Shown: positions 1 through 64,000 of the stretch, one piece after another
Layout: every line of letters begins with the position of its first letter
Position numbering within the stretch: position 1 is the stretch's first letter
Source: Natroniella sulfidigena
GTDB taxonomy: Bacteria > Bacillota > Halanaerobiia > Halobacteroidales > Halobacteroidaceae
Assembly (NCBI RefSeq): GCF_023223645.1
Contig: NZ_JALKBY010000002.1
Span: forward strand, 124,001-188,000
Direction of reading: 5' to 3'
Length of the DNA stretch: 64,000 nt
Made by a program: the position numbers and the translations under genes
The notes under the pieces: model-generated
The model's input: only the letters and a program-made list of their open reading frames with translations
Databases searched by the model: none
Told to the model about the DNA's origin: nothing

Positions 1-265
1 TTAGATCATCCCTAACCAACTCTTCTGAATCCTGCTTAATATAATCTAAAAAATCCTGAGGGCCAACACCAGGGTTCAAATAAGCATTGATGGCATTGAT
101 TCCTGCTGCTAGACAACCACTCCGCTCAATATGGGCCTTGTCAACAATCAAAACATCAACTTCTGGGTCTTCTTCTTTGGCCCTTACTCCAGCATAACAA
201 CCAGCAGCTCCACCACCAATAATTAAGATATCAGTTGTCAGTTCAACTACTTCAAATTGCTCCAT
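1..265 (-). CDS. aprA: APS reductase alpha subunit-like flavoprotein, N-terminus (partial)
   Basis: The first 88 residues are visible; the gene runs off the left edge. Residues 13-22 form a Rossmann dinucleotide-binding motif (ILIIGGGAAG), followed by an acidic second strand and the segment HIERSGCLAAGINAINAY. This matches the fumarate-reductase/AprA flavoprotein family, where FAD binds the N-terminus. It is the last visible gene of the sulfate assimilation operon, 15 bp after cysC, which favours adenylylsulfate reductase over fumarate reductase. The start is the ATG at 265, preceded by AAGGATGA. If it is AprA, APS would be reduced directly to sulfite, while CysC makes PAPS: two uses of the same intermediate. 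The partner aprB would lie outside the window. Confidence 0.72.
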   Translation of the reverse strand, partial: MEQFEVVELTTDILIIGGGAAGCYAGVRAKEEDPEVDVLIVDKAHIERSGCLAAGINAINAYLNPGVGPQDFLDYIKQDSEELVRDDL

Positions 266-280
266 CTTTATCATCCTTAA

Positions 281-823
281 TTAAATATAATTCTGTTCTG
301 CTAAGTAATCAATTACCTTCTGAGCACTCTCTTCTAATGTCTCTTGATCCGTTCTTAATTCCAAATCAGGGTTCTCTGGAGCCTGATAAGGATCAGAGAT
401 ACCAGTAAAGTTAGCTATCTTACCATCCCTAGCCTGTTGATAAAGCCCCTTCACATCTCGCTCTTCACAGACCTCTAAAGGAGGATTGACAAAGACTTCA
501 ACAAACTCCCCTACCTCTTCAATCTCCTGACGAGCATAATCACGTGCTGAACGATAAGGAGAGATAAAAGAACATAAAGTAACCACATCATGCTTAGTCA
601 ATAACTTAGCCACAAAGGTATTTCTTTTTATATTTTCATTACGATCTTCCTTGCTAAAACCTAAATCACTAGTCAAAGATTCACGTACAATATCTCCATC
701 CAAGCGCTGTACTCTAGTATTTCGCTTTTGTAATTGCTTCTCTACTTCTACAGCCACAGTCGTCTTACCAGCTCCACTTAAGCCAGTAAACCAGACAGTC
801 ACACCACGATTAGTTTGACACAT
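281..823 (-). CDS. cysC: adenylylsulfate kinase
   Basis: Phosphorylates adenosine 5'-phosphosulfate (APS) to PAPS with ATP. The 180-residue length is normal for a stand-alone APS kinase. The Walker A motif GLSGAGKTT is at residues 14-22, followed by LDGD and the ISPYRSARDYAR segment typical of the family; the C-terminal DPYQAPENPDL motif is also present. It lies between sat and the aprA-like gene in the same direction. A repeat-rich gap of about 240 bp separates it from sat. Having both APS kinase and an APS reductase-like gene in one operon means APS could be used by either route, or PAPS may serve sulfation. Confidence 0.95.
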   Translation of the reverse strand: MCQTNRGVTVWFTGLSGAGKTTVAVEVEKQLQKRNTRVQRLDGDIVRESLTSDLGFSKEDRNENIKRNTFVAKLLTKHDVVTLCSFISPYRSARDYARQEIEEVGEFVEVFVNPPLEVCEERDVKGLYQQARDGKIANFTGISDPYQAPENPDLELRTDQETLEESAQKVIDYLAEQNYI

Positions 824-846
824 ACTACCCCCACCTTTGAACTTCA

Positions 847-1062
847 GTTTATAGTTTATAATTGATAGTTGAATTCGAAACCTAAAAACCTACTAAACAA
901 TTAAATTAACTGACTTTAATTTTAAGCTTTTTAATTCTTAATTGTACATTGTTCATTGTCAATTGTCCATTAGCTTTATCAACTATCAATTTATTTTAAC
1001 TATTCATTGCTATTCACTATTCACTATTCACTATTCACTCTTCACTCTTCTCTATTCTCTGC
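847..1062. repeat. degenerate heptamer repeats between sat and cysC
   Basis: The left part (about 847-875) is built of units like TAGTTTA and TAATTGA. The right part (about 940-975) has AATTGTC/CATTGTC units that are roughly their reverse complement, so the two can pair as a long imperfect hairpin. From about 1011 a clean run of TATTCAC units follows, decaying to TCTTCAC and TATTCTC, and abuts the sat stop codon. The same style of element recurs at 16564, 22096, 41790, 52538, 57222 and 59795. Confidence 0.8.
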
Positions 1063-1064
1063 TC

Positions 1065-2219
1065 TTACTGCGCCATTCCCTGAATCAATACTTCAGCCAC
1101 TTCTGGTCTAGTCAATTCTTCAGGAGGTCGCTTACCATTTCTTAACAATCCTCTAACTCGAGTTCCACTTAATGAGACATGGTATTTCTCATCATGAGGA
1201 CAAGTTTTAGATGTAGCCATTGAAGCACACTTTTTACAATAGAAAGCATAATCAAAGCATAATGGCTCAATTCCTAGATCTCCACACCATTTGAACTCCT
1301 TAAATATTTCTTGAGAGTCATAAGTACCATAATAATCTCCTACCCCAGCATGATCACGACCTACTATAAAGTGAGTACAACCATAATTTTTACGGCATAA
1401 AGCATGGAAGACTGCCTCTCTTGGGCCAGCATATCTCATTGCTGCTGGAAAGACTGTTAAAGCAGTTCGATTTTGTGGATAAATCTTATCCATTACAACT
1501 TCATAGCTCTCAATTCGATATTCTACCGGTACATCACTGCTTTTAGTCTTACCTACTAAAGGAGTCAATAATAGACCATCACAAATCTCTAAAGCACACT
1601 TTTGAATATATTCATGAGCCCGATGAATTGGATTTCTAGTCTGAAAACCTACCACGCGATTCCAGCCTTTTTCTTTAATTAATGCTCTAGCATCCTTAGG
1701 ATCTAAGCGATACTGATTAAATTGCTCATGCCCTACTCTTCTTAATAAAGAGATCTTACCTCCTAATAAAACATCTCCATTTTGATATAACTTAGCTACT
1801 CCTGGATGTTCAGTCTCTGTTGTCCGATAAACCAGCTCTGCTTCTTTCTCTTTATCATAAGTATATTTATCTGCTAAATGTAAGATAGCATAAACCTGGC
1901 CTGCTTGATCTGTCAAAGCTACATCTTCTCCAATTGCCAACTGTTCAGCCCTCTCTTTAGTAACATCTAGTACAACAGGTATCGTCCAAGGTAGACCATT
2001 TGTTAAGTACATCTCTTCTACAACTGATTTATAATCCGCTTCAGTCATAAAACCTTCTAGTGGACTATACAGACCAGTAGCTATATTTTCTGTCTCAGTT
2101 AACATCTCTCTAGACAACTTAATTTTGGATAGATCATCTGCCTTAGCCAACCATTCTTCTCGCTCTTTTCCTGTCACAATTCGATCAACCAACTTACCAC
2201 CATGAGGCTCAATTAACAT
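1065..2219 (-). CDS. sat: sulfate adenylyltransferase (ATP sulfurylase)
   Basis: Makes APS and pyrophosphate from ATP and sulfate, the first step of sulfate assimilation. The 384-residue protein has the family's ATP-binding motifs QTRNPIHRAHE (193-203) and GRDHAG (287-292), plus LSGTRVR near 350. Residues C328, C331, C340 and H342 form a likely zinc knuckle, as in several single-domain bacterial and archaeal enzymes. There is no fused APS kinase domain, consistent with a separate cysC downstream. It follows metY by 72 bp in the same direction. Confidence 0.96.
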   Translation of the reverse strand: MLIEPHGGKLVDRIVTGKEREEWLAKADDLSKIKLSREMLTETENIATGLYSPLEGFMTEADYKSVVEEMYLTNGLPWTIPVVLDVTKERAEQLAIGEDVALTDQAGQVYAILHLADKYTYDKEKEAELVYRTTETEHPGVAKLYQNGDVLLGGKISLLRRVGHEQFNQYRLDPKDARALIKEKGWNRVVGFQTRNPIHRAHEYIQKCALEICDGLLLTPLVGKTKSSDVPVEYRIESYEVVMDKIYPQNRTALTVFPAAMRYAGPREAVFHALCRKNYGCTHFIVGRDHAGVGDYYGTYDSQEIFKEFKWCGDLGIEPLCFDYAFYCKKCASMATSKTCPHDEKYHVSLSGTRVRGLLRNGKRPPEELTRPEVAEVLIQGMAQ

Positions 2220-2291
2220 CTTAACTCCTCCTTAAATTTCCTTCACAACAATAAGATATATATTACTTACCAACAGAATTTATAAGTAAAT

Positions 2292-3509
2292 TTAAATCTC
2301 TTCTAACGCAGTTACAAAATCTTCTTTCAGATCACTAATATCTTCAATCCCAACACTAACCCGAATCAAATCATCATAAACACCAAGCTCCTGTCGTTCT
2401 TGCTCACTATTATTAGCATAAATTGTTGAAGCAGGATGGATCACTAATGACTTGACATCACCAATATTTGCTAAATTATAGAAATAATCTAAGTTATTAA
2501 TCACAGTAAATGCTTTCTTCTTACTTCCAACCCGTAAGGTTAAGACTCCACCATAGCCACCTGCCAATAGTTCGTTGGCCCGTTGATGATAGTCATTATC
2601 TTCAAGCCCTGGGTAATTAACTTCCTTTACCTCAGGCTGTTCAGCTAAAAACTTAGCTAACTCTAATGCATTCTGACAATGCCGCTCCATCCTTAAAGCT
2701 AAAGTCGGCAGTCCCAATTCATTTAAGAATGAATCTAAAGGTGACTGACAGACCCCTAAGTTCCTAAAGGTCTCTCCTCGAGCTTTAACAGTAAAAGCAA
2801 ATTTGCCATACCTCTTATACTCAGCAAAATTATCAAACTCAGTCCAATCAAAGCTTCCACCATCGATAATCACCCCACCAATCGAGTTGGCCGTTCCATT
2901 GATATATTTAGAAGTAGAGTGAATTACTAAATCAGCTCCTAATTCCAACGGCTTAATCAGGCTTGGGGTAGTCATTGTGCTATCAATAATTAGAGCAATA
3001 CCATGTTCTTGGCATAATTGAGCAATCCCTTTCAAGTCAGGTATATCCAACTTAGGGTTACCCAAAGTCTCAGCAAAGACAAACTTAGTCTGCTCAGTAA
3101 TCAATTCCGCAATATCTTCTCGTTCAACCCCCGCAGCAAACTTAGGTTCAATTCCATAATTTTTATAACTCTTAAAGAGGTTGTAAGTCCCTCCAAATAA
3201 AGAGCTAGTAGCAATAAATTCATCTCCCTGCTCCAAAATTGCCAAAGTAGCTGTAGCAATTGCTGACATTCCAGAGGAAGAGAGGATAGCTGACTTCCCT
3301 CCTTCTAATGAAGCCAGCTTTTCTTCTACTTTTCTGATTGATGGATTATTAACTCTCGTATAGACATAACCAGGAGCTTTCTGATTGAATACCTTCTCTA
3401 AATCTTCGGCTCGCTCATATTCAAAAGAATTGGTTAAATAGACTGGAGTATTGGTTGCACCTTGTTGATTATCGACTTTTAAATTAACTAGTTTAGTAGA
3501 AAACTTCAT
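2292..3509 (-). CDS. metY: O-acetylhomoserine sulfhydrylase-type PLP enzyme
   Basis: Belongs to the Cys/Met metabolism PLP family; the PLP-binding lysine is K201 in HSTSKYINGT. At 405 residues it is slightly shorter than typical MetY (about 425). In the Wolinella-type pathway this enzyme uses a protein thiocarboxylate instead of free sulfide to turn O-acetylhomoserine into homocysteine. Sitting directly after the sulfite reductase, JAMM protease, E1 and carrier genes, it fits that role. Start at 3509 with AGGAGGAG upstream. A cystathionine gamma-synthase activity cannot be excluded from sequence alone, but the context argues for sulfhydrylation. Confidence 0.88.
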   Translation of the reverse strand: MKFSTKLVNLKVDNQQGATNTPVYLTNSFEYERAEDLEKVFNQKAPGYVYTRVNNPSIRKVEEKLASLEGGKSAILSSSGMSAIATATLAILEQGDEFIATSSLFGGTYNLFKSYKNYGIEPKFAAGVEREDIAELITEQTKFVFAETLGNPKLDIPDLKGIAQLCQEHGIALIIDSTMTTPSLIKPLELGADLVIHSTSKYINGTANSIGGVIIDGGSFDWTEFDNFAEYKRYGKFAFTVKARGETFRNLGVCQSPLDSFLNELGLPTLALRMERHCQNALELAKFLAEQPEVKEVNYPGLEDNDYHQRANELLAGGYGGVLTLRVGSKKKAFTVINNLDYFYNLANIGDVKSLVIHPASTIYANNSEQERQELGVYDDLIRVSVGIEDISDLKEDFVTALEEI

Positions 3510-3522
3510 TAGACTCCTCCTC

Positions 3523-5865
3523 TTAACTTGCCTTCTTGACTGTCAAGATATAATAACCATCTTCTGCCTGCTCTTTAGCTAAAATCTCATGCCCTTCAGA
3601 GCTTAAACTCTGTGGTACATTAGCAATCGGCTCTCCTTCATCTAGATAAATATCAATTATCTCTCCTGGGCTTAAAGGAGCAATAGCTACCTTTGCTTTA
3701 ACAAAGTTCATTGGACATTTGACCCCTCTTAGGTCAGCTACCTCTTTATCTGTTGCTTCATTTGAAGCACTATTATCATTCTCTGTTGCTTCTTCCGTCA
3801 CAATTGTGAATTCTAATTTAGCATTTAAGGAGTTAAATAATTTCTCAATTCGAGCAATTAATTCTTTTACTCCTTCTTGATAAGCAAATAGATCAGTAAT
3901 ATCACCTAACTTATAATCAATAGCAGCATCAACTACTTCTTCATAATCTGTAGCTACTAATTGTCCATCAATAAATTTATCTTTGAACTCCTTAATGATA
4001 ACTCGATCTTTTTGCGTGTCAACCCCTTTAACAATCAATAATGCTCTAGCAGCATTGACGATTGCTTGATAAAGTTGATCTGCATCTTCTTCTGCAACTG
4101 CCTGCTTATAATTTTCTTGAGCAGTATCTAAATCCAACTTAATGATATCCATAACTCCTACTCCACATTCACCTGGCCCTCTTCCTGCTAAAGAGAAGTC
4201 TGCATCTTGACCCCAATCTCGATATAGATCAGAATCTTCTTCATAAGCTGGAATATCTACAAATTCAGCAGCTAGCTCTTTGACCTTCTCTTCTCCACCA
4301 GCCTCTAAATACTGATTGAATTGTGCTGGATTATAATCCTCTTCTGTAGCCAACTCTTCAGCTAAATCAGCCAAGAAATCAGGAATTCTCTTTGCTGGTA
4401 AATCAATTACTCGCTCTCCGTACTTACTATTACCATCAGCTATATTTCCTCCTAATAACAGAGAATAGTGCGGTACTAACTTACCATTAAAGCGTTTTGC
4501 TTTCCCTTCCAGACCAATCTTACCAATTAAATGTTGGCCACAAGCATTCGGACAACCACTGATATAGATCTGAGGTAACAACTCCTGTAAATCATCAGCT
4601 AAAGAAGTAAGTTTAGCTCTGATTTCTTCAGCTAGATTCGGTGATAAACAAAGACCTAATCGACAAGTTGAAGCTCCTTTACAAGCAATTGGTACTGTAG
4701 AATGATTAGCAGATAATAAATCAGAGTTAATAGCTCTTATCTCTTCAACCAACTGCTCAACTTGTTCAGCTCTAACTCCTCTAATCAATAAGCTCTGTCG
4801 ATTGGTAGTTCGCAAATCAACCTCTTGAGCAGATAGAAGCTCTATTTCTAATAATTGATCTAATTCTTGAGCATTTAAGTCCCCATTTTCAGGTCGCAAC
4901 TCGACTGAATAATAACCAGCTACTTTTTCTTCTTCTAAATAATCAGCAGTTGCTTCTAATTCAGTACTAACTTCTTCTCTTGGTAGTTGATATTCATTGA
5001 TCTCATGCGTCTCAATATTCTCTGCTAAGACATCTGCTAAATACTCTTTATATTTAGCCTTGAATTCTTCCTCTCCTAATCTCTTCTTAACAAATCTCAA
5101 TCTAGCCTTATGCTTATTGCTCCGATCACCATATTCATCAAAGAAACGTTTGATAGCTTCTGCTACATGAAATATCTTATCTTCTGGGATAAACTCTTCA
5201 ATTAAGAATGCAACTTCAGAAGCAGTACCCATTCCTCCTGCAGCATAAACCTTAAAGCCTTTCTTACCATTTTTTTCTTGAGCAATAAAGCCTAAATCAT
5301 TAATCGTAGCTAACCCTTCATCAGCTGGTGTAGAAGAAAAAGCAATCTTATACTTTCTTGGTAAATTAAAAGAAGATCTAGTCTTGATCAAATACTCCGT
5401 TAATGCCAAAGCATGAGGTGTTGTATCAAATACTTCATCAGAGTCAACTCCTGCTCGTGAGGCATTAGCAATATTTCTGACAGTATTTCCTCCGCCACCT
5501 CGTGGGCTTAAACCAACCTCTAATAAATCAAATAGTACCTGAGGAGTATCCTCGATCTCTACTTGATGAATCTGAACATCTTGTCTAGTAGTTAAGTGTA
5601 AATATTCTGAACCATACTCTTTACTTAATTGATTTAATCTCTGCAATTGCTCTACTGTAATTACTCCACCAGGTGCTCTAACACGTACCATATATTGTTC
5701 TTCTCCTTCTGCACCTCGTTGACCATAAACTCCCATTGGAACCCGATAACCTTTGAATCTAACAGAATCAATCTCTCCTGCAAGAAAACGCTCTACTTCT
5801 TGCTGATACTTGTTAGTATCTTCTTTAACCGTCTCTGGTATCTTAAACACAGGTTCTGTCTTCAT
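3523..5865 (-). CDS. sulfite reductase hemoprotein fused to helical and TusA-like domains
   Basis: Residues 1 to about 530 are a sirohaem/[4Fe-4S] sulfite/nitrite reductase: two ferredoxin-like halves, the RGGGGNTVRNI segment near 122-132, and cluster cysteines C395/C401 (CKGASTC) and C438/C442 (SGCPNAC). Residues 575-685 form an all-helical segment with NAARALLIVKGVD, resembling a HEPN-like fold (inference). After a low-complexity linker (690-707), residues 709-778 are TusA-like with C717 in the CPMN motif, where TusA carries a persulfide. At 780 residues it is much longer than a stand-alone reductase (500-600). It likely reduces sulfite to sulfide and may hold the product as protein-bound sulfur for the HcyS carrier. 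It lies 13 bp upstream of metY. Confidence 0.9.
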   Translation of the reverse strand: MKTEPVFKIPETVKEDTNKYQQEVERFLAGEIDSVRFKGYRVPMGVYGQRGAEGEEQYMVRVRAPGGVITVEQLQRLNQLSKEYGSEYLHLTTRQDVQIHQVEIEDTPQVLFDLLEVGLSPRGGGGNTVRNIANASRAGVDSDEVFDTTPHALALTEYLIKTRSSFNLPRKYKIAFSSTPADEGLATINDLGFIAQEKNGKKGFKVYAAGGMGTASEVAFLIEEFIPEDKIFHVAEAIKRFFDEYGDRSNKHKARLRFVKKRLGEEEFKAKYKEYLADVLAENIETHEINEYQLPREEVSTELEATADYLEEEKVAGYYSVELRPENGDLNAQELDQLLEIELLSAQEVDLRTTNRQSLLIRGVRAEQVEQLVEEIRAINSDLLSANHSTVPIACKGASTCRLGLCLSPNLAEEIRAKLTSLADDLQELLPQIYISGCPNACGQHLIGKIGLEGKAKRFNGKLVPHYSLLLGGNIADGNSKYGERVIDLPAKRIPDFLADLAEELATEEDYNPAQFNQYLEAGGEEKVKELAAEFVDIPAYEEDSDLYRDWGQDADFSLAGRGPGECGVGVMDIIKLDLDTAQENYKQAVAEEDADQLYQAIVNAARALLIVKGVDTQKDRVIIKEFKDKFIDGQLVATDYEEVVDAAIDYKLGDITDLFAYQEGVKELIARIEKLFNSLNAKLEFTIVTEEATENDNSASNEATDKEVADLRGVKCPMNFVKAKVAIAPLSPGEIIDIYLDEGEPIANVPQSLSSEGHEILAKEQAEDGYYILTVKKAS

Positions 5866-5885
5866 AATTTTCCCCCTTCTCTTCG

Positions 5886-6296
5886 TTAAACCAACTCTAT
5901 TTTTAGCTCAGTTACATCTGTATGCTCCTTGATTTTAAATGCCTTCAATACAGGCTCACCTTGTAAAGAAAAGATAAAATAAATAGCATCCTGATCATAA
6001 GCCAACTTCTTATCCTCAGCCGAAGGACGAGCTGGCGTAGCTGGATGTGAATGATAGTTACCAAGCACTTGATAACCATCTGCTCTAATCTCTTTGACTA
6101 CTTTAAATTGCTCTTTTGGATCTAGTGTAAAGTGTTCAGCAGATTCATCTAGATTGGTCATTGGATATACAGCCTTAACCTCAATCTTATCTTCTTCCTT
6201 CAAACCTGCCACCAACCCACAAGCTTCTGTGGGAAATCGCTCTTTAGCATCTTCTAATAACTTTTGATAGTCATCTTTTGCTAACTCAATGATCAT
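5886..6296 (-). CDS. hcyD: JAMM/MPN+ metalloprotease (sulfur-carrier processing)
   Basis: A 136-residue JAB/MPN+ domain protein. The catalytic signature is complete: E24, H82-S83-H84-P85, S92 and D95 (HSHP followed by PSAED). In HcyD/Mec+-type systems this zinc protease trims residues after the di-glycine of a ubiquitin-like sulfur carrier. The neighbouring carrier gene encodes exactly such a tail (AGHELY after GGG). Its ATG overlaps the E1 gene stop by 4 bp (ATGA), implying translational coupling. The symbol rests on the analogy to the Wolinella hcy genes. Confidence 0.9.
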   Translation of the reverse strand: MIIELAKDDYQKLLEDAKERFPTEACGLVAGLKEEDKIEVKAVYPMTNLDESAEHFTLDPKEQFKVVKEIRADGYQVLGNYHSHPATPARPSAEDKKLAYDQDAIYFIFSLQGEPVLKAFKIKEHTDVTELKIELV

Positions 6297-7099
6297 AGTT
6301 CACAAGCTCCTTGTTCGTAATCTATTAATTCAGTAATCTCAGGATCATCACTACAGACACCACAATTGTCATTACGATTTAAACTTATCTTTCTAAATTC
6401 CATATCTAAAGCATCATAACTTAATAATGTCCCAGTCAATAACTCACCTTTATCTAATAAATACTTAATTGCTTCAGTAGCCTGAATTGTTCCAATCACT
6501 CCACCCATAACTCCTAAAACACCAGCTTCCTTACAAGAAGGCACAACACCAGGCTTAGGTGGTTCAGGGAAAGCACAACGATAACATGGCGTCTCATCAT
6601 CTTCAGGTACAATAGTTATTGTTTGGCCCGTAAATTTAATGATTCCTGCATGAGAAAGGGGCTTTCCTTCCATTACACAAGCATCATTGATTAAGAACTT
6701 AGCTGGAAAATTATCAGTCCCATCGATTACAAAATCATAATCTCTAATAACCTCTCTAATATTATGTGACATTAAGTAATAATCGTATGTTTCAACCTCT
6801 ACATCTGGATTCATAGAATTTATCTTCTCTTTAGCAGATTGAACCTTCAATTTCCCTACATCAGGAGTATGATGTAGTACTTGTCGCTGTAAGTTAGAAA
6901 GTTCAACTTGATCAGCATCAACCAGTCCAATCTTACCTACCCCTGCTGCTGCTAAAAACTGAGCTGCAGGTGTACCCAAACCGCCCGTTCCAATAATTAA
7001 AACAGATGACTCTAATAACTTTGTTTGACCTTCTACCCCTACATCCTGTAAAATAATATGGCGTGAATATCGTTCAAGCTGCTCCTCAGTAAAGTTCAT
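6293..7099 (-). CDS. hcyF: ThiF/MoeB-family E1-like enzyme activating the sulfur carrier
   Basis: Adenylates the C-terminal glycine of a ThiS/MoaD-like carrier so sulfur can be loaded as a thiocarboxylate. Seen in the 268-residue protein: GTGGLGTPAAQ nucleotide motif (37-47), DADQVELSNLQRQ, two zinc-binding CxxC pairs (C172/C175 and C246/C249), and C189 at the position of the MoeB/ThiF catalytic cysteine. I chose the ATG at 7099 (MNFTEEQLERYSRH), which matches family N-termini and has GGTGGTG upstream; an upstream in-frame start would add five residues. Its start lies inside the end of the carrier gene. Confidence 0.92.
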   Translation of the reverse strand: MNFTEEQLERYSRHIILQDVGVEGQTKLLESSVLIIGTGGLGTPAAQFLAAAGVGKIGLVDADQVELSNLQRQVLHHTPDVGKLKVQSAKEKINSMNPDVEVETYDYYLMSHNIREVIRDYDFVIDGTDNFPAKFLINDACVMEGKPLSHAGIIKFTGQTITIVPEDDETPCYRCAFPEPPKPGVVPSCKEAGVLGVMGGVIGTIQATEAIKYLLDKGELLTGTLLSYDALDMEFRKISLNRNDNCGVCSDDPEITELIDYEQGACEL

Positions 7100-7307
7100 G
7101 ACCAGCACCACCACCCATGAAGTATAAAAATTCTACTTGATCACCATCTGTTACTACTTGAGTATCAAAACCATCTCTATCTAAAATTTCACCATTTAGC
7201 TCTACAGATACCATATCAGGCATGTCAACATCCTTTTCTTCCAATAATTCACTAACCGTCAATTCAGCTTCAAATTCAACTTCTTCACCATTCACTTTAA
7301 TTTTCAT
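7086..7307 (-). CDS. hcyS: ThiS/MoaD-like ubiquitin-fold sulfur carrier with C-terminal tail
   Basis: A 73-residue beta-grasp protein (MKIKVNGEEVEF, then LTVSELLEEK and SVELNGEILDRDGF) ending FLYFMGGG followed by AGHELY. ThiS, MoaD and CysO end in a bare GG; here six extra residues must be cut off before activation, which explains the JAMM protease two genes downstream. The start at 7307 is set by AGGAGG seven bases upstream. The last 14 bases overlap the E1 gene, so the tail is partly encoded by sequence that also provides the E1 start codon. First gene of the operon, with a promoter at 7371-7399. Confidence 0.9.
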   Translation of the reverse strand: MKIKVNGEEVEFEAELTVSELLEEKDVDMPDMVSVELNGEILDRDGFDTQVVTDGDQVEFLYFMGGGAGHELY

Positions 7308-7370
7308 CTTCCATCCTCCTAATACCAAGTTTTTTTATCTGAATTAATTAAATTAATTTTGTTATTATAG

Positions 7371-7399
7371 ACTTTATCACATTATTGTGGCTATGTCAA
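7371..7399 (-). promoter_or_regulatory. promoter of the hcyS sulfur operon
   Basis: TTGACA (7394-7399), 17-base spacer, TAAAGT (7371-7376), then CTATAATAACAAA. Upstream are two copies of CTTATTGAYAT and the motif CCCGACTA. The spacer end, -10 and following bases nearly match the transporter promoter at 9118-9146, suggesting common control. Confidence 0.75.
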
Positions 7400-7436
7400 T
7401 AAGGCGGTTATATCAATAAGAATAGTCGGGATTAAG

Positions 7437-7470
7437 ACAAAAATTAAAACGACCTTAGGTCATTTTAATT
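7437..7470 (-). terminator. intrinsic terminator
   Basis: AATTAAAATGACC and GGTCGTTTTAATT form a 13-base-pair stem with one G-T pair around a 3-base loop, followed by TTTTG on the minus strand. It would end transcripts from the transporter and small ORF before the hcyS promoter. Confidence 0.7.
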
Positions 7471-7529
7471 AATGTATCCCTTTGAATTACTTTCTAAACC
7501 TATTCTTACTATACAGCATCATTAGATTA

Positions 7530-7670
7530 TTAAAAATTCTGTTCAACCTCTTCAACCTCTGTCCACCATATTTCACCCGCTCCACTGGAATGGTCTCCAG
7601 AGTTTCCAACATCAAATAAGATGATTCCTACAGCAATCAATACTATAAGTAACAATAATGCTTTCTTCAA
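7530..7670 (-). CDS. small membrane-anchored peptide, 46 aa (hypothetical)
   Basis: A TTG start at 7670 is preceded by AGAGGTGG at good spacing. The product begins MKKALLLLIVLIAVGIILF, a lysine-led hydrophobic segment, and continues with a short acidic part (GEIWWTEVEEVEQNF). I do not recognise it. It lies 68 bp after the YeiH-type transporter in the same direction and before a terminator, so it may be co-transcribed. It could be a small transporter-associated subunit or simply a small secreted or anchored peptide. Confidence 0.5.
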   Translation of the reverse strand: MKKALLLLIVLIAVGIILFDVGNSGDHSSGAGEIWWTEVEEVEQNF

Positions 7671-7738
7671 CTAACCCACCTCTTTTCTTAATTATATCAC
7701 TTTTCAACTGAAAATGTGCACACCTTTAAAAATTAATC

Positions 7739-9079
7739 TTAAAAAGGTAGATTAAAGAATTGACCACTAAAGAAGATATAGGAAGCAAGTAAAGTTAAAA
7801 CTATATTAAGTAATTGGCCTCCTATGTAAAGCTGGATTGCTTTTCCTCCCTTAACCATCTGAGCCATATCTTTAAAGTTAGAATCGAGACCAATACTGAT
7901 AAATGCTAGTGTAAAGAAGAACCCTCTAAAACCATTCAATACTGGTAAACTAGCTTCTACAGTCGCTTCTGTTAATAAGAAAGAAAAGACTAACGAAGCC
8001 CCTATAAAGCCAAAGATAAATTTAGGTATTCTTGTAAAGATCTCTTTAAAACTGATCTCAACCTCTGTAGCAGATTTATTTTCATATTTTGTCACCCAAA
8101 AGATTGCTATTCCAAAAGCAATAATTCCAATTAAGATATTTTGTACCATCTTAATTATCGAAGCTACTTCCATTGCTTCTGCTCCTAATAGTGCAGAAGA
8201 GGCAACTACAGCTCCTGTCGCATCAATTGTACCTCCTAGCCATGCACCACCAACTATTGGATCTATTCCTAATAGCTGAACTACTGCTGGCATTCCAACC
8301 ATCATTAAAACAGTAAAGATTAAAGTTATTGAAACAGCTAAAGTAATCTCTTCTTGTTTAGCTTTAGAAGCTGTACCTGAAGCAATAGCTGCCGATACAC
8401 CACAGACTGAAGTCGCAGTAGCAATCGTAATTGCTAGTCCTTTATTATCATGCATCTTTAGAACCTTCTGCGAATACCAATACATCACTATTAAGACTGC
8501 TGGTGTCACTAACCAAGCTACTCCTAAGCCCATTGCTCCTAGTGCTAACATCCGATCAAATAAAATAGAAGCCCCTAATAAGACTAAACCAGTCTTAATA
8601 TATAAACCTGTTCGAACAGCTCCCTGTAAAAATTGAGGTACTTTAGTTAAATTACTAATTATCAATCCAATTACTAACGCCCAAATTACATCATTAAAAC
8701 CATAATGTCGCAATGGAGCATAATTTCCAAGTACATACGCTAAAATAGATAGTAAAAATATAACCGGATACCCTTTCAAAAAATCAGTAAACTCTTCTCG
8801 CTTACTAAAAAATACTGCCACAGCAAAAATAATTAAAGTTATTAATCCAGTCGTCAACATCCCTGTAACAATTTCAGCAGGAATAGCAGCCCAAATTGAC
8901 TCAGCACCTTCTACTCCCCACTCTTTTGGTAAAACAGGTTTTTCAATAATACTACCAACCGCAGCAACAATTAATGCTATCCCTAACCAAACAGTCCACC
9001 ATTCTTTTCCCCGCCATAACTTAGCAAACTTAGATTTAGTTTTTATATCCTTCTTATTTTCTAAATTAATCTCACCCAT
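7739..9079 (-). CDS. YeiH/UPF0324 family putative sulfate exporter-type transporter
   Basis: A 446-residue polytopic membrane protein with about ten hydrophobic segments, starting after a basic cytosolic N-terminus (NKKDIKTKSKFAKLWRGKEW). Sequence blocks such as ATATSVCGVSAAIAS and GGTIDATGAVVAS identify the UPF0324 (putative sulfate exporter) family. The substrate is not proven for the family. It shares its promoter design with the sulfate assimilation operon and sits beside a LysR regulator and cysK, so transport or efflux of an inorganic sulfur anion is a reasonable inference. Confidence 0.85.
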   Translation of the reverse strand: MGEINLENKKDIKTKSKFAKLWRGKEWWTVWLGIALIVAAVGSIIEKPVLPKEWGVEGAESIWAAIPAEIVTGMLTTGLITLIIFAVAVFFSKREEFTDFLKGYPVIFLLSILAYVLGNYAPLRHYGFNDVIWALVIGLIISNLTKVPQFLQGAVRTGLYIKTGLVLLGASILFDRMLALGAMGLGVAWLVTPAVLIVMYWYSQKVLKMHDNKGLAITIATATSVCGVSAAIASGTASKAKQEEITLAVSITLIFTVLMMVGMPAVVQLLGIDPIVGGAWLGGTIDATGAVVASSALLGAEAMEVASIIKMVQNILIGIIAFGIAIFWVTKYENKSATEVEISFKEIFTRIPKFIFGFIGASLVFSFLLTEATVEASLPVLNGFRGFFFTLAFISIGLDSNFKDMAQMVKGGKAIQLYIGGQLLNIVLTLLASYIFFSGQFFNLPF

Positions 9080-9117
9080 CTTTTAACTAACCTCCTATTA
9101 AAACTTTGTTATTATAA

Positions 9118-9146
9118 ACTTTACCACATTATCTGAGTAATGTCAA
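9118..9146 (-). promoter_or_regulatory. promoter of the YeiH-type transporter gene, twin of the hcyS promoter
   Basis: TTGACA (9141-9146), 17-base spacer, TAAAGT (9118-9123), then TTATAATAACAAA. ACATTA and TAATGT form an inverted repeat inside the spacer. CCGACTA and CCTATTGACAT lie upstream, as at the hcyS promoter. Confidence 0.75.
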
Positions 9147-9262
9147 TAGGTTTAGTCGGAATTATTTCATCCGGTTAATTCTTCTAGGTTAAGATTGAAT
9201 TTTGTAGTTTTTTTCTTCCCTTATTATATGTATTTAATGAAATCAATTTTTATTATAACCAA

Positions 9263-9299
9263 AAAAAGTAAGGTTGCCAGCTAGCAACCTTACTTTTTT
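9263..9299 (-). terminator. terminator after the lysR gene
   Basis: AGTAAGGTTGC and GCAACCTTACT pair around CAGCTA, with A/T runs on both sides, so it can work in either direction. It separates lysR from the transporter promoter. Confidence 0.85.
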
Positions 9300-9301
9300 A
9301 C

Positions 9302-10189
9302 TTAAAACCTCTTTATCAAATTATCAAATTCTTTAAGTAATAACTCTTCTGCTCTTGCTTGATAATATGCTAAATATAGCTTGCGGTTAATCAACATATC
9401 CCTTACCTCTACTTGCTCTACTCGCTTAGCAGAGATAGCTTTTTGAGCTGCTAACTCTGATATAAAAGAGACCCCTAAGCCAGCTTCTACTGCTGAAATG
9501 ATAGCCTCTGTACTCCCTAAATTAGCAACTACATTTAAATCGTTCTTATCTACTCCTGCTTCCTTTAAACCTGTCAACATTGCCTTTCTTGTCCCTGAAC
9601 CCTCTTCTCTAATTAACATTCTTTCTTCCACTAAATCATCAATAATAATCTTATCCCGTTTAGCCAACCGATGCTCCTTAGGAAGAATTAAGATCAATCG
9701 ATCATCAATTATCACTCTAGTTTTCACACCCTTAATCTTAGGCTTAGAACCAACTATTATTAAGTCAATCTTTCGTTGTTCTAAAAGATCAATCATCTCT
9801 TTACTATCTCCGACTCTCATTACCGTCTCTATTTCTGGAAACTCATCATAAAATTGTGCTAGTAAGTCAGGTAATAAGTACTCTGAAGGAATTGTACTAG
9901 CTCCTATTGATAATTGTCCAAACTTTTCTCCCTTAATTCTAGCTACCTCTAACTTAGTCTCTTCCCAGCTAGCTAAAATATCTTTTGCTCGCCTATAAAC
10001 CACCTTTCCTGCTGGAGTTAGTCTTAATTCTCCATCTTGCCTAATTACTAATTCAGCATCAAAGAACTCTTCTAATGATTTAATTTGCATACTAACAGCC
10101 GGTTGAGTTAATCCTAATTCATCAGCTACTGCTGAAAAGCTAGCTTTTTCCATTAATTTAACCAACATCTTTAAGGTCTTTAACTTCAT
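9302..10189 (-). CDS. LysR-family transcriptional regulator (probable sulfur regulator)
   Basis: A 295-residue LysR protein: winged HTH at about residues 15-35 (SFSAVADELGLTQPAVSMQIKSLE) and a periplasmic-binding-like effector domain from about 87. The start at 10189 (MKLKTLKM) is chosen because AGGAGG lies six bases upstream; a longer reading adds MRRML. It sits between cysK and the YeiH-type transporter. LysR regulators next to YeiH homologues and cys genes (CysB/CysL-like) commonly control sulfur metabolism, so it is the best local candidate for acting at the twin promoters (inference). Confidence 0.88.
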   Translation of the reverse strand: MKLKTLKMLVKLMEKASFSAVADELGLTQPAVSMQIKSLEEFFDAELVIRQDGELRLTPAGKVVYRRAKDILASWEETKLEVARIKGEKFGQLSIGASTIPSEYLLPDLLAQFYDEFPEIETVMRVGDSKEMIDLLEQRKIDLIIVGSKPKIKGVKTRVIIDDRLILILPKEHRLAKRDKIIIDDLVEERMLIREEGSGTRKAMLTGLKEAGVDKNDLNVVANLGSTEAIISAVEAGLGVSFISELAAQKAISAKRVEQVEVRDMLINRKLYLAYYQARAEELLLKEFDNLIKRF

Positions 10190-10216
10190 CAACATCCTCC
10201 TCATTTCAAAAATAAA

Positions 10217-10252
10217 AAAGAGCCTATAGGATTTCCCGTTAGACTCTTTTCC
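10217..10252 (-). terminator. terminator after cysK
   Basis: AAGAG-CTA-GGA pairs with TCC-TAG-CTCTT in an interrupted stem, followed on the minus strand by TTTTTTATTTTTG. Confidence 0.75.
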
Positions 10253-10258
10253 TAATTA

Positions 10259-11185
10259 CTACTCTTCAACTTTAAATAAAGGGGTACTTAAATATCGCTC
10301 TCCTGTATCAGGAGCTACTGTTACTACCTTCTTTCCTGCTCCTAACTCTTGAGCTACCTTAATAGCTGCTACAACTGCAGTCCCTGAAGAAATTCCAGCT
10401 AAAATTCCTTCTTCAGCTGCTAATTGACGTGACATCTCCATTGCTTCATTATTTTTTATTTGTACTACATCATCTAATATATCTATATTAAGTACATCAG
10501 GAATAAAGCCAGCTCCAATCCCTTGAAGCATATGCGGACCAGGCTCTTCTCCACTAATCACTGCTGAATCACTAGGTTCTACTGCCACAACTTTAACTCC
10601 TTCAATTTCATCTTTTAAAACTTCACCAACTCCAGTCACTGTACCACCCGTTCCTACTCCAGCTACAAAAGCATCTAAGTCCCCCTCAGTAGCTTCAATA
10701 ATCTCTTTAACTGTCGTTTTGCGATGGATATCTGGATTAGCAGGATTTAAAAATTGTTGTGGCATAAAATAATTTTCATTATTATCAGTTAATTCCTTAG
10801 CTTTTTCAATAGCTCCTGGCATTCCCTCTTCCCCAGGAGTCAAAATTAATTCAGCCCCATAAGCCTTTAAGATCTTCCTCCGTTCAATACTCATTGTATT
10901 AGGCATTACTAAAACTACATTATACCCTTTAGCCGTTCCAATAAATGCTAAGCCAATTCCTGTATTACCACTAGTTGGTTCAACAATCGTTCCACCTGGC
11001 TTTAAGTAACCTTCTTCTTCAGCCACTGTAATCATATTAAACGCTATTCTATCCTTAACACTACCCCCGGGATTAAAAGACTCCAATTTAACATAGACTT
11101 CAGCTGCATCTTCTGGTACAACTTTATTTAATTTAACAAGCGGTGTCTTACCTACTAACTCTGTTATATTATCGACAATTCTCAT
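10259..11185 (-). CDS. cysK: cysteine synthase (O-acetylserine sulfhydrylase)
   Basis: Joins sulfide and O-acetylserine to give cysteine, using PLP. The 308-residue length is normal. PLP lysine K44 is in [11 protein letters not shown]; the substrate loop [10 protein letters not shown] is near 69-78 and the PLP phosphate loop [10 protein letters not shown] near 177. AGGAGG precedes the ATG. It has its own promoter and terminator and closes the sulfur island. It supplies the cysteine branch, while the upstream operon supplies homocysteine. Confidence 0.95.
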
Positions 11186-11244
11186 CTTAAAACCTCCTAT
11201 GTATTCTCATATCCAAGTAAATCGCTTTGTTTTCATTTAGTTAT

Positions 11245-11273
11245 AGTTTACAAAAAAAACCACCCCCTGTCAA
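11245..11273 (-). promoter_or_regulatory. cysK promoter
   Basis: TTGACA (11268-11273), 17-base spacer, TAAACT (11245-11250). The -35 overlaps the last codons of the DUF389 gene. It lacks the CCGACTA and inverted-repeat features of the twin sulfur promoters. Confidence 0.55.
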
Positions 11274-12502
11274 GAAGAATCTGTAACCACCTCAAACCGT
11301 TGTGTTGGTATAACTTCAAACTCAATCACATAATCCCGTTCCAATTGCTGTTGAATCTGTTCAGCCAAACTATTAATATCTTCTTTGTCTTTTGCGTGCG
11401 GACTATAAAAGACCAATTCAATTCGCTCTTCTCCTACTTCAACTTTAATTAATCTACTTTCAAATTGATCCTTAAAATGTTCACGATAAGTTTGGCGTAC
11501 AACATCCTCTGGCTGTTCTTTAACCATCTGCTGATAAGTAATCACCCATAGTGGTACTGCCAGTAAAAGTAGAGATATAACTAAAATAATCAAACTCTTT
11601 TTTATTAATTTTTTAGCAGTTAAATCATACCAAAACTGAGGCTTTAATCCTTTAAAATAAAAGGTCAACACAATTGCTAACAATAGAGCAAAGAAGTTTG
11701 CCAATAATAATAAAATTGCTCCAGAAAATAAGGGCCAACTCCAAAGTGCAATCCCAATTCCTATCGTTGCCATCACAGGAATTAAAGCAGCAGCAATTAC
11801 TACCCCTACCAACTGTTGCTTAATATTAGTTACTAATGAATAAGCTCCTGCTCCTCCAGCAGCAAAAGCAATCAACAGATCAGGTAATGTTGGTAACATC
11901 CTAACTTCTAAAGCCCGATTGATCGTTACATTCGGAATAACCAGCCCCGATAAGGCACCAATCACAACTGCTACCACAACTACTACTAACTCAGCAATCA
12001 AACCTTGAACCGATAATTTCAAATCACCTAACACTATCCCTACTGCTATCGCTATAATTGGCCCGAAGACTGGAGCAATTACCATTGAACCCACAATTAC
12101 TGCAGTATTGTCAATAATCAACCCCAGCGTAGCTATAATAGCAGCTACTACAGCCAAAATTAATAGTTGACTATCTACTTTACTATTATCTTTAGCATAT
12201 GTTACAATCGTTTCTCTTGATGCTCGATAATTATACTCTTTAACTTTTTCTTTATCTCTAGGTATAACTGTATCAGGAGTAAAGATGATTAAACTTCGCT
12301 CTGTATTTTCCGAAAAATTAAATCTTTCTTTTAATCCATCCAATAACTGATCTTGATTCCCATATAATAAGTTTAAAATCAATAAATCTCCAGTTTCAGA
12401 TTCAATCAATTTATAGTTTTCAATATCTATCCCTAATCTCTTCAATAAGTCAACTGCTTCTTTCCCTTTACCAGATTCGAAAGTGGCATGAACTATCTGC
12501 AT
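11270..12502 (-). CDS. DUF389 / TIGR00341 family membrane protein
   Basis: About 410 residues. An N-terminal soluble region of roughly 120 residues (MQIVHATFESGKGKEAVDLL) is followed by six or seven membrane segments starting at SQLLILAVVAAIIATLGLIIDNTAVIVGSM, and a C-terminal soluble tail after about 330. DUF389 proteins have no agreed function. Two adjacent ATGs exist; the second, at 12502, has better spacing from AGGAGG. It lies between yerC and cysK, both transcribed the same way, with terminators on the yerC side. Confidence 0.85.
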   Translation of the reverse strand: MQIVHATFESGKGKEAVDLLKRLGIDIENYKLIESETGDLLILNLLYGNQDQLLDGLKERFNFSENTERSLIIFTPDTVIPRDKEKVKEYNYRASRETIVTYAKDNSKVDSQLLILAVVAAIIATLGLIIDNTAVIVGSMVIAPVFGPIIAIAVGIVLGDLKLSVQGLIAELVVVVVAVVIGALSGLVIPNVTINRALEVRMLPTLPDLLIAFAAGGAGAYSLVTNIKQQLVGVVIAAALIPVMATIGIGIALWSWPLFSGAILLLLANFFALLLAIVLTFYFKGLKPQFWYDLTAKKLIKKSLIILVISLLLLAVPLWVITYQQMVKEQPEDVVRQTYREHFKDQFESRLIKVEVGEERIELVFYSPHAKDKEDINSLAEQIQQQLERDYVIEFEVIPTQRFEVVTDSS

Positions 12503-12549
12503 CATCTGCCTCCTCTTTTTAAACTACTCTTTAGTGTGCCACCAGTTTT

Positions 12550-12586
12550 AAAAAAATATAAGAGATCACTAAATTTAGTGATCTCC
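12550..12586 (-). terminator. terminator after yerC
   Basis: GAGATCACTAAA and TTTAGTGATCTC form a perfect palindrome, followed on the minus strand by TTATATTTTTTT. Confidence 0.85.
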
Positions 12587-12608
12587 TGGACAAAGCAACT
12601 TTTATATT

Positions 12609-12896
12609 CTATTTTTCCATTCGTTCTAAAATTAACTGATAACCATCAGCCCCATAATTTAAACATCTCTTGACTCTACTGATAGTGGCAGTACTTGCTC
12701 CTGTACTCTGAGCAATCTCCTCATAAGTAGCACCCTCTTTTAACATCTTAGCTACTTCTAATCGCTGGGCCAAAGATTTTATTTCATTAACTGTACATAT
12801 ATCCTCAAAAAACTTATAACATTCTTCTTTATTCTCTAATAATAAAATTGCTTCAAATAGTTGCTCGGTAAATTCATTCTTTAATTTAGAGTTCAA
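12609..12896 (-). CDS. yerC: YerC/YecD family TrpR-like DNA-binding protein
   Basis: A helical protein of about 95 residues with a TrpR-like HTH: VNEIKSLAQRLEVAKMLKEGATYEEIAQSTGASTATISRVKRCL. Members of this family are small Trp-repressor-like proteins of poorly defined role. I chose the TTG at 12896 because AGGAGG lies eight bases upstream; a GTG inside the ribosome-binding site is the alternative. Monocistronic, with a terminator behind it. Confidence 0.88.
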   Translation of the reverse strand: MNSKLKNEFTEQLFEAILLLENKEECYKFFEDICTVNEIKSLAQRLEVAKMLKEGATYEEIAQSTGASTATISRVKRCLNYGADGYQLILERMEK

Positions 12897-12987
12897 ATCT
12901 CCCACCTCCTAAGTTTCTTAACCTTATTATAATACATTTTAGAGCTTATTACCAGCAGTTTAATGTATTAAAGAGGTGATATACTTT

Positions 12988-13030
12988 AGATTAAGATTAA
13001 GTCCGAGTTTAAGTAACCCATTTAAAAAGC
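12988..13030. repeat. hexamer-type intergenic repeat ending AGTAACCCATTTAAAAA
   Basis: Units near AGATTA/AGTTTA run into AAGTAACCCATTTAAAAA. Almost the same ending occurs at 63362-63380, and a close variant at 39668-39698; a reverse-complement array lies at 24148-24190. Confidence 0.7.
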
Positions 13031-13044
13031 ATAGTTTCTTAAAT

Positions 13045-13090
13045 AATAAAAAGCATAAGCTATCCTCTCAAACAGAAGATAACTTATACT
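13045..13090 (-). terminator. terminator after the purine permease gene
   Basis: AGTATAAGTTATC and GATAGCTTATGCT pair with two mismatches, followed by TTTTATTATT on the minus strand. Confidence 0.7.
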
Positions 13091-13110
13091 TATAATAAGC
13101 CAAGTTGCTT

Positions 13111-14424
13111 TTACATAAACAGATATTTTATTGCAAATAATAATGCTAAAATATTAATTACCATATTAGTCTCATCAGTTCTTCCAGAAACCAACTTCAT
13201 AATTGGATAAAAGATAATTCCAGCTGCAATTCCTTCAGCAATACTAAAAGTAAAAGGCATCATTGCAATTGTCATAAAAGCAGGAAATGCTTCTGTAAAG
13301 TCTTCAAAATCAATTCCCTTAATAGCTCCCATCATTAAAACTCCCACAATAATTAACGCTGGAGCTGTCGCTGCCTCTGGTACTAACAACACCAAAGGAG
13401 AAATTAATAATGAAAGAAGAAATAAGATAGCTACTACAACTGCAGTTAAACCTGTCTTTCCACCTTCAACTACTCCCGCTGTACTTTCAACATAAGTAGT
13501 TACTGTACTGGTTCCAAGAATCGCTCCTGCAGTCGTTCCAATAGAATCGGCCATCAATGCCTTACCAGCTCGTGGTAAATTACCATCTTCATCTAACATT
13601 TTGGCTCGAGCTCCAGTTCCAACTAAAGTCCCAATCGTATCGAATAAATCAACAAAAGTAAGGGCCAAGATCACATTCAAAATCCCAAAATTAAATAACT
13701 CAGGAAATCCATCTACAAATGCACCGAAAGCCTCAAAGCTCACTTCCAATGAAAAAGGTGAAAACCCTTCTCCAATCTCCACAACACCCATTGGAATTCC
13801 AATAATAGTAGTTAGAATAATTCCAAGTAAAATAGATCCTTTAACATTCTTAGCCATTAAAATAGCAGTAATAATTAAACCAATTAAAGCTAAAAGAGTG
13901 CTCGGTTGAGTTAAATTATCCGTTAAAGCAACTAAAGTAGCTTCATCTGCTATAACAATTTCAGCATTTTTCAAACCAATTAAGGCTATAAAGAGACCAA
14001 TTCCTGCACTAACTGCTTTTTTTAGAGATAAAGGAATTGCATTGACTAAAACTGTTCTAAGACCCGTTATCGTAATAATAATAAAGAAAACACCTGAAAT
14101 AAAGACTGCTGCTAAAGCTGCTTGCCAACTAAGCCCCATGCCAATTACTACAGTATAGGCAAAGAACGCATTCAATCCCATCCCTGGTGCTAAAGCAAAA
14201 GGATAGTTAGCATATAAACCCATAATCAAAGTAGAAATTGCTGCAGATATAACTGTCGCAGCCATAACTGCCTCAAATGGCATTCCTGCATCACTCAAAA
14301 TTATAGGGTTAACAATAATGATATAAGCCATTGTCATAAATGTAGTCAATCCAGCTATAACCTCTGTCTTAAGATTAGTTCCATGTTCTTTTAACTTAAA
14401 AAGATTTTCCAAAAGTTCGTTCAT
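13111..14424 (-). CDS. NCS2 (AzgA-type) guanine/hypoxanthine permease
   Basis: A 437-residue polytopic protein with family blocks TEVIAGLTTFMTMAYIIIVNP near the start, APGMGLNAFFAYTVV, FVDLFDTIGTLVGTG and TSTVTTYVESTAGV. These identify the AzgA branch of the NCS2 nucleobase transporters (PbuG/PbuO, GhxP). The guanine-class riboswitch in its leader supports guanine or hypoxanthine uptake, shut off when guanine is plentiful. Confidence 0.92.
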   Translation of the reverse strand: MNELLENLFKLKEHGTNLKTEVIAGLTTFMTMAYIIIVNPIILSDAGMPFEAVMAATVISAAISTLIMGLYANYPFALAPGMGLNAFFAYTVVIGMGLSWQAALAAVFISGVFFIIITITGLRTVLVNAIPLSLKKAVSAGIGLFIALIGLKNAEIVIADEATLVALTDNLTQPSTLLALIGLIITAILMAKNVKGSILLGIILTTIIGIPMGVVEIGEGFSPFSLEVSFEAFGAFVDGFPELFNFGILNVILALTFVDLFDTIGTLVGTGARAKMLDEDGNLPRAGKALMADSIGTTAGAILGTSTVTTYVESTAGVVEGGKTGLTAVVVAILFLLSLLISPLVLLVPEAATAPALIIVGVLMMGAIKGIDFEDFTEAFPAFMTIAMMPFTFSIAEGIAAGIIFYPIMKLVSGRTDETNMVINILALLFAIKYLFM

Positions 14425-14469
14425 TAAAAGTCCCTCCTAGTTTAGATATTTTATTTAATTAAACCTAAA

Positions 14470-14520
14470 AAAATAAAAATCCCAAATTATAAATTCCAGA
14501 GGGAATTAATAGTTTGGGAT
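14470..14520 (-). terminator. riboswitch-linked terminator upstream of the purine permease
   Basis: ATCCCAAACTATTAATTCC pairs with GGAATTTATAATTTGGGAT with a few mismatches, followed by TTTTATTTTTTT on the minus strand. It sits between the aptamer and the permease ATG, so it is the likely expression platform. Confidence 0.85.
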
Positions 14521-14548
14521 AAAGATATAGCATACAGCTACATCTCTT

Positions 14549-14614
14549 CCCGTAGTCGACTAATTTACGGCTAGTCGGTAGAAACTTTCAGACCTTATCT
14601 CTGAGATTATACGG
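14549..14614 (-). promoter_or_regulatory. guanine-class purine riboswitch aptamer (permease)
   Basis: On the minus strand: P1 CCGTATAAT...GACTACGG, P2 and P3 with the loop residues GATAAGG and GCCGTAAA, and the J2/3 segment GTTTCTACC. The base that selects the ligand is C (GACTACGG, not GATTAT), so guanine/hypoxanthine rather than adenine. Confidence 0.95.
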
Positions 14615-14671
14615 AGTTGATAATTTTTTATTGTTTTAAAATTAATTACTAATTATATCTTTTGCAGTATA

Positions 14672-14700
14672 ATAATATCATAAATTCAAATATTGTTCAA
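14672..14700 (-). promoter_or_regulatory. promoter of the riboswitch-permease transcript
   Basis: TTGAAC (14695-14700), 17-base spacer, TATTAT (14672-14677), placing the start about 50 bases before the aptamer. Confidence 0.6.
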
Positions 14701-14769
14701 GTATAAACTAATATTTCTGTTGTTTTATTGAATATAGTTCGTTTTCACCTTGGTTACTACTGCTTCAAA

Positions 14770-14836
14770 CCCCCCTACGAGTTTTTTACAAAAACTCTCC
14801 GTGGAATAGAAAATAATTTTAAATTATTTTCTATTC
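14770..14836 (-). repeat. two-hairpin repeat, copy A (overlaps the guaA stop)
   Basis: On the minus strand: stem 2 GGAATAGAAAATAATTT... with its perfect reverse complement, linker CACGGA, stem 1 GAGTTTTT-GTA-AAAAACTC, then GTAGGGGGG and TTTGAAGCA. The 5' arm of stem 2 contains the last guaA codons and stop (GGAATAG). Other copies are at 55346, 59926 and 60049. Confidence 0.8.
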
Positions 14837-16375
14837 CCACTCAATAGTTGCCGGTGGTTTGGAAGTTATATCATAAACGACTCGATTGACCTCTGGTACA
14901 TGGTTGGTAATCTTGGTCGAAATCTCTTCCAAAACTCGATGAGGAATTTTGGCCCAATCAGCAGTCATTGCATCTTTACTCTTAACAGCACGTAACACAA
15001 TCGTATAGGCATAAGTTCTTTCATCCCCCATCACACCTACACTACGCATTGGAGGTAAGACAGCAAAATACTGCCAGATCTCTCGATCCAATTCTGCTTT
15101 ACTAATCTCCTCTCTAAAGATAGCATCAGCTTCTCTTAAAACCTCTAATTTTTCTTCAGTAACCTCCCTTAACACTCTAATCCCTAAACCGGGCCCAGGG
15201 AAAGGTTGCCTCCAAACTATCTTGGCTGGTAGTCCTAATTCTTCCCCTACTTCCCGTACTTCATCCTTAAATAATTCTCTTAACGGTTCAATCAATTTAA
15301 ATTCCATATCTTCAGGTAAACCACCTACATTATGATGGCTTTTGATTGTGGAAGAGTCATCACCTTCTCCACTCTCTATTACATCAGAATAAATAGTACC
15401 TTGCACTAAATAACTAGCATCTCCAACTTTAGCTGCTTCCTCTTCAAAAACCCTAATAAATTGATTACCAATTATCTTTCTTTTCTCTTCAGGGTCTGCA
15501 ACCCCAACTAATTGTTCTAAAAATCTATCCTGTGCTTCTACAGCAACTAAGTTCATCTCAAATTCTTCACCAAAGGTCTTTTTTACCTCTGCTGCTTCAT
15601 TCTTACGCAACAGACCATGATCAACAAAAATACAGGTCAACTGTTCTCCAATTGCTTTATCTACTAAAGCAGCTGCTACTGAAGAATCTACCCCTCCAGA
15701 CAAACCACAGATTACCTGTTCATCATCTCCTACTCTCTCTCTAATCTCTGCTACTGTCTGTTCAATAAAATTAGCAGTTGTCCAATTTCCTTGACAGTTA
15801 CAGACCTGATACAAAAAGTTTTCAATTATTTCTGTTCCCTGTGGTGTATGTACTACTTCAGGGTGAAATTGAACTCCATAAAATCCTTTGTCCTGATTAC
15901 CAATTGCAGCTAGTGGAGTATTATCTGTAACACCAATTACTTCAAAACCATCAGGTAGTTCAGCAACAGCATCCCCATGGCTCATCCAACACTCTAATTG
16001 TTGGTCTAAATCAGTAAATAACTCCAACTCTTTCTTCACTTCCATCATTGCTCGTCCATATTCTCTATTCTCTGTTGCTACAACCTTACCCCCAGGTAGC
16101 AGATGGCTCATCAACTGCATCCCATAACAGATCCCTAAAATAGGAATCCCCAATTCAAAAATTTCCTCCTCGATATACGGAGCATCTTCTGCATAGACAC
16201 TTGCTGGCCCACCTGAAAAGACAATTCCTGCTGGTTCCAACTCTTTAACCTTCTCTAAATCAACATTATAAGGTAAAACTTCCGAATAAACATTACACTC
16301 TCTAATCCTTCTAGCAATTAATTTGCTATATTGTGCTCCAAAATCTAATACTAAAACTACTTCTTTTTGTGCCAC
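14831..16375 (-). CDS. guaA: GMP synthase (glutamine-hydrolysing)
   Basis: Converts XMP to GMP. The 514-residue length is standard. The N-terminal class I glutamine amidotransferase has the nucleophile in GICYGMQ (about 81-87) and the H/E pair in GVQFHPEV; the ATP pyrophosphatase P-loop is GLSGGVDSS; the C-terminal dimerisation domain ends [16 protein letters not shown]. Controlled by a guanine riboswitch upstream. The stop codon lies within stem 2 of repeat copy A. Confidence 0.97.
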
Positions 16376-16404
16376 TATTTAACCCTCCTTAAATCTAGTA
16401 TAAA

Positions 16405-16459
16405 TAAAAAAACTCAAATTATAAGCCCTAATTTAATTACTCAAGGGCCAAATTTGAGA
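16405..16459 (-). terminator. riboswitch-linked terminator upstream of guaA
   Basis: CTCAAATTTGGCCCT pairs with AGGGCTTATAATTTGAG, followed by TTTTTTTATTTAT on the minus strand. It lies between the aptamer and the guaA ribosome-binding site. Confidence 0.85.
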
Positions 16460-16492
16460 GATAGATACATATAGATATAGCTATATTACTAT

Positions 16493-16559
16493 CTCGTAGT
16501 CAACCAGTTTGCGGCTAGTTGGTAGAAACCTTCGACCCCTATTGTCGAAATTATACGAG
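16493..16559 (-). promoter_or_regulatory. guanine-class purine riboswitch aptamer (guaA)
   Basis: CTCGTATAAT...GACTACGAG forms P1; GGTTTCTACC and the loops AATAGGG and CCGCAAA match the purine aptamer. The specificity base is C, so guanine class. It feeds guanine levels back on GMP synthesis. Confidence 0.95.
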
Positions 16560-16563
16560 AAGT

Positions 16564-16765
16564 TGATATTTAGTGGCAAATGCCACTAAATATCAGTGTA
16601 CAGTGTACGGTTGACAGTTGACAGTTAAAAACCTTTAAAAACTTAAAAAATCAAAAAAACATTCCTAAAACAATATTATTCATAAAAGTTTTGCTCATGA
16701 TCTTAATTTTTTAATCTTTTGCTCTTAACTGTAAACTGTACACTGTCAACTGTAAACTGCTCTAT
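16564..16765. repeat. inverted heptamer-repeat element between guaA and larC
   Basis: Starts with a perfect palindrome, GATATTTAGTGGCA/TGCCACTAAATATC. The left arm has GTGTACA/GTTGACA units ending in AGTTAAAAACC; the right arm (16726-16760) has AACTGTA/CACTGTC/AACTGTA units in the opposite sense. CCACTAAATATCAGTGTACA is shared exactly with the element at 22096. Confidence 0.8.
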
Positions 16766-16797
16766 TATCCAGTTATGCTGTTAGTATAAATCAGATC

Positions 16798-17259
16798 TTA
16801 ATCATTGTCAAGTTCTAGCTTTAAATCATTATTTTCTAAATATTTTTTAGTCATAGCTAATACTTCCTGATAGACATCTTGTAAAGCTACCCCCAAACTC
16901 TCTGCTACCAGCTTGCATTCTTCATACTCTGGAGCATACTTCAAAACTCTTCCTCCTTTAAAAGCAAGTTTGACAGTTATCTTACCAACAGAGGTATCTA
17001 CCTTTAAGAACTTTCTATTCAATTTTTCTCTAGTTACTTCATACTTTCTAATCCCTAATGTTGTTGTTTCTTTAAATAATACTTCTTCAATGTCTTCTAC
17101 TATCTCCTTAGTAGCTAATACATTGACTTTAACCCCTGGTCGATTCTTCTTCATCATTATATTTGTTAGATAGACATCTAAAGCACCAATTTCAAACAAC
17201 TTAGGCATTAAATAAGAATAGATCTCTGAATTCATATCATCAATATTTGTCTCTAGCAT
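16798..17259 (-). CDS. larC2: LarC C-terminal part (nickel insertion into the pincer cofactor)
   Basis: A 153-residue segment beginning MLETNIDDMNSEIYSYL; LETNIDDM is the block found in the middle of full-length LarC proteins. It has no convincing ribosome-binding site of its own and starts two bases after the stop of the N-terminal part, in the -1 frame. It is most likely made as the end of a frameshifted LarC1-LarC2 protein rather than alone. LarC inserts nickel into the pyridinium bis-thiocarboxylate precursor using CTP (known for the family). Confidence 0.88.
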   Translation of the reverse strand: MLETNIDDMNSEIYSYLMPKLFEIGALDVYLTNIMMKKNRPGVKVNVLATKEIVEDIEEVLFKETTTLGIRKYEVTREKLNRKFLKVDTSVGKITVKLAFKGGRVLKYAPEYEECKLVAESLGVALQDVYQEVLAMTKKYLENNDLKLELDND

Positions 17260-17261
17260 AA

Positions 17262-17996
17262 TTAGAGTTTCTTGACTTTTTTTTTACCCAATGTCACTCG
17301 CAATAAATTACTGATCTCTAACTCTTTACTGCCTAGTCCATAACCTACTTGCTCAACTACCATCTCAGGATAAGGAATAAAATCAGTAGCTAATACCTTA
17401 ATTATTGCTGCTCCGGTAGGAGTAACCAACTCACTCTCTACTCCTTTAGAATAAACAGCAACATCCTGTAAAATCTCTAAAGTAGCAGGAGCAGGGACAG
17501 GTAGCTTACCATGAGCACAATTGACAAACCCCCTTCCTAAATGTAAAGGAGAAGAATAAATCCGATCAACCTCCAACTTATCTATACAGATAGCAGCCCC
17601 TACAATATCAATAATCGAATCTATAGCTCCTACTTCATGAAACTGCACCTCACTTAGCGGCTGATTATGGATTTTAGCTTCTGCTTTAGCTATTAGCTCA
17701 AAAATTTCACAACTTAAGTCTTTAACATCCTCATTTAAGCTACTAGTAGTGATTAAATCTTTAATATCCTGTAGACTACGATGATGATGCTCTTGCTGAT
17801 CGACAATTACATTAAAATCCGTCCCACTAATTCCATTTTTCTGTCCATAACCGATTTCCAATTGATAACCAGTCAGATCTATTTTTTTCAATTCTTTCAC
17901 AAACTCTTCTTGATCTACTCCTAAATCAAGTAAAGCACCGATTGTCATATCCCCACTAATCCCTGCTAAACAATCAAAATAGAGTATCTTTTCCAT
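17262..17996 (-). CDS. larC1: LarC N-terminal part
   Basis: A 244-residue protein beginning MEKILYFDCLAGISGDMTIGALLDLG, with QFHEVGAIDSIIDIVGAA and GPT-like ELVTPTGAAIIKVLA blocks, typical of LarC (former DUF111). It ends after the A-rich stretch GKKKVKKL. In the -1 frame the reading continues GKKK-SQETLIM-LETNIDDM into larC2. It follows larB by 15 bp. Family knowledge: LarC of lactobacilli is also split into larC1 and larC2, and full-length LarC is made by ribosomal frameshifting. Confidence 0.92.
   Translation of the reverse strand: MEKILYFDCLAGISGDMTIGALLDLGVDQEEFVKELKKIDLTGYQLEIGYGQKNGISGTDFNVIVDQQEHHHRSLQDIKDLITTSSLNEDVKDLSCEIFELIAKAEAKIHNQPLSEVQFHEVGAIDSIIDIVGAAICIDKLEVDRIYSSPLHLGRGFVNCAHGKLPVPAPATLEILQDVAVYSKGVESELVTPTGAAIIKVLATDFIPYPEMVVEQVGYGLGSKELEISNLLRVTLGKKKVKKL
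17277..17285 (-). other. probable -1 ribosomal frameshift site in larC
   Basis: A run of nine A on the coding (minus) strand (GGT AAA AAA AAA GTC). Slipping back one base at AAA-AAA gives AGT CAA GAA ACT CTA ATT ATG, in frame with larC2. The 0 frame stops 12 bases later. Confidence 0.75.
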
Positions 17997-18011
17997 ACTT
18001 ATATCCTCTCT

Positions 18012-18785
18012 TTAAGAATTTTTCTTCAATGCAGTTTCAATCTGGCGATTAATAGTACTGGCTAGATAAGCAGCACCAAAACCATTATCAATATTGACCA
18101 CTCCAATCCCACTAGAACAACTATTTAACATGGTCAATAAAGCTGATACCCCTTCAAAATTAGCACCATAACCGATACTGGTTGGAACAGCTATTACTGG
18201 CTTATCTACTAAACCTCCAACTACACTGGCCAGCGCACCTTCCATTCCTGCTACAGTAATAATGATATTAGCATCATCTAACTTGTCTCGATTTGATAAT
18301 AACCGATGAATTCCCGCCACCCCTACATCATATAATCTCTCAACAGTATTTCCTAAGACTTGAGCAGTTACTACTGCCTCTTCAGCTACTGGAATATCTG
18401 AAGTTCCACCAGTAACAACCAAGATTTTACTGGTTGTTGTTTCAAGTTCTTGTTTTTTAATCACAACTGTCTTAGCTAGCTCATTATATTCTATCTCATC
18501 TGTTATATCCTGCAACGCTTCATAAATTTCAGTGTTGGCCCTGGTTGCTAAAATATTATTATCTCGCTCTAACATCTTAACAACTATCCCTTTAATATGG
18601 TCTACTGACTTTCCCTCACAGTATATAACCTCTGGATAACCATTTCTCAAACCACGATGATGATCTACTTTAGCATATCCTAAATCTTCAAATGGCAAAT
18701 CTTTCAACTGCTCCATAGCAGATTCTACATCTAACTTCCCGCTCTTTACTTGTTCTAATGTCTGCTTAATAACTTCATTTTTCAT
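18012..18785 (-). CDS. larB: nickel-pincer cofactor biosynthesis protein LarB
   Basis: LarB carboxylates and hydrolyses nicotinic acid adenine dinucleotide to a dicarboxylated mononucleotide, the first step of the cofactor pathway. The 257-residue protein has the AIR carboxylase (PurE)-like C-terminal domain: VVTGGTSDIPVAEEAV (about 125-140), VAGMEGALASVVGGLVDKPVIAVPTSIGYG and GFGAAYLAS. Flanked by larE and larC1 with 15 bp gaps on each side: one operon. Confidence 0.95.
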   Translation of the reverse strand: MKNEVIKQTLEQVKSGKLDVESAMEQLKDLPFEDLGYAKVDHHRGLRNGYPEVIYCEGKSVDHIKGIVVKMLERDNNILATRANTEIYEALQDITDEIEYNELAKTVVIKKQELETTTSKILVVTGGTSDIPVAEEAVVTAQVLGNTVERLYDVGVAGIHRLLSNRDKLDDANIIITVAGMEGALASVVGGLVDKPVIAVPTSIGYGANFEGVSALLTMLNSCSSGIGVVNIDNGFGAAYLASTINRQIETALKKNS

Positions 18786-18800
18786 ACTCTACCCCTCTTT

Positions 18801-19634
18801 CTATTTATCTTCGATTCTTTTCTCTGCTTCATCCAACACTTCATTCATACTCCCTGGACGATAACCTGCTAAGTCCAATGTTACATAAGTAAAACCTATC
18901 TCTTTTAACTTAGCTGAAATTTGATCCATTACTTCTAGTTCAAAGAACTTCTTTCTTTCCTCAGGAGCAACTTCAATTCTAGCAATCTGCTCATGATGTC
19001 TAACCCTAAACTGTTTAAAACCAAGTTCTATTAAATAATCTTCCGCTTGCTCAACCATCGATAACTTCTCTTCATTTATCTCTTCTCCATAAGGAAAGCG
19101 AGAAGATAAGCAGGCAAAAGCTGGTTTATTCCACGTAGGAAGCCCCAACCTCTTTGATAATTCTCTAATATCATCTTTGGTCAGTTCAGCTTCTTTAAGA
19201 GGACTAACTACTTCTAATTCCTCAGCTGCTTTCATTCCTGGTCGAAAATCTTGCAAATCATCATAATTAGAACCATCAAGTACATACTTTATATTGCGTT
19301 CCTTAGCTACTTCCTCTACTTTAGAAAATAGTTCATGCTTACAGTAATAGCATCTATCAGGTGGGTTGTTAGCAAAACCATCTACCTCTGTCTCCTCTGA
19401 AATAATAACTACCTGCTCAATCCCTATCTCTTCTGCTAACTCTTTTGCCTCCTTAAACTCTCTTTCGGGGTATGTAGATGATCTAGCTGTAACTGCCACT
19501 GCATTATCTCCTAACACATCTTTACAGACTTTACTTAAAAACGTACTATCTACCCCTCCAGAGAAAGCAATAACTACACTACCTAACTCTGTAATGATAT
19601 TCTGCAATTTTTGATATTTTTGATCTAAATTCAT
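18801..19634 (-). CDS. larE: ATP-dependent sacrificial sulfur transferase LarE
   Basis: Donates sulfur from its own cysteine to the cofactor precursor. The 277-residue protein has the PP-loop SGGVDS (25-30) and a cysteine at 175 (PAFACLSSR) where LarE of Lactobacillus has its sacrificial Cys176. DRCYYC (94-98) is the other cysteine pair. No extra C-terminal cysteines are seen, which argues for the single-use type rather than the [4Fe-4S] type. The start at 19634 has GGAGG seven bases upstream; a longer reading adds ten residues. Confidence 0.93.
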   Translation of the reverse strand: MNLDQKYQKLQNIITELGSVVIAFSGGVDSTFLSKVCKDVLGDNAVAVTARSSTYPEREFKEAKELAEEIGIEQVVIISEETEVDGFANNPPDRCYYCKHELFSKVEEVAKERNIKYVLDGSNYDDLQDFRPGMKAAEELEVVSPLKEAELTKDDIRELSKRLGLPTWNKPAFACLSSRFPYGEEINEEKLSMVEQAEDYLIELGFKQFRVRHHEQIARIEVAPEERKKFFELEVMDQISAKLKEIGFTYVTLDLAGYRPGSMNEVLDEAEKRIEDK

Positions 19635-19736
19635 TTTATTACCTCCATTATTAATTAATATCAAACTGAACAGGCCATCAGACCACTAGTTTAATATTCA
19701 GGATAGATCTAGTTTTTCCTGCTTTCAATTTTTTAT

Positions 19737-19782
19737 AAAAAAAGAAGGTCTCCTTAGAAAATTCTAAGAAGACCTTCTTGAT
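19737..19782 (-). terminator. groEL terminator
   Basis: AAGAAGGTCTTCTTAGAA pairs with TTCTAAGGAGACCTTCTT, followed by TTTTTAT on the minus strand. Confidence 0.9.
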
Positions 19783-19797
19783 CTTAAGCAGAGGAAG

Positions 19798-21465
<1,668 letters not shown>

Positions 21466-21546
21466 TCAACCTCCTTGATTTTTTCTTCTAAATTTATTTT
21501 TAAATCATCAAATCTTTACCTAAAATCCAAAAGTTAAAGATGTTGC

Positions 21547-21834
21547 TTACTCAACGATTGCTAAAATATCTTTTTCATTAACAATCAAATATTCCTCACC
21601 TTGATGCTTAACCTCAGTTCCAGCAAACTTACTATAAATAACGATATCTCCTTCAGCTACCTGCGGAGCAATAACCTCTCCACTATCTGCTCTTCTTCCT
21701 TCACCAACTGCTACAACCTTACCTTCTTGTGGCTTTTCTTTAGCACTATCCGGTAACACAATTCCACTTTCAGTCTTTTCTTCTCTTTCTACAGTCTGAA
21801 TTACTACTCTGTCCTCTAAAGGCTTAATTCCCAT
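21547..21834 (-). CDS. groES: co-chaperonin GroES (Hsp10)
   Basis: The 95-residue length is normal. [38 protein letters not shown] contains the mobile loop, which binds Gro[17 protein letters not shown] ends the protein. The promoter and perfect CIRCE lie just upstream. Confidence 0.98.
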
Positions 21835-21883
21835 TGAACACCCTCCTTTTAATATGATTATATTTTATTATGATCATTTTTTA

Positions 21884-21910
21884 TTAGCACTCACCATTAA
21901 CGAGTGCTAA
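21884..21910. promoter_or_regulatory. CIRCE operator (HrcA binding site)
   Basis: TTAGCACTC and GAGTGCTAA separated by nine bases, a perfect match to the HrcA operator. It lies between the groES promoter and the groES start, so groESL is heat-shock controlled by HrcA. Confidence 0.97.
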
Positions 21911-21924
21911 TGATTACGTAACTA

Positions 21925-21953
21925 ATAATAACTAAATCTGTCCTTAAAATCAA
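21925..21953 (-). promoter_or_regulatory. groESL promoter
   Basis: TTGATT (21948-21953), 17-base spacer, TATTAT (21925-21930). The transcript would start just before the CIRCE. Confidence 0.7.
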
Positions 21954-22095
21954 ATTGCTTCTCAACTTATAAACCTGAATTAATTTTAATTAGAGGTTAT
22001 TATATCCTTAAAACTCATCTTTTCTCAAATAAACTCTATTATTTACCTCTTGCCAGTATTGTATTGTATCCAAATTCCAATTTTTTATTCCTTAA

Positions 22096-22275
22096 CCACT
22101 AAATATCAGTGTACAGTTTACAGTTGACGGTTGACAGTTAAGAGCATTAGAGCATTAAAACATTCAAATCAAACCCATTCTAAACCTTTAGAAAACTTTT
22201 AATCTCTTGATCTTTAACTGTAAACTGTAAACCGTAAACTGTCAACTTAATGTTGTGGCACAAAAGTGCTACAAT
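22096..22275. repeat. inverted heptamer-repeat element upstream of the ACT gene
   Basis: Left arm 22097-22140 (CCACTAAATATCAGTGTACA, then GTTTACA/GTTGACG/GTTGACA units) and right arm 22213-22247 (AACTGTA units), which are opposite in sense. An imperfect hairpin TTGTGGCAC/GTGCTACAA closes it at 22252-22275. Same family as 16564-16765. Confidence 0.8.
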
Positions 22276-22293
22276 ATTATAATCCTTTATCAG

Positions 22294-22322
22294 TTGACAG
22301 AATTAAATAAATAATATAAGAT
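22294..22322 (+). promoter_or_regulatory. promoter of the ACT/DUF711 operon
   Basis: TTGACA (22294-22299), 17-base spacer, TAAGAT (22317-22322), about 60 bases before the first ATG. Confidence 0.6.
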
Positions 22323-22381
22323 AATATTTAAATATCTACTCGATTATGTAAGAATCAAACTCAAAGGAGGTATTATAAATA

Positions 22382-22678
22382 ATGCATCAACAAGCTGATA
22401 ATTCAGAAGAACGAGCTGTCGTTACAGTTTTAGGAGCAGACAAGGTCGGTATAGTAGCTAAAGTAACAACAGCCCTAGCAAATCATAATGCTAACATAGT
22501 TGATATTAGTCAAACATTATTAGAAGACATCTTCTCAATGATTATGTTGATTGAAATTAGTAATTTAAAGACTGATTTTGAAACTTTAAACAAAGAATTA
22601 ACAGAATTAGAAGAAGAGATAAACGTAGAAATAAAACTACAACATGAAAACATCTTTAAATATATGCATCGAGTCTAA
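22382..22678 (+). CDS. ACT domain protein (UPF0237 family)
   Basis: A 98-residue ACT domain: RAVVTVLGADKVGIVAKVTTALANHNANIVDISQT with a glycine turn and the later strand IFSMIMLIEI. It likely binds a small ligand, perhaps an amino acid. Preceded by AAAGGAGG. It is followed after 16 bp by the DUF711 protein; this gene pair is conserved in many Firmicutes and archaea, but its joint function is unknown to me. Confidence 0.92.
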   Translation: MHQQADNSEERAVVTVLGADKVGIVAKVTTALANHNANIVDISQTLLEDIFSMIMLIEISNLKTDFETLNKELTELEEEINVEIKLQHENIFKYMHRV

Positions 22679-22694
22679 TTAGGAGGTGACTAGA

Positions 22695-24056
22695 TTGCTA
22701 TTTAATAACCAAGAGATTTTAGAAACAATCCAGATGGTTAAAACAGAAAACTTTGATATTAGGACAATTACTATGGGAATTAACTTACGAGACTGTGCTC
22801 ACCCTGATATTGAACAATTAGCTACCAATATTTATGATAAAGTAACTACTAAAGCCCAAGACTTAGTATCAACAGCAAACAAGATAGAGCGAAAATTTGG
22901 AATTCCTATCGTCAATAAAAGAATTTCTGTTACCCCTATCTCAATTATTGCTGATGCTTGCCAAGAAACTGATTATACTAGCATTGCTCAAACTTTAGAT
23001 AAAGCTGCTAAGGAAGTAGGAGTTGATTTTATAGGAGGCTTTTCTGGATTAGTACATAAAGGCTATACTAAAGGAGAGAAGAATTTAATCAATTCAATCC
23101 CTCAAGCCTTAGCTACTACAGACAAGGTCTGCTCTTCTATCAATGTTGCCTCTACTAAAGCTGGAATTAATATGGATGCTGTCTTAGAAATGGGAGCAAC
23201 TATTAAAGAAGCAGCTCAACTAACTGCTAAACAAGATGGACTAGGAGCAGCTAAACTTGTCGTCTTCTGTAATGTTCCAGAAGATAACCCCTTTATGGCT
23301 GGAGCCTTTCATGGTACTGGAGAACCTGAAACAGTCATTAATATTGGAATCAGTGGGCCTGGCGTAGTCAAAAATGTAGTTGAGCAAATTCCAGATGCTG
23401 ATTTCAATACTTTAGCAGATACAATCAAAAGAACAGCCTTTAAGATTACTCGAGTAGGAGAGTTGGTCGGTGCAACAGCTTCTGATATGTTAGATATACC
23501 ATTCGGAATTGTCGACTTATCATTAGCACCCACCCCAGCAATCGGAGATAGTGTAGCGAATATTTTAGAAAGTATGGGATTAGAATCATGCGGAACCCAT
23601 GGCACAACGGCTGCTCTAGCTTTATTAAATGATGCAGTTAAAAAAGGTGGTTCAATGGCTTCTTCCTCAGTAGGAGGTCTAAGTGGAGCTTTTATCCCTG
23701 TCAGTGAAGATCAGGGAATGATTAAAGCAGCTGAAATAGGTTCATTAAACCTAGAGAAATTAGAGGCAATGACTTCAGTCTGCTCAGTAGGATTAGATAT
23801 GATTGCTGTTCCAGGAGCTACATCCAGTGAGACAATTGCAGCTATTATCTCAGATGAGATGGCAATTGGAATGATTAATAAGAAGACAACTGCTGTCAGA
23901 ATTATTCCTGCTCCTAATAAAGAGATTGGCGATAAGGTTGAATTTGGTGGTCTATTAGGAGAAGCACCAATTATGAAGGTTAGTAAATTCAACTCTGATA
24001 AATTTGTGCAACGAGGCGGTAGAATCCCTGCCCCTATTCAAGCATTGACTAATTAA
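22695..24056 (+). CDS. DUF711 / UPF0210 family protein
   Basis: About 453 residues, with the family blocks [19 protein letters not shown] at the N-terminus, [22 protein letters not shown], and [20 protein letters not shown]. Classified by sequence as a PFL-like (pyruvate formate-lyase fold) protein but without a proven reaction. I place the start at the TTG at 22695, eight bases after AGGAGG; a GTG within the ribosome-binding site would add three residues. Pairs with the ACT protein upstream and ends at a strong terminator. Confidence 0.9.
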
Positions 24057-24078
24057 GATTAAGGTTAAGCAAAATCCT

Positions 24079-24110
24079 GCCACAGGTTAAAACCTGTGGC
24101 TTTATCTTTT
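24079..24110 (+). terminator. terminator of the ACT/DUF711 operon
   Basis: GCCACAGGTT and AACCTGTGGC form a 10-base-pair stem, followed by TTTATCTTTT. Confidence 0.9.
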
Positions 24111-24147
24111 ATACTTCTCATTTTAATGATTATAAGTCTCTTTATTG

Positions 24148-24190
24148 TTTACTCAAGCTTAGACTCAAACTTAGACTTAAACTTAGGTTT
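24148..24190. repeat. hexamer-type repeat abutting the radical SAM gene
   Basis: Units of CTTAGA/CTCAAA/CTTAAA, the reverse-complement sense of the arrays at 12988, 39668 and 63344. It runs into the stop codon of the neighbouring gene. Confidence 0.7.
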
Positions 24191-25541
24191 AATCAACTAC
24201 CTCTACTACTACTCCAAACTCTTCCTCTAACTTCTGATACTCTTCTCCTGTCAGATCCCGGCCCCAATTATCAAAAGCAATTCCTGGTAATAAGATCAGA
24301 TCAATTTCAGCTAACTGCTCCTGATAATCTAACAATACCTTTCTAAAATCATCTACAACTAATAATCCAGCACATAAGATAGAACCACCAAAAAAATCAT
24401 TATTGACAGTAGCTACTTCTAACTGCCAAGTTGGATTATTATTAAGTAGTAGTTGTAGACCTTCCTTGATAACTTCTGTAGCTAAGACAGAAGTTAAGAT
24501 TAGAATCTGCTCAGCATGATGATAATTAATCACTCGTTCTAATTTTTCCACTAATTGAGGGGCCAAATCATAACTAAAGATCAGTCCAGATTTTTGACCT
24601 GCTGACTTATTAATTACAACTTCCTTGATCTCTCCTTGCCTTTCTAATTTGATCTGAGGATCTTCACTACTCAATAACTGCTGAAATGCATCCACCCGAG
24701 AGATAACCTCGACTCCATCAACCTCAATAATTCTATCCCCAACTTCAATTTGACTAGCACTAGCTGATGATCCATCAATTATCCCTAATATCTCAGCCTC
24801 TAAATTCGATAACTTTACTGGTTCTAACATAATTGGAACCTGATATTTAGTTCGACAATCATCAAAAAAATTAGTTAACTGCTCCCATAAACTGAGCTTA
24901 AACTTCATTTTAGAAGGACTAAATCTTGTATACCCTGGTAAGAAGACTCTAACTGTCTGGGCTCCATAAGACTCTAAAGCAGCAATGGTTGCTTCTAACT
25001 TTGACCAACCAGTTACTGTCGGTAAAGCTACTATACTACCATGATAGATAATCTCTAGCTCTTGTAATCCTTTCATTACATCTATAATTGATTGTTCTTG
25101 CTTTTGATTCATCAATTTCTTTCTACTTGCAGAACCAATACTATTAACTGACAGATTAAGCTCAATTGGTCGTAAGCGGGCCAACTCCCTCAACCTTTCA
25201 GTAGTTAGATTAATTCCATTAGTCGTCATCTGCAATAAAGTATCAGGAAATTGGCTCCGTACCAACTTAAGTAGCTCCATTATTTGTGGGTGAGTAAAGG
25301 GCTCTCCTTCACAGATTCTAGTAGCAGATTCTCCGATTACAATTTTGCTATCAGCATTTAAAAAAGGAATTATCTCTTTCAGCTCAGCCAAAGAGCGATG
25401 TCCAGAAGAAAAGACCTCTACATTAGCTGGATTACCTTGATGGCTACAAAATAAACAACTGAGATTACAAACTGATGTAACTGGTAAAATATTTTCTTTC
25501 TGAGCTGATAAAATGGCTAGTTGCTGTTCAGTATACTCCAT
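24189..25541 (-). CDS. radical SAM protein with PDZ and DUF512 domains
   Basis: About 450 residues. The N-terminal radical SAM domain has a C-x3-C-x2-C cluster motif (VCNLSCLFCSHQ, about residue 24), unlike the usual CxxxCxxC only in context. A PDZ-like segment follows (about 260-320: VGDRIIEVDGVEVISR), then a DUF512-type C-terminus (VATVNNDFFGGSILCAGLLV and DLILLPGIAFDNWGRDLT). In the common DUF512 family the PDZ domain comes first; here it lies between. Function unknown. The start at 25541 has AGGAGG six bases upstream. Confidence 0.85.
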   Translation of the reverse strand: MEYTEQQLAILSAQKENILPVTSVCNLSCLFCSHQGNPANVEVFSSGHRSLAELKEIIPFLNADSKIVIGESATRICEGEPFTHPQIMELLKLVRSQFPDTLLQMTTNGINLTTERLRELARLRPIELNLSVNSIGSASRKKLMNQKQEQSIIDVMKGLQELEIIYHGSIVALPTVTGWSKLEATIAALESYGAQTVRVFLPGYTRFSPSKMKFKLSLWEQLTNFFDDCRTKYQVPIMLEPVKLSNLEAEILGIIDGSSASASQIEVGDRIIEVDGVEVISRVDAFQQLLSSEDPQIKLERQGEIKEVVINKSAGQKSGLIFSYDLAPQLVEKLERVINYHHAEQILILTSVLATEVIKEGLQLLLNNNPTWQLEVATVNNDFFGGSILCAGLLVVDDFRKVLLDYQEQLAEIDLILLPGIAFDNWGRDLTGEEYQKLEEEFGVVVEVVD

Positions 25542-25562
25542 AATAAACCTCCTATCAAAATA

Positions 25563-25591
25563 ATAAAGATCCCCTAAATTAGGAGATCTCA
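25563..25591 (-). terminator. terminator after tsaD
   Basis: GAGATCTCCTAA and TTTAGGGGATCTTT pair on the minus strand, followed by ATTATTTT. Confidence 0.75.
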
Positions 25592-25601
25592 TTTAATCTA
25601 A

Positions 25602-26621
25602 CTAACCTAACTTTAAATTAGGTTCTGCATTTAAAGAATAAGGTGCTACTTGTTGGTCTAATTGCCACTTGAAATAAGCAGCACTCCCAATCATAGCAGC
25701 ATTATCTGTACATAATTGTGGTTCAGGATAATATAAACTTAAGCCTAATTCTTCTATTCTAATCGTTAATTCCTTCCTCAACTGCCTGTTAGAAGCAACT
25801 CCTCCCGAAAGTAATACGGTCTTAACCTCTTTATCTTCAGCAGCTTTGATTACCTTACTAACTAAAATATCAACGACAGCTTGTTGAAAACTGGCTGCTA
25901 AATCAGCCTTAGGAATTTCCTCTTCTTTCTGTCGTTTTTGATTGATATAATTTAAAACAGCCGTCTTTAAACCACTGAAACTAAAATCATAATCTGGACT
26001 ATCAATCATTGGTCGTGGTAGATCAACTGCTGCTGGATTTCCTTCTTTAGCCAGCTTATCAATTGCTGGCCCTCCTGGATAACCTAACTCCATTACTCGA
26101 GCTACTTTATCAAAAGCTTCTCCTGCAGCATCATCTTTAGTCCTTCCTAATATTTGATAACTCCCTAATTGATCAAAATATAATAGATCAGTATGACCAC
26201 CTGATACAGTTAAACAAATCAATGGAAGTTCTAACTCAGAATAAGAGATAAAATTAGCATAAATATGCCCTTCGATATGATTAACAGCAATCAAAGGTAA
26301 ATTATGAGCATAAGCTATTGCTTTAGCAGCTGCAATACCAACCAATAATCCTCCTACTAAACCTGGCCCATAGGTTACTGCTACAGCTGATAGATCTTGA
26401 TAATTAACTCCTGCCTCTATTAAAGCCTCATTAATCACAGGATTAATCAATTCCACATGCTTACGAGAAGCAATTTCAGGAACAACCCCCCCAAACTTGC
26501 GGTGCCAATCAATTTGAGAAGCAATTATATTTGATAAAACTTGAGTTCCATCCTTAATAACTGCTGCTGAAGTTTCATCACAGGAAGTCTCAATTGCTAA
26601 CACTAAAAAGGGTTCTGACAT
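25602..26621 (-). CDS. tsaD: tRNA N6-adenosine threonylcarbamoyltransferase TsaD
   Basis: Transfers threonylcarbamoyl to A37 of ANN-decoding tRNAs, with TsaB and TsaE. The 339-residue ASKHA-fold protein has ETSCDETSAAVI (about 10-21), the metal-binding HIEGHIYA, SGGHTDL and LLSGGVASN. The ATG at 26621 is preferred; a TTG start directly against the ribosome-binding site is too close. Last gene of the tsaE-tsaB-rimI-tsaD run. Confidence 0.96.
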   Translation of the reverse strand: MSEPFLVLAIETSCDETSAAVIKDGTQVLSNIIASQIDWHRKFGGVVPEIASRKHVELINPVINEALIEAGVNYQDLSAVAVTYGPGLVGGLLVGIAAAKAIAYAHNLPLIAVNHIEGHIYANFISYSELELPLICLTVSGGHTDLLYFDQLGSYQILGRTKDDAAGEAFDKVARVMELGYPGGPAIDKLAKEGNPAAVDLPRPMIDSPDYDFSFSGLKTAVLNYINQKRQKEEEIPKADLAASFQQAVVDILVSKVIKAAEDKEVKTVLLSGGVASNRQLRKELTIRIEELGLSLYYPEPQLCTDNAAMIGSAAYFKWQLDQQVAPYSLNAEPNLKLG

Positions 26622-26643
26622 AAAATTCTTCAACTCCTTTGAC

Positions 26644-27087
26644 CTATAACTTTTTCCACATAATTAAAGCATCTTCTTGGTTATCGCTATAATAACCTTC
26701 TCTAACTCCAATGCTAACAAAACCTTCTTTGCGATATAATTTTTGAGCTGTTTGATTAGACATCCTAACCTCTAATGTGATCATCTTAATTTTTCTTGCT
26801 TCAAGTTTGGCATATAAATACCGTAATAACTCAGTAGCTATCTTCTGACGCCGGTAATTCTTACTGATTGCTAAAGTAGTTAGATGAGCTTTATATGAAA
26901 CTATCCATGCTCCAAGGTAAGCAATTATCTGCTCACCTACAAGTCCTACTATGTAATAACCATGCTCAGTATTTAACTCTCTTTTAAAAGCTGCTTTCGA
27001 CCACGGAACTGCAAATGTTTCCCGTTCAATCTTTAAAATTTGACCTAAATATTTTTTCTGCATTGGAGCAATTTCAAGTTGGCTCAA
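26644..27087 (-). CDS. rimI: ribosomal protein alanine N-acetyltransferase RimI
   Basis: A 147-residue GNAT protein. IERETFAVPWSKAAFKREL near the start and the acetyl-CoA loop YRRQKIATELLRYL (about 80-93) are typical; TLEVRMSNQTAQKLYRKEGFVSIGVREGYY ends the domain. It lies between tsaB and tsaD, its usual neighbours. Confidence 0.95.
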   Translation of the reverse strand: MSQLEIAPMQKKYLGQILKIERETFAVPWSKAAFKRELNTEHGYYIVGLVGEQIIAYLGAWIVSYKAHLTTLAISKNYRRQKIATELLRYLYAKLEARKIKMITLEVRMSNQTAQKLYRKEGFVSIGVREGYYSDNQEDALIMWKKL

Positions 27088-27102
27088 TTTAAAACACCTG
27101 CA

Positions 27103-27798
27103 CTAGTTATTATCTTCCCATTGAATCTCGGCTTGAGATCGTTTTAAATAATTAGGAGTCAATTCAAATAGTTGATCCTCATCCTCTAACATTAATCGCT
27201 CCACAGCCAACTCTCCGAGGGCTCCAGCTTGCGGCAAGCTAAATTTATTGCTAACAAATTGAGCCTGCTCAACCTGCTCACTAATTTCAGTTCGATATTT
27301 TTGAGCTATTTCTCCTACAAAATAAATTTCTTCTTGAATTGAACTTAACTCTGTTATTAAATCATCAATAGCTAATAAGCCTTCTTCGGTTTCTGCTCTC
27401 AAATCTTCTCCATCTGTACGATATAAACCAGTAAATACCCGTTCACGTCTAGCATCAACTACAGGACAGATATAACCTGAAACATACTTTAAATTATATG
27501 CCATAGCTTTTAAAGTAGAAATACCAACAATCGGCAACTCTAAACTTTGGGCCAACGTCTTAGCCGTTACTACTCCAATCCGAGTTCCAGTAAAAGAGCC
27601 TGGCCCTAAGCCAACTGCAATTCCATCCACATCTTGTAATTCATAATCAGATCTCTTTACTAACTCAACAATTTGAGGCATCAATCTTTGTGAATGAGTC
27701 TGATCTAAATTTAATAAACTCTCTGCTACTAATCGTTCTGTAGAAACTAAACTGACACTCCCTACCTTAGTTGAACTATCAACTGCTAAAACTAACAT
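27103..27798 (-). CDS. tsaB: t6A synthesis dimerisation protein TsaB
   Basis: A 231-residue ASKHA-fold paralogue of TsaD without the metal-binding histidines. LAVDSSTKVGSVSLV begins it and VGLGPGSFTGTRIGVVTAKTLAQ is the family signature (about 70-92). It is a scaffold for TsaD and TsaE. Separated from tsaE by a single base. Confidence 0.95.
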   Translation of the reverse strand: MLVLAVDSSTKVGSVSLVSTERLVAESLLNLDQTHSQRLMPQIVELVKRSDYELQDVDGIAVGLGPGSFTGTRIGVVTAKTLAQSLELPIVGISTLKAMAYNLKYVSGYICPVVDARRERVFTGLYRTDGEDLRAETEEGLLAIDDLITELSSIQEEIYFVGEIAQKYRTEISEQVEQAQFVSNKFSLPQAGALGELAVERLMLEDEDQLFELTPNYLKRSQAEIQWEDNN

Positions 27799-27799
27799 T

Positions 27800-28252
27800 C
27801 TACTTCAACCCCGCAACTAGTTCAATAAACTTATTAGCTTGAGGAATAATCCTAATCTCTCGCCAATTTCCTTCTCCTCTTAAATTAATATCTAAATAAT
27901 TATCAGGCATTAAAGTACCTGCTTTATCTGGCCATTCAATGATCGTTACTCCTTCACCACTATATAAATAATCCTCAAAACCAATATCATATAGTTCCTC
28001 TTCGCTTCTAATTCGATATAAATCCATATGATAAACCTTTAATTCTCCTCGATATTCATTCACTACTGTATATGTAGGGCTTGTAATTTCTTCTTCAACA
28101 CCTAATCCTCTACAGATCCCTTTAGCCAGAACGGTCTTGCCTGCTCCTAAATCTCCTTGTAAGCAAACAATTCCCCCATGAGTTAAATTTCTTCCAATTT
28201 TTTTTCCTAATTGAAAAGTCTCTTCTGGACTATTTGTCTCAAACTTTATCAT
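27800..28252 (-). CDS. tsaE: t6A synthesis ATPase TsaE
   Basis: A 150-residue P-loop protein. Walker A is GDLGAGKT (33-40), followed by TSPTYTVVNEY and the HMDLYRI and IIEWPDKAG motifs. It powers cycling of the TsaBD complex. First gene of the t6A set. Confidence 0.96.
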   Translation of the reverse strand: MIKFETNSPEETFQLGKKIGRNLTHGGIVCLQGDLGAGKTVLAKGICRGLGVEEEITSPTYTVVNEYRGELKVYHMDLYRIRSEEELYDIGFEDYLYSGEGVTIIEWPDKAGTLMPDNYLDINLRGEGNWREIRIIPQANKFIELVAGLK

Positions 28253-28329
28253 TATTTGATTCCACCTCTCAGTTAAATTTCAATATTCTTGATTAATAAT
28301 TCTTAGCTAATAAGCTAATTCCTGCTTAA

Positions 28330-29481
28330 TTATTGATTATTAATTATTTTCCCATTCTCAACAACTAATGAACCATTAAGTAAAACCTTTTCAACATTGC
28401 TCTCTAAAGCCAAAGGTCTACCAGATAAAATAATTAAATCAGCATCTTTTCCTACCTCTATACTCCCAACTCGATCAGAAATCCCTAAAATTTGAGCTGG
28501 ATTAATTGTAATCGCTTCTAAAGCCTGCTGTCTATCTAACCCTGCTTTAACAGCTAACCCTGCACAAATAGATAAATATTGGATTGGTATTACAGGATGA
28601 TCAGTCATAATTGCTAATTTAACCCCCGATTCAACCAATACTTTAGCCGTCGAAAAATCTCTTTCCTTTAATTCAACCTTAGAACGTGAAACCATTGTAG
28701 GGCCAAAAACAACAGGTATCTCCTGCTGAGCTAAATAATCTGCTATTTTATGAGCTTCTGTGCCATGCTCAATAGTTAAGTCTAAATCAAACTCTTTAGC
28801 TATTCGTAAAGCAGTCATAATATCATCTGCTCGATGAGCATGAGTTTTAAGTGGGATTTCTTTTCTGAGTACTTTTGCTACCGCTTCATGCTTAATATTA
28901 TACTCTTGCTGTTCTTGCTTTAAATAATTATCAGCTGTTAATAACGCCTCCCGCAACAAAGCGGCAACTGCCATTCTAGTATGAGGAGCCTTTTTTTGTT
29001 CTCCAAAAACAAGCTTAGGATTTTCTCCAAAAGCTGCTTTGGCCCCTACTGGATCTTTAACTACCATTTCATCTACAACTTGACCATACGTCTTTAGGGC
29101 CATACTTTCTCCATTCAAGACATTACTACTACCTGGCCCTGTTCCAACAGTTGTAACCCCAGCCTTTAAAGCATCACTAAAAGCTTGATCAAAAGGATTA
29201 ACTGCATCAATTGCTCTTAAGTGAGGAGTTATCGGATCAGATTTTTCATTAGCATCTATTCCTGCCTTGCCAACCCCTTCCTCCCAAATACCTAGATGAG
29301 TGTGAGCATCAATTAAACCAGGCATTACTATCTTATCTTCAGCATCTATTATATCAGCATTAACTGGAATTTCAACCTCAGAGCCAACTTCAATAATCTT
29401 TCCTGATTCAATTAGGATTGTTCCTTGCTCAATAACTTGCTTGGTCATAGTTAAAACATGACCATTTTTAACTGCTAGCAT
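28330..29481 (-). CDS. metal-dependent amidohydrolase (imidazolonepropionase-like)
   Basis: A 383-residue amidohydrolase-superfamily protein. MPGLIDAHTHLGIWEEG (about 52-68) carries the HxH metal ligands; later histidines are in KTHAHRADD and IEHGTEAHK, and the metal aspartate is in IMTDHPVIP. The C-terminus returns to the beta-sandwich (VGSIEVGKDADLIIL). Substrate unknown; related proteins act on small cyclic amides or peptides. Confidence 0.85.
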   Translation of the reverse strand: MLAVKNGHVLTMTKQVIEQGTILIESGKIIEVGSEVEIPVNADIIDAEDKIVMPGLIDAHTHLGIWEEGVGKAGIDANEKSDPITPHLRAIDAVNPFDQAFSDALKAGVTTVGTGPGSSNVLNGESMALKTYGQVVDEMVVKDPVGAKAAFGENPKLVFGEQKKAPHTRMAVAALLREALLTADNYLKQEQQEYNIKHEAVAKVLRKEIPLKTHAHRADDIMTALRIAKEFDLDLTIEHGTEAHKIADYLAQQEIPVVFGPTMVSRSKVELKERDFSTAKVLVESGVKLAIMTDHPVIPIQYLSICAGLAVKAGLDRQQALEAITINPAQILGISDRVGSIEVGKDADLIILSGRPLALESNVEKVLLNGSLVVENGKIINNQ

Positions 29482-29508
29482 TATCTATTTCCTCCATTAT
29501 TAATAAAT

Positions 29509-31833
29509 TTAAAATTGGTTAACTTGTTTTAGATGAGCAATCAAATCAGTTAATAGTTCTTCTTCTTGATCATCTAAGCCATTTTTAGCCAACCTCAATT
29601 TAATATTATTACCTTGCAACGCATAAATCACTCCCGAATAAAAGTAAGGTAATCGATACTCATAATTTTCTAAAATAGCCTCTTGATATTTAATTAATGC
29701 TTCATTTAATTTTCCTTGTCTCCGTAATTTATCAGCTTGAATACGATTAATTCGCCCTGGAACATACTTATCTTCATAATCTAGTTGCAGCTTCTCTAAC
29801 TCAGTTGCTAAACTAATTAATTCTTCTCCCTGAGCAAAACCCAGCTCCTGTAACTTTTCTCCTTCCACCTTAGCCAGCTCAAAGTGATCGAGCAATAGAT
29901 AACTAACTGCTAAATTATAATGATTGACAATATCTTCTTGTCGTTCACTAGCTACTTTAAAATAGGATAATGCTTGGTCTAATTCACCTGCTCTAAATTT
30001 GTATTCACCCAATAAACGATAGATTTTAGCTTGTGAATCTAAATTTAATAGCTGTTGAATCTGAGAAAATTGCCGTTGCTTCTCTTCTTCAAAATAGATA
30101 TGCCCTAATCTACTATAAACTTCTTCTTGCTGTTCAGTTGTCAATAAATCCTCTTGCGCTAGAGCTTGTTGATAAATATCAATAGCATCCTTCAATTGAT
30201 AGCGGCTTATTACTTCAGCTACTTCTAAATAAAGCTCCCCTTCTTCTTTAGCAGCTAACAACTCTTCAAAAATCTCTATACCTTCTTCAACATCACCTGC
30301 TGCTACATAAGCCTCTGCTAACTTTAACTCCAAGTCTAAATCATCTGTAACCCGCTCATTAATTGCCTTATACTCATGCAAAGCTAATCTATATTTACCT
30401 TGATCAAAATAAAAATCAGCTAATCGCTCATGATTTTCAATTGTATTTTCTAAATGTAGAATATAACGATACAACTCTTCAGCTCTCTCATACCGACCAT
30501 TCTGTTTATATAATCTAGCTAATTTAATATGACCCCAAGTATCATAAGGATCTAGGTCAATAGCCTGACTATAAGCCTCAAAAGCTTCAGCAGTCCTTCC
30601 TTTATCTCGATAAATATCTCCTAAATAAATTTTATACCTTTTATTACTATCATCTAATTTTACTAAATCTTCTATAATTCTTCGAGACCTTGCTAACATA
30701 TTATTGTCTTGATCAGCTAAATTATAATAAACTCTAAATAACCGCTCTAAGTAAACTAAATTCTGTGAATCTCGATCTACAGCCCTTTCTAATGAACGTC
30801 GTGCCCTATTAGTCTCACCTAATTGTAAACGAATCTGGCCTTCTAGAAAATGCAGACTAGCATCATCATAATCCGAGCTTAAAGCAGCCCTTACTTCAGC
30901 TAATGCTTCATCATAATCTCTAATATCTTTATAAAGTTCAGCTAAATTTTTACGATATCTAACTCGATCATTAAGTTCAATTGCTTGCTGTAAATTCTCA
31001 ATTGCCTCTTCTAAGTAACCACTCTTTTGATATAAGTTGCTAATCTCAAAATATAATGAATCATCTTCTGGCTCATCGTCTAACTGATCATATAATTGAT
31101 CAATTTGAGTTTGATAATCAGGGGAAAACCCTTCAGCAAAATCAAAATCAGTCAATCCAATATTGATCTCCCACTCTTGATAAGCAATTTCCAATAATTT
31201 ATCTCCAGAATTATCTTCCACCCTAATTTCAGTTGGCAACCAGCCGTTGCTGTTTTCAAGTTCGAACTCTTCAAACTGGTCATAAATAATATTTGCTATT
31301 TTAATATTACTTCCATTAAAGACTTCGATTCTTAAAATAGTATTCCACTCTTGATCAATAAATATCCTTTGCAATGAAAAAGAATTTTCTAAGTTGATTA
31401 TATATACTTCTCGTTCATCATAAGTTGCCTCTCCTAATAACTCCAATTCATATAGTGATTCTAAATTTTTCAATGGTTGATCATAGTCCAATTGCCCTTC
31501 TAAAGGAAGGCTATTTTTAATGATTGAATAATCAGGAGGTAAATAAAGCCAAGGAATAGAATTCAATAATCTAAGCTTCTCTAACTCAGTTATATCTTCT
31601 TCTTGTGTCTGCTCAGTCATTAATCTAGTATCAGATTTCATAATTTGAACCCGAAAATCTTTACTTTGCTCATCCTCAAAAACTCTAGAAACAACAGTTC
31701 CTCTAAAGTCTTCAATTTGATCCATTTGATTTACAATTCCATCTAATAAATTAGGAGCAGAAATTTCAGTTGCTAATACTTGATTAGATGTCAAGCAGAC
31801 AAACAAAACTATTATCCCAATAATTTTTTTCAT
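29509..31833 (-). CDS. exported TPR protein with LolA/DUF4292-like N-terminal domain
   Basis: A 774-residue protein with a signal peptide (MKKIIGIIVLFVCLTSNQVLA, likely cleaved after A). Residues 25-245 resemble the LolA/LppX-like half-barrel proteins that carry lipid or lipoprotein (MDQIEDFRGTVVSRVF, VYIINLENSFSLQRIFID, TEIRVED). From about 250 onwards there are a dozen or more tetratricopeptide repeats (for example GYLEEAIENLQQAIELN, GRTAEAFEAYSQAIDLDPYD). It would act outside the membrane. I infer a lipid- or envelope-related scaffold role; a precise function is not recognised. Confidence 0.72.
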   Translation of the reverse strand: MKKIIGIIVLFVCLTSNQVLATEISAPNLLDGIVNQMDQIEDFRGTVVSRVFEDEQSKDFRVQIMKSDTRLMTEQTQEEDITELEKLRLLNSIPWLYLPPDYSIIKNSLPLEGQLDYDQPLKNLESLYELELLGEATYDEREVYIINLENSFSLQRIFIDQEWNTILRIEVFNGSNIKIANIIYDQFEEFELENSNGWLPTEIRVEDNSGDKLLEIAYQEWEINIGLTDFDFAEGFSPDYQTQIDQLYDQLDDEPEDDSLYFEISNLYQKSGYLEEAIENLQQAIELNDRVRYRKNLAELYKDIRDYDEALAEVRAALSSDYDDASLHFLEGQIRLQLGETNRARRSLERAVDRDSQNLVYLERLFRVYYNLADQDNNMLARSRRIIEDLVKLDDSNKRYKIYLGDIYRDKGRTAEAFEAYSQAIDLDPYDTWGHIKLARLYKQNGRYERAEELYRYILHLENTIENHERLADFYFDQGKYRLALHEYKAINERVTDDLDLELKLAEAYVAAGDVEEGIEIFEELLAAKEEGELYLEVAEVISRYQLKDAIDIYQQALAQEDLLTTEQQEEVYSRLGHIYFEEEKQRQFSQIQQLLNLDSQAKIYRLLGEYKFRAGELDQALSYFKVASERQEDIVNHYNLAVSYLLLDHFELAKVEGEKLQELGFAQGEELISLATELEKLQLDYEDKYVPGRINRIQADKLRRQGKLNEALIKYQEAILENYEYRLPYFYSGVIYALQGNNIKLRLAKNGLDDQEEELLTDLIAHLKQVNQF

Positions 31834-31874
31834 CGTTCTAAAACTCCTCCTTTACAACTACTTAATTTTATATT

Positions 31875-33059
31875 CTATAAAGCAGTCAAGTTGTCCTTTA
31901 TTCTCTGCAAAGTTATGTAAATAAAAAGAGCTATCCCAATTTCAAGGGCACCTTCATCGAAATTAAATTTAGGGTGATGAGCTGGATAATAATTGGCATT
32001 AGCATCTGCTGCTCCTAATCTAAAAAAGATACCAGGTACATGCTGCAAATAATAAGCAAAATCTTCCGCACCCATTGAGGGAAGCTTTAAAAATTCTACT
32101 TCTTTCAAGTAAGGAATTTGATTAATTGTATGCTCTAAAGACTCCACTAATTCAGTAGAATTAATTAAAACTGGATAACCCTTTCGATAATCTAATTGAT
32201 AGTCTCCTCCTTGACTAGCAGCAACCCCACTAACAATCTGTTCAATCATAGTCGGTAAACTTTTTCTTAAATCAGGATCTGTCGTTCTTACAGTTCCTGT
32301 AACCTTAACTTCATCAGCTATCACATTCCTACGATAACCACCTTTAATCGTACCTAAATTGATTACAACTTTTTGATGAGGGCCAACCTTTCTACTATTA
32401 ATTGTCTGCAACGCAGTAATTACCTGACTAGCAGTTACAATTGCATCAATTCCATCTTGGGGATTAGATGCATGGCCACTTTTTCCTTTAATTATTAGAT
32501 CAATTTCATCAGCTGCCGCTGATACAACTTCTTTTTGTAATCCCACTACTCCAGTTGGTAATCTATTAGTAATGTGTAAACCAAAGATATTATCAACTTC
32601 AGGCTTATCTAATACCCCTGCTTTGATTAAAGGTAATGCTCCTCCTGGCCCTTCTTCTGCAGGTTGAAAAATAAACTTAATCTTTCCTTTAATCTTATCT
32701 TGAATTTTAGTTAAGACTTTAGCAACTCCTAATAAAATTGCAGTATGTCCATCATGTCCACACGCATGCATCACACCATCAAATTTGGAACTATAACTAA
32801 CCTCTGTCTGTTCAGTAATTGGTAGAGCATCCATATCAGCTCTTAAGGCAATCGTTGGCCCTGGTCCACAATCCAGCAATCCTACTACTCCAGTTTTGCC
32901 AATACGCTCTATTTCTAAGTTTAAATCTGACAAATAGGCACTAATTCGCTGTGAAGTACGCTCTTCTTCAAATCCTAATTCAGGATATTGATGAAACTCC
33001 CTTCTCAACTCAATAACCTCTTGTTCTATCAGTTCAATCTGCTCAATCACTTCTTTCAT
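31875..33059 (-). CDS. M20 family amidohydrolase/peptidase
   Basis: A 394-residue protein of the IAA-amino-acid hydrolase/N-acyl-amino-acid hydrolase group. Metal-binding motifs include MHACGHDGHTAILLG (about 97-111), FQPAEEGPGGA and ADMDALPI; MGAEDFAYYL carries the late ligand. Substrate likely an N-acylated amino acid or small peptide. Confidence 0.9.
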   Translation of the reverse strand: MKEVIEQIELIEQEVIELRREFHQYPELGFEEERTSQRISAYLSDLNLEIERIGKTGVVGLLDCGPGPTIALRADMDALPITEQTEVSYSSKFDGVMHACGHDGHTAILLGVAKVLTKIQDKIKGKIKFIFQPAEEGPGGALPLIKAGVLDKPEVDNIFGLHITNRLPTGVVGLQKEVVSAAADEIDLIIKGKSGHASNPQDGIDAIVTASQVITALQTINSRKVGPHQKVVINLGTIKGGYRRNVIADEVKVTGTVRTTDPDLRKSLPTMIEQIVSGVAASQGGDYQLDYRKGYPVLINSTELVESLEHTINQIPYLKEVEFLKLPSMGAEDFAYYLQHVPGIFFRLGAADANANYYPAHHPKFNFDEGALEIGIALFIYITLQRIKDNLTAL

Positions 33060-33142
33060 ATTATCACCCTCTTTAAAAATTTAATTTATCCGAACAAATC
33101 TAGCTAGCTATAGTTATAATTATTAATTCAAAGTTAAATATA

Positions 33143-33193
33143 ACAAAAAAATACTCTTAGCTAAGTTAAAATTCACTTAACTAAAAGTATCAT
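33143..33193 (-). terminator. terminator after mazF
   Basis: ATACTTTTAGTTAAG and CTTAGCTAAGAGTAT pair with few mismatches, followed by TTTTTTG on the minus strand. Confidence 0.8.
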
Positions 33194-33196
33194 AAA

Positions 33197-33556
33197 TTAT
33201 AAATCAACCAGTCCTAGACTGATCTCTAATGCTTTATTAACTTTTTTAACAATTTTTTGGTCAAGATAAGTAACACGACGTTGTAACCTTTCTTTATCAA
33301 TAGTTCTGATTTGTTCTAATAAAATCACTGAATCTCGTTCCAAATTACACTTGTTAGAATCAATTTCTACATGGGTTGGTAATTTAGCTTTATCTATTCG
33401 AGATGTAATAGCTGCTATAATAACTGTAGGGCTATATTTATTACCAATATCATTTTGAATAACTAATACAGGTCTTACCCCTCCCTGCTCAGAACCAACA
33501 ACAGGGTTCAAATCGGCATAATAAATATCACCTCTTTTTACTTCCACTTTAATCAC
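33197..33556 (-). CDS. mazF: MazF/PemK-family endoribonuclease toxin
   Basis: A 119-residue Maz[30 protein letters not shown] near the start contains the catalytic arginine region; [18 protein letters not shown] and [15 protein letters not shown] complete the fold (EndoA/NdoA type). It cleaves mRNA at short sequence sites. The start overlaps the antitoxin gene by 8 bp, so the two are coupled. Confidence 0.94.
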
Positions 33557-33824
33557 ACTCCGCTAATCGAGCCTCATAGTTGAAGAAAGTTTTATTTTCT
33601 GCTAAAAAGCTCTCTGTAGCCAAACAAAGATTTTCTTGAGCCATCTTCAAATAACCTTCCTTCATTTCCTTTCTAAACCTATTCTTCCTTAACTGTTCAA
33701 TGTAAACCTCCATAGCTTCACTTATAAATTCATTTCGATCTTGATACTCTTCATTAATAAGTCCATCAACCTCATTTAATAAATTATTAGGCAAACTGAC
33801 CATAACTTCTTTTAAGTTAGTCAA
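33549..33824 (-). CDS. mazE: MazE-type antitoxin with ribbon-helix-helix domain
   Basis: A 91-residue EndoAI-like protein. The N-terminal RHH DNA-binding fold is [35 protein letters not shown]; the C-terminal helix [24 protein letters not shown] is the toxin-binding part. It precedes and overlaps mazF. The pair is often chromosomal in Firmicutes. Confidence 0.9.
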
Positions 33825-33965
33825 AAAAACACCCCCACTTTATTATAGCTAAAGCTTAGTTTATTATAGATTATGCTTGAAGACTAAACTTTGTTCAAGC
33901 AATACCTTATAGTCTATATAGTATTTTCTGCAAGTTTATTCAAAATATACATATAAAACAAATAG

Positions 33966-33996
33966 AATAAAAGAGACGCTATTAACGTCTCTAACT
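33966..33996 (-). terminator. terminator after the short antitoxin-like gene
   Basis: AGAGACGTTAATAGCGTCTCT forms a stem-loop followed by TTTATT on the minus strand. Confidence 0.85.
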
Positions 33997-33998
33997 TA

Positions 33999-34172
33999 TT
34001 AAAACATGTTTTGTAGATTATTTTTATCAGCTTGGAAGCCCTTCTGAGCCAACTCTAAATTCAACTCTGCCATCTGAGAATAACCTTTTTTTAATTTTTC
34101 TTTTAATTCTTTTTTTTCCTCGCCATAATAACTACCATCAACTCTCCTCTTTAAAAAACGCCCCTGATTCAT
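33999..34172 (-). CDS. short protein resembling the toxin-binding tail of MazE antitoxins
   Basis: A 57-residue protein ending KEKLKKGYSQMAELNLELAQKGF, which lines up with [22 protein letters not shown] of the MazE 175 bp downstream. It lacks the RHH DNA-binding domain. AGGTGA precedes the ATG at 34172, and it has its own terminator. It may be a degraded antitoxin or a stand-alone binder of MazF-like toxins. Confidence 0.62.
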   Translation of the reverse strand: MNQGRFLKRRVDGSYYGEEKKELKEKLKKGYSQMAELNLELAQKGFQADKNNLQNMF

Positions 34173-34286
34173 AGCCTTTATCACCTCATGGTAATTGATG
34201 ATTACTAATTAATTATATACTATATTTATTATTACTGTCAATCAAAACAAACCAATTTTAAACAAGTAATTTATTCCAAATTAATC

Positions 34287-36527
34287 TTATAAGGTATAAT
34301 AGTATCCAGCTGATTTAATATAATCTATCAACCTACAATAAATCTGGTGTCCCCCTATAGTAGTCGAATCACCAATAATAATCAACTTTTTCTTAGCTCG
34401 TGATAAAGAAACATTCAACCTTCTAACATCCCGTAAAAAACCAATATTCCCTTTAGAATTACTTCTAACCAGTGACAGTACAATTATCTCTTTTTCTCTT
34501 CCTTGGAAAGCATCTACAGTATTGACTTCAACCCGATCAAGCTTAAGCAAACTCTTAACTAAATCTGCTTGATCATAATAAGGAGTAATTACTGCTATTT
34601 GTTCTTCTTCAACTCCACTATTAGAGGCATAACTAACAATTTCAGCACATAATTCTGCTTCAACTCGATTTTGTAATGAAGTAGAATTATTCTTAGAATA
34701 CTCCGGTGCATTCATCCCTGCTATATCAAAATAAGCAATTGCTTCCTGACAATTTAAAGCTCGCTCTGCTGGTGAATTACCTTCTGAAAATTCAAAATCA
34801 AGATCAGTCAAATCCCAATCTTTAATTTCATCAGCAGCAGTCAATCGACCTTCATAAAACTCTTGATTAATGAAATCCATTATTTGTTGATTCATTCGAT
34901 ACTGTACTTCCAACATCTGCTTAATTCCAGAACCATGAACTTCTAATAATCTTTCAAAGAGTGATTGGGAAAGCCCCTTCTTTTCTGCTTCTTCATTCAA
35001 AATTGTTGGTGGTAGTTGTTTATGATCTCCAGCTAAAATAACCTTATCTGACTTAATTAATGGAATTAAAACAGAAGGTTCAGTTGCCTGAGTAGCTTCA
35101 TCTACCACTAATAAATCAAAACCTTCTCCTGCTAAGACCTCAGAACCAGCAGTTGAATTAGTTGTACAAACCACATCGGCTTCTTCAATTAACCTATTAA
35201 CTGCCCCTTCTTCTAATCTTTCTACTTGAGAAAATAATTGATCTATTTCCTCTTGTAACTCCAACCAGTCAGCCATTTCTTTTATTTTGTTAGCAGAAAC
35301 CCCTCGACTAGCTCTTCCCTCACTAGCTAATTTTTTAATCTGTCCATTGCTCATTCCTCTTCTCCAACGTCCACTAGGGTGAATATATTCTTTTTGCTGA
35401 TCTATTAATTTATAAGCTTGCTGCCTTAATTGTTGGGCTTTCTTGTATTCTGGTTGTTCCTCTACTAGATAATCTAAGGTATGCTCTCTTAAGATTGGAT
35501 TTACCCTAACTGGATGCCCAATTCTAAGAACATTTAACCCCCTTTTGATCAGTCGTCCTACTAAATTATCAACTGCTGTATTAGAAGCAGCTGTTGCTAA
35601 AACATCTTGCTGTTGTTGAACAGCTTGTTCTAAAATTTCAATTGCCGTCATAGTCTTTCCAGTACCAGGTGGCCCATGAATCAAGAAGAAATCATCAGCA
35701 GCTAAAGCTTTTTCAACTGCTTTTTGTTGCGACTGATTCAATTCTAGATTACTAAAATTAACCTTCTCTTTACCAGTGAAGGTTATATCATCTAGTCCTA
35801 ATAATTTACTTCTTATTTCTTTTAATCGGCCTGAAGCAGACTCCAACCTTCCTAAAGCATCTAACATCCTTTGGAAAGTAATATCATTAACATATAAATC
35901 CAAACGCAGGTTCTTACCATATATAAAGTCAGGTGGTTGTTTATCAAAGGCAACTGTAATTGAATAGTTCGTCTTCTCTACTACAGTGCCAGTAGGGTTA
36001 TTAGGATTTAAGGGTTCATTTTTACTGATCATAATTAAATCACCAATATTGATTTCAGTATCTGGCAATTTTCTCCCTTGCCGTTGTTTCATAAACTTAA
36101 CTATAAATTTACCGCCAAAAGCTTGTCCTTGATCTCGACCACGTAAATTTAAAAAAGCTCTACCTTTCTTTTGACGTTCTTGCCCTGTTAAATTTTTAAT
36201 CTCTGCTTCATGATGCTTCATCTCTTCTTCCCGTTCTAATTGAACCAAATATTTATATTTAGTAATATAATCTTCAATTAATTCTAATTCTTCTTTAAAA
36301 TTATTATCAATCTCTACTTCAACTTCAACTCCAGCAATCTGATTGCTATCCATTACTTCTACTACACGCTCAGCTACTTCATCTGCTACTTCAACAATTG
36401 CATTATTACCTTTAAACTCAATCTTACCTATTTGAGCCCCATCAATATTTGCTTCATTAGTAAAAGCACCTACAATATCTCCCGGGCCAATATGATCCGA
36501 TAAATTCTTAATAATCAAGTCAATCAT
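34287..36527 (-). CDS. UPF1/IGHMBP2-like SF1 helicase with N-terminal DbpA-type RNA-binding domain
   Basis: A 746-residue superfamily 1 helicase. Walker A is in LIHGPPGTGKTMTAIEIL; motif II is LLVVDEATQATEPS; Q-rich GDHKQLPPT and the late motif VNTVDAFQGREKEIIVLSLVRSN are present. Residues 10-75 (HIGPGDIVGAFTNEANIDG, IGKIEFKGNNAIVEV) match the DbpA RNA-binding domain normally seen at the C-terminus of SF2 DEAD-box proteins. The ATG at 36527 (MIDLIIKNL) is preferred; the longer reading runs back through a terminator hairpin. Confidence 0.85.
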   Translation of the reverse strand: MIDLIIKNLSDHIGPGDIVGAFTNEANIDGAQIGKIEFKGNNAIVEVADEVAERVVEVMDSNQIAGVEVEVEIDNNFKEELELIEDYITKYKYLVQLEREEEMKHHEAEIKNLTGQERQKKGRAFLNLRGRDQGQAFGGKFIVKFMKQRQGRKLPDTEINIGDLIMISKNEPLNPNNPTGTVVEKTNYSITVAFDKQPPDFIYGKNLRLDLYVNDITFQRMLDALGRLESASGRLKEIRSKLLGLDDITFTGKEKVNFSNLELNQSQQKAVEKALAADDFFLIHGPPGTGKTMTAIEILEQAVQQQQDVLATAASNTAVDNLVGRLIKRGLNVLRIGHPVRVNPILREHTLDYLVEEQPEYKKAQQLRQQAYKLIDQQKEYIHPSGRWRRGMSNGQIKKLASEGRASRGVSANKIKEMADWLELQEEIDQLFSQVERLEEGAVNRLIEEADVVCTTNSTAGSEVLAGEGFDLLVVDEATQATEPSVLIPLIKSDKVILAGDHKQLPPTILNEEAEKKGLSQSLFERLLEVHGSGIKQMLEVQYRMNQQIMDFINQEFYEGRLTAADEIKDWDLTDLDFEFSEGNSPAERALNCQEAIAYFDIAGMNAPEYSKNNSTSLQNRVEAELCAEIVSYASNSGVEEEQIAVITPYYDQADLVKSLLKLDRVEVNTVDAFQGREKEIIVLSLVRSNSKGNIGFLRDVRRLNVSLSRAKKKLIIIGDSTTIGGHQIYCRLIDYIKSAGYYYTL

Positions 36528-36551
36528 TCTCTCCATCCCTCCCTTACAATC

Positions 36552-36583
36552 GAAAAAATTACACCCTAAAAAGGGTGTAATTT
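36552..36583 (-). terminator. terminator of the acpS-nnr-CBS operon
   Basis: AAATTACACCC and GGGTGTAATTT pair around TTTTTA, followed by TTTCG on the minus strand. It lies just ahead of the helicase start, so some read-through may feed that gene. Confidence 0.8.
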
Positions 36584-36630
36584 CATTAATAGAGTATACC
36601 AAAATAAATTAAATTCGTCAAAATCAAATT

Positions 36631-37092
36631 CTATTCATCCTCACTCATATAACGAATAATATCTGCTCTAGTAATAATACCAACAAGTTGCTTATCTTTA
36701 GTAACAGGCACTCTTTTGATCTCCTTATCAATAAATAGATTAGCTACTGTTTCAATACTATCATCAGGTGTAACAGTAATAATATCAGTAGTCATCACAT
36801 CTGCTACCTTCATCTCTAAAATCTTTTTAAAGTCCTTTTCAAACTCCTTAAAGCTATCTAAATAAAAAACACTATCTAAAAAATAAACATAATTAGGAAA
36901 CTTAACATTTTCATTTTTAACTATTAAATCTCCTCCACTTACTATCCCTATCAATTTGTCATCTTCTAATACTGGAGCACCACTTATCCCTTTCTCGGTA
37001 AACAACTTTGAAACTTCCTTAATCTTCATTTCTGGAGAAACAGTAATTACATCTTCTGTCATCACATCAGCAGCTTTCTTCTTTTTCATCAT
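36631..37092 (-). CDS. CBS domain pair protein
   Basis: A 153-residue protein of two CBS motifs: AADVMTEDVITVSPEMKIKEV (about 7-27) with GIVSGGDLI, and VADVMTTDIITVTPDDSIE (about 96-114) with GIITRADII. It probably senses an adenine nucleotide. The start overlaps the end of nnr by 26 bp. Free-standing CBS pairs have no fixed role. Confidence 0.9.
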   Translation of the reverse strand: MMKKKKAADVMTEDVITVSPEMKIKEVSKLFTEKGISGAPVLEDDKLIGIVSGGDLIVKNENVKFPNYVYFLDSVFYLDSFKEFEKDFKKILEMKVADVMTTDIITVTPDDSIETVANLFIDKEIKRVPVTKDKQLVGIITRADIIRYMSEDE

Positions 37093-38641
37093 AACCCCTC
37101 CTCGTTTTTTTGATTGCTTCTGGTAAATAAGTTAACAACTCACTGGGGATCAAACCATATTCCGTCAATCTTTCCTTAGCTAAATCACCAGCCAAACCAT
37201 GTAAATAAACTGCTAACACTGTAGCAGTTATTAATTCTAAGCCTTGAACAGCTAAACCAGCAATCATTCCTGTTAAAAGATCCCCACTACCACCTGTAGC
37301 TAAGCCAGCATTGCCGGTTAAATTAAGATAAGTTTGACCATTTGGAGTAGCAATTATAGTTTGAGCCCCTTTTAGAACTAAAATCACTTGATACTGCCGG
37401 GCCAACTTTCTAGCTAATCCAACCCTATCTTCCTCTACCTGCTCAACAGTCAAATCAACTAATCGGGCCAACTCTCCTGGATGGGGAGTCAAAACAGTCG
37501 GTGCTTCTCTCTTAGCAAGTAACTCTAAATCCTGAATAGCATTTAAGCCATCAGCATCAATCACTAATGGAGTAGTCACTGTAGCTAATAAATTATGCAA
37601 TAGGGTAGTCAACTGTTCATCTTGACCTAACCCCGGGCCAACAGCCATTAAATCCTTGCCTTCCATTAAGTCCATAATTTCTTGCTCTGCTTCTAAAGCC
37701 AAAGTAGCCTGCTCAGTTTCAGCTAAAGGATAAGTCATTGCTTCTACTAATTTTGACTCTAAGATAGGGTTTAAGCTACTTGGAGTCCCTACAGTAACCA
37801 ACCCTGCTCCTATCCTTAGACTGGCTTGAGCAGTCAATATAGCAGCACCTGTCATCCCTTGTGAACCTGCCACAATCAATAACTTTCCATAATCCCCTTT
37901 ATGGGTATTCTGCTTACGAGGTACTAAGTTCTGCTTAACAACTTCTGGAGTAATCAGTTCAGTAGTTAAATTTTGCTCAGCAATTACTTGCTCAGGTAAT
38001 CCAATATCAACCACCTTTAAATCACCCACATATTCCCTACCAGGGTACAATATAGTTCCTAGTTTAGGTAAGCCAAAAGTAACTGTTCGCTCAGCCTCAA
38101 CTGCTACACTCCTAACCTTAGCAGTTCCTGCCTCAACTCCTGAAGGAATATCAACTGCAAGTACTGGAGTAGTCACTTGATTGATTAACTTAATTAGATC
38201 AGGATACAATCCTCTCAACTGCCCTGTAATTCCTGTTCCCAATAAAGCATCAATTAATAAATCCGCTTCTTCTAAATCATCTTTTAGACCAATCAACTCT
38301 TCTTCAGCCCTTATTTCAATTACAGATAAATTTAAACTCTCTAAAATATCGAGATTGATCTTAGCATCTCCACTAATCCTTTCACGTTGCCCTACTAAGA
38401 TAGTCTTAACTGCTATGCCTTCTGCTGCTAACAAGCGACTAACTACAAAGCCATCTCCACCATTATTGCCACAACCAGCTAAAATGATCACTTCTGGCTT
38501 TAGAACTTGAGCTAACAAATCATTAGCTTCAGCAGCGACCTTCATCCCAGCTCGCTCCATTAAGACAACACCAGGAATGCCAATCTCCTCAATAGCTTGC
38601 CTATCAATCTCTTTCATCTCTGCTCCAGTAACTACCTTCAT
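37067..38641 (-). CDS. nnr: bifunctional NAD(P)H-hydrate epimerase/dehydratase
   Basis: Repairs hydrated NAD(P)H. The 524-residue protein joins a YjeF N-terminal epimerase (LAGCGNNGGDGFVVSRLL, about 55-72) and a C-terminal ADP/ATP-dependent dehydratase (ribokinase-like; NAGLATGGSGDLLTGMIAGL and AVGPGLG). The start at 38641 has GGGAGGG upstream; an upstream reading would overlap acpS. Confidence 0.95.
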   Translation of the reverse strand: MKVVTGAEMKEIDRQAIEEIGIPGVVLMERAGMKVAAEANDLLAQVLKPEVIILAGCGNNGGDGFVVSRLLAAEGIAVKTILVGQRERISGDAKINLDILESLNLSVIEIRAEEELIGLKDDLEEADLLIDALLGTGITGQLRGLYPDLIKLINQVTTPVLAVDIPSGVEAGTAKVRSVAVEAERTVTFGLPKLGTILYPGREYVGDLKVVDIGLPEQVIAEQNLTTELITPEVVKQNLVPRKQNTHKGDYGKLLIVAGSQGMTGAAILTAQASLRIGAGLVTVGTPSSLNPILESKLVEAMTYPLAETEQATLALEAEQEIMDLMEGKDLMAVGPGLGQDEQLTTLLHNLLATVTTPLVIDADGLNAIQDLELLAKREAPTVLTPHPGELARLVDLTVEQVEEDRVGLARKLARQYQVILVLKGAQTIIATPNGQTYLNLTGNAGLATGGSGDLLTGMIAGLAVQGLELITATVLAVYLHGLAGDLAKERLTEYGLIPSELLTYLPEAIKKTRRGYDEKEESC

Positions 38642-38642
38642 C

Positions 38643-39017
38643 CTAATCCCTCCCAATAGCAATCGCTTGAGCAACTGCATAATCACGACTATGAGAGATA
38701 CTGATTAAAATCTCTTTAATCTCTAGTTTTTCAGCTATCTTTTGCGCCTGATTATGAAGCTTAACTGCTGGTTTTCCTAGCTGATCCTTAACTATCTCGA
38801 TATCATTCCATTTAAATCCTCTAAATCCAGTTCCTAGAGCCTTTACAGTAGCTTCTTTAGCAGCAAAACGAGCTGCATAATATGACCAAGGTTCTTTATG
38901 TTGTTCACAATAATCAATTTCATCAGTTGTAAATACTCTCTTCTTAAACTTTTCTCTCTTCTTAATTGCTTCTGTAATTCGTTCAATTTCTACTATATCA
39001 GTACCCAACCCTCGCAT
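38643..39017 (-). CDS. acpS: holo-[acyl-carrier-protein] synthase
   Basis: A 124-residue phosphopantetheinyl transferase. GLGTDIVEIERI (3-14) contains the metal aspartate; RFAAKEATVKALGTGF is the second signature and SISHSRDYAVAQAI the third. It activates acyl-carrier protein. It sits just before nnr, a common arrangement (acpS-nnr). Confidence 0.95.
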   Translation of the reverse strand: MRGLGTDIVEIERITEAIKKREKFKKRVFTTDEIDYCEQHKEPWSYYAARFAAKEATVKALGTGFRGFKWNDIEIVKDQLGKPAVKLHNQAQKIAEKLEIKEILISISHSRDYAVAQAIAIGRD

Positions 39018-39188
39018 CTTAACTCTCCTTAATTTATATATTATGTATATTTATTCAATTCTATAAAATTATTTTTAATCCTGTTTTTATTTGAGATTTT
39101 ATATAATTTATTTTAACTAATAACAAGGAGATTTTCAAATTAAACAGAATTTATTTAATGAAACCCAATTAAAAAGGAGTGAAACTAA

Positions 39189-39641
39189 TTGAAGAAAAGT
39201 TTATATCTACTGCTAGTCCTCTTAGTTATTACAAATATTTATTCAATAGCTCTAGCTAATAACAGCTCTTCTGAAGAAGAAATCAAAGAACAGATGGGCC
39301 AATTATTTTCAACTATAGAAGATAATGACCTAGAAGGCTATCTAGCATTTTTTTCTGAAGAATATAAAAATAAAAAGACTAATGAACATGGTACTGAAAT
39401 TGTAGAGACTTATGATGATCTCGAAGGAAGATTTCCCAACAATGATAGAATAGAAAAGATTCAAATTGATACAAAAGAGCCTACAGTCGAATTTGAAGAA
39501 GAAGAATCTAGTTATACAACTACATTACAAAAATATATTGAATATACCAATGGATTAAGTTTTGAACGCGAAGAAGAAGTAGAATATATTTTCAATTTTG
39601 ATTCTGAAACTGAACAGTGGTTGATCGTTGATATTAATTAA
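39189..39641 (+). CDS. secreted hypothetical protein, acidic (NTF2-like?)
   Basis: A 150-residue protein starting at a TTG (39189) with AAAGGAG upstream. The signal peptide is MKKSLYLLLVLLVITNIYSIALA. The mature part is strongly acidic, with the pattern IKEQMGQLFSTIEDNDLEGYLAFFSEEYKN and a C-terminal EQWLIVDIN, which resembles SnoaL/NTF2-like domains. I do not recognise a specific function. It is the only plus-strand gene for a long way, and points towards the glmS end. Confidence 0.75.
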   Translation: MKKSLYLLLVLLVITNIYSIALANNSSSEEEIKEQMGQLFSTIEDNDLEGYLAFFSEEYKNKKTNEHGTEIVETYDDLEGRFPNNDRIEKIQIDTKEPTVEFEEEESSYTTTLQKYIEYTNGLSFEREEEVEYIFNFDSETEQWLIVDIN

Positions 39642-39667
39642 TGAAGTTACTTGAAAGTAACTTCAGC

Positions 39668-39698
39668 TTAAGGCTAAGTTTGAGTTTGAGTAACCCAT
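39668..39698. repeat. hexamer-type repeat
   Basis: AAGGCTAAGTTTGAGTTTGAG followed by TAACCCAT; same ending as the arrays at 12988 and 63344. Short CTTAAAC units (39757-39779) lie on the other side of the terminator. Confidence 0.65.
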
Positions 39699-39708
39699 AA
39701 AAAAACAA

Positions 39709-39735
39709 AAAGCACCCCTAGGGGTGCTTTTTATT
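39709..39735. terminator. bidirectional terminator between the secreted protein gene and glmS
   Basis: AAAAAGCACCCC/GGGGTGCTTTTT, a perfect palindrome with poly-A and poly-T on both sides; it serves the two convergent genes. Confidence 0.92.
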
Positions 39736-39779
39736 TGAACCATAATCTTTTACTTATCCTTAACCTTAAACTTAAACTC

Positions 39780-41600
39780 TTACTCTACCGTCACACTTTT
39801 AGCTAAATTCCTCGGTTGATCAACATCACAATCTCTTTCTACAGCTACATAATAAGCTAATAATTGTAACGGGATCACCGTCAAAATTGAAGTCAACAGC
39901 TCATCAGTTTCAGGGATCTTGATTGAATAATCAAATTCTTCCTCATCTACTCCATTAGCAGTAATCCCAGTTATAACTCCTCCGCGAGCTTTAACCTCTT
40001 TGATATTACTTAAAGTCTTCTCGATTACTGACTTTTGAGTAGCTAAAGCAATGACTGGAATACCTTCTTCAATCAACGCTAAAGTACCATGCTTTAACTC
40101 CCCTGCTGGATATGCTTCAGCATGGATATAAGAGATCTCTTTTAACTTTAATGAGCCTTCTAAAGCTACAGCATAATCAATACTCCGCCCAATAAAGAAG
40201 GCATTCTCTTGCTTTAGATATTCTGTAGCTAACTGAGCTATCTCTTCTTCACTCTGCTCAATAATTTTTGCCACCTGATCTGGTAGCTCTTTTAAAGCAG
40301 AGATCAACTCTTCACTCCGCTCAGTAGCTAATAAACCTTTGGCCCGAGCAAAATAGATCGCTAACATATAAAAAGCAATCAACATTGTTAAATAAGCTTT
40401 GGTAGAAGCAACAGCAATCTCTGGACCAGCATGAATATACACAACATCATCTGCTTCGCGAGGAATAGTACTCCCTACAGTATTACAAATAGCAATTACT
40501 CTAGCACCTTTATCTTGTGCCTCTCGCAAAGCTGCTAAGGTATCAGCAGTTTCTCCTGATTGACTGACCACAATTACTAAAGTGTTCTGATCAACTAATG
40601 GATCTCGATATCTAAACTCAGAAGCAACATCAACTTCCACTGGAATTTGAGCTAATTTCTCTAAAGCATGTTTCCCAACCAATCCAGAATGATAGGCAGT
40701 TCCACAAGCTACAATATAAATCTTATTATACTCTCTAACCTCTTCAGAAGTTAATCCTACTTCATCAAGATGGACATCAGCTTGATTTAATCTGCCTGCA
40801 ATTGCTTTACGCAATGCTTCGGGCTGCTCATGAATCTCTTTTAACATAAAATGCTCAAAACCAGCCTTTTCTGCCATGCCAGGATCCCAATCAACCGTAA
40901 AAACCTCTTTATCAACCGACTTACCATCCACAGTTGATAATTTAACTCCACCTCTACTAATCGTAGCCATCTCTCCATCTTCTAAAATATAAACTTTTTC
41001 AGTATGCTTTAAGATCGCTGGAATATCAGAGGCAACAAAATATTCATCATCAGCTAGTCCTACAATTAATGGACTATCTTCACGAACAGCAACCAACTTA
41101 TCTGGCTCACCTTTAGCCAAGATAAGTAGAGCATAAGCTCCTTCTAACTTCTCAGTTACCTTTCTAACCGCCTCTTCTAAATTCCCATTATAGTATTCTG
41201 TCAATAAATGAGGGATAACCTCTGTATCAGTTTGAGAGCTAAATTGGTAGCCCTTTTCCTTTAATTCCGATCTTAGAGTAGAATAATTTTCTATGATTCC
41301 ATTATGAACTACTACAAACTCATCATTAGAACTGGTGTGAGGATGAGAGTTAGGAGTAGATGGCTTACCATGAGTAGCCCATCTAGTATGACCAATCCCA
41401 AGCTTACCACTTGGCTCCTTTTGTTGAACCAACTCTTCTAGTTCAGTTAGCTTACCAACAGTCTTGACCGTTTCAATTTGGCCCTGATCATATAGCGAAA
41501 TTCCAGCTGAATCGTAACCGCGGTACTCTAATTTCTTCAATCCTTCCAATAAAATAGGTGTAGCTTCTTTATTTCCAATATACCCCACAATTCCGCACAT
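39780..41600 (-). CDS. glmS: glucosamine-6-phosphate synthase (glutamine:fructose-6-P amidotransferase)
   Basis: Makes glucosamine-6-phosphate, the first step to UDP-GlcNAc and cell wall. The 606-residue length is standard. C2 (MCGIVGYIG) is the glutaminase nucleophile; the two SIS domains contain SQSGETADT and the end DQPRNLAKSVTVE. A glmS ribozyme in its leader gives product feedback. glmM lies upstream on the same strand. Confidence 0.98.
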   Translation of the reverse strand: MCGIVGYIGNKEATPILLEGLKKLEYRGYDSAGISLYDQGQIETVKTVGKLTELEELVQQKEPSGKLGIGHTRWATHGKPSTPNSHPHTSSNDEFVVVHNGIIENYSTLRSELKEKGYQFSSQTDTEVIPHLLTEYYNGNLEEAVRKVTEKLEGAYALLILAKGEPDKLVAVREDSPLIVGLADDEYFVASDIPAILKHTEKVYILEDGEMATISRGGVKLSTVDGKSVDKEVFTVDWDPGMAEKAGFEHFMLKEIHEQPEALRKAIAGRLNQADVHLDEVGLTSEEVREYNKIYIVACGTAYHSGLVGKHALEKLAQIPVEVDVASEFRYRDPLVDQNTLVIVVSQSGETADTLAALREAQDKGARVIAICNTVGSTIPREADDVVYIHAGPEIAVASTKAYLTMLIAFYMLAIYFARAKGLLATERSEELISALKELPDQVAKIIEQSEEEIAQLATEYLKQENAFFIGRSIDYAVALEGSLKLKEISYIHAEAYPAGELKHGTLALIEEGIPVIALATQKSVIEKTLSNIKEVKARGGVITGITANGVDEEEFDYSIKIPETDELLTSILTVIPLQLLAYYVAVERDCDVDQPRNLAKSVTVE

Positions 41601-41636
41601 ATATATTAAACCTCCATCAAATTTAAATTTAGCTAG

Positions 41637-41783
41637 CTATACTAAACCTCTCTGTCTACCTGATCACTCAGATAATTTAAAGGTTTAGTTTAGGGAGGCT
41701 ATAGCTAGAAGTAGCCTCAGGGGCATCCGCCGATTATCTCGATTCTCCCCCTTCCTCGTCAACTCATAATGAGTCCGGGCGCT
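41637..41783 (-). ncRNA. glmS ribozyme: glmS ribozyme
   Basis: Minus-strand sequence begins A/GCGCCCGGACTC, with the conserved core GTTGACGAGGAAGGGG, ATCGAGATAATCGGCGGATGCCCC and a P3-type stem GAGGCTA/TAGCCTC. A long P4 (CTAAACCT/AGGTTTAG) closes it just before the glmS ribosome-binding site. Cleavage is expected between 41783 and 41782. It self-cleaves when glucosamine-6-phosphate binds. Confidence 0.95.
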
Positions 41784-41789
41784 GTAATT

Positions 41790-41886
41790 ATAATTAACAA
41801 TGTACAATTTACAATCTACAATTAAAACCTTTAAAAGAAATTTTATTTCTTGACCTTAATTGTCAATTATCAATTATCAATTGTAC
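41790..41886. repeat. inverted heptamer-repeat element between glmM and glmS
   Basis: The left arm has AATGTAC/AATTTAC/AATCTAC units ending AATTAAAACCTTTAAAA; the right arm has AATTGTC/AATTATC/AATTATC units. It abuts the glmM stop at 41888. Confidence 0.78.
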
Positions 41887-41887
41887 A

Positions 41888-43225
41888 TTAGTTAAGCTCT
41901 TCCTCAATCACCTCTGCTACTTGATCAGCCAATCTTTCTAGTTCATCTTTATCTTGCCCTTCAACCATCACTCTAATTACAGGTTCTGTTCCTGAAGCTC
42001 TTACAAAAATCCTACCATCAGTACCTAAAACTTCTTCAGCCTCTGTGATTGCTTTGCTAATTTTTTGATTCTCTTCCCAATCTTTACTCTCAACTTCAAC
42101 ATTGACTAATAACTGTGGAAAAGCAGTCATCTGTTCTCTTAATTCAGCCAATGGTTTTCCACTCTCTACAATCACTTCAATTAACTGTAATGCTGTCAAT
42201 AATCCATCACCAGTAGTATTATAATCTGCAAAAATAATATGCCCTGACTTTTCTCCACCTAAATTATATCCTTTTTCTCTCATCTTTGCTAAAACATAAC
42301 GATCACCGTTCTTAGTAACTTCAACTTGGCCATTCTCTTCTTTAATTGCTTGGTGCAAGCCAAGATTACTATATTTAGTAACTACTATTGTATTACGGGC
42401 CAACTCCCCTTGATCTAACAGATATCGCCCACAGATTGTTAAAATATAATCACCATCAACTAATTTACCTGCTCCATCAACAGCAATTAAACGATCAGCA
42501 TCACCATCATGAGCAATTCCTAAATCTGCTTGATGATTAATAACTGCTTCTTTAATTACTTCAGGATAGGTAGAGCCACAATCTCGATTAATATTAAAGC
42601 CAGTCGGTTGGTCATTAATTGCAATCACTTCTGCCCCTAGCTCAGATAATATTTGAGGTGTCAGCTGATATGCTGCTCCATTAGCACAATCAACTACAAT
42701 CTTTAAGTTAGAAAGATCAGAATTGACAGTTCCTTTTAAGTGATTAAGATAACTATTTACAAGTTGATAGCCTTCTGTTACTTGTCCAACCTGATCACCA
42801 GCAGCCAATGGCAATTGATCTACTCGATTAAAATAAAGCTCTTCAATCTCACCTTCCTGCTGATCAGTCAATTTAAATCCATCTTGATTAAAGAATTTAA
42901 TTCCATTATCTTGAACAGGATTATGGGAAGCTGAAATCATAATGCCTGCTACAACATCTTCTTGAGCAGTCAAATAAGCAACAGCTGGAGTTGGAACAAC
43001 TCCTACCTTGATCACATCAACCCCCAATGAACTAATCCCTGCTATTAAAGCAGCCTCAAGCAAATCCCCAGAAACACGAGTATCCTTGCCAACCAATATC
43101 TTAGCCTCACTACAATCTTGCGTTAGATAATAAGCCCCTGCTTTACCTAGCTTAAAAGCCATTTCAGCAGTTAAAAATTGATTCACTTCGCCACGTACAC
43201 CATCAGTACCAAATAATTCTCCCAT
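41888..43225 (-). CDS. glmM: phosphoglucosamine mutase
   Basis: Interconverts glucosamine-6- and -1-phosphate. The 445-residue protein has GELFGTDGVRG at the start, the active serine loop GIMISASHNPVQDNGIK (about 94-110), the metal loop HDGDADRL, sugar loop GEKSGH, and phosphate loop RASGTEPVIRVMVEG. The start at 43225 has GAGGAG upstream; a longer reading adds six residues. Confidence 0.97.
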   Translation of the reverse strand: MGELFGTDGVRGEVNQFLTAEMAFKLGKAGAYYLTQDCSEAKILVGKDTRVSGDLLEAALIAGISSLGVDVIKVGVVPTPAVAYLTAQEDVVAGIMISASHNPVQDNGIKFFNQDGFKLTDQQEGEIEELYFNRVDQLPLAAGDQVGQVTEGYQLVNSYLNHLKGTVNSDLSNLKIVVDCANGAAYQLTPQILSELGAEVIAINDQPTGFNINRDCGSTYPEVIKEAVINHQADLGIAHDGDADRLIAVDGAGKLVDGDYILTICGRYLLDQGELARNTIVVTKYSNLGLHQAIKEENGQVEVTKNGDRYVLAKMREKGYNLGGEKSGHIIFADYNTTGDGLLTALQLIEVIVESGKPLAELREQMTAFPQLLVNVEVESKDWEENQKISKAITEAEEVLGTDGRIFVRASGTEPVIRVMVEGQDKDELERLADQVAEVIEEELN

Positions 43226-43260
43226 CTTTTCACTCCTCACCATTAATTATATCTATCCTC

Positions 43261-43293
43261 AAAATAAAGCATCAATTAAATCTAATTAATGCT
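43261..43293 (-). terminator. terminator between cdaA and glmM
   Basis: AGCATTAATT and AATTGATGCT pair around a six-base loop, followed by TTATTTTG on the minus strand. Confidence 0.7.
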
Positions 43294-43329
43294 CACTTAA
43301 TTATATGTCATCAGACTCTTGATTGTCAA

Positions 43330-44085
43330 TCAATCATCCTTATCTTCCCTAAATTTTACAAATAACTCTTCCTTTAGATCAAACTCATCTAGATTATACT
43401 TCAATTTGCCTGCAAATGCAGTTGAAATAACCCCAGTTTCTTCTGATACAATTATCACTAAAGCATCAGTCTCTTCACTGATCCCTACTGCTGCTCGATG
43501 TCTAGTCCCCAAACTTTGGCTTATCTTCTTATTCTCAGTCAAAGGCAATAAACAATTAGCTGCTACAATTCTGCCTTGATCAACGATTACTGCTCCATCA
43601 TGTAAAGGACTTTTCGGAATGAAAATATTTACTAATAATTCCGTCGATAAAATAGCATCCAATTTAACACCAGTATCAATGATCTCCCTTAAGCCAGTCT
43701 CTCGTTTAAGAACGATCAGGCCACCTATCTGACTCTTACTTAATCTAATTACAGCAGCCACCAACTTATCAAGTTCAACTTTAAATGTATTACGACTAGT
43801 CCAATATTTAAATAACTTGCCTCTACCTATCTGTTCTAATGCCCTTCTTAATTCTGGTTGAAACACAACAGGTAGAGCAATTAAAGCTACTGTTCTCAAC
43901 TGCTCTAGTACCATATTAAGAACTAAAAACCCTAACTGCCTACTTATGTAATTAATCAAAAACAAGACCAAAATACCCTTAAGCAACTGAATTGCCCTAG
44001 TTTCTTTAATTAAAGTAAAGACTTTATAACTAATCAGAACAGTTACTATAATATCAACAATCATTAATAAATTAAGTTCTGTCAT
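43330..44085 (-). CDS. cdaA: diadenylate cyclase CdaA
   Basis: Makes cyclic di-AMP from two ATP. The 251-residue protein has three N-terminal membrane helices, then the DAC domain with DGA (163-165) and RHR (195-197, in GTRHRAAVG) catalytic motifs. It is followed by glmM as in many Firmicutes, but the usual cdaR (YbbR) gene between them is missing here. Confidence 0.96.
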   Translation of the reverse strand: MTELNLLMIVDIIVTVLISYKVFTLIKETRAIQLLKGILVLFLINYISRQLGFLVLNMVLEQLRTVALIALPVVFQPELRRALEQIGRGKLFKYWTSRNTFKVELDKLVAAVIRLSKSQIGGLIVLKRETGLREIIDTGVKLDAILSTELLVNIFIPKSPLHDGAVIVDQGRIVAANCLLPLTENKKISQSLGTRHRAAVGISEETDALVIIVSEETGVISTAFAGKLKYNLDEFDLKEELFVKFREDKDD

Positions 44086-44149
44086 TTTACTCCTTCTCCT
44101 TTTTACTTATAGTATACCATACTTTAATCATTTAATAATTAGTTACAAT

Positions 44150-44180
44150 TAAAAAACCCTAGCCTCACTAGACTAGGGTA
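44150..44180 (-). terminator. terminator of the CopD-like gene cluster
   Basis: ACCCTAG and CTAGGGT pair on the minus strand, followed by TTTTTTAATTG. Confidence 0.8.
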
Positions 44181-44218
44181 GATTATGCCTTTTAAAATAA
44201 TATTAAATCTCTTCTTTA

Positions 44219-44707
44219 TTAAACTACACCATGAACCACAAGAAGGCTAACAATTACAGCACCCCACCAGCCTGTAACAGAAATTACTCCACTAACAGCA
44301 GAAATCATCTCATATCTTTTGATTTCTGCCGTTCTTTCTGTCCACTTTGGAGCAAGTTTAGCAAAGCGAGGGCCAGCATAATAAGTTATAAAGATCCCAT
44401 TTAAAAATACAGCTAATACAAAGAAAAATTTAAGCTGAAAATAAAAGTTTTCACTTAACCATGGTCTAGATAAGATTAAAGGAATCCCTGTCAAGCTCAA
44501 GAGGATAAAACCTAACGAAATCTGACCTGAGAAAATTGGAAATACTTTTGCTAGTGACTTACCCAGTTCGGGCTTAAAATGAAATACTAGTAATAAAAAA
44601 TCAATACTGGCCACACCACCTACAGCAATTATAAAACCTACTATATGTAATATACGCATTAAGGTATCTTCTCCAAAAAAGATGGAATGAATAAAACCTA
44701 GCTCCAT
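44219..44707 (-). CDS. CopD-like four-helix membrane protein
   Basis: A 162-residue protein with four membrane helices. Histidines at H6, H21 and H43, and others in helix 4 (VVHGVV), could bind b-type haem. It ends one base after... the start of the preceding gene's stop, with no gap, so translation is coupled to the haem-domain protein. By size and topology it resembles CopD/DUF-type cytochrome-like proteins. I infer a membrane partner for that protein; a copper role is not indicated by the neighbours. Confidence 0.65.
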   Translation of the reverse strand: MELGFIHSIFFGEDTLMRILHIVGFIIAVGGVASIDFLLLVFHFKPELGKSLAKVFPIFSGQISLGFILLSLTGIPLILSRPWLSENFYFQLKFFFVLAVFLNGIFITYYAGPRFAKLAPKWTERTAEIKRYEMISAVSGVISVTGWWGAVIVSLLVVHGVV

Positions 44708-46117
44708 TTAATTCAGCTCCTTTATCTCACGTATTGCAGCTATTATAAGAATTATACTTCCCACAATAATAATCATAGCTAAAATAACAAATGGCTGTCT
44801 AAACAGTCTTGCTGGCTCTTCTAGCATTACTGCAGCCTTAGCCATATCCTTAGGGTTTTCATGTATATCCCAAATTGACACTTCATTATTTCTGACTTCC
44901 TCATAACCTGCATGATCTTCACTTGTTAACCAACTCCAAGTAACCTGCCCTGGATAAATAACAGGAATCTCGTATTCTTCAATCTGATTCCAATCAGGCT
45001 GGTCACCTTCAATATATGTCGCTTCAATATCAGCATCAGCGCCAAGCCTCAATTCATATGGATAAGAGATATAATGCCATCTACTCCCACTAGAATTCTT
45101 AAATAGACCAAGAGCTATTGTATATTCTTTGCCTTCTTCAAAAGCTTTATCATCTATATAACCTGTATCAAGTTCCCTTCTCATTTCTACAGTATATTGA
45201 TCATCTTCCCAAGTACTATCTCCATCTATTACTGCTCGACTACCTTCAGGTTCTTGTAAGGGTCTGCGAGGTATAGCTGCCCCTTCAAACATTTGCTCTT
45301 CATCAAGAGGAATCATAAAATCTTCATGGAGATAATAAATTTCATCCATATCATACTCTCCCTTTTTCAACTTTTCAAAATCTAATGCTGCAAAACCTAC
45401 TTCATCTGGATCAAACATATATTTCGGGCCAGTCTCTTCATCCCAAGGGTTATTAGTAAATGCACCTTGACCATCATCTCCATGGCGATAGTCCAAAACA
45501 TATCCATCATCCACAGTACCAATAGGATTACCACGATGAGCACGCCATTGCCACAAATCAACAAAAATCCCCTTATCTAAAAGATCATCCAATTTTTCTT
45601 GCGAAAGAGCTTCATCCCAAACTCCTTCCCACCATTGATCACCCTTTCGAGATTGTGGGATAAACTTTCTAACATCATTCCTATCCAAATTCTCCCCTAA
45701 ATGTTCGTCTTCTTGCACACTGGCTGAAGAAACTTCTGTATCTAGAGCACGCAATCCATCATGAACAGTCAACCAACCACCAAAATTATCAAACCCTTTT
45801 ACACTACCATCATCAATCATTACAGTCATTCTATCTTCATATAAGCCATATTTATCTGGGCCAACCGGTGGAGCACCATAACGAACCCATTCCCCATCTT
45901 GATATACTAAATAATCATGAAACCATCCTCGATGTTTCGAATCCCAATTATAACGAAAAAATATATCTTCATCATTATAAGCAACTTGCATGCGAACTGT
46001 TGTCTTTAATTCATCCGGTATGTAGCGGTTATCAGCTTGAGCAAAGCCTTGAAAAAGACCTATACTCAAAAGAATTAACAATGGTATACCGATAAATTTA
46101 CTGCCTTTAAACTTCAT
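44708..46117 (-). CDS. ethylbenzene dehydrogenase-related (EB_dh) haem-domain protein
   Basis: A 469-residue exported, membrane-anchored protein: signal peptide (MKFKGSKFIGIPLLILLSIGLFQGFAQA), a large extracellular domain of the EB_dh/DMSO-reductase gamma type (AYNDEDIFFRYNWDSKHRGWFHDY, VMIDDGSV, WWEGVWDEAL, LWQWRAHRGNPIGTVDDGY, GLFKNSSGSRWHY), and a C-terminal membrane helix (FVILAMIIIVGSIILIIAAI). Relatives bind haem b as an electron-transfer subunit. No molybdenum enzyme gene is near. It adjoins the CopD-like protein and the rnfD copies. Confidence 0.8.
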   Translation of the reverse strand: MKFKGSKFIGIPLLILLSIGLFQGFAQADNRYIPDELKTTVRMQVAYNDEDIFFRYNWDSKHRGWFHDYLVYQDGEWVRYGAPPVGPDKYGLYEDRMTVMIDDGSVKGFDNFGGWLTVHDGLRALDTEVSSASVQEDEHLGENLDRNDVRKFIPQSRKGDQWWEGVWDEALSQEKLDDLLDKGIFVDLWQWRAHRGNPIGTVDDGYVLDYRHGDDGQGAFTNNPWDEETGPKYMFDPDEVGFAALDFEKLKKGEYDMDEIYYLHEDFMIPLDEEQMFEGAAIPRRPLQEPEGSRAVIDGDSTWEDDQYTVEMRRELDTGYIDDKAFEEGKEYTIALGLFKNSSGSRWHYISYPYELRLGADADIEATYIEGDQPDWNQIEEYEIPVIYPGQVTWSWLTSEDHAGYEEVRNNEVSIWDIHENPKDMAKAAVMLEEPARLFRQPFVILAMIIIVGSIILIIAAIREIKELN

Positions 46118-46301
46118 TATCTCCCTCCTATGTAATGATAAAATTTGTAATTAAACCTCCTACTAGTTTAAAGTCATTGTGTAGAACTTCATTTATAATA
46201 AGGTTTACAATTTATTAAGTCTTATCTTATTTATTTCCTTAATTAATTTCTTTATACATCTCATTGAAACTATAGTGATTTATTTCACAATAAACATATA
46301 A

Positions 46302-46340
46302 AGATAAGAGGATTGCAAAAATTGCTAATCCTCTTATCTA
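46302..46340 (-). terminator. terminator after the downstream rnfD copy
   Basis: AGATAAGAGGATTAGCAA and TTGCAATCCTCTTATCT form a long stem; on the minus strand TTTATATG follows. The same hairpin follows the other rnfD copy. Confidence 0.8.
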
Positions 46341-46385
46341 AAATATTCTTATTTAAATATCGACTCTATTTAAGAAATTAACTTC

Positions 46386-47384
46386 TTACTCACTTTTACC
46401 ATAAGCTGTTCGAGCAGTCATACGATCAATAGTCGGTACTAAAAGGTTCATAATCAAAATAGCAAATACAACTCCTCCAACACCAACCCACAGCTCTTGA
46501 GCAAAGAAAGCTATTCTAAACAAAGCAATTAAAGCTCCAATTCCAATCCCAAAGATAATTCCACCCTTATCTGTAATAGGGCTAGTAACCCAATCTGTAG
46601 CCATAAAAGTAGCTCCAAAAAATAGACCCCCAGATAAAATATGATAGATTGGATTCTGTCCAAATAAAGCTGCTAATACAAAGACTGTACTAATAGCTGC
46701 TACAGGAATATATAATTTAATATGACCTTTGTAAACTAGATAAAGGAGGCCTAAAATAACAGCTAACACAGAAGTCTCCCCTAATGAGCCTCCTTCATTA
46801 AGTAAAAATAAATCTATATAATTAGGCATTACTGCTTCTACCTTTTCTCCCATTACCATCAAGGGGGTTGCCTTAGAAAATGCATCTAAAGAACCTATAT
46901 CATATAAATAAGGTGCAAATGCTTCATCAATTTCTACTAAAAATGGAGCAACATAAACCGAACCCATACGTGCTATTAATAGAAAAACACGACTAGCAGC
47001 AGCAGGATTTAAAGGATTATTACCTAATCCCCCCATTAACTCTCTAAAGACTGCAGTAGCAACAAATCCTCCCATAAAATAACTTGGAATAGCCATCCAC
47101 CATGCTGTTGGAGGTAAAGTAAGAGCCAATATAAGTCCAGTAACCAGAGCAGAACCATCACTAAAGCGAATTTTTTCTCCCTTTTTCTTTCTCACCACAG
47201 CTTCACCTAATAAAGCACCTAATACACATGAAACAATTATCATAACAGAATCAAGACCAAAGATAATAAGTGAAGTTAAAGTTACAGGTAATAAAGCAAT
47301 AATTACATCCTGCATAGCATATGAAACTGAAGTTCCTCGATGCAAATGTGGCCCATCTTCAACTAATAACTCAATTTTCATCAT
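46386..47384 (-). CDS. rnfD: RnfD-family membrane subunit, second copy
   Basis: A 332-residue RnfD/NqrB family protein with about nine hydrophobic segments. SKATPL (about 167-172) has the threonine expected to carry covalent FMN; DWVTSPITDKG and GNNPLNPAAASRVF are family blocks. It is nearly a copy of the neighbouring 47727-48725 gene (about 43 differences over 332 positions by eye), and both copies look intact. Acts in the ferredoxin:NAD oxidoreductase that pumps ions. Confidence 0.93.
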   Translation of the reverse strand: MMKIELLVEDGPHLHRGTSVSYAMQDVIIALLPVTLTSLIIFGLDSVMIIVSCVLGALLGEAVVRKKKGEKIRFSDGSALVTGLILALTLPPTAWWMAIPSYFMGGFVATAVFRELMGGLGNNPLNPAAASRVFLLIARMGSVYVAPFLVEIDEAFAPYLYDIGSLDAFSKATPLMVMGEKVEAVMPNYIDLFLLNEGGSLGETSVLAVILGLLYLVYKGHIKLYIPVAAISTVFVLAALFGQNPIYHILSGGLFFGATFMATDWVTSPITDKGGIIFGIGIGALIALFRIAFFAQELWVGVGGVVFAILIMNLLVPTIDRMTARTAYGKSE

Positions 47385-47396
47385 CTCTCACCCGAC

Positions 47397-47540
47397 TTAA
47401 TATTTTTCCTTTAGTTTTCTTAATCTGCTTGTATAACTTTAACTGAACAGACATCAGAACAGATACTACACAATCTAAAGGATGATAATTCTCAACTTCA
47501 TTATAATCATTCTTTCAACTAAATCATTTATTTTATTTAT
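47397..47540 (-). pseudogene. decayed remnant of the rnfC 3' end
   Basis: Aligns with the rnfC 3' end at 48738-48905: LDCVVSVLMSVQLKLYKQIKK corresponds to LDCVECGICSYVCPARRPV-QQIKK, with the last cluster cysteines lost. It lies just ahead of the second rnfD copy, so the duplication took the rnfC tail with rnfD. Confidence 0.85.
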
Positions 47541-47640
47541 GCCCTTGATTAATTTATTTATACATTTAAGGAAAAATATTATATAAATCATTAGATCAAA
47601 AAAGGGTTATAGTGATTATTTTCACAATAACTCACAATAT

Positions 47641-47676
47641 GATAAGAGGATTGCAAAAATTGCAATCCTCTTATCT
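47641..47676 (-). terminator. terminator after the first rnfD copy
   Basis: GATAAGAGGATTGCA and TGCAATCCTCTTATC pair around AAAAAT. Copy of the hairpin at 46302; it would separate the second rnfD copy from the first. Confidence 0.8.
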
Positions 47677-47726
47677 AAAAAATTATTATTTAAATTTTTG
47701 TTCTATCTAAGAAGTCAACTGACTCC

Positions 47727-48725
47727 TTACTCATTTTTACCATAAGCTGTCCGAGCAGTCATACGATCGATAGTCGGCACTAAAAGGTTCATAATCAAGA
47801 TAGCAAATGCAACTCCTCCAACGCCAACCCATAGTTCTTGAACAAAGAAGAGTATTCTAAATAGAGCGACCAAAGCTCCAATTCCAATTCCAAAAATAAT
47901 TCTCCCCTTATCAGTAACAGGACTAGTAACCCAATCTGTAGCCATAAAAGCAGCTCCAAAGATTAAACCACCAGATAGAACATGATGAATCGGATTTTGT
48001 CCAAATAAAGCTGCTAATACAAAGACTGTACTAACTGCTGCTACAGGAATATGCAATTTAATATGACCTTTATAGACTAGATAAAAAAGACCAATAATAA
48101 CAGCCAACACAGAAGTCTCTCCTAGTGAACCTCCTTCATTAAGCAAAAATAGATTTAAGGTACTAGGCATTGCTTCTTCTACCTTTCCTCCCATCACCAT
48201 CAAAGGTGTTGCTTTAGAAAATGCATCTAAAGAACCTATATCATATAAATAAGGTGCAAATGCTTCATTAATCTCTACCAAAGGTTGAGCTACATACACA
48301 GAACTCATACGAGCCATTAATAGAAAAATACGACTCGCAACGGCAGGATTCAAAGGGTTGTTACCTAATCCTCCCATTAACTCTCTAAAAACTGCAGTAG
48401 CAACAAATCCTCCCATGAAATAACTTGGAATGGCCATCCACCATGCTGTTGGAGGTAAAGTAAGAGCCAATATAAGTCCAGTAACCATAGCAGAGCCATC
48501 ACTAAAGCGAGCTTCTTCTCCTTTTTTCTTTCTCACCACAGCTTCACCTAATAAAGCACCTAATACACATGAAACAATTATCATAACAGACTCAAAACCA
48601 AAAATAACAAGTGAAGTTAAAGTCACAGGTACTAAAGCAATAATTACATCCCACATAGCATCAGAAACTGAAAGTCCTTGATGTAAATGTGGCCCATCTT
48701 CAACTAATAACTTAGTTTTCATCAT
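47727..48725 (-). CDS. rnfD: RnfD-family membrane subunit, first copy
   Basis: A 332-residue RnfD. VRKKKGEEARFSDGSAMVTGLILALTLPP, the SKATPL flavin-binding motif and DWVTSPVTDKG are seen. It lies 12 bp after rnfC, the normal order. No rnfG, E, A or B follow; instead comes a terminator and a second rnfD. Confidence 0.94.
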   Translation of the reverse strand: MMKTKLLVEDGPHLHQGLSVSDAMWDVIIALVPVTLTSLVIFGFESVMIIVSCVLGALLGEAVVRKKKGEEARFSDGSAMVTGLILALTLPPTAWWMAIPSYFMGGFVATAVFRELMGGLGNNPLNPAVASRIFLLMARMSSVYVAQPLVEINEAFAPYLYDIGSLDAFSKATPLMVMGGKVEEAMPSTLNLFLLNEGGSLGETSVLAVIIGLFYLVYKGHIKLHIPVAAVSTVFVLAALFGQNPIHHVLSGGLIFGAAFMATDWVTSPVTDKGRIIFGIGIGALVALFRILFFVQELWVGVGGVAFAILIMNLLVPTIDRMTARTAYGKNE

Positions 48726-48737
48726 TTTTCACCCCGC

Positions 48738-50054
48738 TTAATGTTTTTTCGCTGCAATTTCTCCTTTAGCTTTCTTAATCTGTTGCACAACAGGTCGTCT
48801 AGCTGGACAAACATAAGAACAAATACCGCATTCCACACAGTCTAAAGGATAATAATTTTCAGTTTCATCATAATCATTCTCTTCAACTAAAGTACTAATT
48901 TTATTTGGATAAAGACGCATTGGACAATTTTCTACACAAGCACCACACTTCATACAAGAAATGTAGTCATCATTACCTTTCACCATCTTTTCAGGCAAAG
49001 CAATAATTCCACTACTTCCTTTAGTAATAGGAACATTTAAATCGGACTGGGCATTACCAGTCATTGGCCCACCAACAACAACCTTAGTTTTATTCTCAAT
49101 AAATCCACCACACTCATCAACAATGTGTTGAACTGGAGTTCCTATTTTTACTAACAAGTTAGCTGGTTGTTTAATATTCTGTCCAGTTACAGTTACTACT
49201 CTCTCTAGCGAAGGTTTGCCAAAAGCAACTGCCTCGTAAAGAGCAATAGCAGTAGCTACATTTTGAACCAAAGCTCCAACTTCAAAAGGCAAAGCCCCTG
49301 ACGGCACTTCTTTACCCAATACAGTTGTAATTAAATGTTTTTCAGAACCTTGAGGATATTGAGTTGGTACCGATTGAATTTTAATTCTAGAATCATCAGC
49401 CAACCCTTTTAAATTCTTAATAGCATCAGGTTTATTGTCCTCAATTCCAATATAACACTTTTCAGCTCCAACAGCCTTCATTAATAATTTAACTCCAGCA
49501 ATTAATTCCTCCCCTTGTTCTAACATCATTCGATGGTCACAAGTGAGATAAGGTTCACATTCACAAGCGTTGATCAATACAGTATCAATTGGCTTATCAT
49601 CAGGTGGGCTTAATTTTACAGAAGTAGGAAAACTTGCTCCTCCCATACCCACAATTCCTGCTTCTCTAGCAGCCTCAACAATCTCTTCTTCACTTACCTC
49701 ATCTATACTTCTTTCTTGTTCATAGGAAATACTCTCCTGCTCTTGAGCAACCTCAATAACAATACTCTCAACTGAATCACCACTTGCATTTGGTCTTGGT
49801 TCAATAGCCTTTACAGTACCTGAAAGACTCGCATGAACAGGTGCACTAACAAACTCAGAACTCTCACCAATCTTTTGACCGGCTTTAACCTCATCTCCAA
49901 CCTCTACTAAAGGCTCGCAAGGTGCACCAATATGCTGTGACAATGGAATAATAATTTCTTCTGGCATACTAATCTCAGTAATAGGTTCATCTTTAGCTAA
50001 TTCCTTATTATAAGGTAGATGAATCCCTCCTTGAAAATCACCACGTGTAGCCAT
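48738..50054 (-). CDS. rnfC: RnfC electron-transport subunit
   Basis: A 438-residue RnfC. N-terminal FQGGIHLPYNKELAKD, the nucleotide/FMN region AREAGIVGMGGASFPTSVKL and ACECEPYLTCDHRMML, an SLBB domain, and two C-terminal [4Fe-4S] motifs: CMKCGACVENCP and CVECGICSYVCP. The NADH-side subunit of the Rnf complex. The start at 50054 has GGGGAGG upstream. Confidence 0.96.
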   Translation of the reverse strand: MATRGDFQGGIHLPYNKELAKDEPITEISMPEEIIIPLSQHIGAPCEPLVEVGDEVKAGQKIGESSEFVSAPVHASLSGTVKAIEPRPNASGDSVESIVIEVAQEQESISYEQERSIDEVSEEEIVEAAREAGIVGMGGASFPTSVKLSPPDDKPIDTVLINACECEPYLTCDHRMMLEQGEELIAGVKLLMKAVGAEKCYIGIEDNKPDAIKNLKGLADDSRIKIQSVPTQYPQGSEKHLITTVLGKEVPSGALPFEVGALVQNVATAIALYEAVAFGKPSLERVVTVTGQNIKQPANLLVKIGTPVQHIVDECGGFIENKTKVVVGGPMTGNAQSDLNVPITKGSSGIIALPEKMVKGNDDYISCMKCGACVENCPMRLYPNKISTLVEENDYDETENYYPLDCVECGICSYVCPARRPVVQQIKKAKGEIAAKKH

Positions 50055-50160
50055 TTTTTTACCTCCCCTTTTAATATTGTAGAATTCACTCAACTTGACT
50101 AAACTAATTAACCTTCATGATCTATAAAATTGATTCTTGAAACCAAATTGGTTTAAAACT

Positions 50161-51123
50161 CTATTTTTCTCTACTAACTTGATATCCTAAAATATAATTC
50201 AAATGTTGTTTAGCTTCATTCCCTGGTAATTGAGCTAAATGATACTTGGCTCTATCTAAAAACCGCTCTTCTAATTGCTGACTTTTAGCAAGAGCTCCTG
50301 TATTCTTTACCAGTTCAGAGATCAAAATAGCATCATCTTCTGTAATAGATTCTTTAGTTAAAATCTCCTTAACCTGTTTGTTACTCTCTTTAGACTCTAA
50401 CAGATAAACAATAGGAAGGGTATAAATCCCTGCTAACAAATCTTGGCCAACAGCTTTTCCTACTTTTCTCTTTTCTCCAACAAAATCTAAGATATCATCT
50501 CGAATTTGAAAAGCCATTCCCATTTCCAAACCTAAATTATATAAATTAGAAAGAGTAGTATTGCGAATGCCACTTTCATATGCACCAACATAAGTGCTAA
50601 AAGCAAATAACAAAGCTGTTTTACGTCTAATACGGCGTAAATAACCATTGATAGTTAGATCAGGATCGAATTTACTCTCATACTGATCAACCTCACCCTC
50701 ACAGATTAACTTCACAGTTTGATTGAATTTTAATGCTGCTTTACGTGACAAATGCTCTAAAAAAAGATTATAAGCTTTAGTTAATAAAAAATCACCAACA
50801 AAGACTGCAACATCTTTTCCAAATTTATTTTGAGTTGTTAATTCACCTCGGCGTGTACTTGCTTCATCTATTATATCATCATGAACTAGAGTAGCCATAT
50901 GAAGCAGTTCCAAACCAGAAGCAATCTTGATCTTCTTTTCAGATTGATCATCACCAAATTCACTAGCCAGGATCATCAAGATCGGCCTTAATCTCTTACC
51001 ACCAGCTTTAACTAGATCAGTAACTGCTACATTAATTAATTCCTGTCTGGAATTAGCATATTCAATTATAAACTCATCTACTTGATCTATTAAAGCTTTA
51101 AATTTACTTTCCGTAGTAACCAC
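50161..51123 (-). CDS. hepT: polyprenyl (heptaprenyl-type) diphosphate synthase
   Basis: A 320-residue all-helical prenyltransferase. GGKRLRPILM, the first aspartate-rich motif LVHDDIIDEAS and the second FQIRDDILDFVG are present. Builds the side chain of menaquinone or a similar long prenyl chain. Start is GTG at 51123, eight bases after AAAGGAG. The menG/ubiE remnant lies directly upstream, as in men gene clusters (hepS-menG-hepT). Confidence 0.92.
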   Translation of the reverse strand: MVTTESKFKALIDQVDEFIIEYANSRQELINVAVTDLVKAGGKRLRPILMILASEFGDDQSEKKIKIASGLELLHMATLVHDDIIDEASTRRGELTTQNKFGKDVAVFVGDFLLTKAYNLFLEHLSRKAALKFNQTVKLICEGEVDQYESKFDPDLTINGYLRRIRRKTALLFAFSTYVGAYESGIRNTTLSNLYNLGLEMGMAFQIRDDILDFVGEKRKVGKAVGQDLLAGIYTLPIVYLLESKESNKQVKEILTKESITEDDAILISELVKNTGALAKSQQLEERFLDRAKYHLAQLPGNEAKQHLNYILGYQVSREK

Positions 51124-51263
51124 AATTTCAACTCCTTTTAATTTCAAAATAATATATATTAATTAATAACTAAACTACAAGCCAATAATTTGATGACAAT
51201 TTTAATATTATTTGAAATCTAATTATGAAAAAATGGATTCTTTTTACCAACTATTCAGTTATT

Positions 51264-51416
51264 TTATGCCTTATAGACAGCAATACCTACTCCAACCGTA
51301 AGTTTAAAATAACCTACATCTTTAAATCCATCTTCAATTAACATTTCACGTAAGTGCTCCTGATTAGGAAAGGCTTTTAAAGATTCCGTAAGATATAATC
51401 TTTTAGCAGTGTAACC
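51264..51416 (-). pseudogene. menG/ubiE methyltransferase C-terminal remnant
   Basis: A 50-codon open stretch ending in a stop: YLTESLKAFPNQEHLREMLI, GFKDVGYFKLTVGVGIAVYKA. This matches the end of demethylmenaquinone methyltransferases (SVKAFPDQEEL.., GGIVALH). The preceding 120 bases show no catalytic domain. So the gene is a fragment, with hepT intact downstream. Confidence 0.8.
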
Positions 51417-51547
51417 ATTTCATTATTCCTAAATATTTGACAATAAAACTTTCACAATTGATTTAATTTTATTATCCCAAATATTATAAATAAAACTCTA
51501 AAAACCCCTTACAAGATAGCACCATAGTATAGATAAATACCACTAAT

Positions 51548-51577
51548 ATAATACCATAAGTACAATAGAGATGTCAA
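51548..51577 (-). promoter_or_regulatory. promoter upstream of the menG remnant and hepT
   Basis: TTGACA (51572-51577), 18-base spacer, TATTAT (51548-51553). The transcript would read through the remnant into hepT. Apart from this and the remnant, 51124-51670 holds nothing I can name. Confidence 0.6.
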
Positions 51578-51670
51578 TTAATTTTAAAGAAAAGCAAAGT
51601 AGTATAAAACATAGTCTACTCAGTATCACAGCATAACTACTAATAGTTAATAATTTGATTATTTTCAACA

Positions 51671-51701
51671 CAAAAATCAAAGACACCCCATTGGGTGCCT
51701 G
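51671..51701 (-). terminator. terminator after the FAH-family gene
   Basis: AGGCACCC and GGGGTGTCT pair on the minus strand, followed by TTGATTTTTG. Confidence 0.75.
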
Positions 51702-51705
51702 AGCA

Positions 51706-52461
51706 TTAAACAACTACATTTTTTAAACTTCCAACTCTTTCGATCTCAACTACTATTTGATCCCCAACCTCTACCGGGCCAACCCCTGGAGGAGTACCCG
51801 TAGCAATCAAATCTCCAGCTTCTAAAGTCATAACCTGAGAGATAAAGCTAACAATCTCTTCCACAGTAAAGATCATCTGCTCTGTATTCGAGTTTTGCTT
51901 AACTTCTCCATTCTTTAGTAATTTAATCTCAAGGTTATTCGCTTCAATATCACTGACAATAGCCGGGCCAACAGGAGCAAAAGTATCAAAAGATTTGGCC
52001 CGGGTCCATTGCCCATCCTTTGTCTGTAAATCTCTAGCTGTCACATCATTAAAACAGGTATAACCCAAAATATGATCCTTTGCTTCTGCAGCAGAAATAC
52101 CCTTTGTTTCCTGCTTAATCACAATAGCTAATTCAGCCTCATAATCAACTTGTTGGCCCATCTGAGGATACTCAATCTTATCGCCAGGGCCAATCAAGGC
52201 ACTGGTCGGTTTTAAGAAGATAACTGGCTCTTTAGGAATTTCCATTCCTAACTCCTGGGCATGATCGAGATAATTTAAACCAACACAGACTATCTTACTC
52301 GGCTCACAAGGGACTAGCAATTCAATTTCTGATAACTGATAAGTTTTATCTGTCAAGCTATAATTCCCATAAATATTACCCTGGATTGTTGTTACTTGCT
52401 CCTGCTCTATAATTCCATAACTGATCTGATCATCTTTTTTGAATCTAACATACTTCATCAT
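51706..52461 (-). CDS. fumarylacetoacetate hydrolase (FAH) family protein
   Basis: About 251 residues. CVGLNYLDHAQELG, PVIFLKPTSALIGPGD, DYEAELAIVI (metal acidic residues), FNDVTARDLQ and the end GDLIATGTPPGVGPV are FAH signatures. Members are divalent-metal hydrolases, decarboxylases or acylpyruvases; substrate not determined here. Two ATGs follow GAGGTGAGT; I take 52461. Separate from the BCAA operon by a terminator. Confidence 0.88.
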   Translation of the reverse strand: MMKYVRFKKDDQISYGIIEQEQVTTIQGNIYGNYSLTDKTYQLSEIELLVPCEPSKIVCVGLNYLDHAQELGMEIPKEPVIFLKPTSALIGPGDKIEYPQMGQQVDYEAELAIVIKQETKGISAAEAKDHILGYTCFNDVTARDLQTKDGQWTRAKSFDTFAPVGPAIVSDIEANNLEIKLLKNGEVKQNSNTEQMIFTVEEIVSFISQVMTLEAGDLIATGTPPGVGPVEVGDQIVVEIERVGSLKNVVV

Positions 52462-52496
52462 ACTCACCTCAATTTTAGAGTTTTAGATAAAAGTAA

Positions 52497-52522
52497 AGTC
52501 AGATACAAGGCTGTATCTGACT
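52497..52522 (-). terminator. terminator of the ilv-leu-cimA operon
   Basis: AGTCAGATACA and TGTATCTGACT pair around four bases, followed by TTACTTTT on the minus strand. Confidence 0.85.
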
Positions 52523-52537
52523 GGAACTGGCTTTATA

Positions 52538-52633
52538 AAATTCAATTGATAATTGATAGTTTAAAGTTGATAGTTAAAACCTTTTAAACCTCTTAGATTT
52601 AAGGGGTTGATCTTTAATTGTCAATTGTCAACT
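52538..52633. repeat. inverted heptamer-repeat element after cimA
   Basis: Left arm AATTGAT/AATTGAT/AGTTTAA/AGTTGAT units, then AGTTAAAACC; right arm AATTGTC/AATTGTC/AACTGC. Same layout as at 41790. Confidence 0.78.
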
Positions 52634-52639
52634 GCTATT

Positions 52640-54202
52640 CTAACTGTCACGTTTTAATTTTATTCCATATTCTATACTATCTACGAGAGCTTGCCAACTG
52701 GCTTCGATTATATTGGTGGAAGCACCTACTGTACCCCAGGTTTCTTGACCGTCAGAAGACTCAATCAAGACTCTTACCTTAGCTGCTGTACCATCATTAC
52801 CATCTAGTACCCTTACCTTATAATCAATCAATTGAATCTCTTCTAGTTCAGGGTAAAATTGAAGTAATGCTTTTCTTAATGCATAGTCTAAAGCATTAAC
52901 TGGCCCTTCTCCTTCAGCAGCAGTATGGACTCGATGACCATTAACCCTTACCTTAATCGTTGCCTCTGAATTAGGATTGACTTCTTCAGTCTTTTCAGTA
53001 ATAATCCTAACTCCTTCTAGATCGAATAACTTTTCATAAGCTCCTGTCGCTCGCTCGATTAACAACCTAAAGGAAGCTTCTGCTCCTTCAAAATAATAAC
53101 CCTGATGCTCTAATTCCTTGATCTGAGCTAAGACTTGACTTAAATCTGTGCCTTCCTCTTCAAGATCAATTCCTAACTCTTTAGCTTTATAAACTAAATT
53201 GCTCTTACCAGATAACTCAGAGACTAAGACTTCCCTTTGGTTACCAACCAACTCAGGATTAATATGCTCATAAGTCTTAGGCTCTTTTAAGATAGCACTG
53301 ACATGAATTCCACCCTTATGAGCAAAAGCACTGGTTCCAACATATGGTTTGTGGCTTGAAGGTGTTAAATTAGCTACTTCATTAATATAACGTGAAGTCT
53401 CTGTTAGTTTCCTTAACTGCTCATCAGTTATAAAATCAACTCCATACTTAAGCTTCAAGTTCGGTAATAGTGAAGATAAATTAGCATTACCACACCGTTC
53501 TCCAAAACCATTAATCGTCCCTTGAATATGCTCAACCCCAATTTCATAAGCAGCTAATGAATTAGCTACAGCCACTTCTGCATCATTATGAGCATGAATT
53601 CCTAGAGGAACATCTACTTTCTCTTTAATAACTGTAATAATATTTATAATTTCAAAAGGCATCCGTCCCCCATTGGTATCGCATAATACTAAAGTATCTG
53701 CTCCACCTGCTTGAGCAGCTTTTAAGACTTGTAAAGCATAATCAGAATTGGCTTGATAGCCATCAAAGAAGTGTTCAGCATCAAAGTGAACTTCTAATCC
53801 TTCTTCCTTTAAATATCTAACTGAACTTTCAATCATCTCCAAATTCTCTTCTAAAGTGGTCTTTAAAGCTTCAGTCACATGTAAATCCCAAGTTTTACCG
53901 AATATCGTAGCCACTTCAACCCCTGAATCCAAGATCGCCTGTAGATTCTGATCATCTTCAGGTTTGATGTTGGCCCGACGAGTACTACCAAAAGCAGTTA
54001 TTTTAGCTGACTTCAAATCCAACTTTTTGACACTTTTAAAATATTCGATATCCTTAGGGTTAGAACCCGGCCAACCACCTTCAATGTAATCAATCCCTAA
54101 CTGATCTAATTTTTTAGTAATATTCAACTTATCCTCTGTTGAATAGGAGATTCCTTCCCGTTGAGTTCCATCACGTAAAGTCGTATCATAAATTTGTACC
54201 AT
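52640..54202 (-). CDS. cimA: citramalate synthase
   Basis: Condenses pyruvate and acetyl-CoA to citramalate, feeding 2-ketobutyrate for isoleucine without threonine. The 520-residue protein has [18 protein letters not shown] at the start, [32 protein letters not shown], and the C-terminal LeuA-type regulatory domain. CimA proteins differ from LeuA by this N-terminal signature. LeuC, LeuD and LeuB of the same operon can process citramalate. Confidence 0.95.
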
Positions 54203-54216
54203 CTGTCTGTCTCCCC

Positions 54217-55272
54217 CTATTCTAGAACGCTACAAATATAATCTCCAACTTGATCTGTAGTTAAATTACCACCCATATCTAGAGTAGTTTGATTTTTTGC
54301 TAATGATAATTTGATTGCTTGCTCAATCTTATCAGCTTCTTCTGGATGACCTAATACTTCAACCATCATTGCTGCTGCTAATAATGCTGCAATTGGATTG
54401 GCTTTATTCTCTCCTGCAATATCTGGAGCAGAACCATGAACAGGTTCAAACATTGAAACACCTTCTGGGTTAATATTACCTGATACAGCAAGACCCATTC
54501 CACCTTGAATCTCAGCACCTAAATCAGTAATAATATCCCCAAACATATTACAAGTTACAACTACATCAAAGATTTCTGGATTTCTAACCATCTTCATTGT
54601 AATTGCATCAACTAGCATATGATCCTGTTTTACATCAGCAAAGTCTTGACCAACTTCAGCAAAGACTCTCTGCCATAAATCATGTGCATAGGTTAAGACA
54701 TTGCTCTTATCACATAAGGTTAACTTCTTTTCTTGATCTCTTTTTTGAGCATACTCATAAGCATAACGAGTAACCCGCTCTACACCTTTATAGGTATTGA
54801 TCATCTGTTGAGTTGCTACCTCATCTTTAGTTCCTTCTTTTAAGAAACCTCCTACTCCAGCATATAGACCTTCTGTATTTTCTCGTACAATCATTAGATC
54901 AATATCTTCAGGCCCTTTATCCTTTAATGGAGTAAATTTAGGATCTAACAATTTAATAGGTCTTAAATTAATATACTGATCGAAAGAAAATCTTAAATCT
55001 AATAAGATCCCATGCTCTAAAACTCCAGGTTTAACTCGAGGATCACCTACAGCTCCTAAATAAATTGCATCAAATTCTTCTAAGTCTGCTTTAACTTCAT
55101 CAGTTACCAACTCACCAGTCTCTAGATAATGGTCAGCTCCCAAAGCAAAGTCTTCAAATTCAAACTCTAAGTCACTAATTTGGGCCAACTTCTCTAATAC
55201 TTTAACCCCTTGCTTAGTTACTTCTGGACCAATCCCATCTCCACCGATAATTGCAATCTTTTGCTTACTCAT
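54217..55272 (-). CDS. leuB: 3-isopropylmalate dehydrogenase
   Basis: Oxidises 3-isopropylmalate (and methylmalate from the citramalate route) with NAD. The 351-residue protein has [41 protein letters not shown], and [19 protein letters not shown]. Start at 55272, nine bases after AAGGTG. Separated from leuD by 131 bp that hold repeat copy B. Confidence 0.95.
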
Positions 55273-55345
55273 TGGTTCCATCACCTTCTCTTAATTATTT
55301 ATTAACTAATAATCACGTAATAATCATTGATATTTATTGCTTTTT

Positions 55346-55409
55346 CCCTACAAGTCCTGCGGACTTTCCGTGATCGATAAGTGCTATAAAAATCATTTAG
55401 CACTTATCC
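55346..55409 (-). repeat. two-hairpin repeat, copy B (overlaps the leuD stop)
   Basis: Minus strand: stem 2 GGATAAGTGCTA/TAGCACTTATC, linker ATCACGGA, stem 1 AAGTCC-GCA-GGACTT, then GTAGGGAAAAAGCAA. The 5' arm of stem 2 begins in the last leuD codon and stop (GGATAA). Confidence 0.82.
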
Positions 55410-55898
55410 TTTCACCTTTTCCCTTACATAATTTACTAATCCACCTGCATCGATCAACTCCTGCATAAACTCTGGAAAAGCTGCTGCTTGATACTCTTCT
55501 TCTTTAGTCAAATTCTTAATCAATCCTGAATCGACATCGACCTCAACTTGGTCCCCTTCTGCAATCCCTGCTACAGCTTCAGGACATTCTAAGATCGGCA
55601 AACCAATATTAATTGAATTTCGATAGAAGATTCGAGCAAAAGAGTTGGCAATTACACAAGAAACTCCTGCTGCTTTGATTGCTAATGGAGCATGTTCACG
55701 TGAACTTCCACAACCAAAGTTATCCTCTGCTACAATCAAATCTCCATTACTCATCTTATCAACAAAATCTTCATCTATATCTTCCATACAATGTTTTGCT
55801 AATTCCTTAGGATCAGATGTATTTAAATACCTCGCTGGAATTATTACATCTGTATCTACATCATCGCCATACTTCCATACTTGACCTTTGATCTCCAT
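55404..55898 (-). CDS. leuD: 3-isopropylmalate dehydratase small subunit
   Basis: A 164-residue small subunit: [51 protein letters not shown]. Works with LeuC. The start at 55898 follows AAAGGAGG and overlaps the end of leuC, so the two are coupled. Confidence 0.96.
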
Positions 55899-55899
55899 A

Positions 55900-57162
55900 T
55901 TATAGTACCTCCTTTGGGCCAACAATCTGACCTTTAATCGCAGATGCTGCTGCTACAGCTGGATTAGATAAATAAACTTCACTCTCTGGATGTCCCATTC
56001 GCCCGACAAAGTTACGATTAGTAGTAGCTATTGCTCTCTCTCCTTTAGCTAAGATACCCATATGGCCTCCTAAACATGGCCCACAAGTTGGAGTACTGAC
56101 TGCTGCTCCAGCATCCAAAAAGATATCAATTAATCCCTCATGCATTGCTTGACGATAGATCTCTTGTGTCCCTGGGAAGATAACTAACCGTACATGATCA
56201 GCTTTCTTATTTCCTTCTAAGACCTTAGCAGCTATCCTTAAATCCTCTAATCGTCCATTAGTACAAGAACCAATTACAGATTGATCGATCTTAATCTCTC
56301 CAACTTCACTGATTCCTCTTGTATTCTCTGGTAAATGAGGAAAAGCTACTTGAGGTTCAATCTCACTGACATCATACTCAATTACCTCAGCATACTCTGC
56401 ATCTGCATCACTCTTATAGACTGTATAATCTCGTTGTGCTCGATCCTTAACATATTCTAAAGTAGTCTCATCTGGTTCGATCAAACCACACTTTCCTCCA
56501 GCCTCAATTGCCATATTAGACATTGTCATTCGATTAGCCATTGAGAAATTCTCAATTACCTCTCCTGTAAACTCCATTGCTTTATATAAAGCTCCATCAA
56601 CACCGATATCTCCAATAGTATAAAGAATTAAATCTTTACCACTAACCCACTCTTGTAGCTGACCATTATAAACAAATTTAATTGTTTCTGGTACTTTAAA
56701 CCAAGCTTCACCGGTTGCCATTCCTGCTGCCATATCTGTACTACCAACTCCAGTAGCCAAAGCTCCCAAAGCTCCATAGGTACAAGTATGAGAATCCGCT
56801 CCAATTACAATATCACCAGGTAAAGCTAATCCCTTCTCTGGTAGTAAACAGTGTTCAATCCCCATCTCTCCTATCTCAAAATAATTAGTAATCTCTTTAT
56901 CATGAGCAAACTCTCTAATCATCTTACACTGTTCAGCTGAATTAATATCTTTATTAGGAGCAAAGTGATCAGGTACAATTGCTACTCGATCTTGATCAAA
57001 GACTTCCTCAACCCCAATTTTATCAAATTCTTTAATTGCTACTGGTGTTGTTACATCATTACCTAGTACCAAATCTAACTTAGCATTTACTAACTGACCT
57101 GGCTTTACTTTATCTTCTCCTGCATGAGCTGCTAATATCTTTTCGACCATCGTCATTCCCAT
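55900..57162 (-). CDS. leuC: 3-isopropylmalate dehydratase large subunit
   Basis: A 420-residue aconitase-family protein. [38 protein letters not shown] and [16 protein letters not shown] hold the [4Fe-4S] ligand cysteines. It isomerises isopropylmalate, and citramalate by family knowledge. Preceded by GAGGAG. Confidence 0.96.
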
Positions 57163-57221
57163 TGTTATTCTCCTCTCTGTATCTTAAATTAAAATCACTA
57201 CTCAAACAATGTTTTTAATTT

Positions 57222-57272
57222 TTCTAATTACTAGTTACTAATCACCAATCACTAGTCACTAATTACTAATAT
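57222..57272. repeat. heptamer array overlapping the leuA 3' end
   Basis: CTAATTA/CTAGTTA/CTAATCA/CCAATCA/CTAGTCA/CTAATTA/CTAATAT: seven degenerate heptamers. The last part encodes ILVISD and the stop of leuA. Confidence 0.85.
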
Positions 57273-58757
57273 CTTATTCAATGCATTATTATAAGCTTTA
57301 GCACTAGCCTCTATCACATCTGTACTGATTCCCCGACCAATATAAACTTTTTCATTATATTCTAATTTAACAACTACCTCTCCTAACGCATCTTTCCCAC
57401 TCGTTACAGCATCGATCTTATACTCAATCAATTTACAGTCTAAATCAGTAATTCGATTCATAGCATCATAGACTGCATCAATTGGCCCGCCTTCAGAACA
57501 AGCTGATTCATTGATCTTTTGACCATCTCGTTCCATTTGGACAGTAGCAGTTGCCAATCCAGAAGTACTTGTCACCTGTAATAAACTGATCTCATAAACT
57601 TCAGGAACCTGACTAATCTCATCTTCAATAATTGCTTCTAGGTCGAGATTAGTTACCTTTTGTTTCTTATCCGCTAACTCCTTAAAGCGTCTAAACGCAG
57701 AGTTGAGCTCTTCTTGTTCTAACTGATAACCCAACTGCTTTAATCTATCTTTAAAAGCATGTCGACCAGAATGCTTACCTAAGACAATCTTATTCTCCTC
57801 TAGCCCAATCGTTCTAGCATCCATAATTTCATAAGTCGTTCGTTCTTTAATTACTCCATCCTGATGGATTCCAGATTCATGAGCAAAAGCATTCTTACCA
57901 ACAATCGCTTTATTAGGTTGAATTTCCATTCCCGTTAACCGACTAACTAATTTACTAGTCCGGGAAATCTCTTTTAAATTAACATCAGTCTTCAAACCAT
58001 AATAATCATATCTAGTATTAAATGTTAAAGCAATCTCTTCTAAAGCAGTATTTCCAGCTCGTTCACCAATACCATTAATTGTACATTCAACTTGCTCAGC
58101 ACCATTTTGGATAGCCGCTAAAGAATTAGCCACAGCCAATCCCAGATCATTATGACAATGAACGCTGATTACAGCTTGATTTATATTAGGAACATTATCT
58201 TTAATATATTTTATGAGTCCACCAAATTCAGCTGGAGTAGCATAACCAACAGTATCAGGAATATTAATCGTCGTTGCTCCAGCTTCAATTACTCCTTCAA
58301 AAACTTGACATAAAAAATCAGGATCACTACGAAAAGCATCCTCCGCAGAAAATTCAACATTATCTGTATAATCTTTAGCATAAGTCACAGCTTCAACTGC
58401 TCGCTCTAATACTTCCTGAGGAGATTGCTGTAATTTATACTCCATATGAACCTTAGATGTTGCTAAAAAAGTATGAATCATTGGTTTTTCAGCTTCCTTA
58501 ACAGCTTCCCAAGCCCGATCAATATCTTCTTTTGTAGCCCGGGCCAACCCAGCAATCGCTGGGCCAGTTACCTCCTGGGCTATCTTCTTTACAGCTGCAA
58601 AATCGCCTGGGGAAGCAATGGGAAATCCTGCTTCTATAACATCAACACCTAGCCTTGCCAATTGCTTGGCAATCTCTAATTTTTCTTTCATATTCAAATT
58701 AACCCCTGGTGACTGCTCACCATCACGCAAGGTAGTATCAAAAATTCTAACTCCCAT
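57252..58757 (-). CDS. leuA: 2-isopropylmalate synthase
   Basis: First committed step of leucine synthesis. The 501-residue protein has [63 protein letters not shown] and a C-terminal leucine-binding regulatory domain. The last six codons lie in the heptamer repeat array. Confidence 0.97.
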
Positions 58758-58775
58758 TTACTTCACCTTCCCTTC

Positions 58776-59774
<999 letters not shown>

Positions 59775-59925
59775 TCACTCCTCTTTTTTTTAATTTACAA
59801 TTGATAATTTACAATGTACAAGTAGAAGCGTCAAAAACAAACTCTACTTAATTTTAAATTAGTAAATTATCAATAGCTTTTATTTTAAATTTATTTTAGC
59901 TAATTTACTACTTACTATTCACTAT

Positions 59926-59977
59926 TCCTCCAGGTTCTTCAAACCCTTCGTGATGAAAAAATCAGCTCTTAGATTTT
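59926..59977 (-). repeat. two-hairpin repeat, copy D (decayed stem 1)
   Basis: Nearly the same as copy C 123 bp away: linker CATCACGAAG and stem 2 AAAATCTAAGAGCTGATTTTTT are kept; stem 1 is down to GGTT/AACC. Confidence 0.75.
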
Positions 59978-60048
59978 TAATTAATCTTAATCACTTGGGT
60001 TTTAACTATACATTGTAAATTGTACATTGTACAGTTGTTTCTTGCTTT

Positions 60049-60102
60049 CCCCTCCGGGTTCTGCGAACCCTTCGTGATGAAAAAATCAGCTCTTAGATTT
60101 TT
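60049..60102 (-). repeat. two-hairpin repeat, copy C
   Basis: Minus strand: stem 2 AAAAAATC-TAAGAGCT-GATTTTTT, linker CATCACGAA, stem 1 GGGTTC-GCA-GAACCC, then GGAGGGGAAAGCAAG. Confidence 0.82.
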
Positions 60103-60151
60103 TCTATCCACTATTCATTATTCATTATTCAATATTAATTATTAATTGCTC

Positions 60152-60631
60152 TTATTTCTCTCCTCTAACCATCGCTATCTTTCCAGTCTTAACCAACTCA
60201 ATAATACCAAAAGGTCTCAATAACTCTTCAATTGCCTCAATCTTCTCTTCACTTCCAGTCATCTCAATTACTAAAGAATTAGCAGCTACATCTACAACCT
60301 TGCCTCTAAAGACATCTACAATCTGCATAATTTCAGAACGATTATCTAAATTAGCTTGCACTTTAATCAAAGCTAAATTCCTATCTATTGATGAATCATT
60401 CGTAATGTCACTGACTTTATAGACATCTATCAACTTATTAAGCTGTTTAGTAACCTGCTCTAAAACCTGTTCATCACCTTCGACTACAATCGTAATCCGT
60501 GAAACTTCTTGATCTTCAGTAGTCCCTACTGATAAACTATCTATATTATAACCACGCCTACTAAAGAGACTGGCGATTCTAGCCAACACACCTGACTTAT
60601 TAGCTACTAAAACTGAAACTGTATGCCTCAT
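60152..60631 (-). CDS. ilvN: acetolactate synthase small (regulatory) subunit
   Basis: A 159-residue ACT-domain protein: HTVSVLVANKSGVLARIASLFSRRGYNIDSLSVG and a C-terminal ALS_ss domain. Gives valine feedback and activates the large subunit. Its start overlaps the ilvB stop by one base. Confidence 0.96.
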   Translation of the reverse strand: MRHTVSVLVANKSGVLARIASLFSRRGYNIDSLSVGTTEDQEVSRITIVVEGDEQVLEQVTKQLNKLIDVYKVSDITNDSSIDRNLALIKVQANLDNRSEIMQIVDVFRGKVVDVAANSLVIEMTGSEEKIEAIEELLRPFGIIELVKTGKIAMVRGEK

Positions 60632-62367
60632 TAGTTACCCTCCCCTAAGATCATATTATTAATCGCTCCTCCAGCAGGCACCATTGGGAAGACATTCTCT
60701 TCTTCTTCAATTATGAAGTCTAGAACTACTGGTTTTGGACTAGCAATTGCTCTTTCTAAAGCTCCTCTAACATCTTCAGCTTCGGTAACCCTGATTCCAA
60801 CTGCTCCAAAAGCTTCTGCTAGTTTAACAAAATTAGGTGTCATTTCTGGACAATCATCTCCTGGTGCAGCACAGTTATCAGGACAAGACTTTCTCTTTCT
60901 TAAACAGGTAGAAGAGTAACGTCGTTCTTTAAATAATTGCTGCCATTGTCTAACCATCCCTAAATAATGATTATTTAAAATAATTACATTGACCGGCAAC
61001 TCATAACTGACTGCTGTAGCAAGCTCTTGTAGGTTCATCTGGAAACTACCATCACCAGCAATACAGAAGACATCCTTTTCTGGATTCCCCATCTGAGCAC
61101 CTAATGCAGCTGGAAAACCATACCCCATCGTTCCTAAACCTCCTGAAGAAGCAAAACTTCTTGGCTGGGTATATCTATGATATTGGGCAGCCCACATCTG
61201 ATTTTGACCTACTTCAGTAGTAATCACTACTTGATCATTATCTGTCAAATTATCAATTTCATTAATTACCTTCTTAGCTGTCAACTTACCTGCAATAGGT
61301 GGTTGAGTAACAATCGATTCTTCCTTCCACTCTTGAATCTGTTGATACCATTCTTGGTGATCTTGCTCTTTAACCATCTGATTCAATTCAGCTAAGACCG
61401 TTTTAACATCACCAACAATTGGAATATCAACTGCTACTCGCTTAGAAACTTCAGCAGGATCTATATCAATATGAATTACCTTAGCTTCTGGAGCAAACTC
61501 CTCTAATTTACCAGTAATTCGATCATCAAACCTAGCTCCAATCGCAATCAATAAGTCAGTATCAGTAATAGCATAATTAGCCTGTTCAGTACCATGCATT
61601 CCTAGCATACCTAAAGATAATTCATCAGTCTCAGGAAAGGCTCCTAAACCCATCAAAGTTGTAGTTACTGGAATTTGAGCTTTTCTAGCCAACTCCCTTA
61701 ACTCTTCAGCTCCTCCACTAGCAATTACTCCTCCTCCAGAATAAATGACTGGTCTTTCAGCCTCTTCAATTGCTTGACTGGCTTTCTTAATCTGTAACCC
61801 ATGACCAGAATAATTAGGTTTATAACCTCTTAAATTAACCTCACTAGGATATTCAAATTCAGCCATATCCGCCTGAACATCATTAGGTATATCGATTAAG
61901 ACTGGCCCTGGCCTCCCTGTTGTAGCAATATGGAAAGCTTCTTTAATAATTCTTGGGATGTCCTTTACATCCTGTACTAAATAATTGTGCTTTGTGATCG
62001 GAACAGTAATACCAGTTATATCTGCTTCTTGAAAAGCATCAGTTCCTAACATACTGGTTGCAACCTGACCAGTAAAAGCAACCATTGGAACTGAATCAAT
62101 ATAGGCAGTAGCTAATCCTGTAACCAAATTTGTTGCCCCTGGCCCAGAAGTTGCGATACAAACCCCAGGTTTACCAGTACTACGTGCATACCCATCAGCA
62201 GCATGGGCTGCTCCTTGTTCATGTCTAGTTAAAATATGTTCTAGTTGTGGTTCATCATACAATACATCATAAATCGATAATACAGCTCCTCCTGGATAAC
62301 CAAATACCTTCTCTACTCCCTCCTCTAATAATGATTTAAGTACCATTTCTGCACCTGTCAACTTCAT
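60631..62367 (-). CDS. ilvB: acetolactate synthase large subunit with a Cys-rich insertion
   Basis: Makes acetolactate or acetohydroxybutyrate from pyruvate (ThDP, FAD). The 578-residue protein has [20 protein letters not shown] (catalytic E), [11 protein letters not shown], and the ThDP motif [15 protein letters not shown]. Between RYSSTCL and TPNFVKL there is an insertion [20 protein letters not shown] with four cysteines (counting C of TCL), close to the active site. First structural gene of the BCAA operon. Confidence 0.95.
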
Positions 62368-62423
62368 ACTAAATTCACCCCTTCTAAAATTGTTAGATTT
62401 AATAATAGAAATTTGTCTTTTTA

Positions 62424-62456
62424 AGCAAAAACCTCTAGACCTGAGTAGTCTAGAGG
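62424..62456 (-). terminator. second terminator-like hairpin just before ilvB
   Basis: CCTCTAGAC and GTCTAGAGG pair around seven bases, followed by TTTTTG on the minus strand. The loop and last stem base (CTACTCAG) are complementary to CTGAGTAG about 70 bases upstream in the same transcript. Confidence 0.72.
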
Positions 62457-62621
62457 CTAAATTAGGTACAGTTATCCCTATTACCTATTAATTATACCTA
62501 CTAACTACTAACTACTCAGATTATAAAACTACTAAGACTACTTCTCTAATCAGCTACTTGATTTCATCAAAAGAACAAAATTATTATAAGTTTCTCTAAT
62601 TCTAAAAAACTGTCTTCTTAA

Positions 62622-62975
62622 AAACAAAAAACCTCTCATCCAGATTAACGTAAATAGACATTAATCGGGACGAGAGGTCTTCCTCACGTGGTACCACCCT
62701 AATTTTTGCTATCATTTTACAATAATAGCCTCATTAAGTACTCACATATTTAGGTAAAATATGCTCTATACTTCAGCACATGATAACGGATGCTATCTTC
62801 TTAAGCAGTTAACTTAAGAAACCGGCATAACCTACTTGATTTCAGCTTGCAGCTCCAAGGAGATCTTCAATAACTAATTTTACCACTGGCTTTCACCACT
62901 CCCAGCTCGCTCTCGATAAAATTAAATTATCTACTCTTCCTTTTCTTCGCCTTTAACTAGATCTTCAATTCTTGA
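62622..62975 (-). promoter_or_regulatory. T-box leader (probable isoleucine type) of the ilv operon
   Basis: T-box sequence AGGGTGGTACCACGTGAGGA (62681-62700), Stem I with GAGAGCGAG and the AAGTAGGTTATGCCGG segment, and a terminator ACCTCTCGTCC/GGATGAGAGGT with TTTTTTG. The specifier codon reads ATC at 62838-62840 (GCTGAA-ATC-AAGTAGG). Uncharged tRNA-Ile would favour read-through. Confidence 0.93.
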
Positions 62976-62980
62976 TATTA

Positions 62981-63009
62981 AGTATAGAACATATCTGATA
63001 CTTTGTCAA
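62981..63009 (-). promoter_or_regulatory. ilv promoter P2
   Basis: TTGACA (63004-63009), 17-base spacer, TATACT (62981-62986), directly upstream of the T-box. Confidence 0.85.
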
Positions 63010-63040
63010 GAATTTTTTGTTCGGTTATACAGTTTAAGGG

Positions 63041-63121
63041 TGAGAGAAATAATAGATCTGACCTCGGTTCTCAGCTACTCCGATTCTCTGTAATCAAATC
63101 AAATTACTTCAGCCCCTCTCA
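63041..63121 (-). ncRNA. unassigned structured element upstream of the ilv T-box
   Basis: Minus strand: TGAGAG (63116-63121) pairs with CTCTCA (63041-63046), CTGA with TCAG inside, and two inner hairpins GTAAT/ATTAC and TCGG/CCGA: a three-way junction. It starts about 25 bases after the predicted start of P1. I could not match it to a riboswitch class I know. It could also be inert. Confidence 0.45.
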
Positions 63122-63153
63122 TTACTTTTCAGCTTTATTTATATTTAATTAAC

Positions 63154-63182
63154 AGTATATGAAATATTGAAACTAATGTCAA
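63154..63182 (-). promoter_or_regulatory. ilv promoter P1
   Basis: TTGACA (63177-63182), 17-base spacer, TATACT (63154-63159), on the minus strand upstream of the structured element; the same hexamers as P2. Confidence 0.8.
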
Positions 63183-63234
63183 GGATTATTTTTTTAATTT
63201 TAATCAGTTTATTGTTAACTCTGAAATATAACCA

Positions 63235-63263
63235 TTGACAATCATCAGGTTATTTATTATAAT
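63235..63263 (+). promoter_or_regulatory. promoter of the MaoC-like gene
   Basis: TTGACA (63235-63240), 17-base spacer, TATAAT (63258-63263), consensus on the plus strand. About 200 bases of leader with repeat sequence follow. Confidence 0.8.
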
Positions 63264-63343
63264 GCCAATAGTAAGAGCAATTTACAGTTAAAACCTTTAA
63301 CACAAAACCTACTAAAAGAACAAAATGAGCTGTCGCCCATTTC

Positions 63344-63378
63344 AGGTTAAGGTTAAGTCTGAGTCTAAGTAACCCATT
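63344..63378. repeat. hexamer-type repeat ending AGTAACCCATTTAAAAA
   Basis: AGGTTAAGGTTAAGTCTGAG then TCTAAGTAACCCATTTAAAAA; same as at 12988. It lies in the leader of the MaoC-like gene. Confidence 0.7.
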
Positions 63379-63471
63379 TAAAAACAGTAAAATTAAAAAG
63401 TCATCCATAACCTTAAAAACCATAATTTACTAAGCAATAAAAAATTATTATGTTGAAGGAGTTATTACCTA

Positions 63472-64000
63472 ATGAGACAAGAAATCAACTTTACTTTTCA
63501 ACAATTACAGAATTGGAAGCAAAGTTTCAGCTTACAATTTGCCTGGCAGGATTATTATCCAGCCAGTATTGCTGCTACTTTAGCCTTATCAACCTTAAAC
63601 AAAGAGGTTGATACAGGTTATTACTTAGCTCAACAAGAACTTAGAAGCACTCAACTTCCCAAGCTAAATGATAATCTAACTCTAACTAGTCAAATAACTA
63701 GACAGAAGAAGTTAAGTAATATATCTTATATAAGTTGTCAATCAAGAGCAAGTACAATTAAACAGAATTTAATTGAGCTTAAATCTAAATTAATTAAACC
63801 TGAAGTTGCTTCTTCTTATCAAGATAATCCCTACTTAGGTGATTCAACTTATTGGCGTAGCTTTACTACTCAACAAGTTTATAACTTTAGCCAATTAAGC
63901 TCTGATCCCAATCAGATTCATTTGACTGAACAGCCAGTTGTCCAAGGCATGCTTCTTTTATTGAGCCTAGAAGATTATCTAGCTCAGCAAGATAGATTTT
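63472..64000 (+). CDS. MaoC-like (hotdog) dehydratase, N-terminal part (partial)
   Basis: The first 176 residues. From about 135 the MaoC/R-hydratase pattern appears: QQVYNFSQLSSDPNQIHLTEQPVVQGMLLL, with the D..N.IH catalytic pair and the substrate loop PVVQGM. About 130 residues lie ahead, which may be a first hotdog domain. GAAGGAG precedes the ATG. Probable 2-enoyl-CoA hydratase; substrate unknown. Cut by the right edge. Confidence 0.75.
   Translation, partial: MRQEINFTFQQLQNWKQSFSLQFAWQDYYPASIAATLALSTLNKEVDTGYYLAQQELRSTQLPKLNDNLTLTSQITRQKKLSNISYISCQSRASTIKQNLIELKSKLIKPEVASSYQDNPYLGDSTYWRSFTTQQVYNFSQLSSDPNQIHLTEQPVVQGMLLLLSLEDYLAQQDRF

Follow-up and report, generated by a model that had tools for sequence, protein, structure and literature searches.

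The window, a 64,000-nucleotide stretch of the Natroniella sulfidigena genome, carries on its minus strand a gene cluster in the order rnfC, rnfD, decayed rnfC tail, second rnfD, EB_dh-family gene and four-helix membrane protein gene. The rnfC product (48738..50054, 438 aa) scores 554 bits against TIGR01945 (cut-off 246) and matches PF01512, RnfC_N and SLBB. Its sequence holds GMGGASFP, an FMN motif, and two [4Fe-4S] motifs of the form CxxCxxCxxxCP, and the ATG at 50054 is preceded by a strong ribosome-binding site. The first rnfD (47727..48725, 332 aa) matches PF03116 and reaches 240 bits against TIGR01946 (cut-off 207). The second (46386..47384, 332 aa) also lies above the TIGR01946 cut-off, and its product shares 87% protein identity with the first. 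Both RnfD copies have the motif xxATPL, and in copy 1 the flavinylation threonine is retained in SKATPL. Between the two genes, at about 47392..47514, lies a pseudogene fragment matching the 3' end of rnfC (tblastn E 1e-9, 44% over 45 aa; repeats D4, D13 and D15). The two rnfD genes and the rnfC remnant most plausibly arose when a segment of about 1.34 kb, including the rnfC 3' end, was duplicated in tandem. Given a dN/dS of 0.21 (0.205) between the copies, both rnfD genes look maintained, under purifying selection.

The EB_dh-family gene (44708..46117, 469 aa) scores 151 bits against PF09459 (cut-off 33), and the last gene (44219..44707) encodes a CopD-like four-helix membrane protein of 162 aa, or 146 aa if translation starts at Met17, near which its homologues begin. 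A terminator-like hairpin 3' of this gene (44156..44179) comes from a consensus scan, and such hairpins are no more numerous in the region than in shuffled sequence; hairpins 3' of each rnfD lack a T-run and were dropped as terminators. Directly upstream of rnfC, on the same strand, lies a polyprenyl diphosphate synthetase gene (50161..51147; PF00348; top NCBIfam match TIGR02748, below its cut-off) and, beyond it, a menG/ubiE remnant (51270..51419; tblastn 48% over 50 aa, E 9e-12; PF01209 fragment). An earlier note had described rnfC, rnfD, a haem-type gene and a small membrane protein gene on one strand; these genes are real, with RnfC, RnfD and EB_dh above their profile cut-offs. It had also listed rnfC and rnfD as the only Rnf genes present, and indeed none of RnfG, E, A or B is encoded in the locus, but the rnfD at 47384-46386 had been overlooked. 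No FMN_bind gene was seen among the locus ORFs and, as the note had said of a molybdoenzyme for the EB_dh protein, the ORFs between 37 and 59 kb of the window include neither catalytic alpha nor Fe-S beta subunits.

A separate clade of orphan RnfC and RnfD

A complete rnfCDGEAB operon lies elsewhere in the same genome, on another contig that holds the only PF02508 pair of the genome, and ApbE is present as well. This settles the search that the earlier note had proposed for rnfG, E, A, B and ApbE. Since that operon includes a C and a D of its own, the window genes are ruled out as its missing parts, the case that the note had named as fatal to its proposal. On the tree, orphan RnfD forms a separate clade that takes in 16/16 orphan copies (support 100/100) with a single label change, and orphan RnfC forms a clade with support 98/89 and one exception. 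All 16 orphan RnfD sequences keep the flavinylation threonine motif and carry a clade-specific tryptophan that is found in 0/45 canonical sequences; the orphan clade is further marked by insertions near the FMN site.

In principle, the second pair of C and D could serve as replacement subunits of the canonical complex, sharing its G, E, A and B, as might be expected where all six canonical genes are present and RnfC and RnfD are homologous throughout. However, the separate clades, the clade-specific residue and the insertions near the FMN site, together with the repeated fixation of orphan pairs beside exported molybdoenzymes without G, E, A or B, make such swapping quite improbable.

Orphan rnfCD clusters in other Bacillota repeatedly trail an exported formate dehydrogenase or another exported molybdoenzyme: the pair follows FdnG-FdnH in five genomes (G015, G018, G022, G396 and G109) and a PhsA-like molybdoenzyme with its Fe-S subunit in G063. 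The cytochrome b subunit FdnI was not found at the FdnGH-linked clusters. Compared with FdnGHI formate dehydrogenase-N, these clusters are headed by FdnG and FdnH homologues with RnfC-RnfD in the place of FdnI, whereas the window itself has no FdnGH. In the subclade of the window, orphan rnfCD sits instead with polyprenyl synthetase and menaquinone-type genes. The synthetase adjoins rnfCD in the window genome (G000), in its same-genus relative G001 and in G036 and G031, and menG/ubiE, intact at the corresponding place in G001 and a remnant in G000, or UbiA stands alongside.

Several described systems share parts of this arrangement. The Rnf complex (RnfCDGEAB), a Na+/H+-translocating ferredoxin:NAD+ oxidoreductase (PMC12174285), has the FMN, Fe-S and flavinylation motifs of the window RnfC and RnfD, but the window locus has no gene for G, E, A or B, its RnfC and RnfD fall in separate clades, and its exported partners differ from RnfG. 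NQR/RNF-like two-subunit systems (Meheust 2021; PMC8238504, PMC10979944) are likewise reduced, Rnf/Nqr-derived one-way routes outward; they consist of an NqrB-NqrF fusion, in which the NqrB threonine is missing, and an FMN_bind protein, whereas the window has RnfC and an unfused RnfD (332 aa, PF03116 only) that keeps its threonine. In Acetobacterium woodii an extra RnfC, RnfC2, serves apart from the Rnf complex as an NADH module (PMC7911925, PMC9430772), described as a MetVF-RnfC2 heterotrimer without RnfD; metF adjoins the cluster in G031 and G036, and no metVF lies beside the window genes. In Ca. Syntrophonatronum acetioxidans (PMC6295475), C and D were reported without E, A and B, as in the window, but that incomplete MAG has two rnfG genes, its partial Rnf was read as a Na+ pump and a haem partner was not described. 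Apart from this one published partial set (C, D and G), a search of open-access literature found no prior description of FdnGH-RnfCD or orphan RnfCD.

The exported EB_dh protein and the CopD-like membrane protein

The EB_dh protein has a signal-peptide-like N-terminus, an EB_dh domain, a C-terminal domain with the pattern 'YPG...WLT..HAG...WDIH' and a single predicted helix at about 444-462, in line with the exported, C-terminally anchored protein of the earlier note. It contains no cysteine at all. In alignment with its relatives every haem-c cysteine has been lost and the histidines are kept: His119 and His419 correspond in position to histidines of haem-c motifs, and His402 is conserved. 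Because of this pattern, and because the cytochrome-c maturation family PF01578 (the family tested) is absent, the protein would be expected to carry haem b. A profile search against the PDB gave weak matches to NxrC (7b04_C) and EbdC (2ivf_C), with the alignment to 2ivf_C leaving out the Met/Lys haem-ligand region; a single-sequence search against the PDB gave no match, and the score against TIGR03477 is 13 bits (cut-off 170). An AlphaFold model was discarded (pLDDT 44 from 5 sequences). The EB_dh domain is shared with EbDH and other DMSO-reductase type II gamma subunits (PMC8840923) and with FoxC (PMC10654088). The window protein differs in being encoded at a locus without an alpha/beta molybdoenzyme, in its extra C-terminal domain and membrane anchor, and in the loss of the haem-c cysteines of its relatives.

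The CopD-like protein is modelled as helical (pLDDT 74), with a predicted four-helix bundle as the earlier note had proposed, and alignment shows conserved Arg18, His21 and Lys93. It has no match in Pfam or NCBIfam; its relatives reach DUF4149/DUF2269 only below threshold, and the window protein itself does not reach the curated Pfam cut-off for CopD, DUF2269 or DUF4149. Structure searches of the PDB returned generic four-helix bundles only (best Foldseek E 0.65), and matches to b6f, b561 and bd were indistinguishable from those of unrelated bundles, so no fold identity was taken from them. The protein is predicted to bind haem, with His21 and Lys93 as candidate ligands.

Convincing CopD-like proteins occur in 3/59 genomes of the class (G000, G036 and G031), in each case in the same cluster as orphan rnfC-rnfD and with no convincing copy away from it; this adjacency hence exceeds chance. 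In all three an exported b-haem-type protein accompanies it, EB_dh in the window genome and cytochrome b5 in the two relatives. A search for EB_dh relatives in genome contigs gave three loci only. That EB_dh and the CopD-like protein are an unrelated, horizontally acquired pair lying 3' of rnfD by chance would accord with the absence of EB_dh from G001 and every other relative sampled, the absence of the CopD-like gene from most, the 268-bp gap between the second rnfD and the EB_dh gene, and a similar pair of EB_dh and a membrane protein without rnf nearby in a Nitriliruptoraceae MAG (L004). It is nevertheless improbable, given that in G036 and G031 the CopD-like genes lie in the orphan rnfCD cluster with another exported haem-type protein. 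Since G001 has rnfC-rnfD without EB_dh or CopD-like genes, the haem proteins form a variable accessory, dispensable for rnfCD, and the neighbourhood, whose conservation the earlier note had asked about, is kept in part.

Proposed electron route and possible place of menaquinone

In the published Rnf path, electrons pass between RnfG FMN, RnfD FMN, riboflavin, the RnfC clusters, FMN and NAD (PMC12174285), which makes C plus D the NAD-side half of Rnf. We give about an even chance to the reading that RnfC-RnfD is a reduced two-subunit Rnf module and that its partner in the window is a haem module, probably taking NADH electrons outward. RnfC, with FMN and two [4Fe-4S] clusters, would exchange electrons with NADH, and RnfD, with riboflavin and an FMN bound covalently at the conserved threonine, would conduct them across the membrane. 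The module would thereby link cytoplasmic NAD(H) to the outer membrane face without RnfG, E, A or B, and an exported redox partner may dock in the place of RnfG. That partner would be FdnGH or another exported molybdoenzyme in related clusters, and the CopD-like membrane protein with the anchored EB_dh protein here, possibly as one complex. The likely path in the window would then lead from NADH through RnfC, RnfD and possibly menaquinone to the haem proteins, and from there to a presumed acceptor outside the membrane. The earlier note had drawn a line from NADH through RnfC, the RnfD flavin and a b-type haem to the outside. This line fits the anatomy of the proteins and the repeated occurrence of orphan RnfC-RnfD beside exported redox enzymes, but the haem proteins are variable, a quinone step may intervene and there are two rnfD genes.

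In the opposite direction, the haem module would take electrons from an external donor and RnfD-RnfC would pass them to NAD+. Such a course, from formate to NAD+, would be natural in the FdnGH-linked relatives, and RnfC does reduce NAD+ in the forward Rnf reaction. However, the EB_dh-type haem b of EbDH has a potential of +256 mV (PMC8840923), unsuited to NAD+ reduction, and the locus has no donor enzyme; inward flow here is thus very unlikely.

A quinone step, besides direct haem reduction, is a serious possibility for the outward route, because the most constant neighbours in the subclade are polyprenyl and menaquinone genes; the window genome has a full men cluster and menG. The same genes, and the G001 pair without haem genes, would also suit RnfC-RnfD acting alone as a minimal NADH:menaquinone oxidoreductase, with the CopD-like protein and EB_dh (or cytochrome b5) as a separate quinol-oxidising or unrelated unit. 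We consider this unlikely, though it keeps some weight. The NqrB quinone site is formed by N-terminal helices that are missing from RnfD (PMC12174285), which disfavours direct quinone reduction by RnfD. The CopD-like gene tracks orphan rnfCD. UbiA was not found in G015, where orphan rnfCD adjoins FdnGH, so quinone does not serve as the general partner. In Listeria, the flavin-based extracellular electron transfer locus (Ndh2, EetA, EetB, PplA, DmkA/B) has a common theme with the window in combining an NADH side with prenyl/naphthoquinone genes.

More tentatively, orphan RnfC-RnfD may be a repeatedly reused NAD(H)-linked module. With FdnGH it could close a redox loop between formate and NAD+, generating membrane potential with neither Rnf pumping nor quinone, and with haem proteins, as in the window, it could export NADH electrons to outside acceptors.

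Rnf is usually treated as a six-subunit pump, and orphan pairs are easily mistaken during annotation for incomplete Rnf operons. If our reading is true, the existence of a monophyletic two-subunit derivative, fixed beside several exported enzymes, would show the NAD-side half of Rnf to function by itself as an adaptor in the membrane, and would account for how exported formate dehydrogenases link to NAD(H) in some anaerobes. For the bacterium studied here, it suggests an outward route for NADH electrons in an organism that also makes menaquinone.

Gene content of the locus and the canonical operon

All genes named in the earlier note (rnfC, rnfD, an EB_dh haem protein gene and a gene for a four-helix, CopD-like membrane protein) were found on the minus strand, but a second rnfD had been overlooked. 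The rnfC gene (50054-48738; TIGR01945, 554 bits) is followed by rnfD copy 1 (48725-47727), rnfD copy 2 (47384-46386), the EB_dh gene (46117-44708; PF09459, 151 bits) and, as the last gene, the CopD-like gene (44707-44219), which was matched by no Pfam or NCBIfam profile. The two RnfD proteins (332 aa each) are 87% identical, and a tandem duplication of ~1.34 kb would explain the pair, given that the rnfC 3' end was copied along and is now a decayed remnant at about 47514-47392. Each copy scores above the RnfD cut-off, and at a pairwise dN/dS of 0.21 both look maintained. A long hairpin of identical kind (GATAAGAGGATTGCAA...), without a T-tail, lies 3' of each rnfD copy (47641-47676 and 46303-46349). 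Immediately upstream of rnfC is a polyprenyl synthetase gene, itself preceded by a decayed menG with an intact counterpart in the same position in the same-genus relative G001.

The draft genome (2.6 Mb, 32 contigs, 98.7% complete) also carries a full canonical Rnf operon in the order C-D-G-E-A-B on contig C1 (L007 4907-9879). Its C, D, E, A and B genes are NCBIfam-supported, and the G gene, which has no strong NCBIfam match, was assigned from gene order and a flavinylation-like ‘AGATISS’ stretch. The rnfG, rnfE, rnfA and rnfB genes that the earlier note found lacking beside the window pair are thus located, as is one ApbE flavin transferase. The idea that the window C and D are missing parts of the canonical operon was rejected because that operon is complete, with its own C and D.

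A separate RnfC-RnfD clade

Window RnfD was searched against 59 class genomes and window RnfC against 398 phylum genomes, neighbourhoods were fetched, and each C-D pair was classed according to whether G, E, A and B accompany it, pairs with none of these alongside being termed orphan. In the RnfD tree (61 rows) 16 of 16 orphan copies form one group (support 100/100, one label change), counts that do not give clade frequency given that the loci are best matches to the window proteins and the sample is biased toward the orphan clade. In the RnfC tree, 14 orphan copies group with one RnfC of a divergent cluster, L071 (support 98/89). Judged by these phylogenies, orphan RnfC-RnfD is a separate clade. 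The covalent-FMN Thr (xxATPL) is kept in all 16 orphan RnfD, and the FMATDW motif has Trp in all 16 and in 0/45 canonical proteins, which carry Met, Tyr or another residue there. RnfD of the window's subclade has short insertions, one immediately ahead of the FMN Thr.

Two clusters have other arrangements. L071 6535-11688 (G044) has a 307-aa protein without a Pfam match, rnfD-G-E-A and then the orphan-clade RnfC, with no rnfB seen within the stretch. The hybrid-looking L072 6221-11826 (G011) encodes a divergent RnfC (28% to window RnfC), RnfD, G, E and A, the RnfB position being taken by a 363-aa protein with an NqrF-like 2Fe-2S-type N-terminus.

A search of mainly open-access literature returned no paper that treats an orphan RnfC-RnfD pair as a module. 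Closest to it are the partial Rnf set (C, D, G) of a haloalkaliphilic syntroph, which was interpreted as a Na+ pump (PMC6295475), the RnfC2-MetVF enzyme (PMC7911925, PMC9430772) and NQR/RNF-like systems of NqrB-NqrF type (PMC8238504, PMC10979944).

Partners of the orphan pairs

Conservation of the neighbourhood, raised in the earlier note, held in part: rnfC, rnfD and the CopD-like gene recur in G036 and G031, but a cytochrome b5-type protein replaces EB_dh, and G001 lacks haem genes (menG, polyprenyl synthetase, rnfC, rnfD, nothing further). The G036 order is UbiA, rnfC, rnfD, polyprenyl synthetase, CopD-like, exported cytochrome b5-type protein, metF; that of G031 is UbiA, polyprenyl synthetase, CopD-like, cytochrome b5-type, metF, rnfC, rnfD, across two contigs whose exact 121-bp overlap within metF is suggestive, rather than proof, of linkage. 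The CopD-like protein was convincing in only 3/59 class genomes, each time inside an orphan rnfC-rnfD cluster. Across the 398 phylum genomes, the window genome was the only one to yield it, apart from one marginal partial match. RnfC, RnfD and the CopD-like protein are thus the constant members, and the haem-type partner varies in family (EB_dh in the window, cytochrome b5 in G036 and G031).

Other orphan pairs adjoin exported molybdoenzymes. FdhE-like, FdnG, FdnH, rnfC and rnfD follow one another in this order in G015, G018, G022 and G396, and these clusters contain no cytochrome b gene; G109 has the same order. FdnG of the first four is split between two neighbouring open frames, as would be expected if an in-frame TGA encodes selenocysteine. 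The G396 FdnG reaches 938 bits with TIGR01553 (cut-off 814); the Fe-S subunit of G396 matches FDH-beta best, under the cut-off. In G063 the FdnGH place is held by a PhsA-like exported molybdoenzyme, an Fe-S subunit and a NarJ-type chaperone. The FdhE-like, FdnG (probable selenocysteine), FdnH, RnfC, RnfD clusters that lack a cytochrome b subunit are at L057-L059, L111 and L114.

EB_dh is rare (8/398 phylum genomes), and none of the 60 related genomes sampled yielded a relative of it; the three nearest loci show 33–40% identity. Most EB_dh relatives have CxxxCH in the domain and several a second motif, CxxCH. The window protein has zero Cys and retains His119 of the first haem-c motif. Its C-terminal domain keeps His402 as well as His419, which occupies the CxxCH position. 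PF01578 (cytochrome-c assembly) was not found in the window genome and is present in four genomes whose EB_dh proteins bear haem-c motifs. The simplest reading is that a covalently attached haem c has given way to a putative haem b held non-covalently, possibly at a bis-His site formed by His402 and His419. The C-terminal ‘YPG...WLT..H’ domain of the window protein (44708-46117) is likewise C-terminal in L004 and, in part, L062, but N-terminal in the betaproteobacterial relatives (L005 3787-5130, L006 7905-9236), a circular permutation. The haem-c EB_dh protein adjoins an aldehyde ferredoxin oxidoreductase-like gene in L005 (3787-7820), and a DmsE decahaem cytochrome and MtrB/PioB protein in L006 (4411-9236), a combination linked to extracellular electron transfer. 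In L004 6746-8832 (a Nitriliruptoraceae MAG) an anchored EB_dh without haem-c motifs is followed by a 203-aa membrane protein without a Pfam match, a two-gene unit resembling the window's.

Proposed electron route

In solved Rnf structures, electrons run from RnfG FMN to the RnfD FMN close to the periplasmic side, then to RnfD riboflavin, the RnfC clusters, RnfC FMN and NAD (PMC12174285), so C and D are the half joining NAD(H) to the outer face. Since orphan pairs recur beside exported enzymes, these may dock on RnfC-RnfD in RnfG's place. For FdnGH-linked pairs, formate to NAD+ is the natural direction. With formate oxidation on the outside and NAD+ reduction on the inside, electron movement by itself would be expected to build membrane potential.

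A menaquinone link is plausible in the window genome because it has menF, D, C, E, B and A in one cluster (each over its NCBIfam cut-off), menG at a separate place and the polyprenyl synthetase gene adjoining rnfC. Direct quinone reduction by RnfD is disfavoured because the NqrB quinone-site helices are missing from RnfD (PMC12174285). As EbDH-type haem b has a high potential (+256 mV; PMC8840923), the favoured direction for the window pair is that NADH would be oxidised and electrons would flow outward, directly or via menaquinone.
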